Translations under genes and position numbers: made by a program
Notes under the pieces: model-generated
What the model saw: only the letters and a program-made list of their open reading frames with translations
Databases searched by the model: none
What the model was told of the DNA's origin: nothing
Assembly: GCA_025351765.1 (NCBI GenBank)
Contig: JANXVH010000071.1
Location: 1 to 64,000, forward strand
Length of the DNA: 64,000 nucleotides
From: Pedobacter sp.
GTDB taxonomy: Bacteria; Bacteroidota; Bacteroidia; Sphingobacteriales; Sphingobacteriaceae
Direction of reading: 5' to 3'
Shown here: piece by piece, positions 1-64,000 of the stretch
Layout: every line of letters starts with the position of its first letter
How positions within the stretch are numbered: the stretch's first letter is position 1

Positions 1-961
1 CATCCGTGTTTCCTACTTCCATACCCGTAATACATTTTACATTTCTAAACGAGAGATTTGTTCCATAGGTCATTATATTCCAGGCAGTGGGATTTCGCAG
101 TATAATTCCCTCCAATTTCCAATTATTCCCATGGTTTTCAAGAAGATTATACATCCTGCCGGCTGCACGGTTTATATTGCCCTTACCATCCAACACTCCT
201 CGTCCTTTTATCGTAACATTATCAGCACCGATGTCAAACATCGTTTTTGCGTTCCCATCAGTGGTAGATTGAATTACAGCTCCGGCAGCAATATAAATGG
301 TGGAATTCGCTTTACAATTTAGGCCATTAGCGGTGTAAGTACCTGGAGGGAAATAAAGCACGCCACCTGTAGGAGTCATATTGATGGCACTTTGAATTTG
401 CTTGGAATTATTCTCAAGACCAGTAATGTCAACTCCGTAATCCAAAACATTAATAACGCCACGATCACCTGATTTTGGAGCATCTTCCTCGATTCCGTCT
501 GCGAAAATTGCTAAAGATTCTGTTGATGAATTTACGTGGTGGAGAATCATTTTTCGTGGTTTATCAAGCGCGAACGTTATTTCATCACCCGATTTTGAGG
601 ATATTATACCATAACTCTTTGGCGTAAGGATGTAATTATTAACCGATTCATTTACTGTAATCTTCACTTCGGCCTTTCCGGCGAACGAGAAGTGAACATA
701 GCTAGGCACCTGATTGCCCTGTATCTTAATGACAGGAACCGAAACACCATTTACCGTAACGGTATACCGGCTACTGATATTGGCACCAATCTCAGCAGGA
801 TCCAAGACAACCCAACCTTTGTTTGATTGAGCCCCCGCCCGAAAACCAATTAAAAGCAAATAGACCAAAAAAAAGCTATTGATAGCAAATGCTATCCAAT
901 CTCTATTTAAGCCTATTTTGAGTTTGGATGATAAATTTTTAAATAAACAAAATATAATCAT
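1..961 (-). CDS. Secreted GH28-like / right-handed beta-helix hydrolase, C-terminus beyond window
   Basis: An open frame starts at the ATG at 961 and runs leftward without a stop to base 1, giving about 320 residues of a longer protein. Residues 22-40 form a hydrophobic export signal ending in AGAQS, a plausible signal peptidase site. An N-terminal beta-rich domain follows, and from about residue 163 there is a pattern of the pectate lyase/polygalacturonase kind (VLDYGVD, then NNSKQIQSAI, then LYFPPGTY) leading into beta-helix strands (ADNVTIKGRGVLDG). This layout is usual for Bacteroidota GH28-type enzymes that cut pectin-like polysaccharides in the periplasm. The catalytic aspartates would lie beyond the window, so substrate and activity are inferred. 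A pectate-lyase-superfamily protein of other specificity is possible. Confidence 0.75.
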   Translation of the reverse strand, partial: MIIFCLFKNLSSKLKIGLNRDWIAFAINSFFLVYLLLIGFRAGAQSNKGWVVLDPAEIGANISSRYTVTVNGVSVPVIKIQGNQVPSYVHFSFAGKAEVKITVNESVNNYILTPKSYGIISSKSGDEITFALDKPRKMILHHVNSSTESLAIFADGIEEDAPKSGDRGVINVLDYGVDITGLENNSKQIQSAINMTPTGGVLYFPPGTYTANGLNCKANSTIYIAAGAVIQSTTDGNAKTMFDIGADNVTIKGRGVLDGKGNINRAAGRMYNLLENHGNNWKLEGIILRNPTAWNIMTYGTNLSFRNVKCITGMEVGNTD

Positions 962-973
962 AGTGTAAGTTAG

Positions 974-1159
974 GGAAAATCTAGTAGAAGTGATTTGGAT
1001 AAAAGCAGCGATTTAAAAGGTTTTAAAACGGAAATTGCGGTTCGTTTAGGTATTCATATTATTCCTCAAAACGTATTGGTCCATCCAGATGGGAAAATAA
1101 TTGCGAAAGACCTAAGAGGTGCAAATGAAAATAAAATGATTGCTGGCTATATTAAGTAA
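974..1159 (+). pseudogene. C-terminal remnant of a TlpA/AhpC-type thioredoxin-fold protein
   Basis: The frame is open only from just after a stop at 971-973 to the TAA at 1157-1159 and has no sensible start codon. It translates to about 61 residues containing LGIHIIPQNVLVHPDGKIIAKDLRG. This is split here as LGIHIIPQNVL and VHPDGKIIAKDLRG, and it matches the cis-proline loop and last strands of TlpA/ResA-like thiol-disulfide oxidoreductases. The N-terminal half with the CxxC active site is absent. It lies between the beta-helix hydrolase start and the symporter, so it looks like the leftover of a deletion or rearrangement. Family assignment rests on the short motif only. Confidence 0.6.
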
Positions 1160-1501
1160 ATCTATCGCCTGCCCACAGAAGCAGAAGATACCATACGGTT
1201 AAAAAAGTCAATAAAAAGGCCATCTCAATATGTTGAGACAGCCACTTTTATTTTTTCCGGGGATCAGCAGAATGGCATCCCTCAAAGCCATTCTACCTAT
1301 CCGGAAACGTTCGCATCAAATTTGTTCTCGATGCGCCCTTTCACTTATCCCTATACTCATACTAATGCAAATTGAACGCCAATTTCAAAAAGATCACTGA
1401 AGTGCATTATAACTAAGATTTTTGAATATCAAGATTTTAAATTGGGGATATTGATGGACAAAATGTGGAGGTTGTTGTAAAAAAATTCTTATACTAGTAA
1501 A
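1160..1501. other. Intergenic region with hairpins, no gene seen
   Basis: This 342-bp stretch holds a terminator-like hairpin at 1210-1256 and a second perfect 8-bp inverted repeat (AGAATGGC 1269-1276 / GCCATTCT 1287-1294). No convincing reading frame or TAnnTTTG promoter for the downstream symporter was found. Confidence 0.5.
1210..1256 (+). terminator. Hairpin terminator after thioredoxin remnant
   Basis: GGC-CA-TCTCAA (1219-1228) pairs with TTGAGA-CA-GCC around a TATG loop, followed by a T-rich stretch to 1256. It lies 50 bp after the remnant's stop codon. Confidence 0.6.
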
Positions 1502-2776
1502 ATGAAATCTATACTTTCAAACCTGACCTTCCAGGTTTTGGTTGCCATTACTTTGGGCGTATTAGTTGGTGCTTTTTATCCGGGCTTTGCCCCGCAGGCC
1601 AAACTGATCAGTCAGAGTTTTATCAACATGATAAGTATGCTCATTGCGCCTATTATATTCCTGACTATAGTTTTAGGTATTGCCCACATGGGCGATATGA
1701 AAAAGGTAGGCAGAGTTGGAGGAAAGGCATTGCTATATTTCGAGATTGTAACCACTTTCGCTATTGTTATAGGGATGGTGGTGGCAAATTTTTTAAAGCC
1801 CGGTGTGGGATTAAAGGTATCAGGAGGCGATGTTGAAAAGCTAAAAACATATACAGAGCAGGCGGATAGCATAAATTGGCTGGAGTTTCTGGCACATATT
1901 ATTCCACATAATATTTTCGAAGCTTTTACAAAAGGGGAAATCCTGCAAATCTTATTCTTTGCCATTCTGTTTGGTTATGGCCTTAATAAAATGGGAGAAA
2001 GTGGACAATCGCTGCTTAGCACATTCGATAAAATATCTAAAGTTCTCTTTAATATTATGAAAGTGGTGATGCGCATAGCGCCAATAGGTGCATTTGGGGG
2101 GATGGCGTATAGCGTTGGTACTTACGGATTGGAAACTTTGCTGCCCATGGTAAAACTAATGGGCGCTGTGTATCTGACCTGCCTGCTGTTTATTTTTATA
2201 GTGCTTAATGGCATTTGCCGGTTTTATAAATTTAGCCTTTGGAAATACCTTAAATACATAAGGCAGGAGATCCTGATTGTTTTAGGAACCTCGTCATCAG
2301 AGTCCGTTTTGCCCAGTATGATGCAAAAGATGGAGGCGATAGGATGCAAAAAATCTGTAGTGGGTTTGGTTATTCCTACAGGATATTCGTTTAATTTAGA
2401 TGGAACAGCAATTTATTTGTCTATGGCGGTAATTTTTCTTTGCCAAGTTTTTAATATAAATCTGTCTATCGGTCAGCAATTAAGCGTTCTTGCCGTTTTG
2501 ATGGTTACCTCTAAAGGAGCTGCGGGAGTTACTGGTAGCGGGTTTATTGTGTTGGCCTCAACTTTAACAGCTTTGAAAATTATGCCTGTAGAACATATTG
2601 CTATTTTGCTGGGGGTAGATCGGTTTATGTCTGAAGCCCGTGCCATTACCAATATGATAGGCAATGGTATTGCCACAATTGTTATTGCCAAGAGCGAGAA
2701 TGAGTTTGATGAAGAAAAATACAAGCTGGCAATACAGCCTGCAACAATAGAAAGAAATGAAGAAAGTACGCTATGA
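1502..2776 (+). CDS. Dicarboxylate/amino acid:cation (DAACS) symporter
   Basis: A 424-residue inner-membrane protein of the glutamate/C4-dicarboxylate symporter family (GltP/DctA/GltT type), close to the usual family length. Signature stretches are visible in order: the serine-rich SSSESVLP hairpin near residue 262, YSFNLDGTAIY near 294, the second hairpin GAAGVTGSGF near 338, and MSEARAITNMIGN near 373, which carries the substrate-binding Asp/Asn region of TM8. Family members take up aspartate, glutamate or C4-dicarboxylates with Na+ or H+; which substrate applies here cannot be read from the sequence. The stop overlaps the start of the DUF1080 lipoprotein gene by 4 bp (ATGA), indicating one operon that likely also includes the TMEM175 gene. 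Confidence 0.92.
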   Translation: MKSILSNLTFQVLVAITLGVLVGAFYPGFAPQAKLISQSFINMISMLIAPIIFLTIVLGIAHMGDMKKVGRVGGKALLYFEIVTTFAIVIGMVVANFLKPGVGLKVSGGDVEKLKTYTEQADSINWLEFLAHIIPHNIFEAFTKGEILQILFFAILFGYGLNKMGESGQSLLSTFDKISKVLFNIMKVVMRIAPIGAFGGMAYSVGTYGLETLLPMVKLMGAVYLTCLLFIFIVLNGICRFYKFSLWKYLKYIRQEILIVLGTSSSESVLPSMMQKMEAIGCKKSVVGLVIPTGYSFNLDGTAIYLSMAVIFLCQVFNINLSIGQQLSVLAVLMVTSKGAAGVTGSGFIVLASTLTALKIMPVEHIAILLGVDRFMSEARAITNMIGNGIATIVIAKSENEFDEEKYKLAIQPATIERNEESTL

Positions 2777-3576
2777 AAAATAAATTAGTATTAATCGTTT
2801 TATGCGCAGTGATGATGAGCTGTGGGGGCATTAAAAAAAACAGTGCTGCAGAAGATGCGGAAGCGGGATTTAAGCCCTTATTTAATGGCAAAGACATCAA
2901 AGACTGGTTTGTAAAGATATACCACCACGAAGTGGGCGAGAACTTTGGCAATACATTTAGGGTGGTTGATGGTATTATCCAGATCAGGTATGATCAATAT
3001 GGAGATTTTAATAACCAGTTTGGCCACCTTTATTATAAAACCCCATTTTCTTATTATCACTTAAAATATGAATACCGATTTGTGGGTAAACAGCAAAGAG
3101 GAGCGCCAGATTACACCTTGTTAAATAGCGGGATGATGTTTCATTCGCAGGATCCGAGAACAATGTTGAAAGAACAAGATTGGCCAATATCAATAGAAAT
3201 GCAGTTGCTAGGCGGTCTTGGTGATGGCCATTCAAGACCAACTGGTAATATGTGCTCGCCTGGGACAGATGTGGTGTATCAAGGAAAAATAGCGACGGAT
3301 CATTGCATTAATTCTACTTCTAAAACATATGATGGGGAACAGTGGGTGCGGGCGGAGCTAATTGTTTTAGGCGACTCGCTTATTAAACACATCATAAACG
3401 GAGATACGGTGCTGCAATATTCTAAACCGCAGATTGGGGGAGGAATTGCTCATGGTTATGATCCAAAATATAAGCAAGACGGTAAGTTGCTAAGTAGTGG
3501 TTTCATTGCTTTGCAGAGCGAAGGACAACCGGTAGATTTTAGAAATATTAGAATTAAACAGTTAAAAAAGAGATAG
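2773..3576 (+). CDS. DUF1080 (3-keto-disaccharide hydrolase type) lipoprotein
   Basis: A 267-residue protein with a lipoprotein signal: a short hydrophobic stretch and lipobox VMMSC, with Cys17 as the lipidation site. The mature part shows the DUF1080/LamG-like pattern: PLFNGKDIKDW, then FRVVDGIIQI, a central YEYRF strand, and the C-terminal FIALQSEGQPVDFRNI motif. The family has a concanavalin-like fold and is linked in Bacteroidota to hydrolysis of 3-keto-glycosides. The lipid anchor places it in the cell envelope. It overlaps the symporter gene by 4 bp, so co-expression is likely, but no biochemical link between the two is evident. Substrate is unknown. Confidence 0.85.
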   Translation: MKNKLVLIVLCAVMMSCGGIKKNSAAEDAEAGFKPLFNGKDIKDWFVKIYHHEVGENFGNTFRVVDGIIQIRYDQYGDFNNQFGHLYYKTPFSYYHLKYEYRFVGKQQRGAPDYTLLNSGMMFHSQDPRTMLKEQDWPISIEMQLLGGLGDGHSRPTGNMCSPGTDVVYQGKIATDHCINSTSKTYDGEQWVRAELIVLGDSLIKHIINGDTVLQYSKPQIGGGIAHGYDPKYKQDGKLLSSGFIALQSEGQPVDFRNIRIKQLKKR

Positions 3577-3586
3577 TTAATGTTCT

Positions 3587-4159
3587 ATGAATAAAGGTAG
3601 GTTAGAAGCTTTTAGTGATGGGGTATTGGCGATCATTATTACCATTATGGTGCTGGAATTAAAAGTGCCACATGATAGTAGCATACACGCTATTATTGAA
3701 CTGCTGCCAGTATTTATGAGTTACCTGCTTAGCTTTGTATATGTTGGTATTTATTGGAACAACCATCACCACATGATGCAATTGGTTAAAAAGGTAAACG
3801 GGAAAGTGCTATGGGCCAATTTGCACCTGCTTTTTTGGTTATCACTATTTCCTTTTGCTACCGCATGGATGGGGGAGAATCATTATGATACGATACCCGT
3901 GGTGCTGTATGGTTGCGTAATGCTAATGGCAGCTCTCGCTTATTTTATATTGGAGCATACGTTATTGAGACTTCATGGACCAGACTCTGATTTTGCATCT
4001 ACTTTTAGTAGCCGCGCTAAAGATATTGTCTCAATAATACTCAATGTAGTGGCAATAGGAGGTAGTTTTATTACGCCTTATGTAGGCATTACCTGTTACG
4101 TTCTTGTAGCGGTAATTTGGTTTATACCAGAAAAAAGGGTGGAGAAGAAGCTGGCTTAA
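3587..4159 (+). CDS. TMEM175/DUF1211 family membrane protein (putative K+ channel)
   Basis: A 190-residue polytopic protein with about six hydrophobic segments. The N-terminus has the family hallmark RxxxFSD (RLEAFSDG, residues 5-12) on the first membrane helix, followed by the pore-lining pattern VLAIIITIMVLEL. Bacterial TMEM175 proteins form potassium-selective tetrameric channels without a canonical selectivity filter. The length fits the single-repeat bacterial form. It starts 11 bp after the DUF1080 gene, so it is probably the last gene of that operon. Channel activity is inferred from family membership. Confidence 0.85.
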   Translation: MNKGRLEAFSDGVLAIIITIMVLELKVPHDSSIHAIIELLPVFMSYLLSFVYVGIYWNNHHHMMQLVKKVNGKVLWANLHLLFWLSLFPFATAWMGENHYDTIPVVLYGCVMLMAALAYFILEHTLLRLHGPDSDFASTFSSRAKDIVSIILNVVAIGGSFITPYVGITCYVLVAVIWFIPEKRVEKKLA

Positions 4160-4190
4160 TTGTTTTTAAGAACAATTTTATCTAAGTTTG
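4160..4190 (+). promoter_or_regulatory. Promoter of sucD
   Basis: TTG at 4160-4162, then 20 bp, then TAAGTTTG at 4183-4190, matching the Bacteroidota -33/-7 consensus. The sucD start lies 20 bp further on. The 5' part also contains a small ATTGTT/AACAAT inverted repeat that may help end the upstream operon. Confidence 0.7.
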
Positions 4191-4209
4191 CAACAAAAAA
4201 TAAGGATAC

Positions 4210-5082
4210 ATGAGTGTTTTAGTAAATAAAGATTCAAAAGTTATTGTTCAGGGCTTTACCGGTAATGAGGGTACTTATCATGCTTCTCAAATGATTGAAT
4301 ACGGAACTGATGTTGTAGGTGGTGTTACGCCAGGTAAGGGTGGACAAACTCACCTTGATAAACCGGTGTTCAACACTGTTAAAGATGCTGTTGATAAAGC
4401 CGGTGCAAATGTATCCATCATATTTGTTCCGCCTGCTTTTGCTGCAGACGCCATTATGGAAGCGGCTGAAGCTGGTATTAAAGTTATTGTTTGTATTACT
4501 GAAGGTATCCCTACAAAGGATATGATACAGGTTAAAGAATATATTTCTGATAAAGATTGTCGTTTAATTGGCCCCAATTGTCCAGGTGTAATCACCGCAG
4601 GTGAAGCTAAGATCGGTATCATGCCAGGCTTTATCTTTAAAAAAGGTACGGTAGGTGTGGTTTCTAAATCTGGAACCTTGACATATGAAGCAGTTGATCA
4701 GGTGGTAAAAGCCGGTCTAGGTATCACTACTGCAATTGGTATTGGTGGCGATCCAATTATAGGCACAACCACTAAAGAAGCTGTTGAGCTGTTGATGAAT
4801 GATCCTGAAACTGAGGGTATCATTATGATTGGAGAGATTGGTGGTGGAATGGAGGCAGAAGCTGCATACTGGATTAAAGAAAATGGCACAAAGCCTGTTG
4901 TGGGATTCATAGCTGGTCAGACGGCTCCTGCAGGACGTAGAATGGGTCATGCAGGTGCAATTGTTGGTGGCGCAGATGATACTGCAGCAGCAAAAATGAA
5001 AATCATGGCTGAGTGCGGTATTACAGTGGTAGAAAGTCCTGCTGAAATTGGCGAAGCAATGGTTGCCCTTTTAAAGAAATAA
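4210..5082 (+). CDS. sucD: Succinyl-CoA synthetase (ADP-forming) subunit alpha
   Basis: A 290-residue cytosolic TCA-cycle enzyme subunit that, with SucC, interconverts succinyl-CoA and succinate with nucleotide synthesis. Visible features are the CoA-binding Rossmann start ([12 protein letters not shown]; many orthologues have GFTGxQGTFH), [18 protein letters not shown], the nucleotide-contact region SKSGTLTYE, and GHAGAIVGG with the phosphohistidine near residue 247. Length is normal for the family. The sucC gene is not next to it, so the two subunits are encoded separately, which is common in Bacteroidota. It has its own promoter and a strong terminator, so it appears to be a single-gene unit. 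Confidence 0.97.
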
Positions 5083-5105
5083 GAAAAACATCTTGTATAA
5101 AAATG

Positions 5106-5140
5106 AAAGCTCTGGTGAATTTCATCAGAGCTTTTCTTTT
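5106..5140 (+). terminator. Terminator after sucD
   Basis: AAAGCTCTG (5106-5114) pairs with CAGAGCTTT (5126-5134), and the stem extends inward through TGAA/TTCA. A CTTTTT tract follows. Confidence 0.85.
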
Positions 5141-5248
5141 TAGGTGCGCCCACTCAAAGCCGCCAATCATAATGACCTTATTATGTCATGGATGTAAAAC
5201 TTAACAACTATGATGTGCGTATATTGCTGTAACTAATCAAATTTATAG

Positions 5249-5728
5249 ATGAAAGCTTTGATCAATAAAACATTACTATTAGGCAGCTTGTTAATGATTA
5301 CAGGTTTTCTTGCTTGTGCACAGCGCCCTAAAAAGGAAGATTCTAAGAAAACTACAAAGAATATGGAATGGAATAAGTTAACCAAGGAGGAAGAAGACGT
5401 AATTGTGCGTAAAGGTACTGAATACGCTGGCACAGGCAGCTTGCTCAATAATAAGGAAAAAGGCACCTATACCTGCAAACGTTGTAACGCAGCTTTATAC
5501 CGTTCAGAATCTAAGTTTGAATCACATTGTGGGTGGCCAAGTTTCGATGATGAGGTAAAAGGAGCTGTAATAAGGATACCCGATGCAGATGGTTCAAGAA
5601 CTGAGATAGTTTGTGCAAATTGCAAAGCGCATCTTGGTCATGTTTTTATTGGGGAAGGATTTACTGCGAAAAATACAAGAAGCTGTGTGAACTCCATCTC
5701 TATGATTTTTGTTCCTGATAAGAAATAA
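5249..5728 (+). CDS. msrB: Peptide-methionine (R)-S-oxide reductase, lipoprotein form
   Basis: A 159-residue MsrB that reduces the R form of methionine sulfoxide in proteins. The zinc-binding pairs CKRC (Cys75/78) and CANC (Cys122/125) are intact, as is the core motif HCGWPSF. The catalytic cysteine is in RSCVNS (Cys146), where many family members have RYCxNS. Unlike the usual cytosolic enzyme it carries an N-terminal hydrophobic signal and lipobox FLAC (Cys23), so it should be anchored in the envelope and repair periplasmic or outer-membrane proteins. It stands alone, followed by a strong terminator. Confidence 0.93.
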   Translation: MKALINKTLLLGSLLMITGFLACAQRPKKEDSKKTTKNMEWNKLTKEEEDVIVRKGTEYAGTGSLLNNKEKGTYTCKRCNAALYRSESKFESHCGWPSFDDEVKGAVIRIPDADGSRTEIVCANCKAHLGHVFIGEGFTAKNTRSCVNSISMIFVPDKK

Positions 5729-5755
5729 AATTTTCCTTACTGATATTGCTATGAT

Positions 5756-5785
5756 GCCCGAAAATAAATTTTCGGGCTTTTTTTT
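5756..5785 (+). terminator. Terminator after msrB
   Basis: Perfect 9-bp stem GCCCGAAAA (5756-5764) / TTTTCGGGC (5769-5777) with a TAAA loop and eight Ts. Confidence 0.92.
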
Positions 5786-5812
5786 GATAAGTGGTTAGTT
5801 TTCTTATGTTTG
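5783..5812 (+). promoter_or_regulatory. Promoter of rlpA
   Basis: TTTG (5783-5786), 18 bp, TATGTTTG (5805-5812). The -33 box overlaps the T-tract of the msrB terminator. It supports the downstream start at 5836 over any start before it. Confidence 0.7.
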
Positions 5813-5835
5813 CTACCTCACCAACTTTATTAAAT

Positions 5836-6285
5836 ATGAAGTATTTTCTATTTTTATGCGGTATGCTTATTTCTTCTTTGGGTTTCTCTCAAAATTTTTC
5901 TGAAAAAGTTGTATCAAATATTTCATGTAACAGTTTGATAACAGCTCCGGAAGCTGAAGTGACCGCGGCATCTAAGATGTCTTTTAAAAGTGGGTACGCT
6001 ACCTACTATGCAAGGAAGTTTGAAGGTAGAAAAACGACAAGCGGAGCTAGGTATCGCGGCAAAAAAATGACCGCTGCACATTTAACTCTTCCTTTTGGAA
6101 CAATAGTAACGGTAACGAATCTTAACAACGGCAAGTCGGTAGACGTAACTGTAAACGATCGCGGCCCTCATTCTAAAAAATACATGATAGATCTCTCGGA
6201 GGGTGCTGCAAAGGAGCTTGGCTTCTTTAATAAGGGACAGTCGCGGGTTGAGATCAGCTATCTGTTGCCGGAAGATAATACTTAA
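5836..6285 (+). CDS. rlpA: RlpA-like septal ring lytic transglycosylase
   Basis: A 149-residue exported protein with a double-psi beta-barrel. The start at 5836 is chosen because it gives a clean signal peptide (MKYFLFLCGMLISSLGFSQ) and lies 23 bp after a good promoter; an upstream in-frame ATG at 5791 falls inside that promoter. Barrel motifs run from GYATYYARKFEGRKTTSG through PFGTIVTVTNL and VTVNDRGP to the DLSEGAAKELGF helix. RlpA enzymes cleave peptidoglycan strands lacking stem peptides and act in daughter-cell separation. The C-terminal SPOR domain of the E. coli protein is absent, as in many Bacteroidota homologues. Confidence 0.88.
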   Translation: MKYFLFLCGMLISSLGFSQNFSEKVVSNISCNSLITAPEAEVTAASKMSFKSGYATYYARKFEGRKTTSGARYRGKKMTAAHLTLPFGTIVTVTNLNNGKSVDVTVNDRGPHSKKYMIDLSEGAAKELGFFNKGQSRVEISYLLPEDNT

Positions 6286-6648
6286 CTATCTTGTCATTAA
6301 AGTCAGTTTTTTTTAAATTATTAACATTAAAAAACTTTCCCTATCCCCTTAAAAAGAAATAATTAGCTTTTTTCTAGATAGATTATGACTATAATCTGAT
6401 CTTTTTAATAGTGGATTTCTTCTGGGTGTTAACAACTTTGTTCTACAAAAAAGGCCTCATACTTTATATTTGTTTTAGTAAGGTTCTCTAATAAATCACA
6501 CATAGATTTTTAGTTAAAGGTTTAGTATTTAATTGTTTAAGGTTTGAAGAATTGCAAATTTTTTTAATCTTGTATCATTAAGTACGGTTTCCTAGGCTTT
6601 AATATTTATGGAGTGCGAACCCTAATCATTCACTGTTAAAAATAGGTT
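6286..6648. other. AT-rich intergenic region upstream of nrdBA
   Basis: This 363-bp stretch has no convincing gene. An AT-rich inverted repeat AGATTAT-GACT-ATAATCT (6380-6397) followed by CTTTTT may end rlpA transcription. TATATTTG (6465-6472) matches a -7 box, but its nearest TTTG is 24 bp upstream, longer than normal. If used, it would give nrdB a leader of about 170 nt. No clear NrdR-box pair was recognised. Confidence 0.45.
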
Positions 6649-7620
6649 ATGCAAGAAGAAGTACTTTTAAAAGAAAATAAGGATCGGTTTGTCCTTTTGC
6701 CTATTAAATACCCGGCAATTTGGGAAATGTACAAAAAGAGTGAAGCCAGCTTTTGGACTGCAGAGGAGATCGATCTATCTGACGACCAAAAACACTGGGA
6801 CAACCTGAACAGCGGGGAGCGTCATTTCATTTCTCATATTCTGGCATTCTTTTCTGCTAGTGATGGTATAGTAAACGAGAACCTTGCGGTTAACTTTATG
6901 AGTGAAGTTCAGCTGCCAGAGGCACGTTGTTTTTATGGCTTCCAGATTATGATGGAGAACATCCATGCTGAAACATATGCCTTGCTGATTGATACCTATA
7001 TCAAAGATCCTGAAGAGAAAGACAGGCTTTTCCATGCGATAGACACTGTGCCGTGTGTTAAGCGCAAAGCAGAATGGGCTTTAAAATGGATTGAAGGTGG
7101 TAACTTTGCAGAACGCCTTGTTGCTTTTGCTGCAGTAGAAGGTATTTTTTTTAGCGGTAGCTTCTGCTCTATCTTCTGGCTTAAGAAACGCGGTTTAATG
7201 CCCGGACTTACTTTTAGCAATGAGCTGATCTCGAGAGACGAGGGTATGCATTGCGAGTTTGCTTGCTTACTTTACAGTATGCTCTCTAATAAATTAACAG
7301 AAGCAGCAGTTCATGGCATCATCAAAGATGCGGTGGAAATAGAAAAAGAGTTCATTACTGACGCACTTCCCGTAGCGCTAATTGGAATGAATGCCAAATT
7401 GATGTCTCAGTATATTGAATTTGTGGCAGATAGGTGGGTAAGCGAACTTGGTTATGCCAAGATTTACAATGCCACCAATCCTTTTGATTTCATGGAAATG
7501 ATTTCCTTGCAGGGAAAAACGAATTTCTTTGAGAAAAGAGTGGGCGACTACCAAAAGAGTGGTGTGTTGACATCAACAGAAGATAAAGCTTCCGCTTTTT
7601 CTTTAGATGACGACTTTTAA
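6649..7620 (+). CDS. nrdB: Ribonucleoside-diphosphate reductase class Ia, small (R2) subunit
   Basis: A 323-residue di-iron/tyrosyl-radical subunit that generates the radical passed to NrdA for deoxynucleotide synthesis. Metal ligands are seen in [19 protein letters not shown] and [14 protein letters not shown], and the radical tyrosine is in CFYGFQ. The sequence resembles the eukaryote-type R2 more than E. coli NrdB, as is common in Bacteroidota. The C-terminus ends FSLDDDF, the tail that docks into R1 (FSLDADF in vertebrates). It is followed 67 bp later by nrdA in the same direction, which is the reverse of the E. coli gene order. Confidence 0.97.
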
Positions 7621-7687
7621 TCGCACACTTCCTTTAAAACGAATCAATAGTTTATACATAAAATAGATAACTAATCCCTGAAATAAT

Positions 7688-10066
7688 ATGTTTGTACTAA
7701 AAAGAGATGGCCGCAAGGAAGCGGTACGGTTTGATAAGATAACCGCCCGTATTGAAAAGTTATGTTATGGTTTTAATGCGGAATTGGTAGATCCTATTGA
7801 TGTTGCCAAAAAGGTAATTGAAGGTCTTTATGACGGTGTTACTACTTCTGAGCTGGATAACCTTGCAGCAGAAACAGCAGCTTCATTAACAACAAAGCAT
7901 CCAGATTATGCTTTGCTTGCATCTCGTATTGCGGTATCTAACTTACACAAGAATACTATAAAGTCCTTTTCTAAAACAATGGAGATGTTGCACACCTACA
8001 TTGATGCTAAAACAGGGAAGCCATCTTCATTAATAGCTGATGATGTATGGGAAGTGATCAAAGAAAATGCAGATGTGCTGGACAGCACAATTATATACGA
8101 CAGGGATTTCGGCTTTGACTACTTTGGTTTTAAAACATTGGAAAAATCATATCTATTAAAGGTTGATGGACAGATTGTAGAGCGCCCTCAGCATTTGTTT
8201 ATGCGCGTGTCTATAGGCATCCACAAAGCTGATATTGATAGTGCCATCGCTACTTATAACCTAATGAGCGAACGCTGGTTTACTCACGCTACGCCTACCT
8301 TATTTAATGCCGCTACGCCAAAACCTCAGATGTCATCATGCTTCCTGTTGACCATGCAGGACGACAGCATAGAAGGTATCTATGATACTTTGAAACAAAC
8401 CGCAAAGATATCTCAGAGTGCCGGTGGTATTGGTCTAAGTATTCATAACATCCGTGCTACAGGAGCCTATATTGGTGGTACAAATGGAACAAGTAACGGT
8501 ATCGTGCCAATGCTTAAGGTATTTAACGATACAGCCAGATATGTAGATCAGGGCGGAGGTAAGCGTAAAGGAGCATTTGCTATTTACCTGGAGCCTTGGC
8601 ATGCTGATGTATTCAGTTTCCTGGATCTTCGTAAAAACCATGGTAAAGAAGAATTGCGTGCACGTGATTTGTTTTATGCACTTTGGGTATGCGATTTGTT
8701 TATGAGACGCGTAGAGGAAAATGGCGATTGGAGTTTATTTTCTCCTGATGAGGCTCCCGGTCTATCTGATTGCCATAGCGAAGAATTTGATGCTTTATAC
8801 CAGCGTTACGAAAAAGAAGGAAGAGCCCGTAAAACGATTAAAGCACAGGAATTATGGTTCGCTATACTAGATTCACAAATAGAGACCGGCACCCCTTATC
8901 TCTTGTACAAAGATGCTGCAAACAGCAAATCAAATCAACAAAATTTAGGTACCATTAAGAGCTCTAACTTATGTACTGAAATTATTGAATACACTTCTAA
9001 AGACGAAGTTGCAGTTTGTAACCTTGCTTCTCTTGCTTTACCAAGATTTGTGATAAACGGAGAATTTGATCACCAGAAATTATATGATGTAACTTACCAG
9101 GCTACTTTGAACCTGAACAAGATTATTGATTATAATTATTATCCTGTTGAAGAGGCAAGGAATTCCAACATGCGGCACAGACCAATAGGATTAGGTGTTC
9201 AGGGGTTAGCGGATGCATTTATTTTAATGCGCCTGCCTTTTGAAAGTGACGCTGCCCGTATTTTAAATAAAGAGATCTTTGAAACGATCTATTTTGCGGC
9301 AATGACAGCTTCTCATGATCTTGCTATTAAAAATGGCCCTTATCAAACTTTTAAAGGTTCACCACTTTCTAAAGGTAAGTTCCAGTTTGACTTATGGAAT
9401 GTCACTCCTGATAGCAACCGTTGGGATTGGGAAACGTTACGTGAGAAGGTTGTAAAAGACGGTGTTTACAACTCTCTGCTTGTTGCACCAATGCCAACCG
9501 CTTCTACTTCACAAATACTTGGTAATAATGAATGTTTTGAGCCATATACATCAAATATTTATACAAGACGTGTATTGAGTGGCGAGTTTATTGTAGTAAA
9601 CAAACACTTGCTAAAGGATCTTGTAGCGCTTGGATTATGGACACCAGCCATGAAAGACAGAATTATTCTGGCTAACGGATCAATCCAGGATATTGCTGAG
9701 ATTCCTGATTACATCAAAGAATTGTACAAAACAGTTTGGGAGATTAAGATGCGGAGCATCATTGACATGGCTGCTGATAGGGGCGCTTATATCTGCCAAT
9801 CGCAATCACTTAACTTATTTATCAATGCACCGAATACTTCAAAACTTACTTCAATGCACTTCTATGCATGGAAGAAAGGGTTGAAAACAGGCATGTACTA
9901 TCTGCGTACACAAGCGGCATCACAAGCTGTTAAGTTTACGGTAGAAAATCAGGCAGGTAAAAATATGGAGCCGGTAATCCCTGAGCACATTTCACAAAGT
10001 GCAGAAGAGATTATCGAAGGCCCTGTTTGTACCATGGAAGAAGGCTGTATCAGCTGTTCAGGTTAA
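7688..10066 (+). CDS. nrdA: Ribonucleoside-diphosphate reductase class Ia, large (R1) subunit
   Basis: A 792-residue catalytic subunit. Residues 1 to about 90 form an ATP-cone ([13 protein letters not shown]), implying allosteric control of activity by ATP/dATP. The redox-active first cysteine is in PQMSSCFLL, the NxCxE active-site loop in SSNLCTEI with its cysteine and glutamate, and the partner cysteine in VAVCNLAS. The specificity-loop neighbourhood SAGGIGLS and the PMPTAST phosphate-binding region are present. The C-terminal tail GCISCSG provides the CxxC pair re-reduced by thioredoxin. It pairs with nrdB directly upstream, and a strong terminator follows. Confidence 0.97.
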
Positions 10067-10092
10067 TATTCTAACCAAGTATATTTAAATGC

Positions 10093-10131
10093 AAAAGGCT
10101 GGCATGATTTAAATCATTGTCGGCCTTTTTA
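10093..10131 (+). terminator. Terminator after nrdA
   Basis: AAAAGGC (10093-10099) pairs with GCCTTTT, with an inner ATGATTT/AAATCAT stem, followed by Ts. It overlaps the promoter of the next gene. Confidence 0.85.
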
Positions 10132-10145
10132 GTTTTGTATCTTTG
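10117..10145 (+). promoter_or_regulatory. Promoter of the cysteine-rich protein gene
   Basis: TTG (10117-10119), 18 bp, TATCTTTG (10138-10145). The ATG at 10153 follows after only 7 bp, so the transcript would have almost no 5' leader. Confidence 0.65.
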
Positions 10146-10152
10146 TTGCAAC

Positions 10153-10368
10153 ATGTCAAAACATGAGATTATATCTTGCGAGCGCTGTGGTACACCAATT
10201 GAGTGTAAGGCAAATTCATACACCAAGTGCCAGTGTAGCGCGGTTCATCTTGCCCTGAACGAAATGCAGTACATCAGCGAGTTACATGACGGCTGCTTGT
10301 GTGCATCTTGCCTATTTGAATTACAGCGGGAATACAATAAAGATTTTTCCCATAACAATAGGGCATAA
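10153..10368 (+). CDS. Small cysteine-rich protein, CWC-like
   Basis: A 71-residue protein with paired cysteines in CERC, ECK, KCQC and CLCASC, a layout like the cysteine-rich CWC family of presumed zinc-binding proteins; here the central CWC is replaced by CQC. The start at 10153 is preferred over an in-frame ATG at 10117, because the latter lies inside the promoter. Function of the family is not established. It sits alone between nrdA and aguB, read in the same direction. Confidence 0.65.
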   Translation: MSKHEIISCERCGTPIECKANSYTKCQCSAVHLALNEMQYISELHDGCLCASCLFELQREYNKDFSHNNRA

Positions 10369-10445
10369 GCCATATCAGCAAGGCAATCTCCTACCATCCT
10401 TATATTTTTTGGCTAACTTTACGGAAAATTATTAGTTGATCAACA

Positions 10446-11321
10446 ATGACTAAAGTACAAGTAGGTCTGGTGCAAATGAGCTGCACCGGCAATAAGCAGG
10501 AAAATCTAGATAAGGCGATAGTAAAGATCAGGGAAATTGCAGCACAAGGCGCACAGGTGGTTTGTCTGCAAGAACTTTTTACCTCTCTTTACTTTTGCGA
10601 CGAAGAAGATTATAACAACTTTAAATTGGCTGAGGCAATTCCCGGCCCTTCTACCGATGCATTATCTGTAGTAGCAGCAGAACTGAATGTTGTTATTGTA
10701 GCTTCGTTGTTTGAAAAACGAGCAGCAGGATTATACCATAATACTACCGCAGTGTTGGATGCCGATGGAGCCTATCTTGGTAAATACCGTAAAATGCACA
10801 TTCCTGATGATCCTGGTTTTTATGAGAAGTTTTATTTCACTCCCGGTGATCTTGGTTATAAAGTGTTCAAGACCAAATATGCAAAAATTGGCGTGCTGAT
10901 TTGCTGGGATCAGTGGTATCCAGAGGCAGCAAGGTTGACGGCTCTAATGGGTGCAGATTTTTTAGTTTACCCTACTGCAATAGGATGGGCAACTACGCAA
11001 GACCTGCCTACAAATACCGAACAATACAATGCATGGCAAACCATACAACGCTCGCACGCTATTGCCAATGGGATACCAGTAGTGAGTGTTAACAGGGTAG
11101 GTAGAGAAGCAGGTGTCGAATTTTGGGGAGGGTCGTTTGTGTCCAATCCATTTGGAACAATACTTTATCAGGCATCGCACAATGAAGAAGAACTTAAAGT
11201 AGTAGAAATAGATATGTCGAAATCGGACAGCTACAGAATACACTGGCCTTTTTTACGCGATAGAAGGATAGACAGTTATTCACAGATCACTAAAAGATAT
11301 ATAGATGACGAATCTATTTGA
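10446..11321 (+). CDS. aguB: N-carbamoylputrescine amidase
   Basis: A 291-residue nitrilase-superfamily enzyme that hydrolyses N-carbamoylputrescine to putrescine, CO2 and ammonia in the cytosol. The Glu-Lys-Cys triad is visible: Glu43 in LQELF, Lys in KYRKMHIP near residue 115, and Cys in LICWDQWYPE near 153. The stretch DPGFYEKFYFTPGD is typical of the N-carbamoylputrescine amidase subgroup. The gene overlaps aguA by 17 bp, and the two encode consecutive steps of the agmatine route to putrescine, which supports the specific call. Confidence 0.95.
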   Translation: MTKVQVGLVQMSCTGNKQENLDKAIVKIREIAAQGAQVVCLQELFTSLYFCDEEDYNNFKLAEAIPGPSTDALSVVAAELNVVIVASLFEKRAAGLYHNTTAVLDADGAYLGKYRKMHIPDDPGFYEKFYFTPGDLGYKVFKTKYAKIGVLICWDQWYPEAARLTALMGADFLVYPTAIGWATTQDLPTNTEQYNAWQTIQRSHAIANGIPVVSVNRVGREAGVEFWGGSFVSNPFGTILYQASHNEEELKVVEIDMSKSDSYRIHWPFLRDRRIDSYSQITKRYIDDESI

Positions 11322-12360
11322 TCATTCTCCAAAAAAAGCAGGTTATACTTTTCCTCCAGAGTGGGGAAGACATGAAGCTACCTGGCTTACCTGGCCGCAT
11401 AAGGAAGAATCCTGGCCCGGTAAAATGAATGCTATTTATACGCCTTACTGCCAGTTTATAAAAGCTGTAGCAGAAGGAGAGAAGGTAAGGATAAATGTTA
11501 ACGATGAAGAAACTAAGGCTTTCGCCATAGGAAAACTTACCGAACAGGGTGCTAATCTTTCTCAGATAGAATTCTATTTTAACCCAAGCAATGATGCCTG
11601 GTGCCGAGATCACGGCCCGGCTTTCCTGATAAACCCCTCTGCGGAATCCAAAAAGGTGATTGTAGACTGGGGTTATAATGCATGGGGTGGCAAATACCCG
11701 CCATTTGAGCAGGATGATATAATTCCAACACTAATTGCAGACCATTTGGATATCCCTGTGTTTAATCCGGGTATAGTAATGGAAGGTGGTTCTGTTGAAT
11801 TTAACGGAGCCGGAACTATATTGACCACCACTGCCTGCCTGTTAAATAAGAACAGGAACCCGCATTTAAACAAGGAGCAGATTGAAGAATACCTGAAGGA
11901 ATGTTATGGGGTGGAGCAAATCTTGTGGTTAGGGGATGGGATAGTTGGTGACGACACGGACGGGCACATTGACGATATTACGCGCTTTGTAAATGAAGAT
12001 ACCGTGCTAACGGTTGTGGAAAGCAATCCGCTGGATGAAAATTATCTCTTGCTCCAGGAAAACCTCCAGGCATTGAAAAGCATGACTTTATTGAATGGAA
12101 AACCATTAAATATTGTTAAGTTACCTATGCCTTCTCCAGTCATTCATGAAGATACCCGATTGCCGGCATCGTATGCAAACTTTTATATCGCAAATGCGGT
12201 GGTGGTGGTGCCAACTTTTAGGGATGTGAATGATCAAAAAGCAATTGATATTATACAGGGAGTTTTCCCTGATAGGAGGGTTGTTGGAATCGATTCAATA
12301 GATATCATTTGGGGGCTAGGCAGTTTTCATTGCCTTAGTCAGCAAGAGCCCGCAGTATAA
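11305..12360 (+). CDS. aguA: Agmatine deiminase
   Basis: A 351-residue guanidino-group-modifying enzyme (pentein fold) converting agmatine to N-carbamoylputrescine. Motifs in order: PPEWGRHEATWLTWPH at the N-terminus, DAWCRDHGP, GWGGKYPP shown here as WGGKYPPFEQDD, VMEGGSVEFNG, GDDTDGHIDD, and the C-terminal GSFHCLSQQ with the nucleophile Cys343. Length is normal. It overlaps aguB by 17 bp, so the pair is translated together and makes putrescine. No arginine decarboxylase gene is in the window, so the source of agmatine is not shown. Confidence 0.96.
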   Translation: MTNLFDHSPKKAGYTFPPEWGRHEATWLTWPHKEESWPGKMNAIYTPYCQFIKAVAEGEKVRINVNDEETKAFAIGKLTEQGANLSQIEFYFNPSNDAWCRDHGPAFLINPSAESKKVIVDWGYNAWGGKYPPFEQDDIIPTLIADHLDIPVFNPGIVMEGGSVEFNGAGTILTTTACLLNKNRNPHLNKEQIEEYLKECYGVEQILWLGDGIVGDDTDGHIDDITRFVNEDTVLTVVESNPLDENYLLLQENLQALKSMTLLNGKPLNIVKLPMPSPVIHEDTRLPASYANFYIANAVVVVPTFRDVNDQKAIDIIQGVFPDRRVVGIDSIDIIWGLGSFHCLSQQEPAV

Positions 12361-12392
12361 AACGATAAAATATAGAACAAGAAATACAATAA

Positions 12393-13136
12393 ATGAAGTT
12401 ACTAGAAGGAAAAACAGCACTAATTACAGGTGCATCCAAAGGAATAGGACGTAAGATTGCAGAGAAGTTTGCAGAACAAGGTGCAAATGTTGCTTTTACT
12501 TATCTATCTTCTGTTGAGAAAGGCGAAGCTCTTGTAGCAGAACTGGAAGTTTATGGTACAAAGATTAAAGGTTATCGATCTGATGCTTCAAAGTTTGTTG
12601 AAGCAGAGCAGCTGATCAATACTATAGTTGCTGATTTCGGCGCCTTGAATATTGTGGTAAACAATGCAGGAATTACCAAAGACGGATTGTTGATGCGCAT
12701 GAGCGAGGAGCAGTGGGATGATGTGATCAATGTAAATCTGAAATCGGTATTCAATGTTTGTAAGGCTGCTTCAAAGATAATGATGAAGGCGCGTAAAGGA
12801 TCTATCATCAATATGAGTTCTGTTGTGGGTGTGCAGGGTAATGCTGGGCAGTCAAACTACGCTGCTTCCAAAGCAGGAATTATTGGTTTCTCTAAATCCT
12901 TAGCGAAGGAGCTTGGATCAAGAAACATCCGTACAAATGTAGTTGCCCCCGGTTTTATCCGTACAGAAATGACTGAAGTGTTGGATCCAAAAGTGGTAAA
13001 AGGTTGGGAAGACAGTATACCATTGAAGAGAGCCGGGGAAACAGAAGATGTAGCCAATGTTTGCGTTTTCTTAGCTTCAGAAATGAGTGCTTACGTTACC
13101 GGGCAGGTCATATCTGTTTGTGGCGGTATGCTGTAG
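12393..13136 (+). CDS. fabG: 3-oxoacyl-[acyl-carrier-protein] reductase
   Basis: A 247-residue short-chain dehydrogenase/reductase that reduces 3-oxoacyl-ACP with NADPH in fatty-acid elongation. The cofactor site is TGASKGIG near residues 13-20, followed by NNAG, the catalytic Ser in NMSSVVG, and YAASK with the catalytic Tyr and Lys. The C-terminal GQVISVCGGM matches FabG proteins. Many SDRs look alike, so another carbonyl substrate cannot be excluded, but length and motifs fit FabG well. It starts 33 bp after aguA, and its stop codon abuts the next start with no gap. Confidence 0.88.
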   Translation: MKLLEGKTALITGASKGIGRKIAEKFAEQGANVAFTYLSSVEKGEALVAELEVYGTKIKGYRSDASKFVEAEQLINTIVADFGALNIVVNNAGITKDGLLMRMSEEQWDDVINVNLKSVFNVCKAASKIMMKARKGSIINMSSVVGVQGNAGQSNYAASKAGIIGFSKSLAKELGSRNIRTNVVAPGFIRTEMTEVLDPKVVKGWEDSIPLKRAGETEDVANVCVFLASEMSAYVTGQVISVCGGML

Positions 13137-15221
13137 ATGGGCGATTCTTTTACATTTTATACTTTATTGGCGCTACTAGGTTGTATCCTTGCTGGATTAT
13201 TCTTTGCATGGCTGCTCTATAGTAAAACCTCGCATTTAAATAAAAATGTAAGATATATCCTTACGGCCGGAAGGACATTAATCATTAGTTTGATTGCCTT
13301 CCTGTTGTTTTTTCCACTGTTGCGCAGCGTTTCCTATCAGTTGGAGAAACCTATTGTTATCATAGGACAAGACAACTCCCTCTCGGCAGGCAACATCAAA
13401 CCTGCCGGATTTAACAAAGCTAAATACGAGAAGGATCTAAAAGAGTTATCGGAACGATTATCGGAAAAGTATGAAGTACGGCGCTATCACTTCAGCGATA
13501 GCATAAACTCGGGATTTGATTTTTCTTACAAAGGGAAAATAACCAATGCCTCTAAATTTATAACACGGTTAAATGACGAACTGCTGAACAGAAATGTTGG
13601 CGCCATTATTTTAGCTACGGATGGAATATTTAACCGTGGCGGTAGTCCACTTTACGATGTCAACAAGTTAAAAGCTCCGGTATATACCATCGCCCTTGGC
13701 GATACCATTCCAAAAAGAGACCTTATTGTAGCCAATGTTAACAGCAATGACATTGTGTATCTTGACAATGAATTTACGGTAGAAGTTCAGGTACAAGCTT
13801 TTGAAAGTAAGGGTACTACTGCGATGCTCAGGGTGCAAGAGAATAGGAAGGAAGTAAAAGCCGTGCCAGTGCAGATCACTTCAAACCCCTTTATTAAAAC
13901 TGTTCCATTAAAGCTAAAAGCGACAAAGCTCGGCTTGCAACGCTATACTATTTCACTTGGACTGTTACCAAACGAAGTGTCTAATACAAATAACACACAA
14001 CAAATTTTTATTGATGTGATTGATGCTAAGCAGAAAGTATTGATTGCTGCAGCGGCACCTCACCCTGATATTGCCACATTTAAACAGGCTATTTCAGCCA
14101 ATAAGCACTATGAAGTTAAAGTAATTATTGGCGATGAGCTAAATGCTGTTAAACTGAAGGATTACGGGTTGTTTATTCTATACCAGCTTCCGTCAACAGA
14201 AGATGTGGCACAGGCTTTCCTAAGTCGCATAAAGGAGTCTGCTGTTCCAGTATGGTTTGTTTTGGGTGCCCAAAGTAACCTAGGGGCCTTCAACCAGATG
14301 CAGAAGGGATTGAGCTATACTGGTAACACTAGCGCATTGCAAGAAATTTACTCAGATGTTAATCCTAATTTTACTGCTTTTGACGTCAACGCCCTTGCTT
14401 CAAAAGCTATAGAAAATTTTGATCCGTTACTTGCGCCGTTCGGTAATATTACGGTAAACACTAATGCGGCGATTGCCTTAAATCAACGTATTGGTAAAAT
14501 CAAAACGCAATATCCGCAACTTATTTTTACTAATGAGGATGGCCGGAAAACAGCGTACCTGATAGGCGAAGGCATTTGGAGGTGGAAACTTTCTGAGGCG
14601 TTAGATAACATGGAAGAAACTGTTGTAAGCGGCATGATCAGCAAGTCTGTGCAATACCTTTCTTTAAAAGATGACAAAAGAAAATTCAAGGTTTATACGG
14701 CAAAGAATTCTTTTGATGAGAATGAACCCGTGTTGATCAACGCTGCGTTGTATAACGACAGCTACGTGGCCTTAAACACACCAGATGTAAGTATTCAGGT
14801 AAAAAATGAAAAAGGTAGGTCTTATAATTATTTGTTTTCCAGAACAGAAACAGGATATAAGCTCGATGCAGGGACACTGCCGCCGGGAAATTACAATTAC
14901 ACCGCTGCAACTACATTAGGCGGAAAGGCCTACAAAGTGGGCGGACTGTTTTACATCAACAACATTGTGGCAGAGTATCAGCAAACCATTGCCAATCATG
15001 AACTGTTGGGCAGCTTGTCTGCACAAACGAACGGTAAAATGTACATGCCAGGTGTACTCTCAAATATCTATAATGACATTGTTAACAATGAGCAAATTAA
15101 AACGCTAAGTTACGAAGACCGCAAATATGAGGAGCTTGTCAACTACAAATGGCTGTTTGCGCTAATTATTGTATTACTAAGTATGGAGTGGTTTATTAGA
15201 AAGAGAAACGGCGAAGTCTAG
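13137..15221 (+). CDS. Large membrane protein with VWA-like region, conserved in Bacteroidota
   Basis: A 694-residue protein with two N-terminal membrane helices (about residues 5-28 and 38-62), a long periplasmic part and one C-terminal helix (about 670-687) ending in a basic RKRNGEV tail. After the second helix comes VIIGQDNSLS, and at about 150 AIILATDGIFNRGG, which resembles the D-x-S...TDG scheme of von Willebrand A folds. A second alpha/beta-like segment begins around residue 300. Similar membrane proteins occur in Bacteroidota, sometimes called VWA or BatA-like, with no proven role. Its ATG follows the fabG stop with zero spacing, suggesting translational coupling. Its stop interlocks with that of the convergent DivIC-like gene. 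Confidence 0.65.
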   Translation: MGDSFTFYTLLALLGCILAGLFFAWLLYSKTSHLNKNVRYILTAGRTLIISLIAFLLFFPLLRSVSYQLEKPIVIIGQDNSLSAGNIKPAGFNKAKYEKDLKELSERLSEKYEVRRYHFSDSINSGFDFSYKGKITNASKFITRLNDELLNRNVGAIILATDGIFNRGGSPLYDVNKLKAPVYTIALGDTIPKRDLIVANVNSNDIVYLDNEFTVEVQVQAFESKGTTAMLRVQENRKEVKAVPVQITSNPFIKTVPLKLKATKLGLQRYTISLGLLPNEVSNTNNTQQIFIDVIDAKQKVLIAAAAPHPDIATFKQAISANKHYEVKVIIGDELNAVKLKDYGLFILYQLPSTEDVAQAFLSRIKESAVPVWFVLGAQSNLGAFNQMQKGLSYTGNTSALQEIYSDVNPNFTAFDVNALASKAIENFDPLLAPFGNITVNTNAAIALNQRIGKIKTQYPQLIFTNEDGRKTAYLIGEGIWRWKLSEALDNMEETVVSGMISKSVQYLSLKDDKRKFKVYTAKNSFDENEPVLINAALYNDSYVALNTPDVSIQVKNEKGRSYNYLFSRTETGYKLDAGTLPPGNYNYTAATTLGGKAYKVGGLFYINNIVAEYQQTIANHELLGSLSAQTNGKMYMPGVLSNIYNDIVNNEQIKTLSYEDRKYEELVNYKWLFALIIVLLSMEWFIRKRNGEV

Positions 15222-15517
15222 TCCTTTTTAGCTTCGTGGATAATAACGAATACATCTTCATTATCTTTTTTCATGAAATACTTTTCGCGAGCAAATTTCT
15301 CTGCAGTATTCAGATTGGTGTTAAGTTCATTTAAGTCATTTTTAACCTGAGCAATCTCTTTTACATAGAAGTCTTTCTCTTCCTGTAGCTTACTTACTTC
15401 AGATTTGAATTCGTACTGTGCAAGAAAGTCATTCTTATCAAAGAATAGCATCCATACTACAAATGCAATAACAGATAGGAAATACTTATTTTTTATCAGC
15501 TGCAGTAAACGGTTCAT
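15218..15517 (-). CDS. FtsB/DivIC-like septum formation initiator
   Basis: A 99-residue bitopic protein: short cytoplasmic start, one membrane helix (about residues 12-28, FLSVIAFVVWMLFF), then a coiled coil rich in Lys/Glu (about 35-75) and the small C-terminal EKYFMKKDNEDVFVI segment typical of DivIC/FtsB proteins of the divisome. The start at 15517 is chosen over an in-frame upstream start at 15553, because a promoter -7 box (TATATTTG) ends 5 bp before it. It should act in the inner membrane with FtsL and FtsQ partners. Confidence 0.82.
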   Translation of the reverse strand: MNRLLQLIKNKYFLSVIAFVVWMLFFDKNDFLAQYEFKSEVSKLQEEKDFYVKEIAQVKNDLNELNTNLNTAEKFAREKYFMKKDNEDVFVIIHEAKKD

Positions 15518-15522
15518 GTAAA

Positions 15523-15554
15523 CAAATATATCTTTTATTGGAATCAATACCAAA
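15523..15554 (-). promoter_or_regulatory. Promoter of the DivIC-like gene
   Basis: Reading leftward: TTTG (15554-15551), 20 bp, TATATTTG (15530-15523). The start codon begins at 15517, so the mRNA should be leaderless or nearly so. Confidence 0.65.
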
Positions 15555-15563
15555 ATAATATAA

Positions 15564-15593
15564 ATAGCCAGTACTCGTAAAAGTACTGGCTAT
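15564..15593 (-). terminator. Terminator after eno
   Basis: Perfect 12-bp stem ATAGCCAGTACT (15564-15575) / AGTACTGGCTAT (15582-15593) with a 6-nt loop, 20 bp past the eno stop. The T-tract is weak, so it may also act as an RNA-end stabiliser. Confidence 0.8.
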
Positions 15594-15613
15594 ACGATCA
15601 TATATTGATCAGT

Positions 15614-16915
<1,302 letters not shown>

Positions 16916-16942
16916 TTATATTTTGTTTTACGTAAGCCTTAG

Positions 16943-16980
16943 TGTATAATATACAATTACTGAGGCAATACCCAAAGTTA
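16943..16980 (-). promoter_or_regulatory. Candidate -7 box and palindrome upstream of eno
   Basis: Reading leftward, TAACTTTG (16980-16973) fits the -7 consensus, though no TTTG is seen at -33. The palindrome TGTATA-A-TATACA (16943-16955) lies just downstream, in the transcribed leader. Confidence 0.45.
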
Positions 16981-17001
16981 TAATAAATTTTAAATACGCG
17001 A

Positions 17002-18093
17002 CTATTCCCACTTAAAAACTTTTACCGCAACGGCGTAAATACCTATACCCCAAATGATCATGATCAGAATCTGCTGCCTTACATCCCATAGTCCGGCGCC
17101 CTCAAAAGCTACCTTTCTCATGGCATCATTTAAGTAAGTAAGGGGTAGTGCCCTGCTAATTGGCTGTAACCAGGTAGGAAAAGCATCGATAGAAAAAAAT
17201 GTTCCTGAAAGCAGGAACTGAGGAAGGGTAATAATATTCGAAATGGGAGGTATAGTGCTCTCGCTTTTGGCAACTCCAGATACCACAAATCCAAAGCCCA
17301 TAAAGACAATTAGTCCCATTAGTGCCAGTAATAGCATATTGATTACAGTTATTGCTCCATGTATAAGCGTAAACTTAAATAGGAGGTGACCCACTAGGAT
17401 AATGAATAAAGCCCCTATTAGTGCAAAACCTATTCGTGCTATACCTTCTCCAAACACAATGCTGGATCTGCTTACCGGTGTAGCAAAAAAACGTTTAATA
17501 ACAAGGTTTTGGCGCAGGCTAAAGAAAACAAAAGCGGTTCCGAATACACCTGTACTCAACAAAGAAAACCCAAGCTGTCCGGGTAATATAAAGTCAATTG
17601 TCCGGTAGGTACGCCCCGTTACCATAGTCTCGCTCAATTTAGCAATTGTTGGTTTAATGTTCTGCGTGTTCAGCGTATAAAGGAGGTTATTTAATACAGA
17701 TTTTAAAATATTCCCTTTATCCATTGAAGCAGATGTATACTTTACGTTAACCAGGTAGGCGGGTTTGCCTGCTGCATTTCTTTGCACATTTATCACCGCA
17801 TCATAATTTCCTTTTTCTAATGCAACGTTTATTTCATCTGTGTTTTTGTTGTTTATTAACCTAATCACACTAATTTGACCTAGCGCTTTAATTACCGGGT
17901 TTTGTAAATCTGATTGTGGCGAAACTGCCAGATCTATTTTTACGCCGCCGCCCCCAAGGAATCCAAAAACAAGAATAAAGATTAACGGGAAGGCAAGGGT
18001 AAACACAACAGCAGAAGGACTGCGCATGATGGAACGGAAACTTGCCTTAGCAAGCGCCATTGTGGCGTTAAAATTATTGTAAGGTTTGTTCAT
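17002..18093 (-). CDS. ABC-2 type exporter permease
   Basis: A 363-residue inner-membrane permease. It has one N-terminal helix (about residues 28-48, VVFTLAFPLIFILVFGF), a periplasmic domain to about 165, then five more hydrophobic segments. The C-terminal LPQFLLSGTFFSIDAFPTWLQ region with PLTYLNDAMR is the ABC-2 membrane signature (LSG.F.P...P...P..Y). The N-terminal periplasmic insertion places it in the YhhJ/NatB-like branch. It follows its ATPase gene after an 8-bp gap. The cargo (drug, ion or envelope molecule) cannot be read from the sequence. Confidence 0.88.
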   Translation of the reverse strand: MNKPYNNFNATMALAKASFRSIMRSPSAVVFTLAFPLIFILVFGFLGGGGVKIDLAVSPQSDLQNPVIKALGQISVIRLINNKNTDEINVALEKGNYDAVINVQRNAAGKPAYLVNVKYTSASMDKGNILKSVLNNLLYTLNTQNIKPTIAKLSETMVTGRTYRTIDFILPGQLGFSLLSTGVFGTAFVFFSLRQNLVIKRFFATPVSRSSIVFGEGIARIGFALIGALFIILVGHLLFKFTLIHGAITVINMLLLALMGLIVFMGFGFVVSGVAKSESTIPPISNIITLPQFLLSGTFFSIDAFPTWLQPISRALPLTYLNDAMRKVAFEGAGLWDVRQQILIMIIWGIGIYAVAVKVFKWE

Positions 18094-18101
18094 CTGTAAT
18101 A

Positions 18102-18872
18102 TTAGTTATCAGCTCTCCATTCTTTACCTGTCAGGTTAATGAATACATCTTCCAGGTTTGCTTTTTTCACTTCTTTTTTTCTTTCAAAACCACTGTTCAC
18201 CAGATTGTCTATTAAAGCATCAGGTGTATCCAACACAATGATTTCACCATGCTCAACAAAAGCAACCCTGTCGCAAAGCTGTTCTGCCTCATCCATATAA
18301 TGAGTTGTGATCACAACTGTAGTTCCATTACTTCTGATCTCGTTGATCATGTCCCAAAGATTACGGCGAGCTTGGGGATCCAAGCCTGTTGTAGGCTCGT
18401 CAAGAAAAACGATCTTTGGAGAGTTGATCAGAGTAGTTGCAATAGAGAATCGCTGTTTTTGTCCGCCAGATAGCGCTTTGTATTTTGCTTTTGCTTTATC
18501 CTGTAAATTTACCTTAGCCAACATTTCCATTGGGTCTATGGTCACATCATAGAGACCTGAAAAAAGTTCCAGTAGTTCAATCAAGTTGAGGTTTGGATAA
18601 TAGCCAGCTGCCTGCAACTGTACGCCAATAATCCGTTTAATCTTATTGGTATCCTGATCTATAGAGTGTCCGTCTACAAAGACCTCACCGGATGTCTTTT
18701 TCCTTAACGTTTCAATGATCTCCAGTGTGGTGGTTTTTCCTGCGCCATTAGGCCCCAATAAACCGAATATCTCATTCTCGTAAACATCAAAGCTAATGCC
18801 TTTTACGGCAACAAAATCATCGTATTTTTTTACAAGGTTTTTGACGCTAATGATGACCTTTCTCTTCTCCAT
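18102..18872 (-). CDS. ABC transporter ATP-binding protein
   Basis: A 256-residue cytosolic nucleotide-binding subunit with Walker A GPNGAGKTT, Q-loop in GVQLQAAG, signature LSGGQKQR, Walker B KIVFLDEPTTGLD and H-loop TTHYMDEAEQ. This arrangement is typical of ABC-2 exporters of the NatA/CcmA-like group. The C-terminus lacks an obvious extra domain and ends in a short VFINLTGKEWR tail common to this branch. It is the promoter-proximal gene of a two-gene operon with the permease. Confidence 0.93.
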   Translation of the reverse strand: MEKRKVIISVKNLVKKYDDFVAVKGISFDVYENEIFGLLGPNGAGKTTTLEIIETLRKKTSGEVFVDGHSIDQDTNKIKRIIGVQLQAAGYYPNLNLIELLELFSGLYDVTIDPMEMLAKVNLQDKAKAKYKALSGGQKQRFSIATTLINSPKIVFLDEPTTGLDPQARRNLWDMINEIRSNGTTVVITTHYMDEAEQLCDRVAFVEHGEIIVLDTPDALIDNLVNSGFERKKEVKKANLEDVFINLTGKEWRADN

Positions 18873-18971
18873 GAGGTAAATGTAACAAGGTTTTAAACAA
18901 AAAGAAGTAACCGAAGTTACTTCCCTTTAAAAATGTCGGTAAAATAATGTATTTGGCGGGTAAAATACCTA

Positions 18972-20084
18972 TTACCAAGCTAATTCGCCCTTAATCATGT
19001 CTACAAAATCATCAAACAGATACCTGGAATCATGTGGGCCGGGCGATGATTCTGGGTGATATTGAACAGAAAATGCTTTCTTGCCTTTAACACGGATACC
19101 CTCTATAGATTGGTCGTTCAAATTAACATGGGTAATTTCTACTTTTTCAGATTTTCTTACCTCATCAGGAATTACCCCAAAGCCATGGTTTTGAGACGTT
19201 ACCTCACAATGGTTTTTGATGATATTTTTTACCGGATGGTTTAGCCCCCTATGGCCATTAAACATTTTCATAGTACCAATTCCGTTTGCTTCTGCAAGTA
19301 ACTGGTGACCAAGACAAATGCCAAACAATGGTTTATCTGCAGCAAGAATTTCTCTAACTGTTTCTATAGCGTAAGGCATGGCCGAAGGATCACCAGGGCC
19401 ATTTGAAATGAAGTAACCATCAGCACCCCAGCTGTCCATTTCTGCGAAAGTAGTTCTGGCTGGAAATACCTGAATATAGATATCCCTGGCATCAAAATTC
19501 CTTAATATATTTTTCTTAATGCCAAGATCAAGAGCTGCGATTTTAAGACTGGCGTCAGGAGAACCATAAAAATAAGCCTCTTTGGTGGATACCTGAGAAG
19601 ATAACTCTAGTCCGTCCATAGATGGAACTTTAGCCAGTTTAGCTTTTAATTCATCTAAATCAGTGATCTCTGATGAGATGATTCCGTTCATTGCACCTTT
19701 GTTTCTAATGTGGCGAACCAGCGAGCGGGTGTCAATATCAGATATGCCTACAATATTCTCGTTTTGGAAGTAATCCTGAATGGACTCAGAAGCTTCTTTG
19801 CGACTAAACCCGATGTTGTAGTTCTTACATACCAGGCCGGCAATTTTTATGCTATCAGATTCGGTTTCATCTTTATGAATACCATAATTTCCTATGTGGG
19901 CATTGGTAGTAACCATGATCTGTCCGAAATAAGAAGGGTCAGTAAAGATTTCCTGATAACCGGTCATCCCTGTGTTAAAGCAGATTTCGCCAGTGGTTGT
20001 GCCAATCTTTCCAGCAGCTTTACCATAATAAACAGTGCCATCGGCAAGTAGCAAAATTGCAGGTAACTTTGTGTAATTAGTCAT
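18972..20084 (-). CDS. carA: Carbamoyl-phosphate synthase small (glutaminase) subunit
   Basis: A 370-residue subunit that releases ammonia from glutamine for CarB, feeding pyrimidine and arginine synthesis. The N-terminal domain has FNTGMTGYQEIFTDPSY, and the class I amidotransferase domain has FISNGPGDP, the nucleophile Cys in FGICLGHQLL, and the His/Glu pair in VQYHPESSPGP. The start at 20084 (MTNYTKLP) is chosen over an in-frame one at 20174, since the added 30 residues do not fit the family. No carB gene lies within the window. A good promoter lies about 120 bp upstream. Confidence 0.95.
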   Translation of the reverse strand: MTNYTKLPAILLLADGTVYYGKAAGKIGTTTGEICFNTGMTGYQEIFTDPSYFGQIMVTTNAHIGNYGIHKDETESDSIKIAGLVCKNYNIGFSRKEASESIQDYFQNENIVGISDIDTRSLVRHIRNKGAMNGIISSEITDLDELKAKLAKVPSMDGLELSSQVSTKEAYFYGSPDASLKIAALDLGIKKNILRNFDARDIYIQVFPARTTFAEMDSWGADGYFISNGPGDPSAMPYAIETVREILAADKPLFGICLGHQLLAEANGIGTMKMFNGHRGLNHPVKNIIKNHCEVTSQNHGFGVIPDEVRKSEKVEITHVNLNDQSIEGIRVKGKKAFSVQYHPESSPGPHDSRYLFDDFVDMIKGELAW

Positions 20085-20208
20085 GCGGATTGTTAAAATG
20101 AAAATTTTTGATGAAGGAAAATGAGGAAAATGGAAGTTTACATCCGACTTTGACGTCGCTTTCGTAATTAACAAATGTGCTGTTAAATAACCCCTTCATT
20201 TCGGAGTA

Positions 20209-20239
20209 CAAAGATATGTGTTTGGAACTTTATATCAAG
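20209..20239 (-). promoter_or_regulatory. Promoter of carA
   Basis: Reading leftward: CTTG (20239-20236), 19 bp, TATCTTTG (20216-20209). It implies a leader of roughly 120 nt before carA, in which no obvious attenuator was recognised. Confidence 0.6.
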
Positions 20240-20285
20240 CCCTTTTTTAAAACAATAAAACTGTCTATATTTCAGATGTAAAAAG

Positions 20286-20293
20286 TAAGTTTG
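20286..20293 (+). promoter_or_regulatory. -7 box of panB
   Basis: TAAGTTTG, 20 bp before the panB start. A matching TTTG at -33 is not evident. Confidence 0.55.
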
Positions 20294-20313
20294 CCACAAT
20301 AAAACGAAATACC

Positions 20314-21129
20314 ATGTCTGTAAACAAAGAAGTAAAACGCATTACCACCCATATTCTTCAGGAAATGAAACATAGTGGTGAGAAAATAGCAATGTTAACA
20401 GCATACGACTATTCTATGGCCACCATTCTTGATGATGCAGGTTTGGATGTTTTACTAGTAGGGGATTCTGCTTCTAATGTAATGGCCGGACACGAAACTA
20501 CTTTACCTATAACGCTGGATCAGATGATTTACCATGCGCAAGGTGTAGTAAGAGGGGCATCACGTGCTTTTGTTGTTGTGGATTTGCCTTTTGGATCCTA
20601 TCAGGGCAATTCAAAAGAAGCGCTTAACTCTGCCATCAGAATCATGAAAGAGTCTGGTGCTCATGGTGTAAAATTAGAAGGCGGAACCGAAGTTGCAGAA
20701 TCTATTTCCAGGATTATAACAGCTGGAATACCGGTAATGGGTCATTTGGGCCTAACACCTCAATCTATCTATAAATTTGGCACCTACACTGTTAGAGCAA
20801 AAGATGAGGTTGAAGCAGAAAAATTAAAAGTAGATGCTCTTGCCCTGCAGAATGCAGGATGCTTTGCAATAGTATTGGAAAAGATACCTGCCAGATTGGC
20901 CAAAGAAGTTTCAGAAAGTTTATCTATTCCTACTATCGGTATTGGTGCTGGATCAGACTGCGACGGCCAGGTTCTTGTAGTTAACGATATGATAGGTCTA
21001 ACCAAAGGTTTTAAGCCTCGGTTTCTTAGACAATACTTAAATCTTTACGAAGGAATTTTAGGAGCAGCCGGATCCTACATTAGCGATGTAAAATCAAAAG
21101 ATTTCCCAAACAGCAAAGAACAATACTAA
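20314..21129 (+). CDS. panB: 3-methyl-2-oxobutanoate hydroxymethyltransferase
   Basis: A 271-residue cytosolic TIM-barrel enzyme that makes ketopantoate for pantothenate and CoA synthesis. Signatures are [19 protein letters not shown] (metal-binding Asp), [25 protein letters not shown], the catalytic Glu in VLEKIP, and [15 protein letters not shown]. Length is standard. Its stop overlaps the start of the pseudouridine synthase gene by 1 bp (TAATG), so the two are co-transcribed although the functions are unrelated. panC and panD are not in the window. Confidence 0.96.
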
Positions 21130-21815
21130 TGCCTGTTACTGATAAAGATATTTTGTATGAAGACAATCACCTAATTGCTGTCAATAAAAAAGCGGGCGAT
21201 ATTGTGCAGATTGATGATACCGGAGATGAGCCTCTGGACGAGCAGGTAAAAAAATACCTCGCTAAAAAATACAACAAACCCCACAGTGCATTCTTAGGTG
21301 TTGTACATAGGTTAGACAGGCCAGTTAGTGGTGTAATTTTATTTGCCAAAACCAGCAAAGCACTGGAACGCATGAATGCAGTGTTCAAGAATAGGGAAGT
21401 AAAAAAGACCTATTGGGCTGTGGTAAGAAATAAGCCTTCCAAATTATCTGGTACCCTGGTGCACTGGCTGGTAAAAAATCCGCAGAAAAATGTAGTTACC
21501 CCATATAACAGTGAGGTGGACGGGAGTCAGCGAGCTGAACTTAGTTTTAAATTGTTGACAGAGCTTGATGGTTATTACCTCATAGAGGTTGATCCGCTTA
21601 CTGGCCGATCCCACCAAATTAGGGTGCAACTATCAACGTTAGGTAGTCCTATAGTAGGCGACAACAAATACGGCTACCCACGCGGAAGCAGGAAAGGCAG
21701 CATTTGTTTGCACGCTAGACGACTTCAATTCTTACATCCAGTGAAAAAAGAGCCTGTAAATATTTTTGCCAAGTTACCTACAGATGGGTTTTGGGAAAGG
21801 TTCGAAAACTGTTAA
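21129..21815 (+). CDS. RluA-family RNA pseudouridine synthase
   Basis: A 228-residue enzyme that isomerises uridine to pseudouridine in RNA. The catalytic Asp is in VHRLDRPVSGV (HRLDxxTSG in most relatives), followed by KKTYWAVV and the later DPLTGRSHQIRVQL motif, which is highly conserved in RluA/RluC/RluD enzymes. There is no N-terminal S4 domain, so it is of the short type, and the target site (rRNA or tRNA) cannot be assigned. It is translationally coupled to panB. It converges on the next gene with only 1 bp between stop codons. Confidence 0.9.
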   Translation: MPVTDKDILYEDNHLIAVNKKAGDIVQIDDTGDEPLDEQVKKYLAKKYNKPHSAFLGVVHRLDRPVSGVILFAKTSKALERMNAVFKNREVKKTYWAVVRNKPSKLSGTLVHWLVKNPQKNVVTPYNSEVDGSQRAELSFKLLTELDGYYLIEVDPLTGRSHQIRVQLSTLGSPIVGDNKYGYPRGSRKGSICLHARRLQFLHPVKKEPVNIFAKLPTDGFWERFENC

Positions 21816-21816
21816 A

Positions 21817-22311
21817 CTATTTGCATGCGGTTTTATAAAACACCAAACCGCTATCAAACTTTAAAGCAGATCGGTTTTTGAACATTACTTTTACACCTTT
21901 CTCCTCTGTATCTCCATAGCCTTCATAAAGCTTACCGTCTTTTTTAAGAAAAACAATCTCGCGGACGGAGCGCATTCCTTCAGCATCGAAAGTATATTCT
22001 GCAATTATGGTATCACCCTTGATCACTCCTGCAATTGTACCTTTATTACTGTCTTTCTCAAACAGTCTATAACTTAAATCGCCTGTAACTTCCTGACCTT
22101 GTACATGAAGTTTTAAGGATGCAGTATCACGGGTTTTTATGTAATCATAGCAATTATCTGCAGATTCTACGACTGTACTCGCCATTGTAGAGTCATTGGA
22201 AACCATTTTAGTACTGTCGCTTCCTTGGGTGCTTTTATTATCGTTATTGCATGCAACTGCTGTTGCTGATAGCAACAAACCTGCAAACATTATTTTAGAA
22301 AATTGAGTCAT
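21817..22311 (-). CDS. Small lipoprotein of unknown function
   Basis: A 164-residue protein with a hydrophobic signal and lipobox TAVAC at about residue 21, so it should be lipid-anchored in the envelope. The start at 22311 gives a normal-length lipoprotein signal; an in-frame start at 22368 would add 19 residues. After a Ser/Asp/Asn-rich linker (about 25-55) come beta-rich segments such as GQEVTGDLSYRLFEKD and GTIAGVIKGDTIIAEYTF, followed by RSALKFDSGL. Similar lipoproteins exist in Bacteroidota without known function. Confidence 0.7.
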   Translation of the reverse strand: MTQFSKIMFAGLLLSATAVACNNDNKSTQGSDSTKMVSNDSTMASTVVESADNCYDYIKTRDTASLKLHVQGQEVTGDLSYRLFEKDSNKGTIAGVIKGDTIIAEYTFDAEGMRSVREIVFLKKDGKLYEGYGDTEEKGVKVMFKNRSALKFDSGLVFYKTACK

Positions 22312-22476
22312 TGTATTTTTTATGTTGGTATACAGCAATCGCCCTGCCAAATGTATTAAAAGCAACAAGTTGTGCTATTAATACATTTATAAGGATTTAA
22401 CAGGAAGAAAAGACACCCATCAAACACCGATTTTTATGCTTGCCATATCGAAGGGTTTCAGCATAATTCAAGCAAA

Positions 22477-22522
22477 ACAAACGCCTGTTTCTATATGGTT
22501 GGCGTCATAAATAGGCGTTTGT
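22477..22522 (-). terminator. Hairpin terminator after the ThuA gene
   Basis: 10-bp inverted repeat ACAAACGCCT (22477-22486) / AGGCGTTTGT (22513-22522) with a 26-nt loop. Read leftward it is followed by a T-rich stretch, 25 bp past the ThuA stop. Confidence 0.65.
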
Positions 22523-22546
22523 AATTAAATTAACAAAAAATTTCTT

Positions 22547-23278
22547 TTATTTCATTTTAGCACCTAGTGCGTATTTAATGCCACCTAGTAGATGTTTTAA
22601 GTAAAGTGGATCTGCATAAGACTCTTCAACGTGGCCAAGTTCTGTATAAAATGAACGACCACCATCATAACTGTGGTACCATGCCATAGGATGAGTAGCA
22701 CCATTAATGCCACCTTTGTAGCTGGTTTCGTCAATTGTAATCAGCACGTTAAGATCTGGAGCGATGTTTTTGAAGTTGTACCATTCATCTTTTCTGCTCC
22801 AAACCGCGGGAAGATGCTTGGTAGCAATAGTGGTTCTGTCTACTACGTTAAGCGTAGCTACCTGTTGGTTAGGATGGCTTACAAAATAAGCGCCTACCAG
22901 TTTACCATACCAGACCCAATCGTATTCCGTATCAGTTGCAGAATGTACACCAACAAAACCTTTTCCGGACTTGATGAACTGCTCAAAAGCACCTTGCTCA
23001 TCATCATTCAATGCATCTCCTGTTGTGTTTAAAAAGATAACTGCAGCGTATTTTTTAAGATTTGCTGCGTTAAAGTTACTCGCGTCTCTGGTGGTATCAA
23101 CTGCAATTTTATTCTCAGCACCCAGCTTTTGGATGGCTGCCATACCCACGTTGATGGAGGAGTGATGGAAACCGGCAGTTTTTGAGAATACCAATACCCT
23201 CTTTTTTTGTGCCGATACTAGGCTGCTCATTAATACCAGAGCCAGTAATAAAAGGCCTTGGAAATTTTTTTTGTTCAT
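22547..23278 (-). CDS. Exported ThuA-domain protein
   Basis: A 243-residue protein with an N-terminal signal peptide (about residues 1-23, ending LVSAQ). The mature part is a ThuA domain with a glutamine-amidotransferase-like fold: RVLVFSKTAGFHHSSI, the D-rich KKYAAVIFLNTTGD strand, GKGFVGVHSATDTEYDW, SHPNQQV, DEWYNF and the C-terminal GHVEESYADPLYLKHLLGGIKYA. ThuA proteins were named from a trehalose-utilisation locus, but their chemistry is poorly defined. It follows the TonB receptor gene by 36 bp on the same strand and may share its transcript, perhaps acting on an imported carbohydrate. Confidence 0.85.
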   Translation of the reverse strand: MNKKNFQGLLLLALVLMSSLVSAQKKRVLVFSKTAGFHHSSINVGMAAIQKLGAENKIAVDTTRDASNFNAANLKKYAAVIFLNTTGDALNDDEQGAFEQFIKSGKGFVGVHSATDTEYDWVWYGKLVGAYFVSHPNQQVATLNVVDRTTIATKHLPAVWSRKDEWYNFKNIAPDLNVLITIDETSYKGGINGATHPMAWYHSYDGGRSFYTELGHVEESYADPLYLKHLLGGIKYALGAKMK

Positions 23279-23314
23279 TTTTATTTGATTATGTGGAATA
23301 AATATAAGACTATT

Positions 23315-25372
23315 CTATTGAATTTTTATAACAAGTCCTCCATAAAAACTTCTGATTGCTGCGGCATTGAAATATCTGCCGCCAATAGCATTAAGGTCAT
23401 TGCCAAGGCTGTATTTTTGATTTAACAAATTATCTGCTCCTGCAAATATCTCCAGAGGCAGACTGCCAAGTCTAAAATTTTTAATACCTGCTTTTGCCTG
23501 CAGCAGATGGTACTTGTGTGCGAAGACAGTGTTTGCGTCATTTAAAGGGATGCTGGAGGTGTAGTTGTGCTGTGCAAAAAGGTAGATTGATTTAGGTAGT
23601 CTAGCTTCAAGACTGGTTACGACAGATACCTTCGGTACGCCGGTTAGTGAATTGCCTGAGTAGTTATCCGAATTGTTAAGGTATTTATCAAATTTGAACT
23701 TGCTTAAGGTATAACTATTCTTTAGTTGCAGGCCTTTTAAAAAGCCTGTGTTTCTTTCAGTTAATATCCAATATGAGAGAGAAGTTTCCAACCCCCATTG
23801 CTTAGTGCCTCCGGCATTAACAAAATATTCAGTTACATTTTCATCTACACGGCGTACAATGGCGTTTTTGAGGTGGTAGTAAAATCCAGTTAGATCTGCA
23901 TATATGCGGTTTTGCATTGCTTTAACCCTTACCCCTGTTTCGTAATTCCAACCTTTTTCTGGCTGTAAATCGACATTAGTTACGTTGTTTGAAGCCCTAA
24001 CTTCGGACAGGGTGGGAGGAGAGTAACCCTTGCTGACAGATGCACGGAGCGATAGTTCTTTGTTAAACAGGTAGGATAGTGCAAGGCGGGGCATAAGTTG
24101 GGTAGAGAATCTTTTGGTCTGTTTTGCAATGGCTACCGGGGCAAGACTTTCGTAATTGTAACCGTAAAGATTAGCGCTTGCTGATAGTTCGATGAGTAGT
24201 TTTTGTGCGATATCTGCACTCAAGTGCGCAAACGCAAAATTAGACTTTGCTTTTAGCCGGTCTGAAGCCTGTACGGCACCCTGAATGCCAAAATTATTAT
24301 TGTAGTTGTTGAAATCTGTTGAGGTTTGCATGCTTTCTACGCCCACATTAAAGCGCAGGTTTGCGGCGTCACTTTTATTGGAGTACTCAAGATAGGAACG
24401 CAGGCCAAGGGTAAATTCTTTTCGTTTTTCATAGTTGGTGATGAAAGGGTTTTTGAAATCCGTATAGGAAGAGAACAAAGCTATAACATGTTTAAAATGT
24501 TCGCTGATGGCCCATGAGTTGGAGATTCCCCCGTATAAGGTTTTGTTGTAAATGCCTGCCCGCTGCTCTATGGCACTTTTTGTTGCAAGAGTGGCTGTTC
24601 GCGATCCCTCTGGCTTTGTCAGAAGTTGAGCTGCAGTTAATCCTCCTGGAGTATTGTAATGCAGGTCTGAATAAAATATCAATGACTTAAGATTGGCGTA
24701 TTTGGCATAATCCCATTTTTGCTGTAACTGGAAATATTTGCGGCCCATGCCGCTATGATCCCGATAGCCATCGCTGCGCTGATAAGCTTGGGTAATTCCT
24801 AAAGTATACTTGTTGAATTGTTTATTGATGAAGGTAGTTTGGTGGAAGGAGCCGAAAGAGCCGCCCTCCAGTTTTACGGTGGCCAATGTGCTATCTGGAA
24901 TGTCTTGAGGCTGAATTAAGATTACCCCACCTGAGTTGGCACCGAAGATGCTTCCATGCGGGCCTTTCAAAATTTGCAGTTGTCCTGCACCCGCTATGTC
25001 CAGGGCGTTTAAATAGCTGTTACCTCCGGCGTCTGTAAGAGGAAAATCATCAAAGTAGATCTTTACGTTACGGATACCAAAAGGAGAACGCAAGAGGCTG
25101 CCTCTTATAGAAAGGCGATAACTGCCTGGAGAGCGCTCTTCCATCCTCACACCAGAAATGGTATTGATGGCACTTACCAGGGAGTTGGAAGGCTGTTTTT
25201 CGATTGTTCCCTGATCAATCAATCCAATACTTCCTGTTGAACGGAGCAAGGATTGACTTGAAAAATAGGGTTTTATAATCACTTCGTTAAGGCGTTTTGC
25301 GGTGTCAGTTTTAGTTTGTGCAAAACTTAAAGAGCAGTTGATGGTCAGTAAGATGCTGAGGATTTTTTTCAT
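23315..25372 (-). CDS. TonB-dependent outer-membrane receptor
   Basis: A 685-residue receptor with a signal peptide (MKKILSILLTINCSLSFAQ). A plug domain spans about residues 25-150 (NEVIIKPYF, VSAINTISGVRMEE, RLSIRGS, ILKGPHGSIFGANSGGVI), followed by a 22-strand barrel region and a C-terminal FYGGLVIKI strand. Length and plug resemble siderophore or vitamin receptors of the FecA/BtuB kind rather than SusC, and no SusD partner is present. It probably imports a chelate or small carbohydrate in a TonB-dependent way. The downstream ThuA gene is the only clue to the substrate. Confidence 0.92.
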   Translation of the reverse strand: MKKILSILLTINCSLSFAQTKTDTAKRLNEVIIKPYFSSQSLLRSTGSIGLIDQGTIEKQPSNSLVSAINTISGVRMEERSPGSYRLSIRGSLLRSPFGIRNVKIYFDDFPLTDAGGNSYLNALDIAGAGQLQILKGPHGSIFGANSGGVILIQPQDIPDSTLATVKLEGGSFGSFHQTTFINKQFNKYTLGITQAYQRSDGYRDHSGMGRKYFQLQQKWDYAKYANLKSLIFYSDLHYNTPGGLTAAQLLTKPEGSRTATLATKSAIEQRAGIYNKTLYGGISNSWAISEHFKHVIALFSSYTDFKNPFITNYEKRKEFTLGLRSYLEYSNKSDAANLRFNVGVESMQTSTDFNNYNNNFGIQGAVQASDRLKAKSNFAFAHLSADIAQKLLIELSASANLYGYNYESLAPVAIAKQTKRFSTQLMPRLALSYLFNKELSLRASVSKGYSPPTLSEVRASNNVTNVDLQPEKGWNYETGVRVKAMQNRIYADLTGFYYHLKNAIVRRVDENVTEYFVNAGGTKQWGLETSLSYWILTERNTGFLKGLQLKNSYTLSKFKFDKYLNNSDNYSGNSLTGVPKVSVVTSLEARLPKSIYLFAQHNYTSSIPLNDANTVFAHKYHLLQAKAGIKNFRLGSLPLEIFAGADNLLNQKYSLGNDLNAIGGRYFNAAAIRSFYGGLVIKIQ

Positions 25373-25435
25373 TCAATAACAAAGCTATAGTTTAGGTGCT
25401 GTATTCTTTAAAATGTATTACCATATTTACGTTAA

Positions 25436-25464
25436 TATGTTTGCCGCGTGTGCCAGGTTGGCAA
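25436..25464 (+). promoter_or_regulatory. Candidate icd -7 box with operator-like palindrome
   Basis: TATGTTTG (25436-25443) fits the -7 box. Directly after it lies the palindrome TGCCA-GGT-TGGCA (25451-25463), which would cover the first transcribed bases. Confidence 0.4.
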
Positions 25465-25515
25465 CAAAATCATATCTTTAGGCGATTTTAATAGGAGCAT
25501 GTTTGCTAAAAGTAA

Positions 25516-27777
<2,262 letters not shown>

Positions 27778-27796
27778 AAATCCTTAAAGAATAAGG

Positions 27797-27828
27797 AAAG
27801 CCTGTTTGCAATTGTAAACGGGCTTTTT
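27797..27828 (+). terminator. Terminator after icd
   Basis: 11-bp stem AAAGCCTGTTT (27797-27807) / AAACGGGCTTT (27816-27826) with one G-T pair, then Ts. Confidence 0.85.
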
Positions 27829-27888
27829 GGTTAATATGGCAAACAAATGCGGTTTAGATAACGTTATACTTTTATAAATTATAATGTT

Positions 27889-28311
27889 ATGAGCGCAAAT
27901 GAAAATAGTGTTTCAGGAAATAAGGGTTCTGGCGACAAAATACACAGTTCAGATTTAGGAGAAACTAAGGATTTTAACAATTTATCTTTCGACAAAGAGA
28001 AGAATACTTTTGAAGTGGATGTGAAGGGTCCGGATAAAGATTATGATCACCCATTCCCTTATGAGACTCCTTCTGCAAATGGTGCCGACTCAAACTCGGA
28101 TTATGACGAAGCCAATCCGTATATTGGAGATGAGTATGCTAAAAAAGAAGACCAGATGGAAGGTGGGTTAGTAGATTTAGGAATGCATATCGATAATGGA
28201 GAGAGTATAATGCTTAATCCTGAAGATGAAATCCTTGCGCGTACACCTGAAGATGATCGGGATGATTTGGATGAAGAGGGTTATCCAATAAATGATGTTC
28301 CAGCCAATTAA
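27889..28311 (+). CDS. Acidic low-complexity protein of unknown function
   Basis: A 140-residue protein rich in Asp, Glu, Asn, Ser and Gly with few hydrophobic residues, and no signal peptide or membrane segment. It looks largely disordered and strongly acidic. Pro/Tyr-containing stretches such as DYDHPFPYETPS and DEANPYIGDEY and the C-terminal DDLDEEGYPINDVP suggest short binding motifs. It is not recognised as a named family. It has its own start after the icd terminator and is convergent with dnaX, whose stop lies 2 bp away. Confidence 0.6.
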   Translation: MSANENSVSGNKGSGDKIHSSDLGETKDFNNLSFDKEKNTFEVDVKGPDKDYDHPFPYETPSANGADSNSDYDEANPYIGDEYAKKEDQMEGGLVDLGMHIDNGESIMLNPEDEILARTPEDDRDDLDEEGYPINDVPAN

Positions 28312-28313
28312 TG

Positions 28314-30082
28314 TTAGCTATTAATATCCAAGTTAAATTTTTTTCGTAATTCTTCCAATTTAGGGTTTTTTTCTACCAGGTATTGATATTTTTCAGCACT
28401 TGTGTATAACCTATTTACCACTGCCCGAGTTACCTGTTTGGTTTTAATACTAATGTTGAAGTTCTTTAAACGCGGCCTAATGTAGTTCAATAATTCGATC
28501 ATCTCGTCTTGTAGCAATCCTTCCTGTAGTTTATGTTCTACATGTACTAATATGACATCATCATCTTGTAATAGCGGTTCTGAAGTGCTTAACAGGGTAT
28601 ATACATTTATTTTTCCTTCTTCTTTTACCTTATCGCTGTAGGCATTCCAACAATCTAAAAATTGCGCTGTGTTGAATACTTCCTTTGCGTCGCCTGTAAT
28701 ATATTTAGGCTCCTTATCGTCATCACCTGCTGCAACTCTTTCCAAATCAGTAAGTGAGGGTATTAAAGTGCTTGCCTTATTTTGATCTGATGGAGGATTT
28801 AAAGTTATCCTTCCGGTGGGATTACTAGCGGTAGATGAGGTAGATGTTTCGCGTACATTTATAGCAATAGGTGATGGTGGTTTTTTTGCCGCAGATTCTG
28901 TACGATCAGAACTTAGATTAGTTTTTTTTTTAATCTGATCTCTTCGTCAGTTGATGGGCTTGATTTCGATAGCTGTGCGAGATTGAGCACGGAAGGGATG
29001 TGGCACATCTTGATCAAGGAGAGTTCTACCTGTAATCGCTGGTTTTTGCTGCTCTTATAATTGAGGTCGCATTGATTGGCTAGGTTTAATGCTGTTAATA
29101 TGAATGATACCTGTGTAAGTTGACTTTGGTTGATATAGCGCTGTTTGATGTTTTCGCTTACTTCAAGTAAGCGGGTAGTTTGTGGGTCTTTTGCTACCAG
29201 TAAATTTCTAAGATGAGAAGATAAGCCGTTTATAAAATTGTTGCCATCAAAGCCATTGTTCAGGATATCGTCAAATAAGATGAGCACTTCGCTGACATTA
29301 GCGGTAGTTAGAAAATCGGTAAGCTTAAAATAATAATCGTAATCCAGGATGTTCAGGTTGGCGATTACAGATTTATAGGTTAGGTTTTTGTTGCTATAAC
29401 TTACAATCTGATCAAACATAGAAAGGGCATCCCTTAAACCACCATCTGCTTTTTGAGCAATAATATGTAGTCCGTCTTCCTCTACCTGGATCTCCTCACG
29501 TACTGCGATCTTGTTTAAAAGCGCTGCAATATCATCTACCTGTATCCTGTTGAAATCAAAGATCTGGCAACGGGAAAGAATAGTCGGCAGGATTTTATGT
29601 TTTTCTGTGGTAGCTAAAATAAAAATAGCATAGGAGGGTGGTTCTTCAAGCGTCTTTAAGAATGCGTTAAATGCATTTGCGGAAAGCATGTGCACCTCGT
29701 CTATAATATAGATTTTATATTTTCCAGCCTGTGGCGGAATGCGTACCTGATCTATCAGGCTCCTGATGTCATCTACTGAATTGTTAGACGCCGCATCCAA
29801 TTCATGAAAATTAAACGAATGACCTGTCTGGAAAGACACACAAGAATCGCATGTGCCGCAAGCTTCCTGATCTGCAGTTAAATTGGTGCAATTGATGGTT
29901 TTTGCAAGTATCCGTGCGCACGTTGTTTTACCGACACCCCGAGGACCGCAGAATAAAAATGCCTGAGCAAGCTGGTTATTTTTTATCGCATTTTTAAGCG
30001 TGCCCGTAATGTGCTGCTGACCAACAACGGTTTCAAACGTTGCCGGGCGATACTTACGAGCTGATACGATAAAGTTCTCCAT
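28314..30082 (-). CDS. dnaX: DNA polymerase III subunits gamma/tau, with -1 frameshift
   Basis: Clamp-loader ATPase encoded in two frames. The first frame (30082-28913) gives 389 residues: Walker A GPRGVGKTT (46-54), zinc module Cys65/75/78/81, Walker B IIDEVHML, and the SRC sensor in ILSRCQIF. It ends KKKLI just after a run of ten A. The -1 frame then runs to 28314, adding a Pro/Ser/Thr-rich linker and the C-terminal domain typical of Bacteroidota tau (ending KKFNLDINS). Tau would be about 589 residues and gamma 389. The layout matches dnaX genes that make gamma by slippage in Thermus or E. coli. A sequencing error in the A-run is the alternative. Treating 28314-28745 as a separate TTG-started gene is unlikely. 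Confidence 0.88.
28922..28931 (-). promoter_or_regulatory. A10 slippage site in dnaX
   Basis: On the coding strand, ten A read TTA AAA AAA AAA CTA ATC TAA in the zero frame; a -1 shift gives AAA ACT AAT CTA and the long C-terminal frame. Inverted repeats surround it: AGATTA/TAATCT (28936-28931 / 28920-28915), GATCAGA/TCTGATC (28940-28934 / 28910-28904) and TTCTG/CAGAA just downstream. Either transcriptional or ribosomal slippage could use it. Confidence 0.7.
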
Positions 30083-30216
30083 GCGACAACGAAATTATAA
30101 ATTTTTTACAGACGTGTATAATATTGTTGGGAAATAAAAAAATCAATAAATTTTTTTCAGTATGGCTTTATTTGTCCGAATTAAATTAATTTTGGGCTAC
30201 CAAACAACCCAATAAT

Positions 30217-31446
30217 ATGAAACGCTTTCTCATGGGCTTATTGCTAGCCATTCCTATGCTCTGTTCTGCACAGTCAAATTTTCAAAGAGGTTATATTGTT
30301 AATAATGCGAAGGATACCCTTGAAGGGTATATCGATTATAAACCTGGTGTTAATTCAGTTTCCTATTTTAGGTTTAAGCCAGGAGAGAATGGGTCAATAC
30401 AAGCCATGACCTTGGAAAATTGCAAGGCTTATGGAATTAATGACTTCGAAAAGTTCGAGCGCTTTAACGTAGACATTAGTCAGGGGCCTACTAAAACCGA
30501 ACAGTTAAAAGTTGGGTTGGATTCTTCCGTTAAAACTGCAACAGTTTTTTTAAAGGTTCTACAAAAAGGTAGTCAGGTGTCTCTGTATTCGTATACCGAT
30601 GATATTAAGGAAAGATTTTATTTAAAGGACAGCAAAAGTAGTGAACCTTATGAGTTGATTAGAACCAAGTATCTTGAAGCTGTTAATAGTAACCGTATTA
30701 TCAGCAGAGACAGATATAAGGGGCAATTGTTGTTTGAAATGAGAAACCTGAACACAGGAACCAATTATTTTGAAGGTGATATGGGTACCCTGAACTATAA
30801 TGAGGCAGATATTTTAAAAATAGTCGCCATTATGAATAGGGAGGTTGTCAGGGTAGCTAAGAAAAACGTCAGGCTTTTTGTCGGAGTGGGCGTTGCTAAT
30901 ACCTCGCCAACGTATACTGGTCATTATGTGCTTGCAAATAATGCGGCTATTAAAACATCTTCTTTAATGCCAACAATTTCTGTAGGGGCTGATTTATTTA
31001 ATGGCTCGTCTTCCGCATTTTTTGTTTACAGGGCAGAGCTTTCGGTGCTAATGGGTAAAGATTTGAAGATTGCAAATGGTGAAAATGTACATTCATTCGA
31101 TCACATTACGCTATGCCTCAATCCTAAAGTGATGGCTAATTTATATAACACTAAGAAAATAAAGGTCTTTCTCGGTATTGGTGGAGTATTAAATTATTCA
31201 AAATTCAACAATAATAAAGCAGGCAGATCAGTTCCTATTTCTGGATCACCTGATCAATTTGTGGAAACCGATATAGGTTTGACCAGTACCACTATTGCTT
31301 ATAATGTTAATGCTGGGGTTCTTTTTAATAAAAAGATTGAAGCTGGGGTTACTTATACACCTGAATATTCCATATCAAATTACAATGCCTTTGCAGTTAA
31401 GCTGGAGATAGTGCAAATCGGAATTAAGTATCATTTTGGAAAATAG
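30217..31446 (+). CDS. Putative outer-membrane beta-barrel protein, function unknown
   Basis: A 409-residue protein with a signal peptide (about residues 1-19, ending CSAQ). Residues 20-200 form an N-terminal soluble beta-rich domain starting GYIVNNAKDTLEGYIDY, a pattern seen in several Bacteroidota secreted proteins. From about 220 to the end are alternating amphipathic strands (VRLFVGVGVAN, FLGIGGVLNYSKF, AGVTYTPEYS) and a terminal GIKYHFGK strand typical of an outer-membrane barrel. No named family is recognised. TAATTTTG (30187-30194) is a possible -7 box. It lies between divergent dnaX and rpsF without an operon partner. Confidence 0.6.
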   Translation: MKRFLMGLLLAIPMLCSAQSNFQRGYIVNNAKDTLEGYIDYKPGVNSVSYFRFKPGENGSIQAMTLENCKAYGINDFEKFERFNVDISQGPTKTEQLKVGLDSSVKTATVFLKVLQKGSQVSLYSYTDDIKERFYLKDSKSSEPYELIRTKYLEAVNSNRIISRDRYKGQLLFEMRNLNTGTNYFEGDMGTLNYNEADILKIVAIMNREVVRVAKKNVRLFVGVGVANTSPTYTGHYVLANNAAIKTSSLMPTISVGADLFNGSSSAFFVYRAELSVLMGKDLKIANGENVHSFDHITLCLNPKVMANLYNTKKIKVFLGIGGVLNYSKFNNNKAGRSVPISGSPDQFVETDIGLTSTTIAYNVNAGVLFNKKIEAGVTYTPEYSISNYNAFAVKLEIVQIGIKYHFGK

Positions 31447-31494
31447 TTTAATTCCGGATGATGAGACTACATGGCTTGGATAAACATTAAACCT

Positions 31495-31525
31495 TTTGAT
31501 TATTAGAAATTTATTGTTAGCTTTG
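31495..31525 (+). promoter_or_regulatory. Promoter of the rpsF-rpsR-rplI operon
   Basis: TTTG (31495-31498), exactly 19 bp, TAGCTTTG (31518-31525): a textbook Bacteroidota promoter. It predicts a leader of about 45 nt with a small TCC(C)GT/ACGGA hairpin. Confidence 0.85.
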
Positions 31526-31574
31526 CCCTCCCGTAATAAAAGTACGGAATTAAATTAAAAAACAAATAATAACA

Positions 31575-31934
31575 ATGAATCAGTACGAAACTGTTATCGT
31601 TCTAACCCCGTTGTTGTCAGAAGAAGTTGCTAAAGAAGCACTAGCTAAATTTAGCAAGATCCTCACTGATAACGGATCCGAAATTGTTCAAGAGGACAAT
31701 TGGGGTTTGAGAAAATTAGCGTATCCGATTGAAAAGAAAGCAAGCGGATTTTTTCACCTTACAGAGTACAAATCTACAGGTGATGTAATTAGTAAATTGG
31801 AATTGGAGCTTAAGCGTGATGAGCGTGTATTGCGTTTCCTTACCATTAGATTAGACCGTCATGCGGTTGCGTATAATGAGAAGAAACGCAGCGGAGCTTT
31901 TAATAAGAAACCAAAACAGGAGGCTGCAGTATAA
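31575..31934 (+). CDS. rpsF: 30S ribosomal protein S6
   Basis: A 119-residue ribosomal protein of the 30S platform, where it dimerises with S18. The N-terminus [14 protein letters not shown] and the central [19 protein letters not shown] are characteristic. The C-terminal extension rich in Lys (about 105-119) is common. It is first in the rpsF-rpsR-rplI operon, and its stop codon abuts the rpsR start. Confidence 0.97.
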
Positions 31935-32197
31935 TGGCAAAGGATCAGATACAATATGTTACCGCTCCAAAAGTGGACGATAACAGGAAGAAATATTGCC
32001 GTTTTAAGAAAAATGGCATTAAATACATCGATTACAAAGACGCAAATTTTTTGTTAAAATTCATCAATGATCAAGGTAAGCTTTTACCTCGCCGTTTAAC
32101 TGGTACTTCATTGAAATTTCAACGTAAAGTGGCGCAGGCGGTTAAACGCGCACGCCACATTGGTTTGTTGCCTTTTGTTGCTGACCAATTAAAATAG
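31934..32197 (+). CDS. rpsR: 30S ribosomal protein S18
   Basis: An 87-residue basic protein of the 30S platform. Signature regions are [34 protein letters not shown] and [13 protein letters not shown]. It partners with S6, encoded immediately upstream with a 1-bp overlap (TAATG), so the two are produced together. The family length is 70-90 residues. Confidence 0.97.
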
Positions 32198-32207
32198 GAA
32201 CTGAGAG

Positions 32208-32651
32208 ATGGAAATCATTTTAAAACAAGATATTAAATCCCTAGGGGAAAAAGACGATATCGTAAATGTAAAGCCAGGCTATGGTCGTAACTACCTGATC
32301 CCACAAGGGTTTGGTCAGTTGGCAACTGTTTCTGCGAAAAAAATTTTAGCAGAAAACTTGAAGCAAGCAGCTTTTAAACAAGATAAAATTAAGAAAGACG
32401 CAGAAGGCATTGCTGAACGTTTAACAGAAGTGAAACTTTCAATTGGTGCAAAAGCAGGTGAGTCAGGTAAGATTTTTGGTGCAGTTAACACCATTATGAT
32501 TGCTGATGCATTGAAACAACAAGGTTTTGATGTTGATCGTCGCCGTATTACTTTTGAAACTGAGCCTAAATTTGTTGGTGATTATGTTGCCAACTTAAAC
32601 TTGCACAAAGAAGTGAAAGTTAAAGTTCCTTTCGCAGTAGTTGCTGAGTAA
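32208..32651 (+). CDS. rplI: 50S ribosomal protein L9
   Basis: A 147-residue ribosomal protein with the usual two globular domains joined by a long helix. The N-terminal domain has VKPGYGRNYLIPQGF, where most orthologues have VKxGYARNYL. The central helix (about residues 45-75) is rich in Lys/Ala/Glu, and the C-terminal domain has GKIFGAVNTIMIADAL. It begins 10 bp after rpsR and closes the operon, followed by a strong terminator. Confidence 0.97.
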   Translation: MEIILKQDIKSLGEKDDIVNVKPGYGRNYLIPQGFGQLATVSAKKILAENLKQAAFKQDKIKKDAEGIAERLTEVKLSIGAKAGESGKIFGAVNTIMIADALKQQGFDVDRRRITFETEPKFVGDYVANLNLHKEVKVKVPFAVVAE

Positions 32652-32670
32652 TCTTTACTACCGATACAAG

Positions 32671-32702
32671 AAAGCGTTCAGAGATATCTGAGCGCTTTTT
32701 TT
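32671..32702 (+). terminator. Terminator after rplI
   Basis: 12-bp stem AAAGCGTTCAGA (32671-32682) / TCTGAGCGCTTT (32687-32698) with a GATA loop, one G-T pair and a T-tract. Confidence 0.92.
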
Positions 32703-32721
32703 ATGATCTTAGATCTACAAC

Positions 32722-32752
32722 TTGATTTGGGTTGCTCATTTATTTATATTTG
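32722..32752 (+). promoter_or_regulatory. Promoter of mtgA
   Basis: TTG (32722-32724), 20 bp, TATATTTG (32745-32752). The chosen ATG at 32757 is 4 bp further on, implying a leaderless mRNA. Confidence 0.6.
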
Positions 32753-32756
32753 GCGG

Positions 32757-33479
32757 ATGGCAAAGCAAATAAGAGCTGCTAAGAGCTCTAAAAATCTACG
32801 CTTAAAGAAAGTTACTTCCGTTATTTCAAGAATGTTCCTGTGGTTTCTAATGGTAACCTTTTTGTGGGTTTTGGTTTATCGCTTTATAAACCCACCTATT
32901 ACTCTGTTGATGATACAGCGTAATATGGAACGGAGCTCAGACGACAAACCGGCAAAAATGGAAAAGAAGTGGGTTGACTTTGAGGACATGTCTGACAATA
33001 TAAAAAGAGCCGCTGTTTCAGCAGAAGATCAATTGTTCTTAAGTCACCTTGGGTTTGATGTTAAAGCCATTGAAAAGGCATTTCAAACAAATAAAAAAGG
33101 GAAGAACGTCAAAGGCGGAAGTACCATATCACAACAAACAGCTAAAAACGTATTTTTGTGGCCAGGAAGATCTTGGATTAGGAAGGGATTTGAGGCATAT
33201 TTTACGCTACTTATAGAAATACTTTGGAGCAAGGAAAGAATACTGGAAATTTACCTTAACGTAATAGAGATGGGGGACGGTATCTACGGAGCAGAGGCAG
33301 CCTCGCAGGAATATTTTGGTAAATCCTGTGATAAGCTTAGTCGATCTCAGTCTGCATTGATAGCTGCTTGTTTTCCTAATCCCAGACATTGGACGCCAAG
33401 GAAACCAACACTTTATGTTAAGCACCGACAATACCTGATCATAAGAAATATGCGTAGGCTGGGACCGTTAGATTTTTAA
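32757..33479 (+). CDS. mtgA: Monofunctional peptidoglycan glycosyltransferase
   Basis: A 240-residue GT51 enzyme that polymerises lipid II into glycan strands at the inner membrane. One N-terminal helix (about residues 26-46) anchors it. The catalytic glutamate motif is VSAEDQLFLSHLGFD, then KGGSTISQQTAKN, and KERILEIYLNVIEMGDGIYG. There is no transpeptidase domain, so it is monofunctional. The start at 32757 (MAKQIRAAK) is preferred over an in-frame ATG at 32703, because the latter would lie upstream of the promoter and only 1 bp past the rplI terminator's T-tract. Confidence 0.92.
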   Translation: MAKQIRAAKSSKNLRLKKVTSVISRMFLWFLMVTFLWVLVYRFINPPITLLMIQRNMERSSDDKPAKMEKKWVDFEDMSDNIKRAAVSAEDQLFLSHLGFDVKAIEKAFQTNKKGKNVKGGSTISQQTAKNVFLWPGRSWIRKGFEAYFTLLIEILWSKERILEIYLNVIEMGDGIYGAEAASQEYFGKSCDKLSRSQSALIAACFPNPRHWTPRKPTLYVKHRQYLIIRNMRRLGPLDF

Positions 33480-33541
33480 CTGAGTCGATAGGGCTATAGA
33501 TAATTTGCTAATCAAGCTGGTTTTTTGTAGTAGCTGTATGG

Positions 33542-34024
33542 TTATTGCAGCAGGTGGGCAAAAACTATATTGTGCCAGCTCTGTTCGAATTGCACTTTCC
33601 ATTTAGTTTCAAATTCTTGCAGGTTTTGCACCATATTATTAAAAACTATTGTTTTAGAGCCTACTGCTTTAATATTAATTAAAGTTTCAAAATCTTCTTT
33701 ATTGGTTACAATAACCTTATCATCTACAATATAAGCCATATTAAACCTATTAAATAGATCTACGCTGTATTGCGCTTCTATTTCCTTTACTGCCCGTACA
33801 GAAGCATCAATAGAACATCCTGTGGCACCAGAAGTACTCTCATCAACAGTGAATACTATAAAAAAATTGAGAAGCACCTCTGCTTTAGCTTTAAGCTGAT
33901 GGCCGTGCGCCTTCCATTGTGCAGCAAAATCACCTAATTTTTGCTGAACTTCTGCTACTTCATTATCAGTAAATGCGCGGTCACTTTGATATACCCAAAC
34001 TTTAGATTGTGGAGAAAAACTCAT
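33542..34024 (-). CDS. Conserved Bacteroidota protein of unknown function
   Basis: A 160-residue soluble protein without a signal peptide or membrane helix. It starts SFSPQSKVWVYQSDRAF, with FTVDESTSGATGCSIDASV in the middle and a C-terminal helical part containing FNNMVQNLQEFETKW. Relatives in Bacteroidota are often labelled ABC transporter ATPase, but no Walker motif is present here, so that name is not supported. The ATG at 34024 is chosen over a TTG at 34030. It is divergent from the next gene with a gap of about 50 bp. Confidence 0.6.
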   Translation of the reverse strand: MSFSPQSKVWVYQSDRAFTDNEVAEVQQKLGDFAAQWKAHGHQLKAKAEVLLNFFIVFTVDESTSGATGCSIDASVRAVKEIEAQYSVDLFNRFNMAYIVDDKVIVTNKEDFETLINIKAVGSKTIVFNNMVQNLQEFETKWKVQFEQSWHNIVFAHLLQ

Positions 34025-34074
34025 ATTCAAAATTACATTTTTTTTTAACTTGATGCCCTGAAATCATTTCCGTG

Positions 34075-34557
34075 ATGAAAAAGTTTAAAAATAATTTGAA
34101 AACATGTCTTGCTGCCGCTTTCTGTTTGTTTTTTATGGCCTTTTCTCGTCCTTCTGATCTGGTAGAAGAAAGCCTGTTTCTTCAAAAGATATTTAGGGAC
34201 CACTATGATGATGCTTATGAAATTCCTGCTTTAAAGCGTTACGAACTCAATATTACCAACAGTGGCTTTTGTCGGTATAAATGTTTTTATGGCAATGGAA
34301 AGGTGGAGTATTTTTCTTTTAATTTAAGGAAGTTTAAAACTATAGATTACTATGGCAATGATAAAAACGGAACCGTAGTATTGCGTACTGCAGGTGACGA
34401 CGTAATTGTGCAAACATATAATGACCGGAAGCAAGGAGATTTAGACAGTATGGCTAATTACATGACTATCCCATTAAAGAATATAGAGCCACAAGACTTA
34501 AATGATTTATCTGTACGGCTTACGCGGATAAATGCGCAGTTACTTGCTCAAAAATAG
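34075..34557 (+). CDS. Exported protein of unknown function
   Basis: A 160-residue protein with a signal-peptide-like N-terminus (KNNLKTCLAAAFCLFFMAFS, about residues 4-24). The mature part contains CRYKCFYGNGKVEYFSF and YYGNDKNGTVVLRTAGDDVIVQTY in separate strands, suggesting a small periplasmic beta-rich fold. No family is recognised. The ATG at 34075 is preferred over a GTG three bases earlier. Its last 38 bp overlap the convergent MBL-hydrolase gene, so the two mRNAs are antisense to each other at their 3' ends. Confidence 0.6.
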   Translation: MKKFKNNLKTCLAAAFCLFFMAFSRPSDLVEESLFLQKIFRDHYDDAYEIPALKRYELNITNSGFCRYKCFYGNGKVEYFSFNLRKFKTIDYYGNDKNGTVVLRTAGDDVIVQTYNDRKQGDLDSMANYMTIPLKNIEPQDLNDLSVRLTRINAQLLAQK

Positions 34558-35320
34558 TATAAACCTCGGTCTCCTGGTATCTTGATGCTACGATGATTTC
34601 TGTATTTCCAGCGTGCTGCATAAATAGATTTTTTGCAAGCTCAGGACAATTATTATCCTTAGATAAATGAGAAAGCAATAGATGACTCATATAAGCTGGT
34701 TTATGGCGGATGAAAAGATCTAGTGCCTGTTTGTTTGATAAGTGACCTCTACCACCTGTAATGCGTCTTTTAAGAAAGTAAGGGTAAGCACTTTTACTAA
34801 GTAGCTCATCATCATAATTGGCTTCCAAAAAAGCTGCATTACATTGCCTGAAATAGAAGGTAAGCTGTTCGCATGCGATTCCTAGGTCCGTGAAAACACC
34901 CACTCTAGTAGTGCCACAAGACACTATAAAGCTGAATGGCTCTGCTGCATCGTGCAATTTTGGAAAACCAATAATTTCTAAGCTGCCAATATGGACTGGA
35001 TTATTTGCTCCAATATATTTTATCAGATCTTGCCTAACGTTGCACTTGCAACCTATATGTGTTCCTGGAGTTAAATAAACCGGGAGGTTATGTTTTGCTG
35101 CAAGATTGCATAATCCTTTTATGTGGTCCGAATGTTCATGAGAGATAAAGATCGCTTTAATCTTATGCATGGATAGGCCAATGCGCTGCAGGCGGCGTTC
35201 GGTTTCCCGGCAAGACAGGCCTGCATCAACCAATATTGCTTCTTCATTATTCCCAACGTAATAGCAATTCCCGTTACTTCCGGAATTGAGCGAAGCAATA
35301 TGCAGATTTTTACAAGCCAT
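34520..35320 (-). CDS. MBL-fold metallohydrolase, YycJ/WalJ-like
   Basis: A 266-residue metallo-beta-lactamase-fold enzyme. The start ASLNSGSNGNCYYVG is followed by the metal motif SHEHSDH (near residue 60), typical of the YycJ/WalJ branch of nucleases and hydrolases; further candidate ligands are in FTDLG and HLSNKQAL. Relatives are exonuclease-like proteins active on nucleic acid ends, but the substrate here is unproven. It overlaps the upstream Fe-S protein gene by 11 bp and so belongs to that operon. Confidence 0.82.
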   Translation of the reverse strand: MACKNLHIASLNSGSNGNCYYVGNNEEAILVDAGLSCRETERRLQRIGLSMHKIKAIFISHEHSDHIKGLCNLAAKHNLPVYLTPGTHIGCKCNVRQDLIKYIGANNPVHIGSLEIIGFPKLHDAAEPFSFIVSCGTTRVGVFTDLGIACEQLTFYFRQCNAAFLEANYDDELLSKSAYPYFLKRRITGGRGHLSNKQALDLFIRHKPAYMSHLLLSHLSKDNNCPELAKNLFMQHAGNTEIIVASRYQETEVYTIFEQVTAHLSA

Positions 35321-36110
35321 TTGCTCTTGCAGTTATTTCTGCGATATCCAAAACCTGTACGTTCTGATCCTGATCTTTTAACTTCACACCATCGCGAAGC
35401 ATTGTCATGCAAAAGGGACATCCCGCTGCAATGATCTGGGGCTGGGTTTCAAGCGCTTCTTCAATGCGCTCAATATTGATGTCTTTATTTCCTTTTTCAG
35501 GCTCTTTAAACATTTGTGCTCCTCCGGCTCCACAGCAGAGGCCATTAGATTTGCAGCGTTTCATCTCTACCAGTTGTGCATCAAGGATTTCAAGAGCGGC
35601 TCTAGGTGCCTCATAAATGCCGTTACCCCGTCCAAGATAGCATGGATCATGATAAGTTATTTTTTTTCCTTTAAAGCTCTCACCGCCTTCTGCTTTCAGC
35701 TTTCCTTCATCTATCAGTTGCTGGATAAGCTGGGTGTGGTGGATTATCTCATAAGTTCCGCCTAAGCCGGGATATTCATTTTTGATGGTGTTGAAACAAT
35801 GGGGGCAGCCTGTTACTATTTTCTTGATGTTATAAGAATTTAAGACCTCTATATTGGTCATGGCTTGCATCTGAAAAAGAAATTCATTGCCTGCACGCTT
35901 TGCAGGATCTCCGGTACAACTTTCTTCGGTGCCCAATACTGCATATTTTATACCTACATGATGCAGGATCTTGCAAATATCTCGCGTAGTTTTTTGTGCC
36001 CTTTCATCATAGCTTCCTGCACAGCCTACCCAGAATAAAATTTCCGGTTCTTCGCCCTTAGCTATCAGTTCTGCCATTGTTGGCACTTCAAAATTTAGTT
36101 GCTCGCTCAT
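35310..36110 (-). CDS. (Fe-S)-binding protein with CCG domains, HdrB/GlpC-like
   Basis: A 266-residue soluble protein with two cysteine-rich repeats of the CCG family: FWVGCAGSYD and TGCPHCFNTIKNEYP in the first, YHDPCYLGRGNGIY and LCCGAGGAQMF in the second, with AAGCPFCMTM near the C-terminus. Such domains bind non-cubane Fe-S clusters in heterodisulfide reductase, glycolate oxidase and lactate oxidase complexes. It starts 40 bp after the membrane Fe-S gene, so the two probably form one electron-transfer complex. The electron donor is not shown. Confidence 0.85.
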   Translation of the reverse strand: MSEQLNFEVPTMAELIAKGEEPEILFWVGCAGSYDERAQKTTRDICKILHHVGIKYAVLGTEESCTGDPAKRAGNEFLFQMQAMTNIEVLNSYNIKKIVTGCPHCFNTIKNEYPGLGGTYEIIHHTQLIQQLIDEGKLKAEGGESFKGKKITYHDPCYLGRGNGIYEAPRAALEILDAQLVEMKRCKSNGLCCGAGGAQMFKEPEKGNKDINIERIEEALETQPQIIAAGCPFCMTMLRDGVKLKDQDQNVQVLDIAEITARANGL

Positions 36111-36149
36111 CTTAACGCTTACTTACGCTCTGAATTTATAGTTGTTGAA

Positions 36150-37445
36150 TTAATTTTCTTTAGCCCAGTTTAACCTGTCTGCCGGTGAATATTTCCATGG
36201 AGCGCCATTATTCTCAATATTGCCTAACATCGCACTAATACTTGGAGGTGATTGTGATTCCTCCATTACCGCATATCTTCTAAGCTCCGTAATGATCGCT
36301 AGAGGATCTATGTTGATAGGGCACGCCTCTGTGCATGCATTGCAGCTTGTACAGGCCCATATCTCTTCTCTACTGATGTAGGTGTCAATTAAAGATTTTC
36401 CGTCATCAAAACCACTTCCTGTCTTGTCTATGTTTTTACCGACTTCCTCCAGCCTATCCCTGGTATCCATCATGATCTTTCTGGGAGAAAGTACCTTTCC
36501 TGTAATGTTTGCCGGGCAAACAGAAGTACATCTGCCACACTCCGTACAAGTATAAGCATTCATTAGATTTACCCATGTTAGGTCATTTACATCTTTTGCG
36601 CCAAATCTGCCAGCTTCAGCTTCCTCTGGTATAAAAGACGGATCAAGCATTGCCTTTACCTCATTAGTAACATTAGCCATGTTTGTAAATTCCCCTTTAG
36701 GCTCCAAGTTGGAAAAATAGGTATTAGGAAAGGCAAATAGTATATGGAAGTGTTTTGAGTAGGGCAGGTAGTTAAGAAAAGTAAATATACCGATGATGTG
36801 GAACCACCAGCAACTGCGCTCTATTGTGATTAGAGATGCCTCTGTATTTGGCAATAAATTTTGCAGGTACTGGCTAACAGGAAAAGCACCGGCGGTTATG
36901 TAGTGATCGGAAGCCAATGCCTGGAGCTTCGCATCTGCGGCATTCATCAGCAAAAAGGCTGTCATTAATAGTATTTCTGTAATCAGGATATAGTTTGCAT
37001 CTGACTTGGGCCAGTTTGTCATTTCTACTCCCCTAAATCTCTTTAACCTAATAATATTTCTTCTAATCAGGAATATAGCACAGGCCAGCCATACCCCGAG
37101 GGCAAGGATTTCAAATGATACAATAAGGAAATTATAAAGGCTGCCAAGACCACCAAAAACCCTATGGGTGCCGAAGATCCCATCGATCATGATCTCCAGA
37201 ACTTCCAGGTTGATAATTACGAAGCCCACATAAACAACAAGATGAAGCCCTGCAGGAATAGGACGGAAGAACATTTTTGTTTGTCCCAATGCTACCCTTA
37301 GCATGGTCATAAACCTTTTTTGAGGTAGGTCAGTTCTGTTCGCCGTTTTTCCAATCCGGATATTCCTGATGATTTTTTTGAGGTTATAACTAAACAAGGC
37401 TATTGCCGATATCGTTATTGCTATAAATATGATTTGTGACACCAT
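36150..37445 (-). CDS. Membrane (Fe-S)-binding oxidoreductase subunit
   Basis: A 431-residue protein. The N-terminal 250 residues hold about five membrane helices (first at residues 3-22), with histidines that could bind heme as in NarI/DsrM-like domains. A soluble domain follows with two 4Fe-4S motifs, TECGRCTSVCPAN and TSCNACTEACPIN, near residues 300 and 370. The layout resembles HdrE/HdrD-like or DsrMK-like quinone-linked modules. The catalytic CCG part is encoded separately by the next gene. It is promoter-proximal in a three-gene minus-strand operon with the CCG protein and the MBL hydrolase. Confidence 0.85.
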   Translation of the reverse strand: MVSQIIFIAITISAIALFSYNLKKIIRNIRIGKTANRTDLPQKRFMTMLRVALGQTKMFFRPIPAGLHLVVYVGFVIINLEVLEIMIDGIFGTHRVFGGLGSLYNFLIVSFEILALGVWLACAIFLIRRNIIRLKRFRGVEMTNWPKSDANYILITEILLMTAFLLMNAADAKLQALASDHYITAGAFPVSQYLQNLLPNTEASLITIERSCWWFHIIGIFTFLNYLPYSKHFHILFAFPNTYFSNLEPKGEFTNMANVTNEVKAMLDPSFIPEEAEAGRFGAKDVNDLTWVNLMNAYTCTECGRCTSVCPANITGKVLSPRKIMMDTRDRLEEVGKNIDKTGSGFDDGKSLIDTYISREEIWACTSCNACTEACPINIDPLAIITELRRYAVMEESQSPPSISAMLGNIENNGAPWKYSPADRLNWAKEN

Positions 37446-37500
37446 CTTTGAATATCTCTATAGTGTTGCTAAGTTAAAATAAATACAGCAATTCAAATTA

Positions 37501-37514
37501 TTATGCATGCATAA
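37501..37514. promoter_or_regulatory. Palindrome TTATGCATGCATAA upstream of the Fe-S operon
   Basis: A perfect 14-bp palindrome 56 bp upstream of the membrane Fe-S gene start. It is a candidate regulator-binding site, but no regulator gene is nearby. Confidence 0.35.
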
Positions 37515-37576
37515 AGTTTAAATTTATATGCGTTTTAAATAAAATAGCCAGATATGTAATTATTTTCAAAAAAGAT

Positions 37577-37606
37577 TTTGCTATTCAAAAAAAGACACTA
37601 CATTTG
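37577..37606 (+). promoter_or_regulatory. Promoter of tRNA-Phe
   Basis: TTTG (37577-37580), 18 bp, TACATTTG (37599-37606), 19 bp before the tRNA 5' end. Confidence 0.75.
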
Positions 37607-37625
37607 CAATCCCAAACGGGAAGTA

Positions 37626-37698
37626 GGTACGGTAGCTCAGTCGGTAGAGCAATGGACTGAAAATCCATGTGTCGCCGGTTCGATCCCGGCCCATACCA
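37626..37698 (+). tRNA. tRNA-Phe (anticodon GAA)
   Basis: A 73-nt cloverleaf. Acceptor GGTACGG / CCATACC, D stem GCTC/GAGC, anticodon stem ATGGA/TCCAT with loop CTGAAAA (anticodon GAA), variable loop GTGTC, T stem GCCGG/CCGGC with TTCGATC loop, discriminator A. CCA is not encoded. Acceptor pair 5:68 is C-A, a mismatch. It is flanked by its own promoter and a strong terminator. Confidence 0.95.
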
Positions 37699-37701
37699 CT
37701 T

Positions 37702-37736
37702 AAAAAGCTTCAGAGAAATCTGGAGCTTTTTTATTT
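37702..37736 (+). terminator. Terminator after tRNA-Phe
   Basis: 13-bp stem AAAAAGCTTCAGA (37702-37714) / TCTGGAGCTTTTT (37719-37731) with a GAAA loop, one G-T pair and a T-rich tail. Confidence 0.93.
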
Positions 37737-38009
37737 TTAGGCACTATTTAAACGTTTGTTTGGATCAAGTTTAAAAGTTGGGGAGTGATTATGGTTTCAA
37801 GTAGAAAAGTTGGGGGGAAGGAAATAATTCTTTCTTTTGCATTCCTAAATACTCATTTCGCCATTTTGAATCAGGCTTAACAGGATCTAATCAGTACGAT
37901 TCTTCCAAGCTCTTATTCCAGTTTTACCTATTTAAAATAACATTATTTCTTATTTTAGTTTTATTCAGATATCTAAAATAAGAACGACATTTGCATTAAA
38001 CTTTTGATT
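37737..38009. other. Gene-free stretch between tRNA-Phe terminator and Fic remnant
   Basis: No intact gene is seen here. From the tRNA 3' end to 38009 the stretch is 311 bp, its first part being the tRNA terminator. A perfect 12-bp inverted repeat, TTCTTATTTTAG (37947-37958) / CTAAAATAAGAA (37973-37984), lies 25 bp upstream of the Fic-like fragment and may be its old operator. Confidence 0.5.
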
Positions 38010-38129
38010 ATGAAATCGTTTAAACCAGGCACTTATATTAACCAGGGTTATTATAGAAGTTTCCAGCCAAATTCTAAAAATAGAGAATGGCTATTGGAAG
38101 AACTGATGACCTGCCAGGAATGGCTTTGA
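38010..38129 (+). pseudogene. N-terminal fragment of a Fic-family protein
   Basis: A 39-residue frame from ATG 38010 to TGA 38127-38129. Its sequence (KPGTYINQGYYRSFQPN, then NREWLLEELM) matches the conserved beginning of Bacteroidota Fic AMP-transferases, which normally continue for about 350 residues. The rest, with the HPFxxGNGR motif, is missing. It ends 26 bp before the stop of the convergent phosphatase gene. It is probably a deletion remnant of a toxin-like or regulatory Fic gene. The match is from memory of the family start and is not proven. Confidence 0.5.
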
Positions 38130-38154
38130 GTCTACAGAAAACCCCGTATCATCA

Positions 38155-38688
38155 TTAATTCTGATTCTTATACAATTCTTCCAGCTCTTTTAGCCTTTGA
38201 ATTTGCAAGGGACGGGGATTGATAAAGGTACGTGCTTTTTTAACCAGCATAAAAGCATCATCATAGGTAAGGCCTGTTTTGAGTAGGTATGCGATAGTCA
38301 TGGTAGGGCCGCGCCCAAGACCCTGCCTACAATGGATATAGACCTTGCCGCCTTTTTTAATTTCTTGGTCTGCAAAATCTGCACCCCGCATCAATGCCCT
38401 AATGTCGGGGGGAGTGTTGTCTATGGTAGGCAGATGCAGGTAATTGAAACCGGCGTACTGGGCTTCATTGTAAACTGAGTATTCCCGCATGTTAATTATG
38501 GCCGTGATGCCCAAAGATTTCATCTTGCGCAGGCCGACCAAGTTGTACTGGCTGCCAAGAAAAAGGTTGGCCGTGATCTGACAGCGTTTTAGGGTAGGCA
38601 TTCCCATCAAGACCCGGTAAAGATTATCGTATACTTTGTGAAAAAATATGGCGATTAGTGTGAGTATACTTTTAATTTGCGCTAACAT
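38155..38688 (-). CDS. Dual-specificity/tyrosine phosphatase-like protein
   Basis: A 177-residue protein with a short N-terminal hydrophobic segment (about residues 5-18) and a phosphatase domain. The P-loop is HCRQGLGRG, satisfying CX5R, and the general-acid region is probably LPTIDNTPPD. The domain resembles atypical dual-specificity phosphatases, some of which act on phospholipids such as phosphatidylglycerophosphate (PTPMT1-like). It sits 1 bp after the lipid-kinase gene, and this pairing suggests a lipid-phosphate role rather than protein dephosphorylation, but that is inference. Confidence 0.8.
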   Translation of the reverse strand: MLAQIKSILTLIAIFFHKVYDNLYRVLMGMPTLKRCQITANLFLGSQYNLVGLRKMKSLGITAIINMREYSVYNEAQYAGFNYLHLPTIDNTPPDIRALMRGADFADQEIKKGGKVYIHCRQGLGRGPTMTIAYLLKTGLTYDDAFMLVKKARTFINPRPLQIQRLKELEELYKNQN

Positions 38689-38689
38689 G

Positions 38690-39577
38690 TTAATGGACTG
38701 ATTTGGCTGTCAGGATAAGAATTGAAGCGGGAACAACGGTAATGGTAATGGAGTCTGTAGTCTCTTCACGGTCATCACAAATCAAACTATGCGCCTGATC
38801 CATACGGATCATAATCTGTTTGCATTGCCAATGAATCAGCGCTTCGGTTTCGTTTTGCAGCAATGTGCTTCCGGCTACTTTGAGTACAGAAAGTAAGCTG
38901 GCATCTTTCATCAGGATAACGTCCAACAAACCGTCGGTAATGCTTATTCCAGGTTGCAATGCAAAATCACCGATACCTACATGACCCGAATTGGTCACGG
39001 TAAGTGAAACCCCGGTTTCCTCAAACACCACCCCATCTATCTCTAAATAATACTTTACTGGTTCAGCCTGAGCAATAGTTTTGATAGCGGTAATTCCATA
39101 AGCTAGCTGGCCAACACTGTTCTTGAGACTGCGATCGGCGTGTAGCACTATGTCTGCCATAATGCCGATATTCACCCTCAGTAAAAAGGGCTGACCATTA
39201 AATAGGCCCATGTCAATGGACTGCACTTCTTGGTCATCAGCTATAAGAAGTGCTAGTGCGTCTTCGGTTTCCAGTGGAATTCCCAGCTCTCTGGCCATTA
39301 TGTTAGCTGTACCGCCGGGAATAATTGCAAGGGGTGTCTTACTGCCATGGAGTGCAGTTGCAACTTCAGTTGCACATCCATCCCCGCCATATACGGCTAT
39401 CAAGTCCGTTGTTCCGAGAAGTTCAGTAGCAATTTCACCAGCGCCCCTGTTCTTTTTGGTAACGTAAATATCCCAGTCAATGCCTGTACCCTCAAGTGCC
39501 TGATTGATTATTGAAAGTATAGGTTTGGGTTTGCCCGATGCCGGGTTAATAATAAAACAAATGTGTTTAAACTTCAT
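38690..39577 (-). CDS. Diacylglycerol/sphingosine kinase-family lipid kinase
   Basis: A 295-residue soluble kinase of the DAGK_cat family (YegS/DgkB-like). It has FIINPASGKPK at the start, the nucleotide-binding YGGDGCATEVA (usually GGDGTxNEV), the PGGTANIMARELGIP loop, and a C-terminal beta domain with GDFALQPGISITDGLLDV. The start at 39577 is chosen over a TTG at 39589. The enzyme should phosphorylate a diacylglycerol-like or other lipid at the membrane. It is followed directly by the phosphatase gene, so opposing steps may be encoded together. Confidence 0.88.
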   Translation of the reverse strand: MKFKHICFIINPASGKPKPILSIINQALEGTGIDWDIYVTKKNRGAGEIATELLGTTDLIAVYGGDGCATEVATALHGSKTPLAIIPGGTANIMARELGIPLETEDALALLIADDQEVQSIDMGLFNGQPFLLRVNIGIMADIVLHADRSLKNSVGQLAYGITAIKTIAQAEPVKYYLEIDGVVFEETGVSLTVTNSGHVGIGDFALQPGISITDGLLDVILMKDASLLSVLKVAGSTLLQNETEALIHWQCKQIMIRMDQAHSLICDDREETTDSITITVVPASILILTAKSVH

Positions 39578-39682
39578 AATAATGAACAAGTTTTACTTAG
39601 GAGTGGTCGGTCTATCAACAAGATTAAAAGTGATAGGTTTATGTTAGAGGATTAAGCTTTTGTTAAATAATCCGGTAACGAA

Positions 39683-39714
39683 AAAGTCGCCTCAAAATTA
39701 AGTGAGGCGACTTT
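39683..39714 (-). terminator. Terminator after the Oar-like gene
   Basis: 12-bp stem AAAGTCGCCTCA (39683-39694) / TGAGGCGACTTT (39703-39714), loop 8 nt. Read leftward it ends in TTTTT, 20 bp past the stop. Confidence 0.88.
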
Positions 39715-39733
39715 CATAATCATTTTCTAATAT

Positions 39734-42700
39734 TTAAAATCCGTATCTCAATCCAAACTGGAATTGATAAGGATTTCCAGAAGGAACAACTATACCGGCA
39801 TTGTTAACGCGATAATTAAAGCTTTTAGCCGCTGCATCGTAGTTGGGAACTGCAGGAATTGCAAGAGTTGTTGGGGTTGCCGCCACCGCTGCTTTACCAT
39901 TCAAGGCATATAGTGCTTGGGTTCCTAAATTTTCATTCACTCCCCACTTCTTTTTTAATAAATTAGCAAAGTTGAAAATATCTCCCGAAACTTCTAACGT
40001 ATGAGATTTATATAGTTTGAACTTTTTAGTCACCCTGATATCAACGACTCCAAAAAAATTGTTTATACCACCATTACGCTGTGCAATCTGACCAGAATAT
40101 TTAGTGATGTAATCTTTCAAACTTTGGCTTGCAGCAGGATTGTCAAGTATGGTCTGCAATCCAGTGCGAACGTTTGCAGGTACACTAGCGTTATTTCTAT
40201 CAAAAACATATGCTAGGTCGTTGGTCGCTACAAAGTCGCCATTGTTATTGGTTCCTGAAATTAAGCTATAACGGGTTCCTCCAATTCCTGAGTAACGTAC
40301 GCCAGTAGTAAAACCATAAAAGGTAGGTAGGGTGCCGTATATCACCACTTTATTTCTGAATTGGTTATCAGAATAGGTCATATGGCTAAGGTCTCTCGGA
40401 TCATCTTTTACGGGAAGTGAAAGAGTAGCAGAGTTGGCTACGTTACCATTGTAAGATGTATTGTCCCTTGCATCATTTCGGGTATAACTTGCAAAAATTT
40501 GCCCGTCTTTAAAATAGTTCCAGGTTGCATCCAACACTACTGCAAACTGGTTCACTCTACCTTTGCTGTTTAGCTCAAGAACCCTTCCAAAGCTATTGCT
40601 GATGCGACCTGTCTTCCAATCTGCAGAACCATTGCTTGGGATAACCGGTACAAAAACGCCACGATTGTCTTCGTTTGGTAGTGTGAAAAATGGATTTGCC
40701 GCCATATTTCTATCTACGTACATGTAGTTGTTACGGCCAAGTGAAGCGTAGCCGGTAATACCTACTTTAAGCCTGTCCGTCAGGAATTTACTGTAGGACA
40801 AATTTGCCTTATAGACTACTGGAATCTTTGCATCTTTTGCATAGGTGTTGATTGTTGGTAATTGCGAAGCAGCTAATGTAGGAGTAGGCACTGTACCATC
40901 TCTATATCCTGGGAAGTTAGGTGTAGGAACAGTAGCGCCAAAAACGTCTACCGTAGCAAGGTGCTTGCCATCGAAAGTTAAGTTGTTAATTGTTACGTAA
41001 TTATTAACATCAGATCCAAATATACCTGCTCCGAAACGCACAAAATCGGTTCTGTTTTCATTAATATCCCAGTCGAACTGAATTCTTGGCTGAATCAGGA
41101 GTTGTTTCAAATTATGATCCGTTCTTACTCCTAGCTCATCTACTAGTTTTTGATTAAGCGGTGATTTTGGATAAGAGCTGTAATCCATACGCAGACCGCC
41201 AACAAAGTCTAAGCCCTTGCCTAGCTTGGTTTGCATCTGACCATATATTGCTGTATTCCAGATCCCTGCGTTAACTGTCAAATCGTTTACCAACGGTACT
41301 TCACGATAGAACCTATTGGCAACAAGATTGTTAAAATTGGTTAGCGATGAACCAGCTGCAGAGTTTGTATATTCAAATCTTCCATTTACCTCACTGCCGT
41401 ATAATGATTTGGCATGTGTATACATTACATCCAAGCCAAATGTATATCTGATTTTATCTGTATTGTAATATAAGTTGTCAACCAATTGGAACACATTGTT
41501 AGTAAAACCTTCCTGTGCAAAACGGTGACCACCAATTTGGATAGCAGTGGAAGCTGAAGAACCATCAGACAAGATAGATTGAACGTTACCAACAATAGCT
41601 CTCGGAATAGCAAATTTAAGCTGATCATTTTGCGTGCTTGCCTGAAAAGTATACAAATGCTGAACTTTTAGCTCATTGGTAACTTTACTATTAATTGTAG
41701 AACGCAAACTTGCAAGCAAACTATTGTCAACGTTTTTATCATTACCATAACTTTCATAAAAGTTTATGGCAGTGTTGTCTGTTAAACCAAGCGGATTTCT
41801 ATCATTCGTATAGTTATCACGAATGGTCAGCAAGTGCATATTGTTAATCTGCCAGTCTATACGAGCGAAGGCTGCATCACTACCGCGTTTTTTATTAAAG
41901 CTGCCATATTGAGGAGTATCGACTATACCATATTTCGCTCTGGCTATGCTCAGGAATTTTGCCAAGGTATCATTTGTAATTCTAAACCTGGCTTCGTCTA
42001 CTGCACCATTAATATCTGCAATGATTAGCGGTCGTGAGTCTTTTTGATGATCGATTCCAACAAAGTAATGGAGCTTATCTTTAATGATAGGGCCGCCTAA
42101 CGTAAATCCATACTGATAGGTTGAGAAATCGTTATTGCGCTTAATCCCTCTAATGTCATAAGGACTTGCCAGCCAATCGGCTCTGCCATACATGAAAGCG
42201 CTTCCACTAACCGTATTGGTTCCTGATTTGGTTACCGCTGTTACGGAACCGCCACCAGATCTTCCAAATGTAACATCGTACTGGTTGGTTACAACTTTGA
42301 ATTCCCGAACTGCTTCAATAGAGATGGAGTAGGGGGCACCACTACGACTTGTTGTACTTCCTGATGAGGTTGGGTTTTTAGCATTCATTCCATCAATGGT
42401 GTAATTTGTTGAGGAAGCTAACTGACCTGAAATGGCACTGCCCCGGCTCAATGGAGAAAGATCCATTAGATTGGTAAAGTTCCGTCCGTTTACAGGCAAC
42501 TGGTTCATGGTCTTGGCACTGATCTCTGTAGAAGCTCCAAAGTTTTTAACTTTGTTTTTTAAGCCTGAGGCATTAACTTCAACTGCTTCCAGATTTTGAG
42601 CAGTTTCCTGCATATCAACAGTAACTTTTAACACGTCCCCAAAATTTAGTATATAGCCACTTCTGGTCTGATCACCATATCCTACAAATGCCACCTTTAT

Positions 42701-42937
42701 AGAATAGGGGCCACCCAGGGGAAGTTCTTTAAATAAAAATGCCCCTTTGGAATCTGTCGAGGTCCTGGTAGTGAAACCAGTAGAGTTGTTTCTTATCACA
42801 ACCGAGGCTCCAGGAATAGGTTTCTTTGTTCCATCGGAAACCGCTCCGACAATTGATGCTTGTGTAGTCTGTGCGAGCACAGGGTTTTTTACACAAAGGC
42901 ATAACAACATAAATGCGAATAGTAGATTTTTAAACAT
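39734..42937 (-). CDS. Oar-like TonB-dependent outer-membrane protein
   Basis: A 1067-residue protein. It has a signal peptide (about residues 1-22, ending VLAQ), then a carboxypeptidase-regulatory-like beta-sandwich at 25-115 (VGAVSDGTKKPIPGASVVI, then KGAFLFKELPLGG). A plug domain follows with LPVNGRNFTNLMDLSPL, NYTIDGMNAKNP and FGRSGGGSVTAVTKSGTN, and then a large barrel ending FQFGLRYGF. The order matches the Oar family first described in Myxococcus. It has no SusD partner. Oar proteins are linked to export or uptake of large ligands; the cargo is unknown here. Confidence 0.9.
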   Translation of the reverse strand: MFKNLLFAFMLLCLCVKNPVLAQTTQASIVGAVSDGTKKPIPGASVVIRNNSTGFTTRTSTDSKGAFLFKELPLGGPYSIKVAFVGYGDQTRSGYILNFGDVLKVTVDMQETAQNLEAVEVNASGLKNKVKNFGASTEISAKTMNQLPVNGRNFTNLMDLSPLSRGSAISGQLASSTNYTIDGMNAKNPTSSGSTTSRSGAPYSISIEAVREFKVVTNQYDVTFGRSGGGSVTAVTKSGTNTVSGSAFMYGRADWLASPYDIRGIKRNNDFSTYQYGFTLGGPIIKDKLHYFVGIDHQKDSRPLIIADINGAVDEARFRITNDTLAKFLSIARAKYGIVDTPQYGSFNKKRGSDAAFARIDWQINNMHLLTIRDNYTNDRNPLGLTDNTAINFYESYGNDKNVDNSLLASLRSTINSKVTNELKVQHLYTFQASTQNDQLKFAIPRAIVGNVQSILSDGSSASTAIQIGGHRFAQEGFTNNVFQLVDNLYYNTDKIRYTFGLDVMYTHAKSLYGSEVNGRFEYTNSAAGSSLTNFNNLVANRFYREVPLVNDLTVNAGIWNTAIYGQMQTKLGKGLDFVGGLRMDYSSYPKSPLNQKLVDELGVRTDHNLKQLLIQPRIQFDWDINENRTDFVRFGAGIFGSDVNNYVTINNLTFDGKHLATVDVFGATVPTPNFPGYRDGTVPTPTLAASQLPTINTYAKDAKIPVVYKANLSYSKFLTDRLKVGITGYASLGRNNYMYVDRNMAANPFFTLPNEDNRGVFVPVIPSNGSADWKTGRISNSFGRVLELNSKGRVNQFAVVLDATWNYFKDGQIFASYTRNDARDNTSYNGNVANSATLSLPVKDDPRDLSHMTYSDNQFRNKVVIYGTLPTFYGFTTGVRYSGIGGTRYSLISGTNNNGDFVATNDLAYVFDRNNASVPANVRTGLQTILDNPAASQSLKDYITKYSGQIAQRNGGINNFFGVVDIRVTKKFKLYKSHTLEVSGDIFNFANLLKKKWGVNENLGTQALYALNGKAAVAATPTTLAIPAVPNYDAAAKSFNYRVNNAGIVVPSGNPYQFQFGLRYGF

Positions 42938-43029
42938 AGTATGAGTATAATTTTATTTTACGAAGGTGTCGTTTTGGTATTAACTGGAATCTATTTGTTC
43001 GTTAAGAAACTATTGTTTATAATGTTTAA

Positions 43030-43046
43030 TTAACACCATGTGTTAA
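43030..43046. promoter_or_regulatory. Palindrome TTAACAC-CAT-GTGTTAA
   Basis: A perfect 7-bp inverted repeat with a 3-bp spacer in the 217-bp gap between the divergent Oar-like and GDPD genes. It has the size and shape of an operator for a dimeric regulator such as a Crp or GntR type. Confidence 0.4.
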
Positions 43047-43154
43047 GATAATATGAAGGTAACAGGATGCGTTTGCCGAGAAATAATTAGATCTGAGAAT
43101 TAAATTTAATATTGCTTTAACTTTTAGAATAAGCAGGATTAAGTACTTTGTGCT

Positions 43155-44147
43155 GTGAAAAAGAAACTTATACTGATACTCGTTAACGGAGGTCTATTTA
43201 TACTAAATACTGCTTATGGGCAACAAAAAATAGATATACAAGGCCACCGTGGTGGTATGGCACTTATGCCAGAAAATACAATAGCTTCAATGCTCAATGG
43301 CGTCAAATTAGGCGTAAAAACCTTGGAGTTGGATGTCGTTATTTCCGGTGATGGAAAAGTGGTTGTGTCTCATGATGCCTACATGTCTTCAGATTTTATG
43401 CGTAAGCCTGATCATACAGATGTTACCAAAGAGGAAGAGCGAGGTTTAGTTTTATATAAAATGACTTATGAAAGTATTAGTCGTTTTGATGCGGGTAGTA
43501 AACCACATCCGCGTTTTCCTGATCAGGTAAAGATAAAAACACATAAACCCCTGCTTAGCGATTTAATTGATAGCGTTGAAGCATACGTAAAGGCAAATAA
43601 ACTTAAGCCGGTTTACTATAATATTGAAACAAAAATATCCCCTGCCGGTGATGGAATTTACAACCCGGTTCCTGAGGTTTTTGTGAAAACATTGATGAAA
43701 GTAATTAACAGTAAGTCTATAAAGAATCGCATAATTATCCAGTCATTCGATGTTAGAACACTTCAAATTTTGCACAAAATAGAGCCAAAAATTAAACTTT
43801 CTTTATTAGCTTTTGGTAAGGGAGAAGTGCTAACTAAATTAAAGACACAGGGGCTAACGGTAGAAGATGAGAAGAAACTAAAACAGTCGCCGCTTTTCAA
43901 TGGAAAAAGTGGATTTGAGGATGATTTGGAGAAATTAGGTTTTGTACCTGATATCTATAGTCCCTACTATGTTTCAGTTGATTCAGGCATGGTAGCTAAA
44001 GTACACAAGCTTAAAATGCTGATCATGCCATGGACAGTAGATGAGGAAAAAGATATGGATGCACTAGGACAATTGGGCGTAGATGGTCTTATCACAAATT
44101 ATCCAGATAAATTAGTGAAAATGTATGGCAGTTTCCAGATCAAGTAA
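43155..44147 (+). CDS. Glycerophosphodiester phosphodiesterase family protein
   Basis: A 330-residue exported protein: signal peptide about residues 1-23 (ending TAYGQ), then a GDPD TIM barrel. Catalytic motifs are QGHRGGMALMPENT, with the His and Arg and the PENT loop, then LELDVVISGDGKVVVSHDA with Glu/Asp metal ligands and the second His. The C-terminal strand IMPWTVDEEKDMD and the GVDGLITNYPDKL end fit the family. The enzyme cleaves glycerophosphodiesters in the periplasm. The start is GTG at 43155; no ATG nearby keeps the signal peptide. It is divergent from the Oar-like gene and has its own transcript. Confidence 0.88.
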   Translation: MKKKLILILVNGGLFILNTAYGQQKIDIQGHRGGMALMPENTIASMLNGVKLGVKTLELDVVISGDGKVVVSHDAYMSSDFMRKPDHTDVTKEEERGLVLYKMTYESISRFDAGSKPHPRFPDQVKIKTHKPLLSDLIDSVEAYVKANKLKPVYYNIETKISPAGDGIYNPVPEVFVKTLMKVINSKSIKNRIIIQSFDVRTLQILHKIEPKIKLSLLAFGKGEVLTKLKTQGLTVEDEKKLKQSPLFNGKSGFEDDLEKLGFVPDIYSPYYVSVDSGMVAKVHKLKMLIMPWTVDEEKDMDALGQLGVDGLITNYPDKLVKMYGSFQIK

Positions 44148-44334
44148 CGTAATTATTTTAAGGACAGAGGTATGCACTATGCCTTTGAAAAATGATTGCC
44201 TGCCTTTTTTTAACCGCAAATAGGATTTATCAAATCCGGAGCTGATAGAATGAAACAGGATTGATGGATCTGACATTTACTTATTTATCAGGAAAATAGC
44301 GTATTTTTGTTCTTATAAAGGAACAGACTTGATT

Positions 44335-45447
44335 ATGACCAAAAAACTGGGGGAAAATACATTTACTGATGAAGATCAAGCATCAAACGTCAATGAACCT
44401 TTCCACACTGTTGATATAGCCGGGATTGCGATCCACTCTGCAAATGCCGGAATTTGGATCGTTGATACTGAAACAAAAGATTTCCTTCCCTCCAAGCGTA
44501 CAAAAGAGTTATTCGGTTATTTACCAGAGGAAGAAATGTCTTTAGAAGATGCTATTTCGCAGATTGCGGAGAAACATCGGGGTGCTGTATTAAAAGCAAT
44601 GAATAGTGCGTTTAAAAAACGAGGCAACTTGTATATAGAATGCCCTGTTGTCGGTTACAACGACCATCAACAGCGCTGGTTAAACGTAACCGGAGGATTT
44701 AGTGAATCGGATGCTTCTGACACATATTTTTCAGGTATTGTTATGGATATTACTGTTCAAAAGCAAAACGACCTGCGAAGAAGTAAATTTATAGGAATGG
44801 TAAGTCACGAGCTAAAAACGCCGCTCACTGCTTTGAAAGCTTATGTTCAGATGTTAAATAATTGGGCGAAAAAACAGAAAGACAGCTTTACTATTGGGGC
44901 ATTATCGAAAGTGGACAAGCAGGTCAAAAAAATGCTTAATATGATCAATAGCCTCCTTAATTTATCTGGCGCAGAATCGGGTAAAATCCATCTAAATAAG
45001 CAAGAGTTTATGCTGAATGTATTGATCGGAGAGGTTATTGAAGAAACCTTATTTTTAACATCCTCACATAAGATTATTATGGTTCCGTGCGAGATGATTA
45101 AAGTAAATGCTGACAGGGAAAAAATAGAGCAAGTGCTGGTAAATCTTTTAAGTAATGCCGCCAAATATTCTGATAATACCAGCCCGATTGAGATCCGCTG
45201 CTTAAGGACAGAAGAAAATGTAGAGGTAAGTATCAGGGATGAGGGGCTCGGTATAATTAAGGAGGATATTGAAAAACTATTTCTCCCTAATTATCGCGTG
45301 GAGAGCAAGGAGACCGAAAAGATTACTGGTTTTGGTATTGGCTTATACTTGTGTTCAGAAATCATTTTGAGGCACGAAGGGAAAATCTGGGTGGAAAGTG
45401 AGTTCGGGAAAGGCAGTACCTTCAAATTTTCACTTCCTTTAAACTAG
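44335..45447 (+). CDS. PAS-domain sensor histidine kinase
   Basis: A 370-residue soluble kinase without membrane helices. Residues about 15-145 form a PAS/PAC sensor (GIWIVDTETKDFLPS, with RWLNVTGGF). The HisKA dimerisation helix has the phospho-acceptor in MVSHELKTPLTALK near residue 157. The ATPase domain has the N-box VLVNLLSNAAKYSD, DEGLGI and a C-terminal FGIGLYL G-box ending FSLPLN. The ATG at 44335 is chosen over a TTG at 44329. No response regulator is nearby, so it is an orphan. TATTTTTG (44302-44309) is a likely -7 box. Confidence 0.9.
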   Translation: MTKKLGENTFTDEDQASNVNEPFHTVDIAGIAIHSANAGIWIVDTETKDFLPSKRTKELFGYLPEEEMSLEDAISQIAEKHRGAVLKAMNSAFKKRGNLYIECPVVGYNDHQQRWLNVTGGFSESDASDTYFSGIVMDITVQKQNDLRRSKFIGMVSHELKTPLTALKAYVQMLNNWAKKQKDSFTIGALSKVDKQVKKMLNMINSLLNLSGAESGKIHLNKQEFMLNVLIGEVIEETLFLTSSHKIIMVPCEMIKVNADREKIEQVLVNLLSNAAKYSDNTSPIEIRCLRTEENVEVSIRDEGLGIIKEDIEKLFLPNYRVESKETEKITGFGIGLYLCSEIILRHEGKIWVESEFGKGSTFKFSLPLN

Positions 45448-45598
45448 GTTCTAACTATAGGAAACAAGCGGTTTCTGAAAGTTATCTATGCTATTTAGAC
45501 TAATCGTTAATTTAGCGCTTTGAATATCAACTTTAAACCGCTGAACATACTTAATAGAATAATCTTGTAAAACGAAAAAGTTATTATTAGCTATTGCA

Positions 45599-45861
45599 TT
45601 ATGCTACTCCCTCTCGGCCTATACCGGCATTTCTATTTACTTCAGATACCTGAGAATTGATTTTCCAATCGGACAGGAGGTTTTCTATCCTGCTGATTTC
45701 TTTAATTACAGAATCGATGTTGTTTTCTGCCAAAAGGCTATCCTTTGCTACAATAGTGATATCAAATTGCCGCCCATAAGCAATGTTGTCCGCTTGCGCA
45801 CTACTTGCGCCTTTGCATTCAAGGTGGACAAGATAATTATCAGCCAAAGAAATTTTTTCAT
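45599..45861 (-). pseudogene. Broken apbE (FAD:protein FMN transferase), frameshifted and truncated
   Basis: A start at 45861 gives a signal peptide (MKKFLWLIILSTLNAKAQ) and then VVRKRTTLLMG, after which the frame stops. Shifting the frame at the GGGCGGC stretch near 45774 gives QFDITIVAKDS, EISRIENLLSDW and SEVNRNAGI, the conserved N-terminal region of ApbE flavin transferases, ending at the TAA at 45599. The remaining 200 or more residues are missing. The parent enzyme attaches FMN to periplasmic electron-transport proteins. A 1-bp deletion plus truncation is the simplest reading. Confidence 0.75.
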
Positions 45862-45881
45862 GGTTATTAAAGAATAGCGGG

Positions 45882-47195
45882 CTAAGATACGATCAAATTA
45901 AGCAGAAGCACGCCTAGGAGGCCAATTACAGCAACCAGTGTTTCCATTACAGACCACGATAGGATGGTTTGTTTAATCGTTAAATTAAAGTATTCTTTAA
46001 ACATCCAGAAACCGGGGTCGTTTACGTGGGAGAACATCAGGCTGCCAGCGCCAATGGATAACACCATAAGGCTTGGGTTACTATGAGACAGAATTAATAC
46101 CGGAGCCATAATTCCTGCTGCGGTAAGGCCGGCTACTGTGGCAGAGCCCACGCTCACCCTAATAAGTGCGGCAATGATCCATCCCAAAAGTAAAGGCTCT
46201 ATATTTAGTGTATTAAGCGATGATGCAATTTGATTGCTAACACCACTATCAATAAGTACTTGTTTTAAACCTCCAGAACCTGCAATAATCAATAAGATCA
46301 TCGCAATATCTTTCACCGCAGTGCCGTAAATAAGCATAATATCTTTTATGCTTTTGCCCATATTAATACCTAAAGTATAAGTAGTAATCAAAAGTGTGAT
46401 CAGCATTACAATTGTTGGCTCGGAAAGAAAGCTAATTACATTTTTTAAATCTTGATCAGGTTTTGTTAAGCCATATAGGGCTGCTCCGCCAAGAAGGATG
46501 ACAGGTAAAAGTGCAGATAAAAAACTATTGGTTGTGCCTGGTAATTGATTTGAAGGAAGATCTTCTGATAGAAATGCTTTTAAAGGAACTGATACCATGT
46601 TCTTTAATGATCTGGAATATATGGGTCCTGCCAAAACAATTGCAGGTATCGCTACAGTAATGCCATAGAATAACGTGAGCCCCATATTGGCATGAAATTG
46701 CAATACCAGTGCAGATGGGGAGGGATGGGGTGGAAGAAAACCATGCGTAACAGATAATGCCGCGAGCATCGGTAACCCAATATAAACAGCCGGCAACTTA
46801 TATTTATAAACTACTGAGAATATTAAAGGAACCATTAATACAAATCCAACATTGTAGAACAGCGGTATGCCAACAATAAAACCTGTAAATACCAATCCCC
46901 ATTGAATATATTTTGTACCAAAGAGGTTCATCATCACGACTGCAATCTTTTGAGCTGCCCCGCTTTCTGCTACTAACTTACCTAGCATCGCTCCGAAAAC
47001 GATAATAGATACCAGCGATCCCAGGATATCGCCCATGCCTTTCTGTACTGAAGCAGTAACTTCTTTTATTGGAATGCCAAGTAGCAAACCACAAGTTAAG
47101 GAAACGATTAAAAATGCAATAAAAGGATTAAACCGTGCCCAGCTTATGAGTAGAACCAATAAAATAATGCAGCTTACAACAATTAGTATAGTCAT
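45882..47195 (-). CDS. GntP-family gluconate/sugar-acid permease
   Basis: A 437-residue inner-membrane transporter with about 12 helices, the normal GntP length. Typical motifs are GMGDILGSLVSIIVFGAMLG near the first third, PLFYNVGFVLMVPL, and the histidine-rich HGFLPPHPSPSALV loop shared by gluconate permeases. The C-terminal part contains GSATVAGLTAAGI and SHVNDPGFWMFKEY, also characteristic. It should import gluconate or a related sugar acid with protons. It begins 6 bp after the Gfo/Idh/MocA gene on the same strand, forming a two-gene unit. Confidence 0.9.
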   Translation of the reverse strand: MTILIVVSCIILLVLLISWARFNPFIAFLIVSLTCGLLLGIPIKEVTASVQKGMGDILGSLVSIIVFGAMLGKLVAESGAAQKIAVVMMNLFGTKYIQWGLVFTGFIVGIPLFYNVGFVLMVPLIFSVVYKYKLPAVYIGLPMLAALSVTHGFLPPHPSPSALVLQFHANMGLTLFYGITVAIPAIVLAGPIYSRSLKNMVSVPLKAFLSEDLPSNQLPGTTNSFLSALLPVILLGGAALYGLTKPDQDLKNVISFLSEPTIVMLITLLITTYTLGINMGKSIKDIMLIYGTAVKDIAMILLIIAGSGGLKQVLIDSGVSNQIASSLNTLNIEPLLLGWIIAALIRVSVGSATVAGLTAAGIMAPVLILSHSNPSLMVLSIGAGSLMFSHVNDPGFWMFKEYFNLTIKQTILSWSVMETLVAVIGLLGVLLLNLIVS

Positions 47196-47201
47196 TGCGC
47201 A

Positions 47202-48317
47202 TTATTTTATCATAACTTTCTTGCCTTCCTTGGCAGATTGCCTGGCGGCTTCAAGTATCTTAACTACAATGAGGTTGTTTTCCAGTGATGACAAGTCGTT
47301 TCCTGGCTTGATCTCGCTTCTTAGATAGGCGGCTAGATAATCCAGGTGACTGCTGTAAGATTTGGCTAAAGGTTTAGCTTTTGTTAAACTATACTCAGCA
47401 CTGTTATTTGATTTAATTCTAAGCGTGTTAGCGTTTACCGCTTGTATGTAACCTGTCTGTCCAAATAGTTCCATGTCCTTTATGTTAAAAGGCCAATTCC
47501 AGGAGGCTTCAATTATTCCAGTGGCATTTGGGTATTCTACCAAAATAGTAGCATCATCATCTACTTTTGGATAAACATTAGGTTTTATTCTTTTTGTTAT
47601 AGCAGTAACAGAAATTGGGGTTGCTCCATCCATTAACCATGTCATCAAGTTTGCACCATAGCAACCGAAATCAATAATGGCGCCGCCACCATTTTTTTTA
47701 GGATCAGTTAGCCAACTCAAAAATTCTTTACTTACCCCAATCTCCTTAGGGCCCTGATGCCCATCATGGAAAACCATTTTTCTCAAATCGCCAATTGCTT
47801 TACCCTGTTTAACTCGTATATAAGCTTCCTGATTGCTGTCATACCATGTTGTCTCATAATTGGTGAGCAATTTGATCTTGTATTGCCTGGCCAATTCTGC
47901 CATTCTTAAAGCATGTTTTACAGATACTGCCAAAGGTTTTTCTACCATAACAGGTATCCCTAACGGGGCTGCCGCTTCAACAACGGCCAGATGATCTTCA
48001 ATGGCGTTAAATGCAAGTACCACATCTGGCTTTTTTACTTTTAGTAAATCGGTTAGGTTATTGAAAAATATAGAATCAGGTAGTTTTGCACGGTCTTTGA
48101 ATCGTTTTATCAATTCTTTGTTTTCTTCTGCGATCCCAATGATGTTCACTTCACCCTTCATGTAGCTATTCATAATTAGGTTCACATGATCGTGACTTAA
48201 GCCTGCCAGGGCAACATTTAATTTAGTTTGGGCAGTTACATGTCCGGAAATTCCAGTAGTAAAAAACAGAATGGTAAAGATCGAAGCAATGATCTTAATG
48301 TCGAAGAGTTTAGGCAT
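47202..48317 (-). CDS. Exported Gfo/Idh/MocA-family oxidoreductase
   Basis: A 371-residue protein with an N-terminal signal-like helix (about residues 8-29, IIASIFTILFFTTGISGHVTA). A Rossmann domain follows (LNVALAGLSHDHVN), then the EKPLAVS motif with the catalytic Lys and the C-terminal dehydrogenase domain (GGGAIIDFGCYGANLMTWL). The family oxidises or reduces sugar hydroxyls with NAD(P). Export with a bound cofactor is known for several Bacteroidota members, but the signal here is of Sec type. It is upstream of the gluconate permease, which suggests a shared sugar-acid or keto-sugar pathway. Confidence 0.85.
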   Translation of the reverse strand: MPKLFDIKIIASIFTILFFTTGISGHVTAQTKLNVALAGLSHDHVNLIMNSYMKGEVNIIGIAEENKELIKRFKDRAKLPDSIFFNNLTDLLKVKKPDVVLAFNAIEDHLAVVEAAAPLGIPVMVEKPLAVSVKHALRMAELARQYKIKLLTNYETTWYDSNQEAYIRVKQGKAIGDLRKMVFHDGHQGPKEIGVSKEFLSWLTDPKKNGGGAIIDFGCYGANLMTWLMDGATPISVTAITKRIKPNVYPKVDDDATILVEYPNATGIIEASWNWPFNIKDMELFGQTGYIQAVNANTLRIKSNNSAEYSLTKAKPLAKSYSSHLDYLAAYLRSEIKPGNDLSSLENNLIVVKILEAARQSAKEGKKVMIK

Positions 48318-48407
48318 TTTTGGTTAGTTTTAGTGCTGCTTTGTAAAAAGCAATTTAGCAATTTACAACGACAAATATGCTGTTGTACTATTTTTGGAAA
48401 TTGCCCT

Positions 48408-48980
48408 CTAGCCCAGAGAAAAGCACCTTCTGCACCGGGGCTCATAACTGTCCTTCTCGCCAAGTAATATCTTAGTTTCACTGGCTACCTTCCTGAAAGA
48501 ATAAGTGGCCGGAGCGCCACATTTAACACAAACGGCATTCACTTTTGTAACCAGTTCTGCAATAGCCATCATGGCGGGTACAGGGCCAAAAGGTTTTCCT
48601 GAAAAATCCATATCCAGACCAGCAACAATTACACGAATACCCTTTTGTGCTAACTTATTACATACATCAGGCAGGTCTTCATCAAAAAACTGGGCTTCAT
48701 CAATACCAACTACCTGCGTATCGGCTTTTAACAATAGTATTGCAGATGACGTTTCTACAGGAATGGATTGTATAGAATTAAAATCATGAGACACTACTGC
48801 ATTTTCATCATACCTGATATCAGTTTTTGGCTTAAAAATCTCTACCTTCAACTTCGCTATCTCAGCCCGCTTAATCCTTCTTAAGAGTTCTTCTGTTTTT
48901 CCAGAAAACATAGAGCCGCAAATTACTTCTATGCTGCCGCAAAACTCTCCTCGTCTGTAAATTTGTTCGCTAAATAACAT
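48408..48980 (-). CDS. tdk: Thymidine kinase
   Basis: A 190-residue type II thymidine kinase that salvages thymidine to dTMP. The P-loop is [14 protein letters not shown] (residues near 22-35), the Walker B-like motif [11 protein letters not shown], then [11 protein letters not shown], and the zinc-binding pairs CVKC and CRRC in the C-terminal lasso domain. The sequence ends shortly after the last Cys pair, as expected. It is divergent from the next gene with only 2 bp between the longest frames, although the neighbour probably starts 96 bp later. Confidence 0.95.
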
Positions 48981-49023
48981 GTTTGTTGGATAGTTATAGG
49001 CTGCTAATATCGAAATTTTGTAC

Positions 49024-49031
49024 TATTTTTG
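49024..49031 (+). promoter_or_regulatory. -7 box favouring the later start of the next gene
   Basis: TATTTTTG matches the -7 consensus. It lies inside the longest possible frame (from 48983), so transcripts from it would only encode the protein starting at 49079. Confidence 0.5.
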
Positions 49032-49078
49032 AGAGGCAAGTTACCAACATAAAAGATCACTTTCTTCGTTATAAAGCT

Positions 49079-49930
49079 ATGGTTAACCAAAGTAACATCT
49101 TCAAAAAAATAGGGTATATATTAAATGAGCTTCAGGATCAGTACGAATTTTTGTCTGAGAACCCTGATCAGCTTAGCGAGCTGGAGTTAGAGTTGTTCCT
49201 GGCAAATGCTAACTTTCTTTCTGATCACGTTCAGATTGTAAAAAAGCTTAATGGGATCAGGCCAATAAAAGAACTTCCCCAGGCTGCGGAACAAAAAATA
49301 GTTGCAGCGCCTGTTGAAGAGGTTAAAGAGGAACAGATAGCCCTTATACAAGAGACGCTTAACAATGACCCTAAAGATCATGTTGAACTGGAAGAAGTTA
49401 TAGCTGATAATCACCGGGAGGAGATGGTTGATTTTGATGAAGATAATGAGCCGGAAGAGAATGAAATAGCCAGCCTTACTGAAATACCACAAGATGATCT
49501 AGAAGATGAAGTAGGGCCAGAGCCCTTCCTGGTATTAAAAGAGCCTATCCAGCCAATTTTAGTGGAAGAGAAAGAAGAGGTTCAAATTCAAGCTCTGGAT
49601 GCTTTATCCGTTACAGCAAAGCCAACAATAAACGACTTGCTGGCAGGTCATAAGTCGGCAAACATTAACGAAGACAATAGCAGCCCCATTATCACCGATC
49701 TTAAAAAGGCTGTAAACTTAAATGAGAAACTGCTTTATATTAAAGATCTATTTAATGGATATAACCTCGCTTATTCAGAGGCGATAGAAATTCTCAATAA
49801 ACTTCCTGATTTTAAAGCGGCAGATACCTTTCTTAAAAATAACTACGCCGTTAAAAATCATTGGGACGCAAAACCAGGAACAGTAGAAAAGTTTTATGAC
49901 CTTTTAAAACAGAGGTTCCCTGGCGATTAA
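49079..49930 (+). CDS. Conserved acidic Bacteroidota protein of unknown function
   Basis: A 283-residue soluble protein. A helical N-terminal domain (residues 1-60, NIFKKIGYILNELQDQYEFL) is followed by a long, strongly acidic, Pro/Glu-rich linker (about 70-195). A compact C-terminal domain (about 200-283) contains NDLLAGHKSAN, then LKKAVNLNEKLLYIKDLFNGY and FYDLLKQRFPGD. The two-domain layout with a spacer suggests a scaffold or adaptor. The start at 49079 is chosen from the -7 box at 49024. Its stop interlocks with that of the convergent rodA (shared TTAA). No named family is recognised. Confidence 0.6.
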   Translation: MVNQSNIFKKIGYILNELQDQYEFLSENPDQLSELELELFLANANFLSDHVQIVKKLNGIRPIKELPQAAEQKIVAAPVEEVKEEQIALIQETLNNDPKDHVELEEVIADNHREEMVDFDEDNEPEENEIASLTEIPQDDLEDEVGPEPFLVLKEPIQPILVEEKEEVQIQALDALSVTAKPTINDLLAGHKSANINEDNSSPIITDLKKAVNLNEKLLYIKDLFNGYNLAYSEAIEILNKLPDFKAADTFLKNNYAVKNHWDAKPGTVEKFYDLLKQRFPGD

Positions 49931-51195
49931 ATAAAGCCCATCCTGTTGGAATCCAGCTTTAAAAAGATAAACAGCAACACGGTAAAGCTCCATAAAGATG
50001 ACCCCCCATAACTGATAAAGGGGAGAGGTATACCAATTACAGGCACTATCCCAATAGCCATTCCTATATTGATAAATACGTGAAAGAATAAAATACAGGC
50101 CACACAATAACCGTATACACGGGAAAAAGTAGACCGCTGTCGTTCAGCAAGATTTATTAACCTGAGCAAAAGGAATATATACAAACCAATAACTACAAAA
50201 CACCCAATAAAGCCCCATTCTTCTCCAATAGTTGAAAATATAAAGTCAGTACTTTGAGCTGGCACATATCCGTATTTGGTTTGCGTACCTTGTAAAAACC
50301 CTCTGCCTGTAATCTGCCCAGACCCGATTGCTATCTTAGATTGGATCACATTATAACCTTGACCCCTTGGGTCTATCTTCAAACCCAGAATTAATTCTAT
50401 ACGGTCTCGTTGACGTGGACTAAGGACTTTTTCATAGGAAACTTTAACAATGAATAAATAAGCGATTGCAATTATAGTAACCAGAATAGCAGAGAGCATA
50501 ACCTTTTGTTTTCTTCTGTTCTGATAAACAAAGAATGAGCCGATTGCCAGAATTACCGGAATAAGTATTTGTAGCGGAACCAGGAAATCTGCAATAAATA
50601 GCACAATCATTCCTAGAAAGACGAGCAGGAAGTAACCCGACAGACCTTCCCGATACATAGGGAACATGAAGGCTAGAAATACTAACGCTGAGCCGGTGTC
50701 AGGTTGCAACTGTATCAGTAGGAGCGGAAAGCCGATGATCAGCCCGGCAAATAGGATAGATTTAAAATCTCTGAATTTAGGATTGAAGGTACTAATATAC
50801 CTTGCCAGCAAAAGTGAGGTGCCAAACTTAGCAAATTCAGATGGCTGAAGTTTAAACCCACCTCCTAAGGAAATCCAGGCTTGATTACCGGCAACACTTT
50901 TACCTATAACAAGCACCACCACCAGCAACAACGCTGTAATGCCATAAATAATGGGGGAGAATACACTGAAGAACTTCGCGTCAAGCAACAGGATAGAAAA
51001 GCCAATTATTAAAGCCGCAATAATGTAGATGAGTTGCTTGCCATAGCTGCTTCCAAAATTAAATGCTGCAGATTCTGAGGTATTGAAAACGGAAGCATAG
51101 ATATTAATAAAACCCACACTACACAGCGCTATAAAAACCAAGATGCTGATCCAGTCTACATTAAAAAAGAACCTGCTATTTTGTTGATTGTTCAT
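49927..51195 (-). CDS. rodA: Rod shape-determining glycosyltransferase RodA
   Basis: A 422-residue SEDS-family peptidoglycan polymerase with about ten membrane helices. Motifs include GGGFKLQPSEFAKFG, LQPDTGSALVF, the conserved Asp loop GRGFLQGTQTKYGYVPAQSTDFIF (two parts, GRGFLQGTQT and PAQSTDFIFS), and PVIGIPLPFISYGGSS near the C-terminus. It elongates glycan strands in the elongasome together with PBP2. The start overlaps the end of mrdA by 20 bp, so the two are translationally coupled. It is the last gene of the mreB-mreC-mreD-mrdA-rodA cluster. Confidence 0.95.
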   Translation of the reverse strand: MNNQQNSRFFFNVDWISILVFIALCSVGFINIYASVFNTSESAAFNFGSSYGKQLIYIIAALIIGFSILLLDAKFFSVFSPIIYGITALLLVVVLVIGKSVAGNQAWISLGGGFKLQPSEFAKFGTSLLLARYISTFNPKFRDFKSILFAGLIIGFPLLLIQLQPDTGSALVFLAFMFPMYREGLSGYFLLVFLGMIVLFIADFLVPLQILIPVILAIGSFFVYQNRRKQKVMLSAILVTIIAIAYLFIVKVSYEKVLSPRQRDRIELILGLKIDPRGQGYNVIQSKIAIGSGQITGRGFLQGTQTKYGYVPAQSTDFIFSTIGEEWGFIGCFVVIGLYIFLLLRLINLAERQRSTFSRVYGYCVACILFFHVFINIGMAIGIVPVIGIPLPFISYGGSSLWSFTVLLFIFLKLDSNRMGFI

Positions 51196-53083
51196 TTTTT
51201 AATATGGGTAATTTGATGGAATCAATTGGCTTAGGCTTTAGCTTAACCTTAGGCATAGGTGGAGGAGGCAACACTGCCTGATTTTTCATCCACTCAACTT
51301 GAGCCAGTTTATTAGGAGCTACACTATCTTTTAGATATTTTTCTGTAATGTAACTGGCTATAGGTGCCGCATAAGCACTACCGTAACCAGCATTTTCTAC
51401 AATAACAGCAATGGCTATTTTGGGATTGTCTCTCGGCGCAAACCCTATAAATACGGAGTGATTCTTTCCACGCGGGTTTTGTACGGTACCCGTTTTTCCG
51501 CACATAATAATGTTAGCTATTCGTGATTCTATGGCAGTACCCCAGGATGCGTTTACCGCATCTTGCATTCCATCTATTACCGGTTCAAAATGCCTGGCGT
51601 CAATTCCAACGTAGTGCTTTTGTACATATTCTTTTTTTATTACCCTGTCTTTTCCTATCGCCTTTACCAGGTGAGGTTTGATATAATATCCCCTGTTTGC
51701 AATGACAGACATGATATTGGCCATTTGAAGTGGTGTTGCATCCATTTCTCCTTGTCCAATAGCCAATGATATTACCGTAGTGTAACCCCAGTATTTACTG
51801 TATTTCCTAGAGTAATAAGATTCATCATAAAGCCTTCCTGTTCTTTCGCCAGGAAGATCTACACCTAATGTATCACCCAATCCCCAGAGCTTTACTTTTT
51901 TTTGCCAATCGGCATAAGCTACTTGTGCATTCTTATATTTTTGTTGTGTAAGCAATTTTTGAAAAACATAACAAGCATAGGTATTACAAGACCTAGCTAA
52001 GCCCATTCTAAGTGCAACATTACCGTCAACATGTTCGCATTTTACCCAGTGGTTACCCGCCCTAAAACCACCCGGACAATTAAACGTGGTGTTTGGGTCA
52101 ATTACGCCTTCTTGCAAGCCAATTAATGCATCTAAAGGCTTAAAGGCAGAGCCCGGCGAATAATAACCCTGAATGGGTCGGATGTTAAAAGGCCGATAGG
52201 GTTCGGCTAAAATCTTCATATAGCTATTGCCAGATTGTCTGCCTACCATATCGTTAGGGTTATAACCCGGACTACTTACAAAAGCCAGAATCTCACCTGT
52301 AGATGGTTCTATTGCCACAATGCTTCCTATCTTATTGTGCATCAGTTGCTCGCCCAATTTCTGTAGCCTGATGTCTAGTGAAGAGATCAACTGCTCACCT
52401 GAAACAGCTGAAGTATCAAATTTACCTTCAGCATAACTGCCTTTGGGTACATTATGTGCGTCATACAGCATGTTTACTACGCCTCTTTCGCCACGCAGTA
52501 ATTTTTCGTAAGAACGCTCTACTCCAGATTTTCCAATATAATCTCCTGATCTGTAATAACCTTCAGATTTCTCAATGTCGGTAGGGGTTACTTCCTTTAT
52601 ATAACCTAAAAACTGACTGGCAATACTATCTGGGTACTGCCTAATGGTCCGGCTTTGCACAAAGAAGCCCGGAAAACGCGCAAGCTGCTCAGACAAGCTT
52701 TGGTATATCTCTATAGAAAGTTGCTTTTCAATTGGCCCTGGCTGATACCTGGAAAGTCGCCTGGCCTTTCTCATATTTTTACCAAATTTAGCAGTATCAA
52801 CCCCTATGATTTTACATAAAGCCAATGTATCAAAAGGTTTAACATCATTAGGTATTGCCATCAGGTCATATACCAGTTCATTTTGAACAAGCACATTTTC
52901 ATTTCTATCCCTAATAACCCCACGTGCCGGGTAGGTATAAATCCTTTTTAACACATTACTTTTAGCAGATATAAAATACTTGTCGCTAAAAACCTGAATA
53001 TAGAATAGTGTTCCCAGCAAGATCAGCGCAACCACAATAAATAGGCCCTGTACAATATACTTACGGTTAAACAAACTATCCAT
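51176..53083 (-). CDS. mrdA: Penicillin-binding protein 2 (elongation transpeptidase)
   Basis: A 635-residue class B PBP. It has one N-terminal membrane helix (about residues 10-30), a pedestal domain starting VLKRIYTYPARGVIRDRN, and a transpeptidase domain with the nucleophile serine in SPGSAFKPL (near residue 310), SCN in ARSCNTYA, and KTGT in MCGKTGTVQNP. It crosslinks peptidoglycan made by RodA in the periplasm. The C-terminus carries a Pro/Lys-rich tail (PPPPMPKVKLKPKP) of unknown use. It abuts mreD and overlaps rodA, as is typical for the elongasome operon. Confidence 0.96.
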   Translation of the reverse strand: MDSLFNRKYIVQGLFIVVALILLGTLFYIQVFSDKYFISAKSNVLKRIYTYPARGVIRDRNENVLVQNELVYDLMAIPNDVKPFDTLALCKIIGVDTAKFGKNMRKARRLSRYQPGPIEKQLSIEIYQSLSEQLARFPGFFVQSRTIRQYPDSIASQFLGYIKEVTPTDIEKSEGYYRSGDYIGKSGVERSYEKLLRGERGVVNMLYDAHNVPKGSYAEGKFDTSAVSGEQLISSLDIRLQKLGEQLMHNKIGSIVAIEPSTGEILAFVSSPGYNPNDMVGRQSGNSYMKILAEPYRPFNIRPIQGYYSPGSAFKPLDALIGLQEGVIDPNTTFNCPGGFRAGNHWVKCEHVDGNVALRMGLARSCNTYACYVFQKLLTQQKYKNAQVAYADWQKKVKLWGLGDTLGVDLPGERTGRLYDESYYSRKYSKYWGYTTVISLAIGQGEMDATPLQMANIMSVIANRGYYIKPHLVKAIGKDRVIKKEYVQKHYVGIDARHFEPVIDGMQDAVNASWGTAIESRIANIIMCGKTGTVQNPRGKNHSVFIGFAPRDNPKIAIAVIVENAGYGSAYAAPIASYITEKYLKDSVAPNKLAQVEWMKNQAVLPPPPMPKVKLKPKPIDSIKLPILKNEQSTK

Positions 53084-53598
53084 TACCTCGCCTTCCTGTT
53101 GTAAAAGATAAACTCAATTAATAAAACAATGAAGAGGGTAAATATACTGCTCAATAAACTTCTAACTAAGGTGTAATTAAATTCAGTTAGTCTAAATGTT
53201 TCCAGAAAGAATAGAATGATGTGATGGGAGAAGATGCACAAAGACGCATACAGCAGAAACCATTTAAAGCCCATATTCCCTAAAGTGGGCTCGGGCTCAT
53301 CAAAGTTATCGCGACTAACCGACACGGATATAAAAAGAATTCTTACAAATACCAGCACAACGCAGGCGGCGGTATGAACGCCATAGGTATCATAAAAAGC
53401 ATCAATGGTTAATCCGGTAATAAAGGCTATCAGGTAAAGCAACAGATTAGGCGTGCTGAAAGGCAACAACAGCAAAAACAGCACATAAATAAATGGATTG
53501 GCTAAATTGTAGAAACTCATGCTCCTCAGTAAGAGGATCTGAAATAAAAGCAGAATAAACCACCTTACTACGTTTATAATTACCAGTTTACTGTTCAT
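53083..53598 (-). CDS. mreD: Rod shape-determining protein MreD
   Basis: A 171-residue inner-membrane protein with about five hydrophobic segments and short loops, the usual MreD pattern. NPFIYVLFLLLLPF and GLTIDAFYDTYGVHTAACV are visible; the second resembles the conserved G-x-D-x-F motif of MreD. It links MreC and the elongasome enzymes. Primary sequence conservation is low in this family, so position between mreC and mrdA carries much of the weight. It overlaps mreC by 11 bp and mrdA by 1 bp. Confidence 0.88.
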   Translation of the reverse strand: MNSKLVIINVVRWFILLLFQILLLRSMSFYNLANPFIYVLFLLLLPFSTPNLLLYLIAFITGLTIDAFYDTYGVHTAACVVLVFVRILFISVSVSRDNFDEPEPTLGNMGFKWFLLYASLCIFSHHIILFFLETFRLTEFNYTLVRSLLSSIFTLFIVLLIEFIFYNRKAR

Positions 53599-54427
53599 CA
53601 GGTACTTTAGCTTCTAATGCTTGTTGTTCTTTTGCAAATTTGTTTTTAATAACATACACATATTGTAATGCACTAAAATCATTAAAGAGGACTACTTCAA
53701 TCAGTTTAAAGTTATCTCCTTTAGCTATTCCCGTATTACTAACTTTGCCAACCGGTATACCGGCCGGGAAAGAAGAGAAATTAGAAGTAATCACGGTATC
53801 ACCCATGCTTAACTTAAAATGATTGGGTACATCCTTGATGTATGCTTTCCTGTAATCAAAGTTCCCATCGCCCCAAATCAAAGAGCCCACCGCCTTATTC
53901 TTCTTTATGTTTACACTAATGTAAGTATCTTTATGTAGTAGTGATCTTATGGTGGCAAAGTGTTCTGAAACATCTCTTATATACCCAACTATTCCGTTTC
54001 CTGAAGAAATAACAGGCATACCGCCCGCTATTCCATCTGCCGAACCACGATTAATAGTAATAATATTATTGCGCAAGGCGATGGAATTCTTCACAACTCT
54101 TGCAGAGAGATAAGTATACTGAGCAACACCAGAAGTATCTCTAAGGGTGATGTCTTTAGCTGTATCTATATTTTGTAAAGCCAGTACTTTTGTCTTGAGC
54201 AGGGCATTCTCTCTGGCAAGACTATCGTTAACAGTACTTAGGTTCAAATACCGCTTAACCACGTTTAGATTGGTATAAGCATCGCCCACCACTTTATTAG
54301 TGCTGTTTAGGGTAACGCTACGTTGGTAGGCATTGTTTTTAATGGTAAGTACAATACCTAGCGTAAAAAAGATAATAAAGAAAAAAAATGCGTTGTATCT
54401 GTTTAAAAAAATCCAAAGGTTACGCAT
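53588..54427 (-). CDS. mreC: Rod shape-determining protein MreC
   Basis: A 279-residue bitopic protein: one membrane helix (about residues 12-30), a coiled-coil stretch (about 55-80, NDSLARENALLKTKVLAL), and the periplasmic double beta-barrel starting YTYLSARVVKNS, with NIITINRGSADGI, NGIVGYIRDV and DTVITSNFSSFPAGIPVG. MreC scaffolds PBP2 and RodA. It is encoded 62 bp after mreB and overlaps mreD, as is standard. Confidence 0.95.
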   Translation of the reverse strand: MRNLWIFLNRYNAFFFFIIFFTLGIVLTIKNNAYQRSVTLNSTNKVVGDAYTNLNVVKRYLNLSTVNDSLARENALLKTKVLALQNIDTAKDITLRDTSGVAQYTYLSARVVKNSIALRNNIITINRGSADGIAGGMPVISSGNGIVGYIRDVSEHFATIRSLLHKDTYISVNIKKNKAVGSLIWGDGNFDYRKAYIKDVPNHFKLSMGDTVITSNFSSFPAGIPVGKVSNTGIAKGDNFKLIEVVLFNDFSALQYVYVIKNKFAKEQQALEAKVPDEQ

Positions 54428-54489
54428 TCCGGCTTACAGATTAAGGTGAAATGTTACAATTTGAATACTTTCATGCCTGATGCAAACAG

Positions 54490-55512
54490 TTACTGCATTA
54501 AGAACTTAAAGGTACCTATGTTTTTTAATGCGATACCGGTTCCACGAACTACAGCACGTAACGGATCTTCAGCTACATGGACAGGAAGTTTGGTTTTTGC
54601 CGCGACACGTTTGTCTAAGCCCCTCAATAAAGCACCACCTCCTGTCAAATAAATACCAGTTTGATAAATATCAGCAGAAAGCTCTGGTGGAGTAATCTCT
54701 AAAGCTTTTAAAATTGCCTCTTCAATTTTAGAAATGGATTTATCAAGGCAATGTGCAATTTCTGTATAAGAAACGGTGATCTGTTTTGGAACGCCTGTCA
54801 TCAAATCCCTTCCCTGTACTGCAAAATCAGCAGGAGGATCAGCCAATTCAGGCAAGGCCGCACCAACCTCAATTTTAATCTTTTCAGCAGTACGGTCGCC
54901 AATCATGATGTTGTGTTGACGGCGGATGTAATTTACAATGTCCGAGTCAAAGTTATCTCCTGCTACGCGAATAGATTGATCACATACGATACCAGACAAA
55001 GCGATAACAGCAATCTCTGTTGTTCCGCCACCAATATCAATGATCATGTTACCCATCGGCTCTTCTACATCTATCCCGATACCTACAGCAGCTGCCATTG
55101 GCTCATGAATTAAGTATACTTCTTTAGCTCCAGCTATTTCTGCAGAATCTCTAACCGCTCGTTTTTCTACTTCTGTTATACCAGAAGGAATACAAATTAC
55201 CATCCTAAGCGAAGGGAACATCCAGCCCTTACCGCCATTTAGCATGCGTATCATGCCTTTAATCATCGCCTCTGCAGCATTGAAATCGGCAATAACACCA
55301 TCCTTTAGCGGTCTTACCGTTCGTATATTGTCGTGTGTTTTACCCTCCATTTGCATGGCTTGTCTGCCAATTGCTATGATTTTGTTGGTTTGCCTATCGA
55401 ACGCAACAATAGACGGCTCATCAACAACTACTTTATCATTATGTATGATCAGGGTGTTTGCGGTACCTAAGTCAATCGCAACTTCCTGTGTGAACCAATT
55501 AAATAAACCCAT
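54490..55512 (-). CDS. mreB: Rod shape-determining protein MreB
   Basis: A 340-residue bacterial actin that organises cell-wall elongation. It has phosphate loop 1 in AIDLGTANTLI, VRPLKDGVIADF, connecting segments EVYLIHEPMAAAVG, phosphate loop 2 in MIIDIGGGTTEIAV, and the adenosine motif in GIYLTGGGALLRGL. The length is standard. It is promoter-proximal to mreC-mreD-mrdA-rodA on the minus strand. purH lies 85 bp upstream on the same strand, so shared transcription is possible. Confidence 0.97.
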   Translation of the reverse strand: MGLFNWFTQEVAIDLGTANTLIIHNDKVVVDEPSIVAFDRQTNKIIAIGRQAMQMEGKTHDNIRTVRPLKDGVIADFNAAEAMIKGMIRMLNGGKGWMFPSLRMVICIPSGITEVEKRAVRDSAEIAGAKEVYLIHEPMAAAVGIGIDVEEPMGNMIIDIGGGTTEIAVIALSGIVCDQSIRVAGDNFDSDIVNYIRRQHNIMIGDRTAEKIKIEVGAALPELADPPADFAVQGRDLMTGVPKQITVSYTEIAHCLDKSISKIEEAILKALEITPPELSADIYQTGIYLTGGGALLRGLDKRVAAKTKLPVHVAEDPLRAVVRGTGIALKNIGTFKFLMQ

Positions 55513-55597
55513 TTATAGGTGATAATTAAATTTTAAAAATTCTATATACTATAGTAATGTAAAACTACGGCTTTTTATTGTATTCGACTGTAAATAA

Positions 55598-57124
55598 TTA
55601 GTGTTTAAAATGTCTGATACCGGTAGTTACCATTGCAATTCCCTTTTCATTTGCCATATTTATAGAATCAGCATCTTTAATAGAGCCGCCAGGCTGTAAA
55701 ACAGCCGTAATACCTGCTTCAGCAGCTATTTCTACACAATCAGGGAATGGGAAAAAAGCATCAGACGCCATTACAGAGCCTATTAAATCAAATTTAAAAG
55801 CACCTGCCTTAACAATTGCCTGCTTTAATGCATCAACTCTTGATGTTTGGCCAACCCCACTTGATAAAAGCTGATTGTTTTTTACAAAAACTATGGTGTT
55901 AGACTTGGTATGTTTTACAATTTTGTTAGCAAAGTGCAGGTCTTCCAGTTCTTGCGCGGTAGGTGTTTTAATCGTAACGGCTGTCATCTGATCCGGACCC
56001 TCAATAATCAAATCCTTATCCTGCTCTATTACTCCGTTTAACAATGTTTTAAACTGCTTTTTGCTAAGCTCCACGTCATTTCTCTGCAAAATTACCCTGT
56101 TCTTTTTACCACGGAAAAGCTCAACAGCCTCTGCCTGGTAGGATGGGGCGATAAGCACTTCAAAAAACAACTTGTTAATCTCTGTTGCAGTTTCAAGGTC
56201 AATTTCCCTGTTTGCAATCAATACGCCTCCAAAGGCAGAAACAGGATCGCAAGCGAGGGCAACGTTCCAGGCTTCAAGAATGCTTGATTTAGAAGCAGCA
56301 CCGCAAGCATTGGTATGTTTTAATATCGCAAATGTAGGTTCTTCAAATTCATCAATCAGTACTACAGCGGCATCAACATCTACAAGGTTATTGTAAGACA
56401 GCTCTTTGCCGTTAAGCTTAGTAAACATTTGGTCAAGATCACCATAAAATACACCTTTTTGATGCGGATTCTCTCCGTATCTTAAGGTTTGAGATTTGCT
56501 TATACTCTGTTTAAATACAGTTAAAGGGTCTTCCGTATTGAAATAGTTAAAGATGGCCGTGTCATAATTGGATGAAGTATGGAAAGCAGTTTTAGCATAA
56601 GCTTTACGTTGTTGCAAAGTAGTCTCCCCATTTTGGTTGGCCAGTTGCCCGGCTAAATTTGCGTAATCATTTTTAGAAGCGATAATTACCACATCATTAA
56701 AGTTCTTTGCAGCAGCCCTGATCAGGGAGATGCCGCCAATATCAATTTTTTCTATAATTTCTACTTCAGAACCTCCGGCTTTCAATGTTTCCTCAAAAGG
56801 ATACAAATCAACAATAACCAGGTCAATTTCGGGAATCTTGTATTCAGCAATCTGACTTTGATCAGAAGATAACGCTCTGCGGTTTAAAATACCGCCGAAT
56901 ACTTTTGGATGCAAAGTCTTTACCCTGCCACCCAATATAGATGGATATCCGGTAAGGTCTTCTACAGCAGTAACAGGTAAACCCAGGTCTCTAATAAACT
57001 GTTCCGTGCCTCCGGTAGAGAAAAGCTGTACACCTTGTTTGGCAAGTAAACGAACTAATGGCTCAAGGCCATCCTTGTAATAAACTGAAATTAAAGCGTT
57101 TTTGATTTTAATTGATTGGCTCAT
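55598..57124 (-). CDS. purH: Bifunctional AICAR transformylase / IMP cyclohydrolase
   Basis: A 508-residue enzyme of the last two purine synthesis steps. The N-terminal cyclohydrolase (MGS-like) part holds LFSTGGTEQFI and GYPSILGGRVKTLHP. The transformylase part holds SLIRAAAKNF, LRYGENPHQKG, ILKHTNACGAA with the catalytic Lys-His, SAFGGVLIANREID, and the C-terminal ASDAFFPFPDCVE and GSIKDADSI. It follows purN by 29 bp on the same strand, so two formyl-transfer steps of the pathway are co-expressed. Confidence 0.96.
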   Translation of the reverse strand: MSQSIKIKNALISVYYKDGLEPLVRLLAKQGVQLFSTGGTEQFIRDLGLPVTAVEDLTGYPSILGGRVKTLHPKVFGGILNRRALSSDQSQIAEYKIPEIDLVIVDLYPFEETLKAGGSEVEIIEKIDIGGISLIRAAAKNFNDVVIIASKNDYANLAGQLANQNGETTLQQRKAYAKTAFHTSSNYDTAIFNYFNTEDPLTVFKQSISKSQTLRYGENPHQKGVFYGDLDQMFTKLNGKELSYNNLVDVDAAVVLIDEFEEPTFAILKHTNACGAASKSSILEAWNVALACDPVSAFGGVLIANREIDLETATEINKLFFEVLIAPSYQAEAVELFRGKKNRVILQRNDVELSKKQFKTLLNGVIEQDKDLIIEGPDQMTAVTIKTPTAQELEDLHFANKIVKHTKSNTIVFVKNNQLLSSGVGQTSRVDALKQAIVKAGAFKFDLIGSVMASDAFFPFPDCVEIAAEAGITAVLQPGGSIKDADSINMANEKGIAMVTTGIRHFKH

Positions 57125-57153
57125 CAGAGAAAAATTTTGAGCCGCAAAAGTAG

Positions 57154-57732
57154 TTATTTTTTTATCTTTTTTATAATGGTTTCCACAACACGTGGATAAT
57201 GAAGGTGCTCTAATTGCTGACCTTTAAATTTAATCATTTCCAGGTTGTCTCCCTTATCAATTTTATATTTAGCCTGATATATAAATTCGCCTTCATCATA
57301 GTTAGCATCTACATAATGTATGGTTATGCCACCTTCGGGCTCATTTGCAGCCATCACTGCTTTGTGCACAAAATCTCCGTACATTCCTTTCCCTCCAAAT
57401 TTTGGCAATACCGCAGGGTGGATGTTAATGATCCGGCCGGGATATTCATTGATTAGGTTTTCTGGAATAAGCCATAAAAACCCCGCAAGAACGATCAGGT
57501 CTATATCTAGGTTTTTTAGCAGGTCTATTATACGGTTTGTGTGATAAAATTCATTCCGGTCGGTAATATGCGATGGAATTTCAAAGTTGTCCGCACGTTG
57601 TAGTACGTATGCATCAGGATTGTTGGTTAACACGAGAACAACCTCGGCCTGGGGGTCTCGTTTAAAGTGCTCCATCAATTTTTGGGCATTGGAGCCAGAG
57701 CCCGAAGCGAAAATAGCGATGTGTTTTTTCAT
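57154..57732 (-). CDS. purN: Phosphoribosylglycinamide formyltransferase
   Basis: A 192-residue GAR transformylase using 10-formyltetrahydrofolate. It has the phosphate-binding FASGSGSNAQKL, then LAGFLWLIPENLI, the catalytic NIHPAVLPKFGGKGMYG with Asn, His and the glycine-rich loop, and the partner Asp region ITIHYVDANYDEGEFI (usual HxVxxxxDxGPI). The Asp-Glu-Gly-Glu variation of the final motif is common in Bacteroidota. It is the first gene of a purN-purH unit. Confidence 0.95.
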   Translation of the reverse strand: MKKHIAIFASGSGSNAQKLMEHFKRDPQAEVVLVLTNNPDAYVLQRADNFEIPSHITDRNEFYHTNRIIDLLKNLDIDLIVLAGFLWLIPENLINEYPGRIINIHPAVLPKFGGKGMYGDFVHKAVMAANEPEGGITIHYVDANYDEGEFIYQAKYKIDKGDNLEMIKFKGQQLEHLHYPRVVETIIKKIKK

Positions 57733-58076
57733 ATATCGGTTTTTAACCTTTTAAGCTTGTCATCTTGTAATTATACGCACTTTAGTAGACGTGGATCAAA
57801 AATAACATTTTAAGCGTTTAAAGAAAGGGATTGTCTCATATTTCTCCCATAACAGGGGCTTGCTTCTCCCGCTAAATGATTCCTTGTAGGAGAAATGTGT
57901 CTAAAAGGACGAACATGTGGGAGCGCAGATGCGAGTGGATGCGCTTGATGCTCCTAATAAAAAAATATTTATTAATGCTTTTGTATTTTAAAAACATTAA
58001 TTCTATATTTGCAGTCCGAAAAAACAAGAAGTAAGGTGGGCTTAGCCCTAACTATAAAATATTATAATAACAAAAA
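57733..58076. other. Intergenic region with two strong hairpins
   Basis: This 344-bp stretch between divergent purN and rpsT codes for no visible protein. Hairpin one pairs CATATTTCTCC (57837-57847) with GGAGAAATGTG (57889-57899), with an inner ACAGGG/CCTTGT. Hairpin two pairs GCGCA (57923-57927) with TGCGC (57940-57944) inside GGAG/CTCC. Its right end holds the rpsT promoter. Confidence 0.5.
57980..58011 (+). promoter_or_regulatory. Promoter of rpsT
   Basis: TTTG (57980-57983), 20 bp, TATATTTG (58004-58011). The roughly 60-nt leader contains a GGGC-TTA-GCCC hairpin (around 58038-58048) of possible regulatory use. Confidence 0.75.
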
Positions 58077-58331
58077 ATGGCAAATCATAAATCTTCACTA
58101 AAAAGAATTAGAGCAAACGCAACTAAACGTTTACGTAATAGATACCAGGCAAAAACTACTCGTACTTTTATTAAAAGATTGCGTGCTTCAGAAGATAAAA
58201 AAACTGGTCTTGAATTACTTCCAAAAGTAATTTCAATGTTAGATCGTTTAGCTAAAAAGAGCGTTATTCACAAAAATAAAGCTGCAAATAATAAATCCAA
58301 GCTTACTAAGTTTGTTAATAACCTAAAATAA
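58077..58331 (+). CDS. rpsT: 30S ribosomal protein S20
   Basis: An 84-residue, very basic, all-helical protein that binds 16S rRNA. The start ANHKSSLKRIRANATKRLRN and the C-terminal HKNKAANNKSKLTKFVNNLK (each up to 20 residues) are typical. It has its own promoter and terminator. An imperfect tandem duplication covers its last two codons and stop. Confidence 0.96.
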   Translation: MANHKSSLKRIRANATKRLRNRYQAKTTRTFIKRLRASEDKKTGLELLPKVISMLDRLAKKSVIHKNKAANNKSKLTKFVNNLK

Positions 58332-58364
58332 GTAGGGCTTAAACTTAAAATAAGTAGAGCTTAG
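58323..58364 (+). repeat. Imperfect 21-bp tandem duplication at the rpsT 3' end
   Basis: CTAAAATAAGTAGGGCTTAAA (58323-58343; 21 bp, first 20 are CTAAAATAAGTAGGGCTTAA) is followed by a copy differing at a few positions, with core AAAATAAGTAGAGCTTA (58344-58364). The first copy includes the rpsT stop. Confidence 0.55.
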
Positions 58365-58374
58365 CAAAATATTT

Positions 58375-58407
58375 AAACGTGATGTGCCATGCACATCACG
58401 TTTTTTT
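58375..58407 (+). terminator. Terminator after rpsT
   Basis: Perfect 13-bp stem AAACGTGATGTGC (58375-58387) / GCACATCACGTTT (58391-58403) with a CAT loop and a run of Ts. Confidence 0.95.
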
Positions 58408-58438
58408 ATGTCTAAAATTTCTTGTACAATCTTTAATC

Positions 58439-59137
58439 ATGGAAAAACATGAACAAAATCTTGGTATTAAGTTTTGGGCTGAGGCAGATCGGCCTCGCGA
58501 GAAAATGATGATTAATGGCAGGCGACAACTCACCGATGCAGAACTGGTAGCTATTTTAATAGGTTCTGGCAATAAAGACGAATCTGCCGTAGCGCTAAGC
58601 AAAAGAATCCTTGCGCATTTTAAGAATGATCTGGATAGCCTTGGTAAAGCTTCAATTAACGATCTTTCAAAATTTAAAGGGATAGGGGAGGCAAAAGCAA
58701 TATCAGTTGTTGCCGCACTGGAGCTGGGCAGAAGGAGGAAAGATATTGTTGCCGGAGAATTACCTAAGGTGAGCGCTTCTAAAGATGCTTATAAAATGCT
58801 GTTCCCGGTTTTCTCTGATCTAAACCACGAAGAATTTTGGATCCTACTCTTAAACCGTGCAAATTTTGTAATAGGCAGGCACCTGATTAGTAAAGGTGGT
58901 ATGGCAGGTACAGTTGCAGATCCAAAGATCATTTTTAAAGCCGCGCTGGATCAAAATGCCGCCAATATTATTCTGGCGCACAACCATCCTTCAGGAAGTT
59001 TAAAGCCTAGTCAGGAAGACCTAAGTCTTACAAAAAGAATGGTAGCGGCTGGTAAAATGCTGGACCTTCATGTGTTAGATCATTTGATTTTAGCAAACAA
59101 TAAATACCTCAGTTTTGGTGATGAGGGACTAATTTAA
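58439..59137 (+). CDS. radC: RadC-family JAB/MPN protein
   Basis: A 232-residue protein with an N-terminal helix-hairpin-helix region (about residues 20-95, LSKFKGIGEAKAISVVAALELGRR in two parts) and a C-terminal JAB1/MPN domain with the metal motif ILAHNHPSGS followed by SQED. RadC was once linked to DNA repair, but its activity remains unsettled. The start at 58439 (MEKHEQNLG) is preferred; an in-frame ATG at 58379 lies within the rpsT terminator. Confidence 0.92.
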   Translation: MEKHEQNLGIKFWAEADRPREKMMINGRRQLTDAELVAILIGSGNKDESAVALSKRILAHFKNDLDSLGKASINDLSKFKGIGEAKAISVVAALELGRRRKDIVAGELPKVSASKDAYKMLFPVFSDLNHEEFWILLLNRANFVIGRHLISKGGMAGTVADPKIIFKAALDQNAANIILAHNHPSGSLKPSQEDLSLTKRMVAAGKMLDLHVLDHLILANNKYLSFGDEGLI

Positions 59138-59140
59138 AGG

Positions 59141-59171
59141 TTTACTACGATGGCTTTATTTTATATCTTTG
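59141..59171 (+). promoter_or_regulatory. Promoter of pheT
   Basis: TTTA (59141-59144, one mismatch), 19 bp, TATCTTTG (59164-59171). No T-box-like leader is present; the start is 22 bp downstream. Confidence 0.65.
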
Positions 59172-59193
59172 CATTTTATTTTGAAGACAAGGC

Positions 59194-61593
59194 ATGAAAA
59201 TATCTTACAACTGGCTAAAGCAATTCATTAAAACAGATAAAACACCTCAGGAGTTCTCCTTAATACTTACCGATATCGGTTTAGAAGTAGAAAGCCTGGA
59301 AACTGTTCAGCCTGTTGTTGGTGGTTTGGCTGGTTTAGTAACCGGCGAAGTATTGACCTGTGTGCAGCACCCAAATGCAGACCGCCTGAGGGTTACCACT
59401 GTAGATGCAGGAACGGGAGCAGTATTGCAAATTGTTTGTGGTGCGCCAAATGTTGCGGCAGGACAAAAGGTAATTGTTGCTCCTGTTGGTACTACTGTTT
59501 TTCCAAATGAAGGTGAGCCGTTTAAGATTAGCAAATCGAAGATAAGAGGTGAAGTATCTGAAGGGATGATCTGTGCTGAAGATGAAATTGGTCTTGGAAA
59601 TTCTCATGATGGTATACTGGTGCTTCCGGCAGAGACACCTGTTGGAATCTCTGTAAAAGAACACTTTAAACTGGAAGAAGATTATTTGTATGAGATAGGA
59701 TTAACGCCAAACAGAGCAGATGCTGCTTCACATTTTGGCGTTGCAAGGGATTTGGCGGCCTACTTCCGTTTAAATATTATTATGCCCGACCTTTCAGGCT
59801 TTGTAGCTTCTACAAAGAATGACGATGTAATTGTTAGGGTTGAAGATACAACGGCATGTCCAAGGTATAGCAGCGTATCAATAACAGGGGTTTCTGTAAA
59901 GGCTTCGCCAGATTGGCTGCAGGATAAATTAAAAGTAATTGGCATTAGACCCATCAATAATATAGTAGACATAACCAATTATGTATTGCATGATCTTGGT
60001 CAGCCTTTGCATGCTTTTGATGCAAATAAGATTAGCGGCACACAAATAATAGTTAAGAAGTGTGCAGAAGGAACGCATTTTGTAACTCTTGATGATGTTG
60101 CCCGTAAACTATCAGCAGATGATCTGATGATTTGTGATGCAGAAAAGCCACTATGTATAGCTGGTGTTTTTGGCGGTAAAGACTCTGGTGTAACGGATGC
60201 TACTACTAATGTGTTTTTAGAAAGCGCCTACTTTAATGCGGTATCTGTTAGAAAAACGGCTAAACGCCATGGTCTAAAGACAGATGCATCTTTTAGATTT
60301 GAACGTGGTACTGACCCTGAAATGACTGTTTTTGCGCTAAAACGTGCTGCGTTGTTGATTCAGGAGATTGCAGGGGGACAAATTAGTTCTGCTATTTCTG
60401 ACATTTATCCGCAGCCTATAAAGCCTTTTGATGTTAGGGTAAGCTATAATGAGATCAATAAGTTGATTGGTGCTGACCTTCCTGAGACAGAAATAAAAGG
60501 CATCATTACCGCCTTGGGTATATCAGTTACTAGCGAAACTAGTGAGGGGTTAGCATTGCAAGTGCCTAGCTTTAGGGTAGATGTTACTAGAGCGTGTGAT
60601 ATTACTGAAGAAGTACTTAGAATATACGGTTACAATAATATTGCGATGCCCAGTAAAGTAAATGCGTCGTTGTCTTATAGCCCTAAACCAAGCAGGGAGC
60701 AAACACAACATGTAGTTGCAGAGTTGTTAACGGCTAATGGGTTTTTAGAGATTTGGTGTAATTCCCTTACAAAGGGAACGTACTCAAAAGCACCCGAAGA
60801 ATCAGTTCAAATCTTAAACCCATTAAGTTCTGACCTTAACGTAATGCGCCAGGAGCTGCTTATGCCAGCGCTTGAAAGTGTAGCTTATAATTTGAATAGA
60901 AAAAGTACAGATATTAAGTTCTATGAATTTGGTAAAACTTATCACCTTGTTGCAGAGAAATATATAGAAAGGCCAAGACTATTGTTGTTGATGTCTGGCT
61001 CCAGGCAAACTGAACAATGGAACCAAAAGCCTGTTGCGATAAGCTTTTATCATTTAAAGGCAGCTGTAGATTCAATAATAGAAAGGCTGGGGATAACTAA
61101 CTGCCAAATTGAAGAAGTAGCAACCGCCCATTTCTCCTATGGCTTGAAATATTTTAGAGGCGACAAAGCCATTGTGTCTTTTGGTGCAGTTACAGAGGCT
61201 GATAAGAAGATGAGCGATATAGATAGGGATGTATATTATGCAGATTTTGATTGGGCGCTTTTGCTTGATATCGTGAAGAAGATTAAGATTATAAATAAAG
61301 AGATTTCTAAATATCCGGCAGTAAGAAGAGACTTGTCTATGTTGGTAGATACAAATGTGACTTTTGATGAGCTAAAGGCAATTGCATTTAAGTCTGATAA
61401 GAAGTTAATAAAGAACGTGCAGGTATTTGATGTGTATGTTGGAGATAAATTGCCAGAAGGTAAAAAGTCTTACGCTTTAAATTTTACCCTTCAGGATGAG
61501 GAACAAACGTTGACCGACAAGCAAATTGATGCGGTTATGCAAAAGATTATATATAACTTAGCACAAACTGCTAAAGCTGAAATAAGAAAATAA
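59194..61593 (+). CDS. pheT: Phenylalanyl-tRNA synthetase beta subunit
   Basis: A 799-residue subunit of the heterotetrameric PheRS that charges tRNA-Phe. Domains in order: N-terminal MKISYNWLKQFI, the tRNA-binding OB domain (about 40-150, HPNADRLRVTTVD, IVCGAPNVAAGQKV), the B3/B4 editing region (TPNRADAASHFGVARDL), B5 (YNEINKLIGADL), a catalytic-like core domain, and the C-terminal FDX-ACB anticodon-binding domain (ISKYPAVRRDLSMLVD). pheS is not in the window. tRNA-Phe itself is encoded about 21 kb away. Confidence 0.97.
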   Translation: MKISYNWLKQFIKTDKTPQEFSLILTDIGLEVESLETVQPVVGGLAGLVTGEVLTCVQHPNADRLRVTTVDAGTGAVLQIVCGAPNVAAGQKVIVAPVGTTVFPNEGEPFKISKSKIRGEVSEGMICAEDEIGLGNSHDGILVLPAETPVGISVKEHFKLEEDYLYEIGLTPNRADAASHFGVARDLAAYFRLNIIMPDLSGFVASTKNDDVIVRVEDTTACPRYSSVSITGVSVKASPDWLQDKLKVIGIRPINNIVDITNYVLHDLGQPLHAFDANKISGTQIIVKKCAEGTHFVTLDDVARKLSADDLMICDAEKPLCIAGVFGGKDSGVTDATTNVFLESAYFNAVSVRKTAKRHGLKTDASFRFERGTDPEMTVFALKRAALLIQEIAGGQISSAISDIYPQPIKPFDVRVSYNEINKLIGADLPETEIKGIITALGISVTSETSEGLALQVPSFRVDVTRACDITEEVLRIYGYNNIAMPSKVNASLSYSPKPSREQTQHVVAELLTANGFLEIWCNSLTKGTYSKAPEESVQILNPLSSDLNVMRQELLMPALESVAYNLNRKSTDIKFYEFGKTYHLVAEKYIERPRLLLLMSGSRQTEQWNQKPVAISFYHLKAAVDSIIERLGITNCQIEEVATAHFSYGLKYFRGDKAIVSFGAVTEADKKMSDIDRDVYYADFDWALLLDIVKKIKIINKEISKYPAVRRDLSMLVDTNVTFDELKAIAFKSDKKLIKNVQVFDVYVGDKLPEGKKSYALNFTLQDEEQTLTDKQIDAVMQKIIYNLAQTAKAEIRK

Positions 61594-61641
61594 ATTTATA
61601 GCTTAGAGAATAAATATTTAAAATAAAAATTAACGCATAAA

Positions 61642-61932
61642 ATGTCATCCGTTTCTGGCCAGTTAAATTCAATTCTTAGTAAAACAGCTCGTTTAATAGA
61701 GCTCTGTAATGCATTACAAGAGGAGAATGACTTGTTGAAGCGTGAAAATGAAACGGTAAAAGTTGCCATCAGTACTGCAAGGAACAAAACTCAAGACCTG
61801 GAAGAAAAACTTAGAGTTTTAAAACTTGCTAAAAGTATTGACGGGACAAGTGAAAAGTCTCTTGATATAAAGCAAAAAATTAACGAATTTGTGCGTGAAA
61901 TTGATAAGTGTGTTGTATTACTTAAGAAATAA
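61642..61932 (+). CDS. Short coiled-coil protein upstream of zapA
   Basis: A 96-residue soluble protein predicted to be almost wholly coiled coil, with heptads from LIELCNALQEENDLLKREN through LEEKLRVLKLAKSI. A C-terminal helical part (DIKQKINEFVREIDKCVVLL) follows. Bacteroidota commonly have such a gene between pheT and zapA. Its size and shape recall ZapB, but sequence identity to ZapB is not evident, so a division role is inferred from context only. It begins 48 bp after pheT and 31 bp before zapA, in the same direction. Confidence 0.7.
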   Translation: MSSVSGQLNSILSKTARLIELCNALQEENDLLKRENETVKVAISTARNKTQDLEEKLRVLKLAKSIDGTSEKSLDIKQKINEFVREIDKCVVLLKK

Positions 61933-61963
61933 GGAATACGGTAAAGTGAAACAAAGCTAAGAA

Positions 61964-62254
61964 ATGGGAGAAATCTCGATAAAAATAACTATTTCCGACC
62001 GCATCTACCCGTTAAAGGTAAATACGGAAGAGGAAGAAATTGTAAGGCGGGCAGCCAAGATTATTAATGAACGCATAAAAGATTACCAGGAAAACTATGC
62101 GGTTAGAGATAAACAGGATTTGCTTTCAATGGCAGTATTGCATTACGCAACTGCTGTCCTTAGGGTTGAAAACAAGGTTCAGAACCAAGATACTGAGGTT
62201 ACAGATAAGGTTGAAGAATTAGATAGTTTATTAAGCGATTTTTTCTCCAAATAG
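61964..62254 (+). CDS. zapA: Cell division protein ZapA
   Basis: A 96-residue FtsZ-associated protein that promotes Z-ring bundling. The N-terminal beta-rich part SIKITISDRIYPLKVNTEEEE (SIKITISDRIYPLKV and following) leads to the helix AAKIINERIKDYQENY and a C-terminal coiled coil (LLSMAVLHYATAVLRVENK). This is the standard ZapA layout. It lies in the pheT-coiled coil-zapA unit, followed by a probable 6S RNA, a neighbourhood also seen in E. coli. Confidence 0.9.
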   Translation: MGEISIKITISDRIYPLKVNTEEEEIVRRAAKIINERIKDYQENYAVRDKQDLLSMAVLHYATAVLRVENKVQNQDTEVTDKVEELDSLLSDFFSK

Positions 62255-62291
62255 GAGCGTTCTTTATATTAGTAATTAAATAAACAAAGAT

Positions 62292-62468
62292 ATAGCCGCA
62301 GCTAGTTTTTGAGTTTCACTATTTTTAAAACTTAACACTTCAATATTTATAGGATTGAGTGAGTGTATTTCATCTGTATTTATGCACCTGAAAATGACTG
62401 AAATCCTAATTATAACTAGTTGAGGTTTTTAAAACGTGGGACTTTTAAAGTTAGTTGCGGTTTTTTTT
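62292..62468 (+). ncRNA. ssrS: Probable 6S RNA
   Basis: About 175 nt between zapA and rny fold as one long imperfect rod. The ends pair (CCGCAGCTAG 62296-62305 with TTAGTTGCGG 62451-62460), then GAGTTTCAC (62311-62319) with GTGGGACTT (62436-62444), ACTTCAAT (62337-62344) with GTTGAGGT (62419-62426), TAGGATT (62350-62356) with AATCCTA (62402-62408), and an apical GTGTAT/ATGCAC. Eight Ts follow. Size, shape and position after zapA match 6S RNA, which binds and inhibits RNA polymerase. The central region could be an AU-rich bubble or pair through TTTTAAAA. No standard -7 box is seen upstream. Confidence 0.65.
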
Positions 62469-62487
62469 AAATGAATTTTTTAAAATA

Positions 62488-62500
62488 GTGCATATTGCAC
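62488..62500. promoter_or_regulatory. Palindrome GTGCA-TAT-TGCAC upstream of rny
   Basis: A perfect inverted repeat with a 3-bp spacer, 22 bp before the rny start. It could be an operator or a small RNA hairpin. Confidence 0.35.
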
Positions 62501-62522
62501 AATTAGTTTACATAAAATAGAA

Positions 62523-64000
62523 ATGGAAATAATAGAAATAATAGGTTCTTTACTATTCGGTTTAGCTATCGGAGTGGTAATTGGCAGATTTTTGCTGCGC
62601 GCCTTGCTAAAGAAGCAGGAAGTAGCACTGCAGACTAAGGTTAAGAAAATACTTAAAGAGGCAGAAAGTAATGCAGAAATCTTAAAGAAAGATCGGATGC
62701 TTGAAGCAAAAGAAAAGTTCCTTCAAATGAAATCTGAACATGAGCAAGAAGTAAATTCTAAAAATAACCTAATTAACCAGCGTGAGAACTCTCTGAAACA
62801 AAAAGAGCAATCACTCAGTTCAAAGCTGGAGAATGCAACCCGTAAGGACCAGGAATTGGATAATCAACGTAAAAACCTGGAAAAGCAAACTGAGATTGCT
62901 GTGAATAAGCAGCTGGAAGTTGAGCAGATTAAAAATCAGCATGTTAAACAATTGGAAACTATTGCAGGCCTAAGCGCTGATGAAGCAAAAAACCAATTGA
63001 TAGAAAACATGAAGCAGGACGCGCGTACGCAGGCAATGATTCAGGTAAAAGATATTGTTGATGAAGCCAAGCTAACTGCAACCAAGGAAGCAAAAAAAGT
63101 AGTAATTCAAACCATTCAACGTACCGCAGTTGAAGCTGCTATTGAAAATACGGTATCTATATTTCACATTGAAAGTGATGAGATTAAAGGTAGGGTAATT
63201 GGTAGGGAAGGTCGTAATATTCGTGCCCTTGAAGCTGCAACCGGTATTGAAATTATTGTTGATGATACCCCTGAGGCGATCATTCTATCTGGCTTTGATC
63301 CAGTAAGGAGAGAAATTGCGCGTTTAGCTTTACACCGTTTGGTTACAGATGGCAGGATCCACCCTGCGCGTATTGAAGAGGTGGTTGCTAAAACTAAAAA
63401 GCAAATTGAGGATGAGATTGTAGAGATTGGTGAGCGTACCGTGATCGACCTTCAGATTCATGGTTTACACCCTGAACTGATTAGAATGGTGGGTCGTATG
63501 CGTTACCGCTCGTCTTACGGGCAGAATTTGTTACATCACTCTCGGGAGGTGGCTAATTTTTGCGCAACTATGGCTGCAGAACTTGGCTTGAATGCTAAAA
63601 TGGCTAAGCGTGCCGGTTTGTTACATGATATAGGTAAGGTGCCTGATGATAACCCAGAGTTGCCCCACGCTATTTTAGGTATGCAACTGGCTGAGAAATA
63701 TAAGGAGCATCCTGAAATTTGTAATGCAATTGGTGCTCACCATGATGAAATAGAGATGACTTCCATGATCTCTCCGATAATTCAGGCTTGTGATGCGATA
63801 TCAGGTGCCCGTCCGGGAGCAAGAAGAGAGGTAGTGGAAAGCTACATCAAACGTTTGAAAGAACTGGAAGAACTTGCGATGTCTTACCCAGGTGTTGAGA
63901 AGACATTTGCAATACAGGCCGGTAGGGAATTAAGGGTAGTTGTGGAAAGTGAAAGAATTACTGATCAGCAGGCAGAGTTGCTGGCAGCTGATATTTCTAA
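62523..64000 (+). CDS. rny: Ribonuclease Y, C-terminus beyond window
   Basis: An open frame from the ATG at 62523 to the window end gives 492 residues; the family is about 520 long, so roughly 30 residues are missing. One N-terminal membrane helix (about residues 5-27) is followed by a long Lys/Glu/Gln-rich coiled coil (about 30-205), a KH domain ([19 protein letters not shown]), and an HD domain with the metal motif LLHDIGK and later HHDEIE. RNase Y is a membrane-tethered endonuclease that starts mRNA decay. It is divided from zapA by the probable 6S RNA and has the same direction. Confidence 0.95.

Follow-up and report, generated by a model that had tools for sequence, protein, structure and literature searches.

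A ten-adenine run at the gamma/tau junction of Pedobacter dnaX as a probable site of programmed transcriptional slippage

Introduction

The dnaX gene of Thermus thermophilus was reportedly described by Larsen in 2000 as a case of transcriptional slippage. As summarized in PMC1088944 and PMC5009743, slippage on a run of nine or more adenines (A9+) allows gamma and tau to be made from this one Thermus gene, and the latter source, a 2016 review, suggests that the use of slippage by Thermus may be explained by its having separate tRNAs for lysine. Escherichia coli dnaX is presented in PMC5009743 and PMC3711429 as an instance of -1 ribosomal frameshifting at A_AAA_AAG, stimulated by a 3' stem-loop and an SD-like element. 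Two further points in the 2016 review bear on the present locus, namely that polymerase slippage in a Roseiflexus IS element is stimulated by a hairpin lying right at the 5' side of the tract, and that a single nucleotide can reverse the roles of the two products when efficiency is near 50%. A reversed dnaX organization is already published: the dnaX section of Antonov et al. 2013 (PMC3711429) describes genes made of two open reading frames (ORFs), with gamma in the zero frame and tau reached by a -1 shift at the DNA level, reports ten adenines in nine of 17 such genes, and proposes transcriptional realignment.

Here we describe the dnaX gene of a 64,000-nucleotide stretch of Pedobacter sp. 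DNA (assembly GCA_025351765.1, contig JANXVH010000071.1, positions 1 to 64,000), referred to below as the window, together with its counterparts in related genomes. A run of ten adenines (A10) at the gamma/tau junction is a good candidate for programmed transcriptional slippage, which we consider probable, and very probably causes the cell to yield both a short and a long DnaX, gamma and tau. From sequence comparison we infer three separate points, that slippage occurs, that it is transcriptional, and that both proteins are made.

The dnaX junction in the window

On the minus strand of the window, two dnaX frames meet at a run of exactly ten adenines (28922-28931, read from 28931 down to 28922), as the initial annotation had claimed. 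The zero frame reads AGA TTA AAA AAA AAA CTA ATC TAA across the run and closes a 389-residue ORF (28913-30082, minus strand) that encodes gamma, with its AAA+ ATPase, lid and domain III; the stop codon TAA (28913-28915) lies two sense codons past the run. A shift to the -1 frame opens a tau-specific tail of 202 residues (28314-28921, minus strand), whose first codon also takes the last A of the run, in good agreement with the gamma length, stop position and tail of about 200 residues given by the initial annotation. The gamma part matches the gamma/tau family NCBIfam NF011531 (residues 1-370; profile positions 1-365), as well as TIGR02397 and Pfam PF13177, PF22608 and PF12169, and the 202 residues that follow the run correspond to positions 426-613 of NF011531, the end of the model (E 1.2e-31). 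Because both match the same family model, the zero frame and the -1 frame are two parts of one dnaX. From the run onward the -1 frame has 205 open codons; its end at 28314 leaves 2 nt to a convergent plus-strand ORF that ends at 28311. Counted from the run, the zero frame stops after 5 codons and the third (+1) frame within 3, at a TAA (28918-28920, minus strand).

The window shares with Thermus-type slippage a homopolymeric run of A9 or longer at the gamma/tau boundary and nearby stops in the non-tau frames. A single ORF encoding tau is absent from the window, whereas 89 of the 93 distinct genes of the genus are tau-first, one of them, L120, with a later stop; the window is in this respect a reversed variant; it has gamma in the zero frame, tau in the -1 frame and a poly-A junction, the features by which PMC3711429 defines reversed dnaX.

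Counted over both strands, the source genome contains 15 A-runs of ten or more, compared with 571 exact A8 and 110 exact A9 runs, and some of the 15 sit within other long ORFs. Rarity of A10 was for this reason dropped as an argument, and the case for the site rests on conservation. The A10 or A11 runs L296 and L297 (source-genome contig C127) and L298 (C132), which lie within other long open frames, two of them in one ORF, are possible further slippage sites.

Conservation of the run and of the tau tail

Among the best 80 matches of one scan, 74 of the 80 named loci carry A9-A11 at the same junction, and the six exceptions are Pontibacter with A7; 19 of the 80 are Pedobacter (L009-L027), at 82-91% identity. 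A first set of 255 loci, including stretches of further genomes, gave 232 distinct genes, and 213 of these carry at least A9. The addition of 60 loci from Flavobacterium and the Hymenobacter family, and the removal of genes identical over 750 nt, gave a final set of 288 genes, an uneven sample in which 93 come from the genus of the window. Matches to the query were found in 145 genomes of the genus, base-by-base reading covering those whose loci were extracted, and in 143 genomes of the phylum, from which 60 stretches were taken.

A run of A9-A11 is present at the junction in 266 of the 288 distinct genes (A9 in 26, A10 in 227 and A11 in 13). Broken down by group, the run occurs in all 93 genus genes, in 153 of the remaining 163 genes of the class, and in 20 of 32 genes outside the class. 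Across Pedobacter, relatives combine one open frame with the same A-run, and no close relative in the genus was found with a single frame and no run, a finding that would have spoken against the initial annotation. The six Pontibacter genes (L058, L060, L062, L063, L064 and L080) have lost the A9+ run and retain A7 before a G (A_AAA_AAA_G), and their -1 frame stops 3 codons later; ribosomal frameshifting may have taken the place of polymerase slippage in them. Two gamma-first genes of the Hymenobacter family (L354, L356) have only A6 or A7 followed by G, and L354, whose tau lies in the -1 frame, has the heptamer of E. coli, A_AAA_AAG. In eight Hymenobacter-family genomes (G563, G579, G598, G601, G616, G622, G631 and G633), the dnaX query matches in two pieces around residue 67 that share the same long open frame, likely a lineage-specific in-frame insertion.

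The surroundings of the run are also constrained. The register, stop and hairpin counts given here and below cover genes with A9 or longer. Of 176 tau-first genes, 154 have a stop within 8 codons in each of the two alternative frames, compared with 25% of control positions in the same genes, a figure that covers related rows and is not a probability; of 37 gamma-first genes, 32 have stops within the same distance in both the zero and the third frame. Within the genus the codons flanking the run show synonymous fixation, while those farther upstream vary. Among the 89 A10 tau-first genes used for codon counts, the codons before the run are ACT in 88 of 88 (25% usage in those genes), GAC in 81 of 88 (26% usage) and CAG in 89 of 89 (57% usage), and the codon after it is ACT in 87 of 89 (25% usage).

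The tail beyond the run is open for more than 200 codons in 92 of 93 genus genes. For most pairs that involve the window, dN/dS is incomputable because synonymous sites are saturated (pS 0.73-0.91), and raw pN and pS were used instead. Relative to its nearest relative, L090, the tau tail of the window has a pN of 0.25 and a pS of 0.81, and it is no farther from L010 (distance 0.254) than L090 is (0.282); by these sequence measures the tail is a conserved protein. The conserved run, the conserved nearby stops in the alternative frames and the conservation of the tau tail as protein strongly support the earlier prediction of a slippage site that would give both gamma and tau.

Switching of the reading register

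The register of tau relative to the run is variable. Tau lies in the zero frame, as it does in Thermus and E. coli, in 198 of the 266 run-bearing genes, needs a -1 shift in 64, the window included, and needs a +1 shift in 4. In Pedobacter, A10 is combined with a zero-frame tau in 89 of the 93 distinct genes. The two-frame layout that the initial annotation assigned to the window is correct, yet it overlooked both that the usual polarity of the genus is the opposite one and that the break is due to two extra bases. One of the 89 tau-first genes, L120, has a zero frame that stops 68 codons past the run; this single-contig Pedobacter genome has a second frame break within the tau tail. The four exceptions are the window, L102 (A11), L119 (A9) and L121 (A9), the last three differing by run length.

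Relatives of the window mostly read ACT GAC NNN GAT CAG, then ATT, GAT, ACT or CTT, then A10, whereas the window reads ACT GAC GAA GAG ATC AGA TT A10. Compared with the other A10 Pedobacter genes read, the window has two extra bases (GA), placed at GAGA (28939-28942, minus strand; L090: GAAGATCAG; window: GAAGAGATCAG), and the run itself is unchanged. The frame break stems from these bases beside the run and not from the run, and the default product in the window genome appears, from its sequence, to have flipped from long to short.

Such changes are not confined to the window. On a FastTree tree of the gamma proteins of 232 genes, the register changed at least 18 times among the 213 run-bearing rows, and nine times once nine rows that switch alone, one of them the window, are dropped. 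In three of the four +1 genes (L102, L185 and L331) the frame is altered solely by A11 where neighbours have A10, which could reflect sequencing errors; L221 is the only +1 gene outside this pattern. More generally, A9 or A11 runs in lone genomes may be errors. Entire clades are gamma-first, for example the Algoriphagus rows, and in a Flavobacterium-like genus 78 of 80 near-full-length matches (from 81 genomes) are gamma-first as suggested by open-frame lengths. Because whole clades are gamma-first, the reversed state as such is no sequencing error.

These clades also bear on the possibility that the GA of the window is an assembly or strain-mixture error and that the true gene is tau-first with an A10 site, an explanation that touches the flip only and is compatible with either mechanism discussed below. 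We regard it as unlikely, despite the presence of GA in one assembly only, its absence from every other genus gene read including the nearest, L090, and the fragmented state of the genome (174 contigs, 95% complete). The GA site is not a homopolymer, and register switches occur elsewhere, including in whole clades such as Algoriphagus and Flavobacterium. Moreover, no split gene was found in 10 of the 55 window ORFs, chosen as overlapping or adjoining a same-strand neighbour; nine of the ten match families and one matches none, and two match parts of one fusion model (NF009025) in reversed order. These two are a dual-specificity phosphatase gene (38155-38688) and the adjoining YegS-type lipid kinase gene (38690-39589), NF009025 being a family of fused proteins with the opposite order.

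RNA structure around the run

In the class outside Pedobacter, a stable predicted hairpin often lies immediately 5' of the run. The 30 nt that end at the run have a mean folding energy of -8.4 kcal/mol, compared with -2.4 to -4.0 at 14 other offsets, and reach -8 kcal/mol or lower in 100 of 153 rows, compared with 4-27 at other offsets; after thinning to less than 85% identity the mean is -7.2, compared with -2.3 to -4.0, and 13 of 35 rows reach the threshold, compared with 0-5. The predicted stem abuts the run directly in 89 of 173 non-genus rows. A looser count of hairpins, with at least 5 pairs and an end at most 4 nt from the run, finds 141 of 173, compared with 58-82 at control places, or 31 of 54 compared with 19-24 after the same thinning. 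Protein-preserving recoding gives weaker support for the hairpin than the positional test: 49 of 173 non-genus rows have p<=0.05, compared with 10-20 of the same 173 when four control places are taken, and the 38-row Flavobacterium set accounts for 30 of the 49. Neither other classes of the phylum (4 of 20 run-bearing rows with a 5' flank at -8 or lower) nor genes without the run (2 of 22) show the hairpin.

Covariation in the Flavobacterium-type hairpin (37 rows, 15 distinct) is modest: two pairs vary in both arms of the stem, pairing is lost in 10 of 120 cells, and the share of cells that pair is 91.7%, compared with at most 90.8% in 1000 shuffles. Most Flavobacterium-type rows (L219-L229, L302-L330) have a hairpin, CTCYATC-loop-GATGGAG, that ends exactly at A10, and a few, such as L316 and L319, have compensatory variants of it.

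Pedobacter itself is a different case. A CTGA/TCAG stem with loops of 6-8 nt occurs in 90 of 93 genus genes, the window included, where the weak candidate stem (28935-28950, minus strand) pairs CTGA (28950-28947) with TCAG (28938-28935) around an 8-nt loop and ends 3 nt 5' of the run. The Pedobacter upstream stem reaches -2.4 to -3.4 kcal/mol in the ten genes folded, and it is no more stable than shuffles (mean z -0.15); none of 93 genus genes has a hairpin at p<=0.05 by protein-preserving recoding, and in the genus the segment preceding the run does not stand out as stable within its gene (mean rank 0.56). The 5' hairpin of Pedobacter is, by these predictions, at best vestigial, and because of this a role for a hairpin in the window itself would have to be read across from relatives.

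On the 3' side, the genus shows at most a slight excess of structure (mean z -0.61, compared with -0.41 and -0.12 for two controls), and outside the genus the flank has no structure beyond that of control stretches (mean z -0.35, compared with -0.06 and -0.33). No clear conserved 3' stem-loop stimulator of the E. coli type was found among relatives, and the Rfam DnaX frameshift element is absent among the three matches at E<=10. GAAGAG lies upstream of the run in the window, and the codon at that place varies in relatives. In the window, the region around the run has a more stable fold than shuffled sequences (z -2.81 and -2.52 in two analyses). The initial annotation had pointed to three inverted repeats around the run as possible causes of pausing; all three are present in the window, but among the 93 distinct genes of the genus the window alone has the full set (AGATTA/TAATCT is found in 5, GATCAGA/TCTGATC in 1 and TTCTG/CAGAA in 3 of the 93). 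The repeats are not conserved and were rejected as stimulators.

A proposed model of transcriptional slippage

In the model that we favour, RNA polymerase would slip on A10 (T10 in the template) to give dnaX mRNAs that differ in the number of A residues, one class of which would be translated normally to gamma, with its stop just past the run, and another to tau. In the window genome, the unslipped mRNA would encode gamma, and mRNAs that had gained one A (or had gained four or lost two) would encode tau; in the 89 of 93 Pedobacter genes with A10 in the other register, the unslipped mRNA would encode tau and the slipped mRNA gamma. The extra GA, 8-11 nt upstream of the run, would have reversed the roles, a reversal that could be tolerated because both products would be made either way. 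In related clades, the hairpin immediately 5' of the run is a probable stimulator of slippage.

RNA-polymerase slippage is favoured over ribosomal frameshifting because stops lie near in both alternative frames, register switches are bidirectional, there are two kinds of tRNA-Lys, and no 3' structure is clearly conserved; the source genome has at least two tRNA-Lys(CUU) and at least two tRNA-Lys(UUU) genes (30 of 33 tRNA matches scanned). The strongest support comes from the predicted 5' hairpin of relatives, which has the geometry of hairpin-stimulated slippage (PMC5009743). Some observations do weigh against slippage, among them the weak stem of Pedobacter and the presence of A10 or A11 in a few other long ORFs of the genome.

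Others favour a programmed -1 shift by the ribosome at A_AAA_AAA, a mechanism of the kind described for E. coli dnaX; it would give tau in the window and gamma in relatives, and we judge it unlikely. A_AAA_AAA within A10 is itself a ribosomal slip site, 64 of the 68 switched genes need the -1 shift that ribosomal frameshifting could supply, and three of the four +1 genes rest on A11; nevertheless at least one gene, L221, needs +1. The -1 stop is near in tau-first genes, at a median of 4 codons, but the +1 stop is kept near too, at a median of 5. The run is followed by C, so that A_AAA_AAG of E. coli is missing and A_AAA_AAA is the only heptamer, and the cell has a tRNA-Lys for AAG besides one for AAA. 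As for stimulators, the slight excess of 3' structure in the genus would suit a ribosomal mechanism, whereas the 3' flank outside the genus and the Rfam matches at E<=10 offer nothing of the kind, and the hairpin of relatives lies on the 5' side, so placed that a ribosome positioned on the run would presumably have melted it already. A recent frameshift mutation that killed tau and left gamma as sole product would account for the zero frame that ends at gamma, but is highly improbable given that the tail is open for 205 codons and conserved as in relatives, that A10 is retained, and that nearly all genus genes keep an open tail past the run.

With polymerase slippage as the preferred mechanism, we give an even chance to a broader reading, that the class has an old terminator-like dnaX switch, composed of the hairpin and A10, which sets the gamma:tau ratio whatever the register. 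The register would then be nearly neutral and would drift, and tau-first and gamma-first genes would therefore replace each other repeatedly, even within a genus, with the window as one such flip.

If the slippage model is right, dnaX of a whole bacterial class would allow programmed transcriptional slippage to be studied in a core replication gene whose run length, register and hairpin strength vary naturally. Annotations of dnaX in this group as frameshifted, or as a short gamma only, may be wrong, and A9 or A11 at the dnaX junction need not be sequencing errors.

Comparison with known systems

Thermus dnaX, in the sources cited above, resembles the window in its A9+ run, near stops in both other frames, production of two products from one gene, and two types of lysine tRNA, and differs in being tau-first where the window is gamma-first. 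E. coli dnaX is the same gene with the same two products, whereas the window lacks A_AAA_AAG and a clear conserved 3' structure. The Roseiflexus IS, as presented in PMC5009743, has a hairpin directly 5' of the tract, as do many relatives of the class outside Pedobacter, but its tract is a T5C5 heteropolymer that undergoes only a one-C deletion within an IS element, and the stem of the window is weak.

The closest described genes are the reversed dnaX genes of Antonov et al., which the window matches in its zero-frame gamma, -1 tau and ten adenines. The dnaX section of that paper (PMC3711429) does not discuss tau-first relatives that carry the same run, within-genus switching, or a 5' hairpin, and it is relative to that section that these three are new here; the clades described here may overlap with its species. 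Among the matches listed from open-licence PMC literature, titles and the starts of abstracts likewise include none on a 5' hairpin at the dnaX A-run or on register switching in Bacteroidota. As far as that literature shows, what is new is the class-wide run, its repeated switching of register down to the species level, in the window by GA, and the hairpin on its 5' side.
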